From contig JAUNHV010000012.1 of the NCBI GenBank assembly GCA_030523725.1, positions 1-34,415 of the forward strand: a DNA stretch of 34,415 nt. Direction: 5' to 3'. Positions 1 to 34,415 of this stretch are shown piece by piece. Within the stretch, counting starts at the first letter, position 1; the number at the start of each line of letters is the position of its first letter. The notes under the pieces are model-generated. The model searched no databases. It saw only the letters and a program-made list of their open reading frames with translations, and was not told the DNA's origin. Both the position numbers and the translations under genes were made by a program. Source of the stretch: Synergistaceae bacterium (GTDB taxonomy: Bacteria > Synergistota > Synergistia > Synergistales > Synergistaceae).

Positions 1-3000
1 ACGTCAGTGGTGACGCCCGCCCGAGCGGATGAACCCCTCAAGGCTGGTCTGATAAAGATAGACCAGATATTGCAGATGGGAGATCCAACAAAAAAAGGCA
101 TAGGCGGAGGGGCGAGTACCAGCACCGGAGCTGCAGCAGACATGGCCAAGACAATTTACTTTTGCAAACAGGGTGAGAAGAGTCTTCTATGGAGAGTGCT
201 ATCGACGAATGAAACTATCACGGCAGGAGCAGGAACCAGAGTTCTGTTATTGTCAGACAAGTCACTAGTAACGAGTGCGTTTGATAGCAATGGCAAAAAT
301 GCATGGTCTGGTTCCGAAGTTCGCGAACTTTTACTTTACGTAGAAGCAGCATTTGATGAAAGAGAACAGGCACAAATAGCGGAAACGCAATTAACAGATG
401 TTGAGACAGGTGGTACATCAGATCATCTGTTTCTATTGAGCAATGAAGAAGTGGCTGGAAAAACTGACAAATCCAAAAGCTATGGTTTCACAGATGGCCT
501 TAGTAGAATAGCAACCGGTGCTGGTGCGTATGGCGCTTGGTGGCTGCGCTCGCCTGGATCTGAAGACTCCTATGCGTTCGGTGTCGACTCTGCCGGCACA
601 GTCGGTGAGACCAAAGTGTTCAACAAAGGTCTTGCCGTTCGCCCGGCTTTCAATCTGAATCCAGAATCGGTTTTGTTTTTATCCGCCGCCGTAGGCGGCA
701 AGGGAGCAGAGGCTTGCGTTGGAAAGTTTGGAATCGATAATACCTATGATGGAAAAGATGGTTGGAAGGTAACCTTACGTGACCCAAATATCAATAAGCC
801 AACAGTGATAGAGGCAAAAGTTGTTGGAGCAAAATGGGATGTTAACGACCTTGCTGCAGAAGCAACAAAAGAAGGTGGATCAAAAGTTATAAATATTTCA
901 AAACAAACCCCCACAGGTGATGTAGGACTAAAAATTTCCTACAGTGGTGCCACTCCGGATGAAGACACTAAAGGTGGCAGAAAGAATATGTATGTATCTG
1001 CATTGCTCAAAGACGGTGATACCTTTGTAAATTATGCTAAGGTGAATGCAATCACATCAGCAACAGAAACATCAGGCAATAAATTGGTTGATATAACTAA
1101 CGTAATGCCTAAGAGCGGAAGCAAGGATTATACCCTATATATTTATGGTGAACAGGAAAACGGAGATAAAAACACTGACTATGCCTCTTCTTTTAGTGTG
1201 CATACTGTTACAATACCTGCAAAAGTACCAGCTGAAGTTATTACTGTTTTAAGCCATGCTAAATATGGGGCATCAGGCCTTACAGCAAATCTTTCAAACA
1301 ACTGTGAGTTAGGCTTTGAAGGTGGCAAATATGACACAAAAATAATAGTTGGAGAAGGTGAGAAGGGTAAAATTACGGCAGATAAGAATGGTACAACCCT
1401 TACTGGTGATGTCACACTCGGTAACAAAGCAGTTCTCACAATGGGAGGCAAATTTACACTTGAAAATAATCTCTTCAAGCTTCAAAGTGACCTAGCTCAA
1501 GACAAAGCTGGTAAGATTGAAGCAGAAGATCTAACAATTTCAGGTAACTTAAAGATTCAGTTTATGAATGACCCCATTTTTGCTACGGGGACTGAAAGTG
1601 TTATGGGCAAAAAGATCCCTATACTTACCGTTACTAATGGCATTGACGCATCAGAAATGAATAAAATAATCGGTCTTCCCACACGTGTAACGAAGGGAAT
1701 TTTTACGCCTACATTGGCATTAGGTGGAGACCAGACTATCTACCTAACCGGTTTTACTTTCGGAATAGACCGTAGATATCAGTTGGTTAAGGGATCTGCT
1801 TGGCAATCGGGTTCGCCCATCCCCTATGGCAGCGTTGTGGAAAAGGATACGGACGGAAAGCTTTACACGTATAAGGTGAAGACTGGAGTTGGTCCTTGGG
1901 GGCGCGTAGGGCGTGGCTTAGATGATGTTACAGATGAAAATAAGAAGACAGAGTACTACAAATGGGGCGAGACTACACTGGAAGTTACAGATGCAGAGAC
2001 TGCAGATATTACCGTTACTTATAATAAAACAAATTTAGCCCCTGGTACAAAACATAAAACTAGCTTTGACGGTTCTTACACTGCTTATGTCGGTTTATAT
2101 GATGCTACAGAAAATGGTGGTGGTGCTGTTTATAATGAAACGGAATACAAGGAAGAAGTCAAAGCAGATTTTATACGTAACTTCGTAATAAAGGGACTAA
2201 ACGTTGCATACGGTGGTGCGATTTATAATGACGACAAGTTAAATGCAGTAACCGGAGATTTTATAGGCAATTATGCATCTTCAACGGGGACAAGTGCGTA
2301 TGGAGGTGCAATTTGTAACTGGTTTAATAAAGGGACTATAGAAGCAATAACCGGAGATTTCATAGGTAACTATGCACGAGGAACTTCTTTTCTTGGACCT
2401 CTTATAGATACATGTGCTTCCGGTGGTGCGATTCATAACAATGGCGGTTCGACGATAAATAACATAATAGGAGATTTTATAGGGAACTATGCCTTGTCGA
2501 TGGCGGAAGGAGTAGCGGCATGTGGAGGCGCAATAGGCAACAGAGGAACAATAAATAGTCTCACAGGGAACTTTATAGGCAACTATGTATCGGCAGAGGA
2601 TGTAAGTGTAACCACACGAGGTGGTGCAATCTATAACGAGGGTAATATAACAATCTCAGCAAAGAATGTGGATATTAAGTTTAGCGGTAATACTGCAAGT
2701 GAAGGCGGTGCAATATATAACAACACTGATGGAACGTTAAAATTATATGCTGCCAGTGGCAAGTCCATCACCTTTGTGGGTAGAGCAGATAATCAAACGG
2801 TAGATTCTGTTCATAATATTAGCAATCTTTACATAAACAATACGGATAGAGAGGATGGAAGCTACACAGGTACAATCAACCTTGCCACGGTAACTGGCGC
2901 TAATGGAAAAATATATATTAATGGTGGAACGGTTAACCTGCATGGTGCAGTTACGCAGCAAGAAATTGAAAACAATGCTTTCTTGAACCTTGAGAAAGGT

Positions 3001-6000
3001 TCAACTTTAGCAAGCAACATAACAATGAAAGAAGGAAGCAAAGGGGTAACAAACTTCAATACAGATTTTACAGTTGGAGAAAATCAAAAAATTACCCAAG
3101 ACACGATAAACATAGGAGATGCCGGAAAGTCAGCAACCGTAACAACCAACATAGATAACCTCAACGCTAGTAGCATAAAAGTGGGGAGTGCGGGTGTGCT
3201 AAATCTTACAAGTGGCATGATTGGCAAAGCAATAGCCAACAGTGGTACAGTAGCAGCAAAAAGCGGAGCAGTAGTTAATAGCACAATTACAAACACACCT
3301 GCAACTGGCAAGGTAAAGCTCGAGAAAGATTCGTCATTTGGAGCAAGTGGTAAGGTTACAGGTGGAGAACTTGTATTCGAAGAGGGAACTGAATTTAAAC
3401 CGGCCAACATAGAGAATATAAAAAATCTAACTTCAAATGGTGCAAAATTAAACTTTGCAGCAAAAATAGTAGATGAAGATGGAGGCAAGGCAATTTTTGA
3501 AAATGGCCGCATGCTAAATGTGGTTGGTAAAGCAACAGGACAGCTCAATCTACATGATATCAACCTTACGGGAGTAGATCCAGCTGCTTGGCTGCCATAT
3601 GAAGAGAATAAAAAGCAAATGCAGTATCTAAGCGCCAGTGTGATTTCTGCTACTGGCACAGATATGACAATAGCAAATTCATTAACAGCTGTGCTTGGTA
3701 ACACTGGTACATCCTTTACCTTCAAACAAGCAGTAGATGGAACAGGAAAGAAAATTATTGGTTGGATGGATGTAATAGCAGGTAATTCATACACCTTGTC
3801 GGAGGTAATTGCAGGCGATACGTGGGAAAAAGATGGTAAAGATTATGATGGCAAAACTCATAAAGCAGGAGAGCTCATTAACGCTACAGATTCTGCCTAT
3901 GCACGTGGTGTAAATGTCTACACGTTGCAAGATAGTGGTAACAATACCTACATTGCGTCTCGTGGCTTAGGTCAACTGAAATGTGCAGAGGATACAGCTT
4001 CTGCATCTCGTACCATGATAATAAAAAGCGGTGCTAATGGTAAAGGCACAGTTAAGCAGATGAAATTCTATGGGACAGGTGCTACCCCAACTCGCAGTGA
4101 TGATAGAGGAGGTTTGATTATTGGCGATACGTCAAAACCAACTCAGACACAGGAAGTTGAGGTTCAGAATGTAGCAGAGATAGCCAAATGGAAGGATCAT
4201 AAAGCCTTCACAGTTAATTCCAATGGCGAGCTAAGCTTTAGCGGAGAAGATGTTAATCTCACACTCTTGGACGGAATAGTTAATAACGATGGTGGAACGG
4301 TTACATTTAATCAGAATACAATTTTGAAATTTGCAGATGACGATGTAAGCAAAGCTGGTAAACTTTCAGGAGCAGGAAGTTATATTAACAAGAGAACAAT
4401 GACAATTGCTGATATGGCAAAACTTGACGTAAGTGAGCTTACAAACAAAGGTATAGTGAACCTTGAAGATAATGGCACACTTGGTGTAAAGATAGCTGGA
4501 GGCACCTTTAACATAAAAGAAAATGTAACGTCACAGGCAGACAAAATTGCGGGTGACACCAACACAATAGCAGCATCCAAGACCCTTACCATAACAAGCG
4601 GTACACTTGCCAGAGCTGTAAGTGGTGACGGAACAGTAAAGTTCACTGGTGGAGATATTGCAGCGGATGTTACAAGCAAAGTGCTTGAAATTGCAGGACA
4701 CGTTACGGCAAAGGCAGACAATATTAAGGGAACAACTAATAAGATAACAAGTGGAACATTAAAGCTTACTAGTGGAATCGTACTAAATGGACAGGTAACA
4801 GGTAATGGAACACTTGAATTTGCAACGGATATTAGGACAAACGTAGCCAATGTTGCAGCCGATACAAACATGGTAGACAGCGGAGTAACCCTTACACTTA
4901 CAGGAACAGACACAGCAACCGGCACGCTTAATAAAGTAATAAGCGGAGAGGGAAACCTTGTAGTAGATGGAACAGTAAGCTCAGGTGTTGCAAACTTTGC
5001 GAATTCTGGTGCACTTTCTGTTAGGAGTGGAACACTTGAGTTGACGAGCGGCACACTTACCAAAGCGATAGACAATGCTGGCACAGTGAAACTTGCAGGA
5101 GCAAATCTTGGAGGAGCTTATGTAACAAAAGGCACGCTTGAATTTGCGCAAAGCATTTCTACAAACGCTTCATATGTTGCAGCAGCAACAAACAGGGTAG
5201 ACAGTGGGGTAACACTTACACTCACAGGAACAGACACAGCAACCGGCACGCTTAGTAAGGTAATAAATGGAGATGGAAACCTTGTAGTAGATGGAACGGT
5301 AAGCTCAGATGTTGCAAACCTTGCGAATTCTGGTGCACTTTCTGTTAGGAGTGGAACACTTGAGCTAACAAGCGGCACACTCACCAGAGCGATAGACAAT
5401 GCTGGCACAGTGAAGCTTGCAGGAGCGAATCTTGATGGAACCTACGTAACAAAAGGTATGCTTGAATTTGCGTCAAATCTTGTGACAAATGCTTCATACG
5501 TTGCAGCTGTGACCAACTTGGTTGACAGCGGAGTAACGCTCACGCTTAATGAAGGCACACTTGCCAAAGCTGTAATGGGCGACGGGACAGTGAAATTCAC
5601 AGGAGGAGAGCTTGCAGCAGATGTTACAAGCTCACAGCTTGTGTTTGCAGGCGACGTAACGGCAAATGCGGATAAAATTCAAGGAATAATAAGCAACAAG
5701 GTTACAAGCGGAACTCTTGAACTTATTTCCGGTACACTAACTACAGCCTTAGCAAACAGTAGTAAGGTGACGATGCAAAACGGAGTAAAGCTAAATAGCA
5801 CAGTTACAAATGAAACAGCGACAGCAAGTACAAAACTTGCGAGTGGTGCGTCATTTGGGGTAAACGGTAAGGTTACAGGTGGCGAGCTTGTATTCGAAGA
5901 GGGAACTGAATTTAAACCGGCCAACATAGAGAATATAAAAAATCTAACTTCAAATGGTGCAAAATTAAACTTTGCAGCAAAAATAGTAGATGAAGATGGA

Positions 6001-8613
6001 GGCAAGGCAATTTTTGAAAATGGCCGCATGCTAAATGTGGTTGGTAAAGCAACAGGACAGCTCAATCTACATGATATCAACCTTACGGGAGTAGATCCAG
6101 CTGCTTGGCTGCCATATGAAGAGAATAAAAAGCAAATGCAGTATCTAAGCGCCAGTGTGATTTCTGCTACTGGCACAGATATGACAATAGCAAATTCATT
6201 AACAGCTGTGCTTGGTAACACTGGTACATCCTTTACCTTCAAACAAGCAGTAGATGGAACAGGAAAGAAAATTATTGGTTGGATGGATGTAATAGCAGGT
6301 AATTCATACACCTTGTCGGAGGTAATTGCAGGCGATACGTGGGAAAAAGATGGTAAAGATTATGATGGCAAAACTCATAAAGCAGGAGAGCTCATTAACG
6401 CTACAGATTCTGCCTATGCACGTGGTGTAAATGTCTACACGTTGCAAGATAGTGGTAACAATACCTACATTGCGTCTCGTGGCTTAGGTCAACTGAAATG
6501 TGCGGAGGATACAGCATCTGCATCTCGTTCCATGATAATAAAAAGTGGTACAAACGATGATGGTACAATCAAGCAAATGAAATTCTATGGGACAGGTGCA
6601 GCTGTTACTAGCAATGAAGACAGAGGAGGGCTGATTATTGGTGATACTTCTAAACCGCAACAAACACAAAATGTTGAGGTTCAGAATATTGCAGAGATAG
6701 CCAAATGGAAGGATCATAAGGCCTTCACAGTTAATTCCAATGGAGAGCTAAGTTTTAACGGAGAAGATGTTAAGCTCACACTCTTGGACGGAATAGTTAA
6801 TAACGATGGTGGAACGGTTACATTTAATCAGAATACAATTTTGAAATTTGCAGATGAAGATACAAAGAAAGCAGGGATATTGTCAGGCAAAGGCAGCTAC
6901 ATAAACAATGCAATAATGACAGTTACAGATGCAGCCAAACTTGCAATGACGGGGCAAAAGGGACTTGAAAATATAGGTACGTTGATTTTGACGGGAGGAA
7001 CACTTGCAAAGGGCGTAACGGTAACGGGAACAGGTTTAACGCTCATAGACGGAATAGTAAAATCCGATACCAAGATAGCCAACATGATAACGATAAATCC
7101 CGATAAATCACTTGAGATTTCAGCAGATAACGTTGGGGGAAAAGTAACAAACAACGAAGGAACACTTATCTTGAATGGTGGCACCTTATCCCAGCAGGTG
7201 AATACTGCACTAGAGGGACAGATTGGTACGATAGATCTCCAGGCAGCAACAGAAATTGCAGCTAAAGTAAAAAATCAGAACATAAAAGCTACGAAAGGCT
7301 ATTCTAAAGTTTCAGTTGAAAGCTATATAGCTAACAATGATTTAACCTTTAACGGTGGTGGTTTTGACTTTAGAGATGACAAGGTGTCAAATTACGTGGT
7401 CAAAAATATTAACCTTACTGATAATGGTAATTTGAAGCTTGATGTAGACCTTGCAAATAAATTGATGGATACCCTTAATGTTGCCGATGGAGGAGGCGTT
7501 ACCGGGACAGGAAAACTTCATGTCACTGCCCTTACACTTTTATCAGACGCAAAACAGAACAAAACAAATATTGCCTTCACAGAGACAGACGCCTTGAAGG
7601 GACATGTTGTGTCAGACGTTACACATGTAGCATCAGACATGTGGAAATACCTCGTTGCCTATGATGAAGAGACTGGTGAATTTGCCTTCACAAAGAACGG
7701 CAGAAATGAGCCAGACAAGCCAGAGGTTAGCGAAACGGTCATGTCAGTTTCAGACACGGCGAATGCAATAAACCTTGCATGGTTGGAGACAACTAATACG
7801 CTACAAAAACGCCTTGGTGACCTCCGTGGAGGAGAAGCGAGCAACACAGGTTGGGCACGTTTCCAGAGAAGCAACGATGATCACAAGGGAGCAAGAAAAC
7901 TCAACGTTTCTGGTAACCTCTATCAGCTTGGTTATGACGTTGCCTTAAAGAATATTACGGCTGCTCGTGGTTACTTTGGTCTCTCCCTTGAGCATTTTGA
8001 CGGAAGCCAGTCATATAAGATTGGTGGTGGCGATGTAAAATCCACATCACTTAGCGCATACTACACAAAGATTTATGACAGTGGTCACTACTTTGACTTC
8101 ATCTTCCGTTATGGTAGATATGAAAGCGACACAACAAGCTACGACGCAGGACTTTCCACAAAACTCGACTACGGTATGAACGGAGTAACCTTATCCGGTG
8201 AATATGGATATAGAGCAAATATTGGTAAGAATGGATTCTACTTCGAGCCACAGGCAGAAGTTATCTATGGTTATTTAGCTGGAGCAAAGAAGACAAGTAG
8301 CAGAGGCATCTTGGCAGACATAGATAGCACAAACCACTTTGTGACAAGACTTGGTGTTGCCTTGGGTAAGAAGGTTAAAAACTTTAATTACTACTTAAGA
8401 GGCAGCTACTATCATGACTTTGCTGGTTCAACAAACATCTTGTATGGAGATGCATCATACAAACAAGACAGTGCGAGAAACTGGTGGGAACTTTCCCTCG
8501 GTGGAGGCTGGAACATGACAGACGCAAGTTACTTCTATGCAGAACTCACCAAACACTTCAAGGATGTAAGTAACTCGATAAACTTTAATTTAGGTTTCCG
8601 CTTCACACTGTAA
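1..8613 (+). CDS. Giant autotransporter adhesin with DUF6273-like head and Pmp-like repeats (5' partial)
   Basis: The reading frame is open from base 1, so the start and most of the signal peptide lie upstream. The first visible residues (TSVVTPARADEP) look like the end of a signal peptide with cleavage after ARA. About 2,870 residues are visible. Residues around 48-220 resemble DUF6273 (WWLRSPGS, then VRPAFNLN). Bases about 2100-2720 encode seven GGA(I/V) units alternating with GDFIGNY, like chlamydial Pmp beta-helix repeats. A long repetitive passenger follows, with a duplicated 331-residue module and 108-residue tandem units. The last ~280 residues (from LQKRLGDLR near 7800) form an autotransporter barrel ending GFRFTL. 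The predicted role is a surface passenger exported by its own barrel; the ligand is unknown. The barrel and 3' hairpin closely match the second autotransporter at 28460-31645. Confidence 0.9.
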   Translation, partial: TSVVTPARADEPLKAGLIKIDQILQMGDPTKKGIGGGASTSTGAAADMAKTIYFCKQGEKSLLWRVLSTNETITAGAGTRVLLLSDKSLVTSAFDSNGKNAWSGSEVRELLLYVEAAFDEREQAQIAETQLTDVETGGTSDHLFLLSNEEVAGKTDKSKSYGFTDGLSRIATGAGAYGAWWLRSPGSEDSYAFGVDSAGTVGETKVFNKGLAVRPAFNLNPESVLFLSAAVGGKGAEACVGKFGIDNTYDGKDGWKVTLRDPNINKPTVIEAKVVGAKWDVNDLAAEATKEGGSKVINISKQTPTGDVGLKISYSGATPDEDTKGGRKNMYVSALLKDGDTFVNYAKVNAITSATETSGNKLVDITNVMPKSGSKDYTLYIYGEQENGDKNTDYASSFSVHTVTIPAKVPAEVITVLSHAKYGASGLTANLSNNCELGFEGGKYDTKIIVGEGEKGKITADKNGTTLTGDVTLGNKAVLTMGGKFTLENNLFKLQSDLAQDKAGKIEAEDLTISGNLKIQFMNDPIFATGTESVMGKKIPILTVTNGIDASEMNKIIGLPTRVTKGIFTPTLALGGDQTIYLTGFTFGIDRRYQLVKGSAWQSGSPIPYGSVVEKDTDGKLYTYKVKTGVGPWGRVGRGLDDVTDENKKTEYYKWGETTLEVTDAETADITVTYNKTNLAPGTKHKTSFDGSYTAYVGLYDATENGGGAVYNETEYKEEVKADFIRNFVIKGLNVAYGGAIYNDDKLNAVTGDFIGNYASSTGTSAYGGAICNWFNKGTIEAITGDFIGNYARGTSFLGPLIDTCASGGAIHNNGGSTINNIIGDFIGNYALSMAEGVAACGGAIGNRGTINSLTGNFIGNYVSAEDVSVTTRGGAIYNEGNITISAKNVDIKFSGNTASEGGAIYNNTDGTLKLYAASGKSITFVGRADNQTVDSVHNISNLYINNTDREDGSYTGTINLATVTGANGKIYINGGTVNLHGAVTQQEIENNAFLNLEKGSTLASNITMKEGSKGVTNFNTDFTVGENQKITQDTINIGDAGKSATVTTNIDNLNASSIKVGSAGVLNLTSGMIGKAIANSGTVAAKSGAVVNSTITNTPATGKVKLEKDSSFGASGKVTGGELVFEEGTEFKPANIENIKNLTSNGAKLNFAAKIVDEDGGKAIFENGRMLNVVGKATGQLNLHDINLTGVDPAAWLPYEENKKQMQYLSASVISATGTDMTIANSLTAVLGNTGTSFTFKQAVDGTGKKIIGWMDVIAGNSYTLSEVIAGDTWEKDGKDYDGKTHKAGELINATDSAYARGVNVYTLQDSGNNTYIASRGLGQLKCAEDTASASRTMIIKSGANGKGTVKQMKFYGTGATPTRSDDRGGLIIGDTSKPTQTQEVEVQNVAEIAKWKDHKAFTVNSNGELSFSGEDVNLTLLDGIVNNDGGTVTFNQNTILKFADDDVSKAGKLSGAGSYINKRTMTIADMAKLDVSELTNKGIVNLEDNGTLGVKIAGGTFNIKENVTSQADKIAGDTNTIAASKTLTITSGTLARAVSGDGTVKFTGGDIAADVTSKVLEIAGHVTAKADNIKGTTNKITSGTLKLTSGIVLNGQVTGNGTLEFATDIRTNVANVAADTNMVDSGVTLTLTGTDTATGTLNKVISGEGNLVVDGTVSSGVANFANSGALSVRSGTLELTSGTLTKAIDNAGTVKLAGANLGGAYVTKGTLEFAQSISTNASYVAAATNRVDSGVTLTLTGTDTATGTLSKVINGDGNLVVDGTVSSDVANLANSGALSVRSGTLELTSGTLTRAIDNAGTVKLAGANLDGTYVTKGMLEFASNLVTNASYVAAVTNLVDSGVTLTLNEGTLAKAVMGDGTVKFTGGELAADVTSSQLVFAGDVTANADKIQGIISNKVTSGTLELISGTLTTALANSSKVTMQNGVKLNSTVTNETATASTKLASGASFGVNGKVTGGELVFEEGTEFKPANIENIKNLTSNGAKLNFAAKIVDEDGGKAIFENGRMLNVVGKATGQLNLHDINLTGVDPAAWLPYEENKKQMQYLSASVISATGTDMTIANSLTAVLGNTGTSFTFKQAVDGTGKKIIGWMDVIAGNSYTLSEVIAGDTWEKDGKDYDGKTHKAGELINATDSAYARGVNVYTLQDSGNNTYIASRGLGQLKCAEDTASASRSMIIKSGTNDDGTIKQMKFYGTGAAVTSNEDRGGLIIGDTSKPQQTQNVEVQNIAEIAKWKDHKAFTVNSNGELSFNGEDVKLTLLDGIVNNDGGTVTFNQNTILKFADEDTKKAGILSGKGSYINNAIMTVTDAAKLAMTGQKGLENIGTLILTGGTLAKGVTVTGTGLTLIDGIVKSDTKIANMITINPDKSLEISADNVGGKVTNNEGTLILNGGTLSQQVNTALEGQIGTIDLQAATEIAAKVKNQNIKATKGYSKVSVESYIANNDLTFNGGGFDFRDDKVSNYVVKNINLTDNGNLKLDVDLANKLMDTLNVADGGGVTGTGKLHVTALTLLSDAKQNKTNIAFTETDALKGHVVSDVTHVASDMWKYLVAYDEETGEFAFTKNGRNEPDKPEVSETVMSVSDTANAINLAWLETTNTLQKRLGDLRGGEASNTGWARFQRSNDDHKGARKLNVSGNLYQLGYDVALKNITAARGYFGLSLEHFDGSQSYKIGGGDVKSTSLSAYYTKIYDSGHYFDFIFRYGRYESDTTSYDAGLSTKLDYGMNGVTLSGEYGYRANIGKNGFYFEPQAEVIYGYLAGAKKTSSRGILADIDSTNHFVTRLGVALGKKVKNFNYYLRGSYYHDFAGSTNILYGDASYKQDSARNWWELSLGGGWNMTDASYFYAELTKHFKDVSNSINFNLGFRFTL
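3351..4343 (+). repeat. Large intragenic direct repeat, copy A
   Basis: This block recurs 2,517 bases downstream, exactly 839 codons, so the reading frame is kept. From about 3370 to 3990 I found no base difference from copy B. The last ~350 bases are clearly diverged but still alignable. It encodes the passenger module starting GGELVFEEGTEFK. Confidence 0.92.
4873..5520 (+). repeat. Two tandem 324-bp (108-residue) passenger repeats
   Basis: Units at 4873-5196 and 5197-5520 both begin with VDSGVTLTLTGTDTATGTL and carry SGALSVRSGTLELTSGTLT. A third, diverged unit starts at 5521 with VDSGVTLTL. The units differ at scattered bases, so they are older than the 625-bp identical block. Unit number is expected to vary by recombination. 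Confidence 0.88.
5868..6860 (+). repeat. Large intragenic direct repeat, copy B
   Basis: Second copy of the block at 3351-4343. The first ~625 bases are identical by eye, even at third codon positions. The flanks and the 3' third differ. This pattern suggests a recent duplication or gene conversion limited to the middle of the module. Confidence 0.92.
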
Positions 8614-8615
8614 AT

Positions 8616-8742
8616 AAAACGAGGATTATATACCTCATCTGCTTTGCGGTTGGGCGTAAAAGGATGCTCGATGGACGGTAAGTCCACCTGCGCTCCTTTT
8701 GCATCCAACCGCTTTGCATTTGAGGCATCTAATCCTCGTTTT
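8616..8742 (+). terminator. Long 127-bp imperfect hairpin after autotransporter 1
   Basis: Two 61-nt arms (8616-8676 and 8682-8742) flank a 5-nt loop (GGTAA). About 45 positions pair by Watson-Crick rules and 3 by G-U. The outer 13 bp are perfect (AAAACGAGGATTA against TAATCCTCGTTTT), and the 3' arm runs out in T residues. It starts 2 nt after the stop codon. A near-identical copy sits at the same offset behind the second autotransporter. It is likely a terminator or 3'-end stabiliser. Confidence 0.75.
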
Positions 8743-8812
8743 TGGTTGAGCATTGAAGGAATATTGAATGTGCAAAATGCTTGGCGGGAGCCAAGCGCTT
8801 ATAGCAAAGAGC

Positions 8813-8841
8813 TTGAAAAAAAATTCATCTTGCATTAAAAT
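8813..8841 (+). promoter_or_regulatory. Promoter for metA
   Basis: TTGAAA (8813-8818), a 17-bp spacer, then TAAAAT (8836-8841). This gives a leader of about 20 nt before the ATG at 8871. A perfect 7-bp hairpin (GCTTGGC, loop GGGA, GCCAAGC; 8779-8796) lies just upstream and could be an operator or the end of an upstream transcript. Confidence 0.6.
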
Positions 8842-8870
8842 AACTCCAGTATTTTTTAAGGAGAAACACT

Positions 8871-9812
8871 ATGCCAATAAAGATACCAAACTTGCTTCCC
8901 GCAAGGAAAACTCTAGAAAACGAGAATATATTTGTAATGACGGAAACCCGTGCTATGCATCAGGATATCCGTCCATTAAAACTTCTTATATTAAATCTAA
9001 TGCCCACAAAAATCGTCACAGAAACTCAGCTCCTACGCAAATTGTCAAACACACCACTGCAAATAGAGGTAGAATTCCTAAAAACTATTAGCCACACAGC
9101 AAGCCACATAGATCCTTACCACATGGACTCATTCTATGTTGGGCTAGACGAAATAAAGGACAAATTTTATGATGGCTTTATCATAACTGGTGCGCCTTTG
9201 GAACTTGTTGACTATACTAAAATTGATTACTGGAACGAGCTCTGTGAAATCATGGATTGGTCAACGCAAAATGCACACTGTACATTGCATCTCTGCTGGG
9301 GTGCTTTTGCAGGGCTATATTATCATTTTGGGATAGGTAAACACGTTTTGAAGGAAAAAATCAGTGGTGTTTACCCGCATATTGCCTTGAAACCACAGAG
9401 TCCAATTTTTCGTGGGTTTGATGATATTTTTTTTATTCCTCAATCTCGTTTTCTAACTCTTTACGAGGATGATATCAAGAAAGTTGCTAACCTTGAGATT
9501 TTGGCAGTTTCTGATAAAACTGGACCTTGCATAGTAAAGACAGAAGACAGTCGCCAGTTTTTTGTAACAGGACACTTTGAATATGACACAAACACCTTGA
9601 AACAAGAATACGAAAGAGATTTAGAAAAAGGCTTAAATCCAAAAATTCCTGAGCATTATTTTCCTGACGACAATCCAAATTTTGCCCCCCAAAATACGTG
9701 GCGTAGCGCAGGACAACTTTTCTATACAAACTGGCTAAATTATTATGTGTATCAAACGACCCCTTACGAATTGACAAGGGAAAATATAAAAACTTCAAAG
9801 AAATTTGCATAA
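8871..9812 (+). CDS. metA: Homoserine O-acetyltransferase (MetA family)
   Basis: The protein has 313 residues, close to the family norm. MetA enzymes acylate homoserine as the first step of methionine synthesis in the cytoplasm. The catalytic set is in its standard positions: Cys142 in LHLCWGA, and His235 and Glu237 in GHFEYD. Residue 111, in TGAPLE, is Glu. In this family Glu111 is associated with acetyl-CoA use and Gly111 with succinyl-CoA use, so an acetyltransferase is predicted despite the usual succinyltransferase label. The ATG at 8871 is preceded by AGGAG at a normal distance. The gene has its own promoter at 8813-8841, and the 52-bp gap to the next gene would allow read-through. Confidence 0.95.
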   Translation: MPIKIPNLLPARKTLENENIFVMTETRAMHQDIRPLKLLILNLMPTKIVTETQLLRKLSNTPLQIEVEFLKTISHTASHIDPYHMDSFYVGLDEIKDKFYDGFIITGAPLELVDYTKIDYWNELCEIMDWSTQNAHCTLHLCWGAFAGLYYHFGIGKHVLKEKISGVYPHIALKPQSPIFRGFDDIFFIPQSRFLTLYEDDIKKVANLEILAVSDKTGPCIVKTEDSRQFFVTGHFEYDTNTLKQEYERDLEKGLNPKIPEHYFPDDNPNFAPQNTWRSAGQLFYTNWLNYYVYQTTPYELTRENIKTSKKFA

Positions 9813-9864
9813 AATAATATCAGGCAAATTGTAATAACATTACTAGTGTGAGAGGCTAAAGTAA

Positions 9865-27123: not shown

Positions 27124-27150
27124 AGTTTTTGCTATTGATAGCAAAAACTT
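27123..27150. promoter_or_regulatory. 28-bp palindrome abutting the -35 (candidate operator)
   Basis: AAGTTTTTGCTAT and ATAGCAAAAACTT flank a central TG. The 13-bp arms are perfect. The palindrome touches the -35 hexamer of the ATPase promoter, so a dimeric regulator bound here would affect it. A terminator is less likely, because no gene reads into it from the left on the plus strand. Confidence 0.5.
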
Positions 27151-27266
27151 CTCAAAAAACTATTTTTTTGCTGTTAAATAATTTTAGCGATGATTCTCCC
27201 AATAAAATTGGAAAGTCTCCTAAAATTAGCTATGATTTAGGCGATAATTAGAGAAGGTAGGAGATT

Positions 27267-27377
27267 ATGTATAAAACATTCGATTACTCAAAACTTGAGC
27301 ACAGAACATGAGAAGAGGAAGGGTCTATCAAGAAAGAGGGCAAGGGGAGAGCGACATTTTATTACGCCTTGAAATAG
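27267..27377 (+). pseudogene. Possible remnant of a degraded gene start
   Basis: A good ribosome site (GTAGGAG) precedes an ATG encoding MYKTFDYSKLEHRT, then a TGA stop. The same frame continues 21 codons to TAG. The opening resembles the N-terminus of some Fic-family proteins as I recall them, with TGA where Trp would be expected, but the stretch is too short for a firm call. Nothing recognisable follows. Confidence 0.25.
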
Positions 27378-27490
27378 AAGCACAAGGCACAAAAAAGGTT
27401 AATAAATAACATTAATGCAATTATCGGTGAAAAATAAGTTTCCTCGAAATAAAACGCTAAAGTATAGAGTAAAAAGGCGGGGTTTACGAG

Positions 27491-27543
27491 TAAAGCCCCT
27501 ACGCGTGAAACGTCGTAAATCCTTGCGGCGCAACAGGTAGGGG
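27491..27543 (+). repeat. Intergenic repeat, copy 1
   Basis: This ~53-bp block starts TAAAGCCCC and holds CCTTGCGGCGCAA. It recurs imperfectly at 27810-27865. The shared core includes a TTGCGGCGCAA palindrome and ends in AGGGG. It is more GC-rich than the surrounding AT-rich spacer. Confidence 0.65.
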
Positions 27544-27738
27544 TTCTACTTGGTGCGTCCGAAAAAGCTGATAAAAAATGTTCACTTTTGTGAACATACC
27601 GCAAGTGATAAATGTAGTAATAGCATATAAAAAAGCAACTTAAATTTTGAGAAAATTTTAAGAAAAATCGATAGTCAAGTAGAGGCGCTACTCGCGCACC
27701 CTACGAAGGCAAAAAATAATCTTTATGTTAGCAAGTAG

Positions 27739-27758
27739 GGGGTCTACTTGTAGACCCC
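27739..27758. repeat. Short perfect hairpin in repeat cluster
   Basis: GGGGTCTA, loop CTTG, TAGACCCC. It belongs with the GTAGAGCCC-type hairpin at 27782-27801: both use a CTACTTG or CTACAAG core. Confidence 0.6.
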
Positions 27759-27781
27759 GAAAAGCGGAAACAACGGAAGGC

Positions 27782-27801
27782 GGGCTCTACAAGTAGAGCC
27801 C
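27782..27801. repeat. Short perfect hairpin in repeat cluster
   Basis: GGGCTCTAC and GTAGAGCCC around a 2-nt AA centre, a 20-bp near-palindrome. Related partial sequences occur at about 27684-27705 (GTAGAGGCGCTAC). Confidence 0.6.
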
Positions 27802-27809
27802 CTACCAAG

Positions 27810-27865
27810 TAAAGCCCTGCGTGCAAAACGTTGTAAACCCTTGCGGCGCAAGGGTTCGGGAGGGG
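27810..27865 (+). repeat. Intergenic repeat, copy 2
   Basis: Imperfect copy of 27491-27543. Here the palindromic core is a perfect hairpin (CCCTTGC, loop GGC, GCAAGGG; 27838-27854). Confidence 0.65.
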
Positions 27866-27902
27866 TACCTCTAAAATAATTGTCAAAAAATTAGAAAAGA
27901 TC

Positions 27903-27931
27903 TTGACAGAGCAAGAAAAAATCGATACAAT
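27903..27931 (+). promoter_or_regulatory. Near-consensus sigma-70 promoter for the leader-peptide unit
   Basis: TTGACA (27903-27908), an exact 17-bp spacer, and TACAAT (27926-27931). It is the best promoter in this gap and would start RNA near 27938, about 90 nt before the 28-codon frame. Confidence 0.8.
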
Positions 27932-28030
27932 ACGTACACTGAAGTCGAAGGATGTGCAGATTTAGCCGCATATATCCTAATAACACAATTATTATATTAT
28001 CATATATGGAGAGAAGTAAGGAGTAAGGAT

Positions 28031-28117
28031 ATGATGAGTAATCAGTTGACTTTTGTATTTTTTAATTTTTTTAATAATGAAATTATTTGGAGCAACAGAA
28101 CAGAGCTTACTAGGTGA
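28031..28117 (+). CDS. Phe-rich 28-residue peptide (leader peptide or small toxin-like protein)
   Basis: The peptide starts MMSNQLTFVFFNFFNN and contains five Phe within seven residues (8-14), then IIWSNRTELTR. The ribosome site is strong: AAGGAG followed by AAGGA in the 15 nt before the ATG. The frame lies between a near-consensus promoter and a strong terminator whose 5' arm is its own last codons, and the TGA is in the terminator's apical part. This layout matches attenuator leader peptides such as the Phe-rich pheA leader, but no antiterminator hairpin was found, and the next gene is an autotransporter. A small membrane-active peptide is the alternative. Confidence 0.5.
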   Translation: MMSNQLTFVFFNFFNNEIIWSNRTELTR

Positions 28118-28152
28118 TTTTACTTAGTAGGCCCTGTTCTGTTGCCTTTTTT
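28092..28152 (+). terminator. Strong terminator of the leader-peptide unit
   Basis: GCAACAGAACAG (28092-28103) pairs perfectly with CTGTTCTGTTGC (28134-28145). An inner CTTACTA/TAGTAGG stem has one G-U pair, and six T follow (28147-28152). Confidence 0.9.
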
Positions 28153-28279
28153 ATTCATACATCCAATCGTGAGGCGAGAAAGAGAGGTGATTTCCCCAAC
28201 TGCTATTAACGAGATGTAGGGTTTTAAGGCAAAGAAAACACAAAGAAACAAAAGCGAAGCAAAGCACAAACAAAAACAA

Positions 28280-28396
28280 ATGATAGGTAAAAAACTAGAG
28301 GAAATGGCAACCTTGGATACTTTTTGTTCTAGTTACATACCCTTGTTTGTGTTTTTGTGTATCGTCTTCAACTTGCGAACCAAAATAAAAAAATAA
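28280..28396 (+). CDS. Possible 38-residue membrane peptide
   Basis: The frame starts MIGKKLEEMATLDTF, has a hydrophobic stretch (YIPLFVFLCIVFNL), and ends in a basic tail (RTKIKK). That layout is typical of single-span membrane peptides. There is no good ribosome site: GAGG lies only 2 nt before an internal ATG at codon 9. It lies in the otherwise unexplained 310 bp between the terminator at 28152 and the second autotransporter, within a region of inverted repeats (CACAAACAAAAACAA against TTGTTTGTG...). It may be a chance frame. Confidence 0.25.
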   Translation: MIGKKLEEMATLDTFCSSYIPLFVFLCIVFNLRTKIKK

Positions 28397-28459
28397 AAAA
28401 AATAAAAAACTAAAAAAAGAGTTCGTGAAGAAAAATTACACAAAGGGGAGAATAAGATT

Positions 28460-31400
28460 ATGAAAAAAATTACAAAATTTACAAAAAGTTACTTTAATGG
28501 TTCGGCACGGAAATTTTTGTGCCTTGGGTTATGCGTTATGCTTGTGGTGTTCGCCATGGGCAGTTTGACGCCTGTGGTGTCGCCTGCTTTTGGTGAAGTT
28601 GTTTATGGTGATCATCGGTATCAGCTTTATAACACGCATTCATTGTCACCTACTCCACCTTATGGCTTTGTTAATGTTTACCAATTTAGTAGTGAAGAAG
28701 GACTAAGTGGATATACTGCACTTATTAAGTTTGCTAATGATCCTGCTAATCCCTCAAAACCGCTTTTTTGGGGGCGTGTTGGACGTGGTGCATCTGGTCC
28801 TACTAATACTAGGGTATATGATTGGGATGATGATACTCGCAGTTTGGTAGAGGTGACGGATGGTTATATAACGGCTAAGTATGATGAAACAAATCAAGTC
28901 AACGAAAGAAAAACTGCTTTAGATGAGTCAGTTACCCTGTACAAAGACTGCTTTAGTTCCAATGATCGAGGTGGTGCACTCTATGTTAACGACTCTTCTA
29001 ACAAAAAAATAAAAGCGGACTTTGTAGGTAATGGCTTGCAAGTAGAAAGTGCAGGCGGGCCAACAATCCTTGGTGGCGCAATATACTTTTATGAGAGCAC
29101 GGTAGGAGACGTAGAAGGAGATTTTATAAGTAACTATGTGGACGTGAAGGCAGCATCCCCTTCAGCATACGGTGGTGCAATTTCTATCGTTGCAGCTCAG
29201 ATAGGTAACTTGAAAGGGGATTTCATTGCTAACCATATAAATGTGGAATCAACTAGCACAGATGGTATGTTGTCTGGGGAAGGCGGTGCAATTAGGAATT
29301 ATGGTCAAATTGAAAGTATAACAGGAGATTTCTTAGCTAACTATATATGCCAGACAGGAGAACAGGCTGAATTTTCACTTTTACAAGGTGGTGCAATTTA
29401 CAACTTTAGCTCAGGTGAGATAGGTGATATAGCAGGGAATTTTGTCGGCAATTATTTACAGTCGCAAACTGCAACAGTAAATGGTGGAGCGATATATAGT
29501 GCTTATGCTACATTGGGGAATATAACGGGAGACTTTATAGGAAACTATGTACAATCTACTACATCATCAGGATCTGGTGGTGCAATCCACAATGAGTCAT
29601 CTGTTGTAGGGAATATAACAGGTAATTTTATCGGTAACTACGTTGTATCAGGTAGCTTCGCAAGTGGTGGTGCAATTAATTTCCAGGGTGTTTCAGGAGG
29701 AGTAGTCAAGGGGAATTTTATAGGAAACTACGTGCAGGTTACAGGTGAGATGTATTGCAGCGCAAACGGTGGCGCAATTTGTAATACTGTCGGTGGTGAT
29801 AGCAAGGTAGAAATCACAGGAGATTTCATAGGCAACTATGCGCAGGCTGCAGGTGAAGGGAGCAGAGCATATGGTGGCGCAATCAATAACTCCGGAAAAA
29901 TCAACATCGTAACAAAGGATAAGGACATTCTGTTTAGTGGTAACTATGTATCTGCACAAGATCCTGCAAATGCACTTGGTGGAGCAATCCGTAATGGTGG
30001 GACACTAACACTAAATGCAGCAGGGCACTCCATTACCTTTGTTGGTGATGCTGCAAATGATAAAGTTGATAGTGTGTATAACAGGGGTAAACTTTACATT
30101 ACCGGAGATGGAGATGTGAAATTTGCAGAAATTACTAATGATGCTGATGAATACGGGGTTGGTATCGTCATAGGCAACATGGCTGGTGGCTCTTTTACAA
30201 ACTATGGAGCATGGCTTCCGTTTGACACGGCAACCCAGACATCTACCAACACTGTTGACGTAACCTTTGGAAGAGAAAATGAGGAACTCCCAGGTACCTT
30301 TTTTGGTTATATCGATATGAACGATATAGACTGGGATGGTCATTCTGCAAGATCCTTCAGGCAGTTAACCATAAATGGTGATACCGCGCGTAACAATACC
30401 TTTACTGCTAATGGCGGAACATTTGTGATAAACACTAACCTCGCTAAGGGCGAGGGTGACCTTATAACCTTGAACCATGCAAATGTGTCTGGTACAGCAT
30501 ACGTAAAGGTTGCCTATGACCCATTTTACGCAACAGCAGTAAATGGACAAAGAATTACAGGTGACCATACCTTCTTAAAGGTTACAAATGGAAGCATAAA
30601 AATTTTACCGCAAAAAACAGCCTACGATAAAGGAAACGGTTATACGGTTATCATCACCCCAACTGTTAAAGGTGATTCAGACGGTACAGAGTGGAAAATT
30701 ACGGCTTTGACTGCCGGTGAGTATATACCTGACCCAGTGGTGGTAGAAGGCGAAATGGTCAAGGCTGTTTCTGACACCAGTAACGCAATAAACATGGCAT
30801 GGATGAATAATGTTAACAACCTGCAAAAACGCCTTGGTGATCTCCGTGGTGGTGCAGCGAGTAACACCGGCTGGGCTCGTTTCCAGAGAAACAATGATGA
30901 CTTGAAGACCGGCAGACAACTCAATGTTTCCGGTAACCTCTATCAGCTTGGCTATGATGTTGCCTTGAAGGGCGATAGTGCCTCTCGCGGTTACTTCGGT
31001 CTTTCCGTTGAGCACTTTGACGGAACTCATTCCTACAAGATTGGTAGCGGTGATCTAAAGTCAACTTCCCTTGCTGCCTATTACACAAAGATTTATGACA
31101 GTGGTCACTATTTTGATTTAATCTTCCGTTATGGCAGATATAATAGTGATACAACGAATCTTGATACAACAGTTGAAAATCCAATACTTACCAAATTGGA
31201 CTATGCAGTTAACGGCGTTACCTTATCAGGTGAATATGGCTACAGATGGAACTTTGGTAAGGACGGGTTCTATCTTGAACCACAGGCAGAGCTTATCTAT
31301 GGTCATTTAGGTGGTGCAAAGAAATTGAGCAGCGCATCAATTTTGGCAGATGTAGATAGCACAAATCACTTCATAACAAGATGTGGTGTTGCTCTTGGAC

Positions 31401-31645
31401 AGAGAGTTAAGAACTTTAATTACTATTTAAGAGGAAGCTATTATCATGACTTCGCCGGTGCAACAAACGTTAGATACGGCGATGCTTCATACAAGCAGGA
31501 CAGCGCACAAAACTGGTGGGAAGTTTCTCTCGGTGGCGGCTGGAACATGTCAAACACAAGTTACTTCTATGCAGAACTCACGAAACACTTCAAGGATGTA
31601 AGTAACTCTGTTAACTTTAATCTTGGTTTCCGCTTCACACTGTAA
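28460..31645 (+). CDS. Autotransporter adhesin with Pmp-like GGAI repeats
   Basis: 1,061 residues. The long signal peptide (residues 1 to about 45) has an extended basic start and ends near SPAFG-EV. The passenger carries eleven GGA(I/L) units (bases about 28970-30000), alternating with (G/N)FIGNYV, a right-handed beta-helix pattern like chlamydial Pmp proteins. A short unrelated segment follows. The C-terminal ~285 residues form the autotransporter barrel from LQKRLGDLRGG to GFRFTL, very similar to the barrel of the gene at 1-8613. FWGRVGRG is also shared with WGRVGRG there. It lacks the DUF6273 head and the 331-residue modules. The GGGGAG ribosome site precedes the ATG. It is likely surface-exposed; the ligand is unknown. 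Confidence 0.93.
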   Translation: MKKITKFTKSYFNGSARKFLCLGLCVMLVVFAMGSLTPVVSPAFGEVVYGDHRYQLYNTHSLSPTPPYGFVNVYQFSSEEGLSGYTALIKFANDPANPSKPLFWGRVGRGASGPTNTRVYDWDDDTRSLVEVTDGYITAKYDETNQVNERKTALDESVTLYKDCFSSNDRGGALYVNDSSNKKIKADFVGNGLQVESAGGPTILGGAIYFYESTVGDVEGDFISNYVDVKAASPSAYGGAISIVAAQIGNLKGDFIANHINVESTSTDGMLSGEGGAIRNYGQIESITGDFLANYICQTGEQAEFSLLQGGAIYNFSSGEIGDIAGNFVGNYLQSQTATVNGGAIYSAYATLGNITGDFIGNYVQSTTSSGSGGAIHNESSVVGNITGNFIGNYVVSGSFASGGAINFQGVSGGVVKGNFIGNYVQVTGEMYCSANGGAICNTVGGDSKVEITGDFIGNYAQAAGEGSRAYGGAINNSGKINIVTKDKDILFSGNYVSAQDPANALGGAIRNGGTLTLNAAGHSITFVGDAANDKVDSVYNRGKLYITGDGDVKFAEITNDADEYGVGIVIGNMAGGSFTNYGAWLPFDTATQTSTNTVDVTFGRENEELPGTFFGYIDMNDIDWDGHSARSFRQLTINGDTARNNTFTANGGTFVINTNLAKGEGDLITLNHANVSGTAYVKVAYDPFYATAVNGQRITGDHTFLKVTNGSIKILPQKTAYDKGNGYTVIITPTVKGDSDGTEWKITALTAGEYIPDPVVVEGEMVKAVSDTSNAINMAWMNNVNNLQKRLGDLRGGAASNTGWARFQRNNDDLKTGRQLNVSGNLYQLGYDVALKGDSASRGYFGLSVEHFDGTHSYKIGSGDLKSTSLAAYYTKIYDSGHYFDLIFRYGRYNSDTTNLDTTVENPILTKLDYAVNGVTLSGEYGYRWNFGKDGFYLEPQAELIYGHLGGAKKLSSASILADVDSTNHFITRCGVALGQRVKNFNYYLRGSYYHDFAGATNVRYGDASYKQDSAQNWWEVSLGGGWNMSNTSYFYAELTKHFKDVSNSVNFNLGFRFTL

Positions 31646-31647
31646 AT

Positions 31648-31774
31648 AAAACGAGGATTATATACCTCATCTGCTTTGCGGTTGGGCGTAAAAGGATGCT
31701 CGATGGACGACTAGTCCACCTGCGCTCCTTTTGCACCCAACCGCTTTGCATCTGAGGCATCTAATCCTCGTTTT
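31648..31774 (+). terminator. Long 127-bp imperfect hairpin after autotransporter 2
   Basis: Same length, arms and offset (2 nt after the stop) as the hairpin at 8616-8742. One arm change (T to C) turns a G-U into a G-C pair, and the 5-nt loop is GACTA instead of GGTAA. Six T follow the 3' arm, a better termination signal than in copy 1. Confidence 0.78.
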
Positions 31775-31869
31775 TTAATTGAGATAATATGAAGTGGCCT
31801 CGGGATTGGGAAAAGCTTCACTTTATGTTGTTTCACTTTATAAAAGAAAAGAAAATTTTGAAATTAGAA

Positions 31870-31898
31870 TGGACAAATCTCGAATAATTTGGTACTAT
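31870..31898 (+). promoter_or_regulatory. Promoter for the nucleotidyltransferase gene
   Basis: TGGACA (31870-31875), a 17-bp spacer, and TACTAT (31893-31898) preceded by an extended -10 TGG. The rest of the gap between the hairpin and the gene shows nothing else. Confidence 0.5.
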
Positions 31899-31994
31899 TC
31901 TACTCAGGATAGCCAGTGCATCGGAGCTAGATGCCCATTTTTTAAGACGTGTCATTAATTTTTTCAAATTGATGAGCAAAATTTTGAGGAGATA

Positions 31995-32657
31995 ATGATG
32001 GTAAACATTACAGAATTTATGAACCAGTTTACTAAAGCACTGGACGATTCTTTCGGCGAGCGCGTTTGGTTTGTTGGTTTACACGGAAGTTATTCCAGGG
32101 GTGAAGCAACAGAATCAAGTGACATTGATCTTGTTGTAATTTTGGACGAATTATCCGTTTCTGACATACATACCTACCATGCTATGTTGGATGCACTGCC
32201 CTATAGGGAACTAGTATGTGGGTTTCTTGCTGGAAAGAAAGAGATTCTCCATTGGGAGCCATCTGACCTCTTTCACTTTTACTATGACACTATCCCAGTA
32301 AAGGGTAGTCTTGATGAACTTTTGACCTTGCTTGATGAGGATGCGGTAAAAAAAGCAATAAAGTCACGTGTTTGCGAGATTTACCATGTCTGCATACATA
32401 ACATGCTTTATAATAAGAGTGAAAAGACACTAAGGAAGCTATATAAAATCGCAACCTTTGTTATCCAAGCTATCTGTTTCCAAAATGTGGGGAAGTATAT
32501 ACGTCATCAAAGAGAAATTTTGCAATATGTTTCGCAGCGTGATAAGGACATCGTCAATACTTTTTTGAGCTTAAAAAATGGTGGCGCTGTGGATTTTGAC
32601 TCCATGTCAGAGGCTCTGTTTAACTGGGCAAAAAATTGGATTGAGGAAACCGAATAA
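31995..32657 (+). CDS. Nucleotidyltransferase-domain protein
   Basis: 220 residues (219 if the second ATG at 31998 is used; GAGGAG spacing favours that). The N-terminal half is a pol-beta type nucleotidyltransferase: GLHGSYSRGEATESSDIDLVVIL gives the GS motif and the DxD metal pair. The C-terminal half is helical and resembles the substrate-binding helical domain of kanamycin nucleotidyltransferase-type or HEPN-like proteins. Members modify small molecules such as aminoglycosides, or act in MNT/HEPN toxin-antitoxin pairs. No separate HEPN gene lies beside it, so neither role is established. It has its own promoter and stands alone. Confidence 0.82.
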   Translation: MMVNITEFMNQFTKALDDSFGERVWFVGLHGSYSRGEATESSDIDLVVILDELSVSDIHTYHAMLDALPYRELVCGFLAGKKEILHWEPSDLFHFYYDTIPVKGSLDELLTLLDEDAVKKAIKSRVCEIYHVCIHNMLYNKSEKTLRKLYKIATFVIQAICFQNVGKYIRHQREILQYVSQRDKDIVNTFLSLKNGGAVDFDSMSEALFNWAKNWIEETE

Positions 32658-32798
32658 AAATAGGCTAAACAAGTCAGACATTGAAGCGTGTATCACGAAG
32701 CTTCGCTTGTATCCTGAAACTGAATATATATAAAGGCGCACCATCTTCATAACACTGAGGGGATACGGTGCGTACGTTTAATGAATCACTAAAAGGCA

Positions 32799-32845
32799 AA
32801 TAACGCCCAAGGTTGAAAAAGTAAAATTCAACCTTGGGCGTTATT
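32799..32845. terminator. Hairpin between convergent genes
   Basis: A perfect 19-bp stem (32799-32817 with 32827-32845) has a 9-nt A-rich loop. It begins 2 nt beyond the stop of the leftward ATPase gene. T-tracts are modest on both sides (TTTGCCTTTT leftward), so it is probably a bidirectional terminator. The preceding 140 bp show nothing recognisable. Confidence 0.75.
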
Positions 32846-32846
32846 G

Positions 32847-34070
32847 TTAAATCATCCAAATTGGTACAATATAATTATCTGCATTAAGAGCAGAAAGCTC
32901 AGGTCTCATGCATACAACCGCACCTTTTCCTCTCGGCACATGACCTTTATCCAATACCGAAAAAGAAGATATTATCTTGTTTTCTGGATTAATGCTCTTC
33001 TTAACTTCAATCGGATGTAGTGCTCCGTCTTGTTCAATTATCATATCAATTTCTACTGTATCTTTGTCGCGGTAATACCACTGTAAACAATCTATTGCAC
33101 TATTCTGATATGTTTTTTGAATTTCAGCAACCACATAATTTTCTAAAATTGCACCATTCATTGCCCCTGCCTCTAACACTTCCGGTGAAGAATACCTTGT
33201 AAGGTAAGCCACAAGCCCTGTGTCAAAGAAATAGAGCTTTGGTGTCTTTAGCGTCCGTTTAAGAAGATTATTTGAATAAGGCCTTAGGTAAAAAATCACA
33301 TCAGATTTTTCAAGAACCTGAAGCCATCTTTTTGCCGTATCGTCTGAAACACCAACGTCACCTGCAATGCTGTGAACGTTTAAAATTTGCCCCACTCTAC
33401 ATGCAGCTGCACGTATAAAATCTTGGAATAGTAGCTTATCTACTCCGCTGATAATATCACTAACATCACGGTCAATGTAGGTCTGCACATAGCTAGAATA
33501 AAAAACTTCTCGATCCCTAAACTTTCCACTTCTATAGCCTGGAAGAGAGCCCTGCCAAATTCTCTCATACATTTCCTTCATAGTGCACTTTGTTCCCCTG
33601 CTTCCCCGTGCCTTTAGCTCTGTAAGGTCTAATCGAAATGGAATATTCTCTCCTGAACCATAAAGCTCATGCTGTGATAATGATGACATGTGAAGAATTG
33701 CAACTCTCCCCGCCAATGATTCTTGTGCAAGCTCCATCAGTTTAAAAGCCTGTGAACCAGTCAACCAAAAAGACGATGCAGGTGCCCCTTTATCTATTTC
33801 TATCTTGATGTATGAAAAGAGTTCTGGAGCATACTGAACTTCATCAATAAAAACAGGCATTTTATGTATTTGCAAAAATAATGCTGGATCTTTTTGAGCA
33901 AGTTTTCTTTCTTCCAAATCATCAAGGGTTACATATTCTCTACTATCTGTCATCAAATTTTTAAGAACTGTAGTCTTTCCAACTTGTCTTGGTCCAGTAA
34001 TCAAAATACAGGAATAATCCTCAACTAAGGACATAATTTTTGCTTCTAAGTCTCTTTTTATATATTCCAT
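32847..34070 (-). CDS. AAA family ATPase with C-terminal DUF4143 domain (copy 2)
   Basis: 407 residues. Walker A is ITGPRQVGKTT, Walker B is MPVFIDEVQ, and WLTGSQAFKLMELAQESLAGRVAIL is the sensor and arginine-finger region. The DUF4143 half includes DIISGVDKLLFQDFIRAAA, a winged-helix-like stretch (GVSDDTAKRWLQVL) and LYFFDTGLVAYLTRY. It ends in a PD-(D/E)xK-like pattern (ENYVVAEI, then VEIDMIIEQDGALHPIEVKKS) that is much clearer than in copy 1. AGGAG precedes the ATG at 34070. It belongs to a different subfamily from copy 1, not a recent duplicate. Function is unknown. Confidence 0.88.
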   Translation of the reverse strand: MEYIKRDLEAKIMSLVEDYSCILITGPRQVGKTTVLKNLMTDSREYVTLDDLEERKLAQKDPALFLQIHKMPVFIDEVQYAPELFSYIKIEIDKGAPASSFWLTGSQAFKLMELAQESLAGRVAILHMSSLSQHELYGSGENIPFRLDLTELKARGSRGTKCTMKEMYERIWQGSLPGYRSGKFRDREVFYSSYVQTYIDRDVSDIISGVDKLLFQDFIRAAACRVGQILNVHSIAGDVGVSDDTAKRWLQVLEKSDVIFYLRPYSNNLLKRTLKTPKLYFFDTGLVAYLTRYSSPEVLEAGAMNGAILENYVVAEIQKTYQNSAIDCLQWYYRDKDTVEIDMIIEQDGALHPIEVKKSINPENKIISSFSVLDKGHVPRGKGAVVCMRPELSALNADNYIVPIWMI

Positions 34071-34108
34071 TGTTTTTACTCCTTTCGACTAATATCCGAT
34101 ACAATCGT

Positions 34109-34136
34109 ATTATAGCCGATAGGAGTATAAAGTCAA
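34109..34136 (-). promoter_or_regulatory. Promoter for the second DUF4143 ATPase, with flanking direct repeats
   Basis: Read leftward: TTGACT (34131-34136), a 16-bp spacer, and a consensus TATAAT (34109-34114). Two TATCGG copies (34116-34121 and 34096-34101) lie exactly 20 bp apart on either side of the -10, a possible operator. Confidence 0.7.
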
Positions 34137-34154
34137 CCTATTTTGTTTGTAAGC

Positions 34155-34189
34155 AAAAAACAAACGAGCCACAGTTCCCCGTGACTCGT
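34155..34189 (-). terminator. Terminator of the rRNA operon
   Basis: Read leftward: ACGAGTCAC pairs with GTGGCTCGT (9 bp, one G-U) and TTTGTTTTTT follows. It sits about 12 nt past the 5S 3' end. Confidence 0.85.
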
Positions 34190-34200
34190 TCTTAAAAAAT

Positions 34201-34415
34201 CCCGATGTCCATCCTACTCTTCCACAAACCTTTGCTAGTAAACAGCTTTTTTGTGGCATAATTTGGCTCTAGTGCAAAGCCTTTCGTAGCTCCAGGGCGA
34301 AGGAGCGACCTAACAGGTCGTGACTAAGCACTGAGCAAGAAGGGCGAAGCAATAGGGACTAAGGATGCCACAAAAAACGGCGGTGAGATGCTTAACTGCT
34401 AGTTCGGAATGAGAC
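34201..34415 (-). rRNA. rrf: 5S rRNA, 5' end beyond the window, with a 131-nt internal insert
   Basis: Read leftward, the window edge starts with CATTCCGAACTAGCAGTTAAGC, the universal CCGAAC...AGTTAAGC core of 5S rRNA, cut here by an insert. The conserved distal part resumes with AAGGTTTGTGGAAGAGTAGG and ends with the 3' helix strand GGACATCGGGA. Removing the insert leaves 84 visible nt, and roughly 33 nt should lie outside the window, giving the normal ~117 nt. The gene is probably the last of an rRNA operon entering from the right, and a terminator follows it. Whether this copy is functional cannot be told. Confidence 0.85.
34247..34377 (-). other. Structured insert within 5S rRNA (expansion segment or intervening sequence)
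   Basis: 131 nt bounded by perfect 13-nt inverted repeats (TTTTTTGTGGCAT and ATGCCACAAAAAA). It lies between the helix strand CACCGCCG and the segment leading into the GAGTAGG arm, close to loop A. Inside, read leftward, GCTCAGTGC pairs with GCACTAGAGC (one bulged A). This stem encloses two hairpins: CGACCT/AGGTCG with loop GTT, and GCTCC/GGAGC. The result is a terminal stem carrying a branched domain. No open frame or target-site duplication was seen. Confidence 0.8.

What the first reader, a model, noticed from the sequence alone, without database searches (positions are those of the whole stretch)
34201..34415. 5S rRNA interrupted by a 131-nt folded domain
Both conserved 5S parts are present in order and, without the insert, the length is normal. 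The insert has a 13-bp perfect closing helix and an internal branched fold. Expanded 5S rRNAs are known from some halophilic archaea and a limited set of bacteria, with segments up to about 109 nt as I recall, so this one may be larger and in a new position. Two outcomes are possible: the segment stays in a bulky 5S, or RNase III cuts the closing helix, giving a two-piece 5S like the fragmented 23S rRNAs with intervening sequences.
Basis: partly seen in the sequence, partly recalled or inferred. Interest (0 to 1): 0.88.

Follow-up and report, generated by a model that had tools for sequence, protein, structure and literature searches.

The report
Decayed 5S copy split by hairpin
At the end of this contig lies part of a worn-out copy of the 5S ribosomal RNA gene, split by a long hairpin of a kind scattered elsewhere in the genome; it is probably a remnant beside the working rRNA genes, not a new form of ribosomal RNA.

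Summary
On the minus strand both halves of a 5S-like gene are present in order (34378-34415 and 34201-34246). They are split by a 131-nt imperfect hairpin (34247-34377) with a 13-bp closing stem (fold z = -5.1). The contig ends inside the gene, so about 31 nt of its 5' end are missing.

"5S rRNA with an expansion" is the weaker reading. The core breaks at least 10 of 55 columns that are at least 95% conserved in 26 normal 5S genes of the same order, where normals break 0-2 (one breaks 5). Another contig of the genome (C15) ends with a 5S 3' part that breaks none of 28 and is followed by the same terminator, though it stops one base short of the insertion site. In this family (Synergistaceae), at least five other genera carry extra 5S-like copies split by hairpins, in the resolved cases downstream of a normal 5S and its terminator. 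That matches the distal 5S "pseudogenes" of Stepanov & Fox 2021, who list no Synergistota.

The insert resembles, beyond structure alone, ~130-nt hairpins elsewhere in the genome. Most likely it is a decayed extra 5S copy invaded by a dispersed palindromic element. An extraribosomal RNA or a functional expanded 5S is not excluded.

The parts
34378..34415 (-). 5' part of the 5S-like gene (E. coli about 33-72), truncated by the contig end
   Evidence: nhmmer with 26 order 5S sequences E 0.0016; best alignment 82% to a family 5S, 0/500 shuffles as good
34247..34377 (-). 131-nt imperfect hairpin inserted between E. coli positions 72 and 73
   Evidence: fold z -5.08; 69% identical to its own reverse complement; site numbering
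34365..34377 (-). 5' arm of the 13-bp closing helix (TTTTTTGTGGCAT)
   Evidence: sequence; fold
34247..34259 (-). 3' arm of the 13-bp closing helix (ATGCCACAAAAAA)
   Evidence: sequence; fold
34201..34246 (-). 3' part of the 5S-like gene: damaged loop E 5' strand, helix IV, AGAGTAGG, changed helix I 3' strand
   Evidence: 0/500 shuffles as good; 67% identical to the C15 copy of the same genome; over both halves 10 of 55 conserved columns broken
34155..34191 (-). intrinsic terminator after the 5S-like gene, same sequence as after the canonical 5S 3' part on contig C15
8616..8742 (+). related ~127-nt imperfect hairpin, directly after a 2868-aa open reading frame
   Evidence: R3 40.6 bits with filters off; sequence similarity to the insert beyond structure-preserving shuffles, 1/1000
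31648..31774 (+). second copy of that hairpin, directly after an autotransporter gene
   Evidence: R3 36.2 bits; fold; Pfam PF03797 for the gene

Best explanation
A duplicated, decaying 5S-like gene copy, probably the distal unit after a normal 5S gene and its terminator in one rRNA operon, has been split by a dispersed ~130-nt palindromic (imperfect hairpin) element. Shown: the split 5S, the degenerate core, the shared terminator, a second contig with a canonical 5S 3' part, hairpin-split 5S-like copies in relatives, and the resemblance of the insert to hairpins elsewhere in the genome. Inferred: the position downstream of a normal 5S, the route of insertion, and that any transcript is not built into ribosomes. 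If read-through transcription occurs, the insert would form an independent hairpin.
For: Core decay: at least 10 of 55 conserved columns broken plus 6 extra letters, against 0-2 (one outlier, 5) in normals and 0 of 28 in the C15 copy; the 3' half is at most 67% identical to any normal 5S, while the lowest pair of normals is 70%. Same genome: contig C15 ends in a canonical 5S 3' part followed by the same terminator; tips of C3 and C9 carry 16S 5' ends, so at least two operons. Relatives: extra hairpin-split 5S-like copies in genera g4, g7, g10, g15 and g21, seen directly after normal 5S + terminator in G006, G014 and G023. Insert: R3 with filters off matches two other hairpins in the window and others on contigs C11 and C2; alignment beats structure-preserving shuffles 1/1000 and 4/1000, and only in the matching orientation. 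Precedent: distal 5S remnants with insertions in PMC7812874.
Against: The upstream half is missing, so a normal 5S before it is not shown. The C15 copy begins at E. coli U74, one base past the insertion site, so it does not prove an uninterrupted 5S. The 5' half keeps the main 5S motifs, and spliced length is near normal. Similarity of the insert to the other hairpins is weak, and those copies may have spread by duplication of the genes they follow. The hairpins in relatives sit at other sites and are a different sequence family. No clear target-site duplication (GCCG / GCTG is only suggestive).
Confidence: 0.68

Rival explanations
1. A functional expanded 5S rRNA of about 248 nt, with the hairpin retained and projecting from the edge of loop E.
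For: Correct order and spacing of both parts, hairpin insert, intrinsic terminator. Expanded 5S rRNAs are known and may coexist with normal ones (PMC7812874).
Against: Degenerate core including loop E, loop C and helix I 3' strand; a canonical 3' part in the same genome; relatives with resolved operons have normal 5S genes.
Confidence: 0.1
2. A two-piece 5S: RNase III cuts the closing helix and both fragments stay in the ribosome, as with 23S intervening sequences.
For: 13-bp perfect closing helix and long stem; excision without rejoining is established for 23S (PMC4990558, PMC11270868).
Against: Same core decay; no insertion of at least 100 bp in any of 645 CPR 5S genes (PMC11270868); no direct evidence of cutting.
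Confidence: 0.04
3. A 5S-derived non-coding RNA with a job outside the ribosome, one of a class of operon-distal, hairpin-bearing 5S-like RNAs kept in Synergistaceae.
For: In relatives, insert B is 89-94% identical between genomes (89% between genera), about as conserved as the 5S itself (88.8%), while the downstream flank is about 49%; the hairpin shows strong covariation; distal copies recur in several genera.
Against: The window copy shares neither insert sequence nor site with those, has no relative in the order at default sensitivity, and its core is the most degenerate examined. The hairpin also lies at many non-5S places, which favours a mobile element.
Confidence: 0.12
4. An assembly or binning artefact joining a 5S end to a foreign hairpin.
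For: It lies at a contig tip of a draft genome whose tips overlap by exactly 55 bases; no reads available.
Against: Both 5S parts flank the insert and the genome's own terminator follows; a relative with a complete one-contig genome (G014) shows the same kind of arrangement.
Confidence: 0.06

Closest known systems
Distal 5S rRNA remnants (pseudogenes) with insertions, Stepanov & Fox 2021 (PMC7812874)
   Same: 5S-like core with altered parts, large self-folding insertion, terminator; such copies occur downstream of normal 5S genes in relatives of this genome
   Different: Those are in Peptococcaceae and Pseudoalteromonas; this is Synergistota. The 72/73 site and the link to dispersed hairpins in the same genome are not described in the text I read. 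Position after a normal 5S is not shown for the window copy
Expanded 5S rRNAs (Halococcus, Thermoanaerobacterium and others; 13-109 nt inserts)
   Same: Insertion folds by itself and leaves both flanking halves in register
   Different: 131 nt, at the edge of loop E (72/73), and the core is degenerate
Intervening sequences of 23S rRNA excised by RNase III
   Same: Stem-closed insertion in an rRNA gene
   Different: In a 5S-like copy, no open reading frame of note, no evidence of excision
Small dispersed palindromic repeats of bacteria (REP/MITE-like; recalled, not tested against a library)
   Same: Near-palindromic, several copies, intergenic
   Different: No transposase partner or clear target duplication identified; copies differ strongly in sequence

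Membership tests
Functional expanded 5S rRNA | Both 5S parts flank a self-folding insertion, in order and near-normal spacing | tested here: met
Functional expanded 5S rRNA | Conserved core intact | tested here: not met
   At least 10 of 55 columns broken and 6 extra letters, against 0-2 (one case 5) in normals
Functional expanded 5S rRNA | Both ends present and pairing as helix I | not testable with these tools
   Contig ends inside the gene; only the 3' strand is present
Functional expanded 5S rRNA | Only 5S type in the cell, or same context as a functional 5S | tested here: inconclusive
   C15 carries a canonical 3' part with the same terminator but stops one base past the insertion site
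Distal 5S remnant with insertion | 5S-like core with degenerate or missing parts and a large insertion | tested here: met
Distal 5S remnant with insertion | Located downstream of a normal 5S at the end of an rRNA operon, preceded by a terminator | tested here: inconclusive
   Upstream sequence missing; met in relatives G006, G014, G023
RNase III-excised intervening sequence | Closing helix around the insertion | tested here: met
   13-bp perfect helix
RNase III-excised intervening sequence | Excision giving a fragmented rRNA | not testable with these tools
   No RNA data
Dispersed palindromic element | Related copies elsewhere in the genome | tested here: met
   R3 with filters off: 40.6, 36.2, 44.1, 35.0, 21.9 bits at five other loci; sequence similarity beyond structure-preserving shuffles. 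Weak: missed with default filters
Dispersed palindromic element | Target-site duplication or empty site | tested here: inconclusive
   GCCG before and GCTG after the insert; flank too diverged to decide

The most novel reading that the evidence does not exclude
Synergistaceae keep operon-distal 5S-derived RNAs in which structured hairpins have been built into a 5S scaffold at several fixed sites, and which serve a conserved function outside the ribosome; the window copy is a divergent member with an insert longer than any reported for an expanded 5S.
Probability: 0.13. Interest if true: 0.75.

Novelty: new variant of a known kind. Interest (0 to 1): 0.42.

Why it matters
It extends the rare split 5S-like genes to a new phylum and suggests where such inserts come from: dispersed genomic hairpins that settle in spare 5S copies, and could reach working 5S genes by recombination, as Stepanov & Fox proposed for other groups. 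In relatives the inserted hairpin is about as conserved as 5S itself, which makes the question of function testable.

Tried and rejected
RF00001, 16S and 23S family searches of the own genome found nothing; the rRNA operons are not in the bin. Rfam at relaxed thresholds gave only chance matches or, in relatives' loci, nothing for the inserts. The insert is not the R1 or R2 hairpin family of relatives. Exact 20-mer scans of public genome and viral collections gave three unrelated hits and none; records of the own genome may be left out there, so this does not test close relatives. A fold scan for unbranched hairpins was too loose (345 hits in 412 kb; shuffles gave 209 raw hits in 174 kb) and was replaced by a palindrome count. 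Group I/II introns and homing endonuclease genes: no Rfam match and no room for such a gene in 131 nt. Papers on 5S insertions in Synergistetes: none relevant. The class-wide R1 search repeated the order-wide one because the held class has one order.

Full report
What was given. The window is the whole contig C14 (34,415 bases) of a 1.55-Mb, 15-contig genome. The organism belongs to the family that holds G001, whose single contig of 1,848,474 bases has exactly the length of the Thermanaerovibrio acidaminovorans genome (PMC3035242), with three 5S copies where the paper gives three rRNA operons. The order is the only one of its class among held genomes. I infer phylum Synergistota, family Synergistaceae.

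The observation. Read on the minus strand, the last 215 bases hold the middle and 3' part of a 5S-like gene. The 5' part (34415-34378) contains CCGAAC and GCAGTTAAGC; a profile of 26 normal 5S genes from this order finds it at E 0.0016 in the window. The 3' part (34246-34201) is weaker, but both parts beat all 500 shuffles. Between them lies a 131-nt insert with 13-bp perfect arms, z = -5.08, none of 200 shuffles as stable, and 69% identity to its own reverse complement. The insertion point corresponds to E. coli 72/73, directly before the 5' strand of loop E.

The core is decayed. In the most favourable alignment 10 of 55 columns conserved at 95% or more are broken and 6 letters are extra; normal 5S genes tested leave-one-out break 0-2, one breaks 5 (the alignment allowed no insertions and gave 19). 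The 3' half is at most 67% identical to any normal 5S, below the 70% minimum among the normals themselves.

The same genome has a better copy. Contig C15 ends with 44 bases of 5S 3' part that break none of 28 conserved columns, followed by the same terminator as in C14. Two contigs, C3 and C9, end in 16S 5' ends (recognised by eye from the sequence), so there are at least two operons. A caution: C15 begins at U74, just past the insertion site, so whether that gene is uninterrupted is not known. Where contig tips can be paired they overlap by exactly 55 bases, as expected of an assembly graph broken at repeats.

Relatives. In G014 all five operons examined have one or two extra 5S-like copies after the normal 5S and its terminator, most carrying one or two hairpins of about 55-60 nt after GTGGGA (E. 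coli 99). G006 and G023, of two other genera, have an extra copy with two inserts, one after alignment column 60 and one at the same 99 site. G033, G009, G020 and G008 carry the same or similar hairpins in 5S-derived 3' parts. G029 and G020 also carry hairpins after the first ~17 nt of 5S-like copies in the 23S-5S spacer. The 99-site hairpin of G006 and G023 (model R1) is dispersed: 30 copies in G002, 16 in G029, 14 in G014, mostly away from 5S. Its helices covary strongly (46 cells changed on both sides against 11.5 in shuffles, 0/500, and no slid control comes near). It is 89% identical between genera, about as conserved as 5S (88.8%), while the downstream flank compares at about 49%.

The insert itself. 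It is not R1 or R2. A single-sequence model of it (R3) found nothing but itself in 183 genomes with speed filters on. With filters off it matches two further places in the window, 8606-8750 and 31638-31780 (40.6 and 36.2 bits), and places on C11 and C2 (44.1, 35.0 and 21.9 bits), as well as a hairpin between the normal and the distal 5S of G006 (37.5 bits). The two window hairpins directly follow a 2868-aa open reading frame and an autotransporter gene. Because a model with 44 pairs rewards any long hairpin, I compared sequence against structure-preserving shuffles: the insert's score against the 8616 hairpin was reached by 1 of 1000 in the matching orientation and by 173 of 1000 in the other. 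The relation is therefore likely but distant. About 77% of the genome was screened for near-palindromes; four copies of the 8616 family were found, two of them in the window.

Interpretation. The simplest account is a spare 5S-like copy at an operon end, no longer held to 5S function, that received one of the genome's palindromic elements. This agrees with the distal 5S remnants described for Peptococcaceae and Pseudoalteromonas (PMC7812874), where the authors also consider pseudogenization or an extraribosomal function for some expanded 5S. The functional-expansion and two-piece readings are not excluded because the 5' end is missing, but they have to explain the damaged core.

Noticed in passing
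Alignment A6; loci L105-L134: A dispersed, strongly covarying ~50-nt hairpin (ATAAGTGAGAYAGGAAATC..GATTTCCGTYRTCGAACTTAG) in 11 of 183 genomes of the order, up to 30 copies per genome, repeatedly placed inside 5S-derived sequence. No Rfam family above threshold for it in the three loci scanned.
   Followed up: partly
L131 1490-1800 and L122 370-460: Copies of the first ~17 nt of 5S, each followed by that hairpin, stand in the 23S-5S spacer (three in tandem in G029, one in G020); in G029 two of them end in a segment complementary to the 5S start.
   Followed up: partly
L085-L088, L011 (G014): All five rRNA operons examined end in one or two extra 5S-like copies; a second hairpin type there swaps its apical stem between two fully complementary versions.
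   Followed up: partly
L074 1022-1240 and L062 1319-1553: A ~138-nt structured insert (insert A) shared by distal 5S-like copies of two genera, 67% identical, found clearly only in G006 and G023, with weak matches in G033 and G008.
   Followed up: partly
window 8616-8742 and 31648-31774; L196 about 11990; L205 about 9333: Four copies of a ~127-nt imperfect hairpin; the two in the window start directly after the stop codon of large surface-protein-like genes.
   Followed up: partly
window 25758-27104 and 32847-34070: Two AAA_14/DUF4143 ATPase genes in one contig, the second directly downstream of the 5S-like copy.
   Followed up: no
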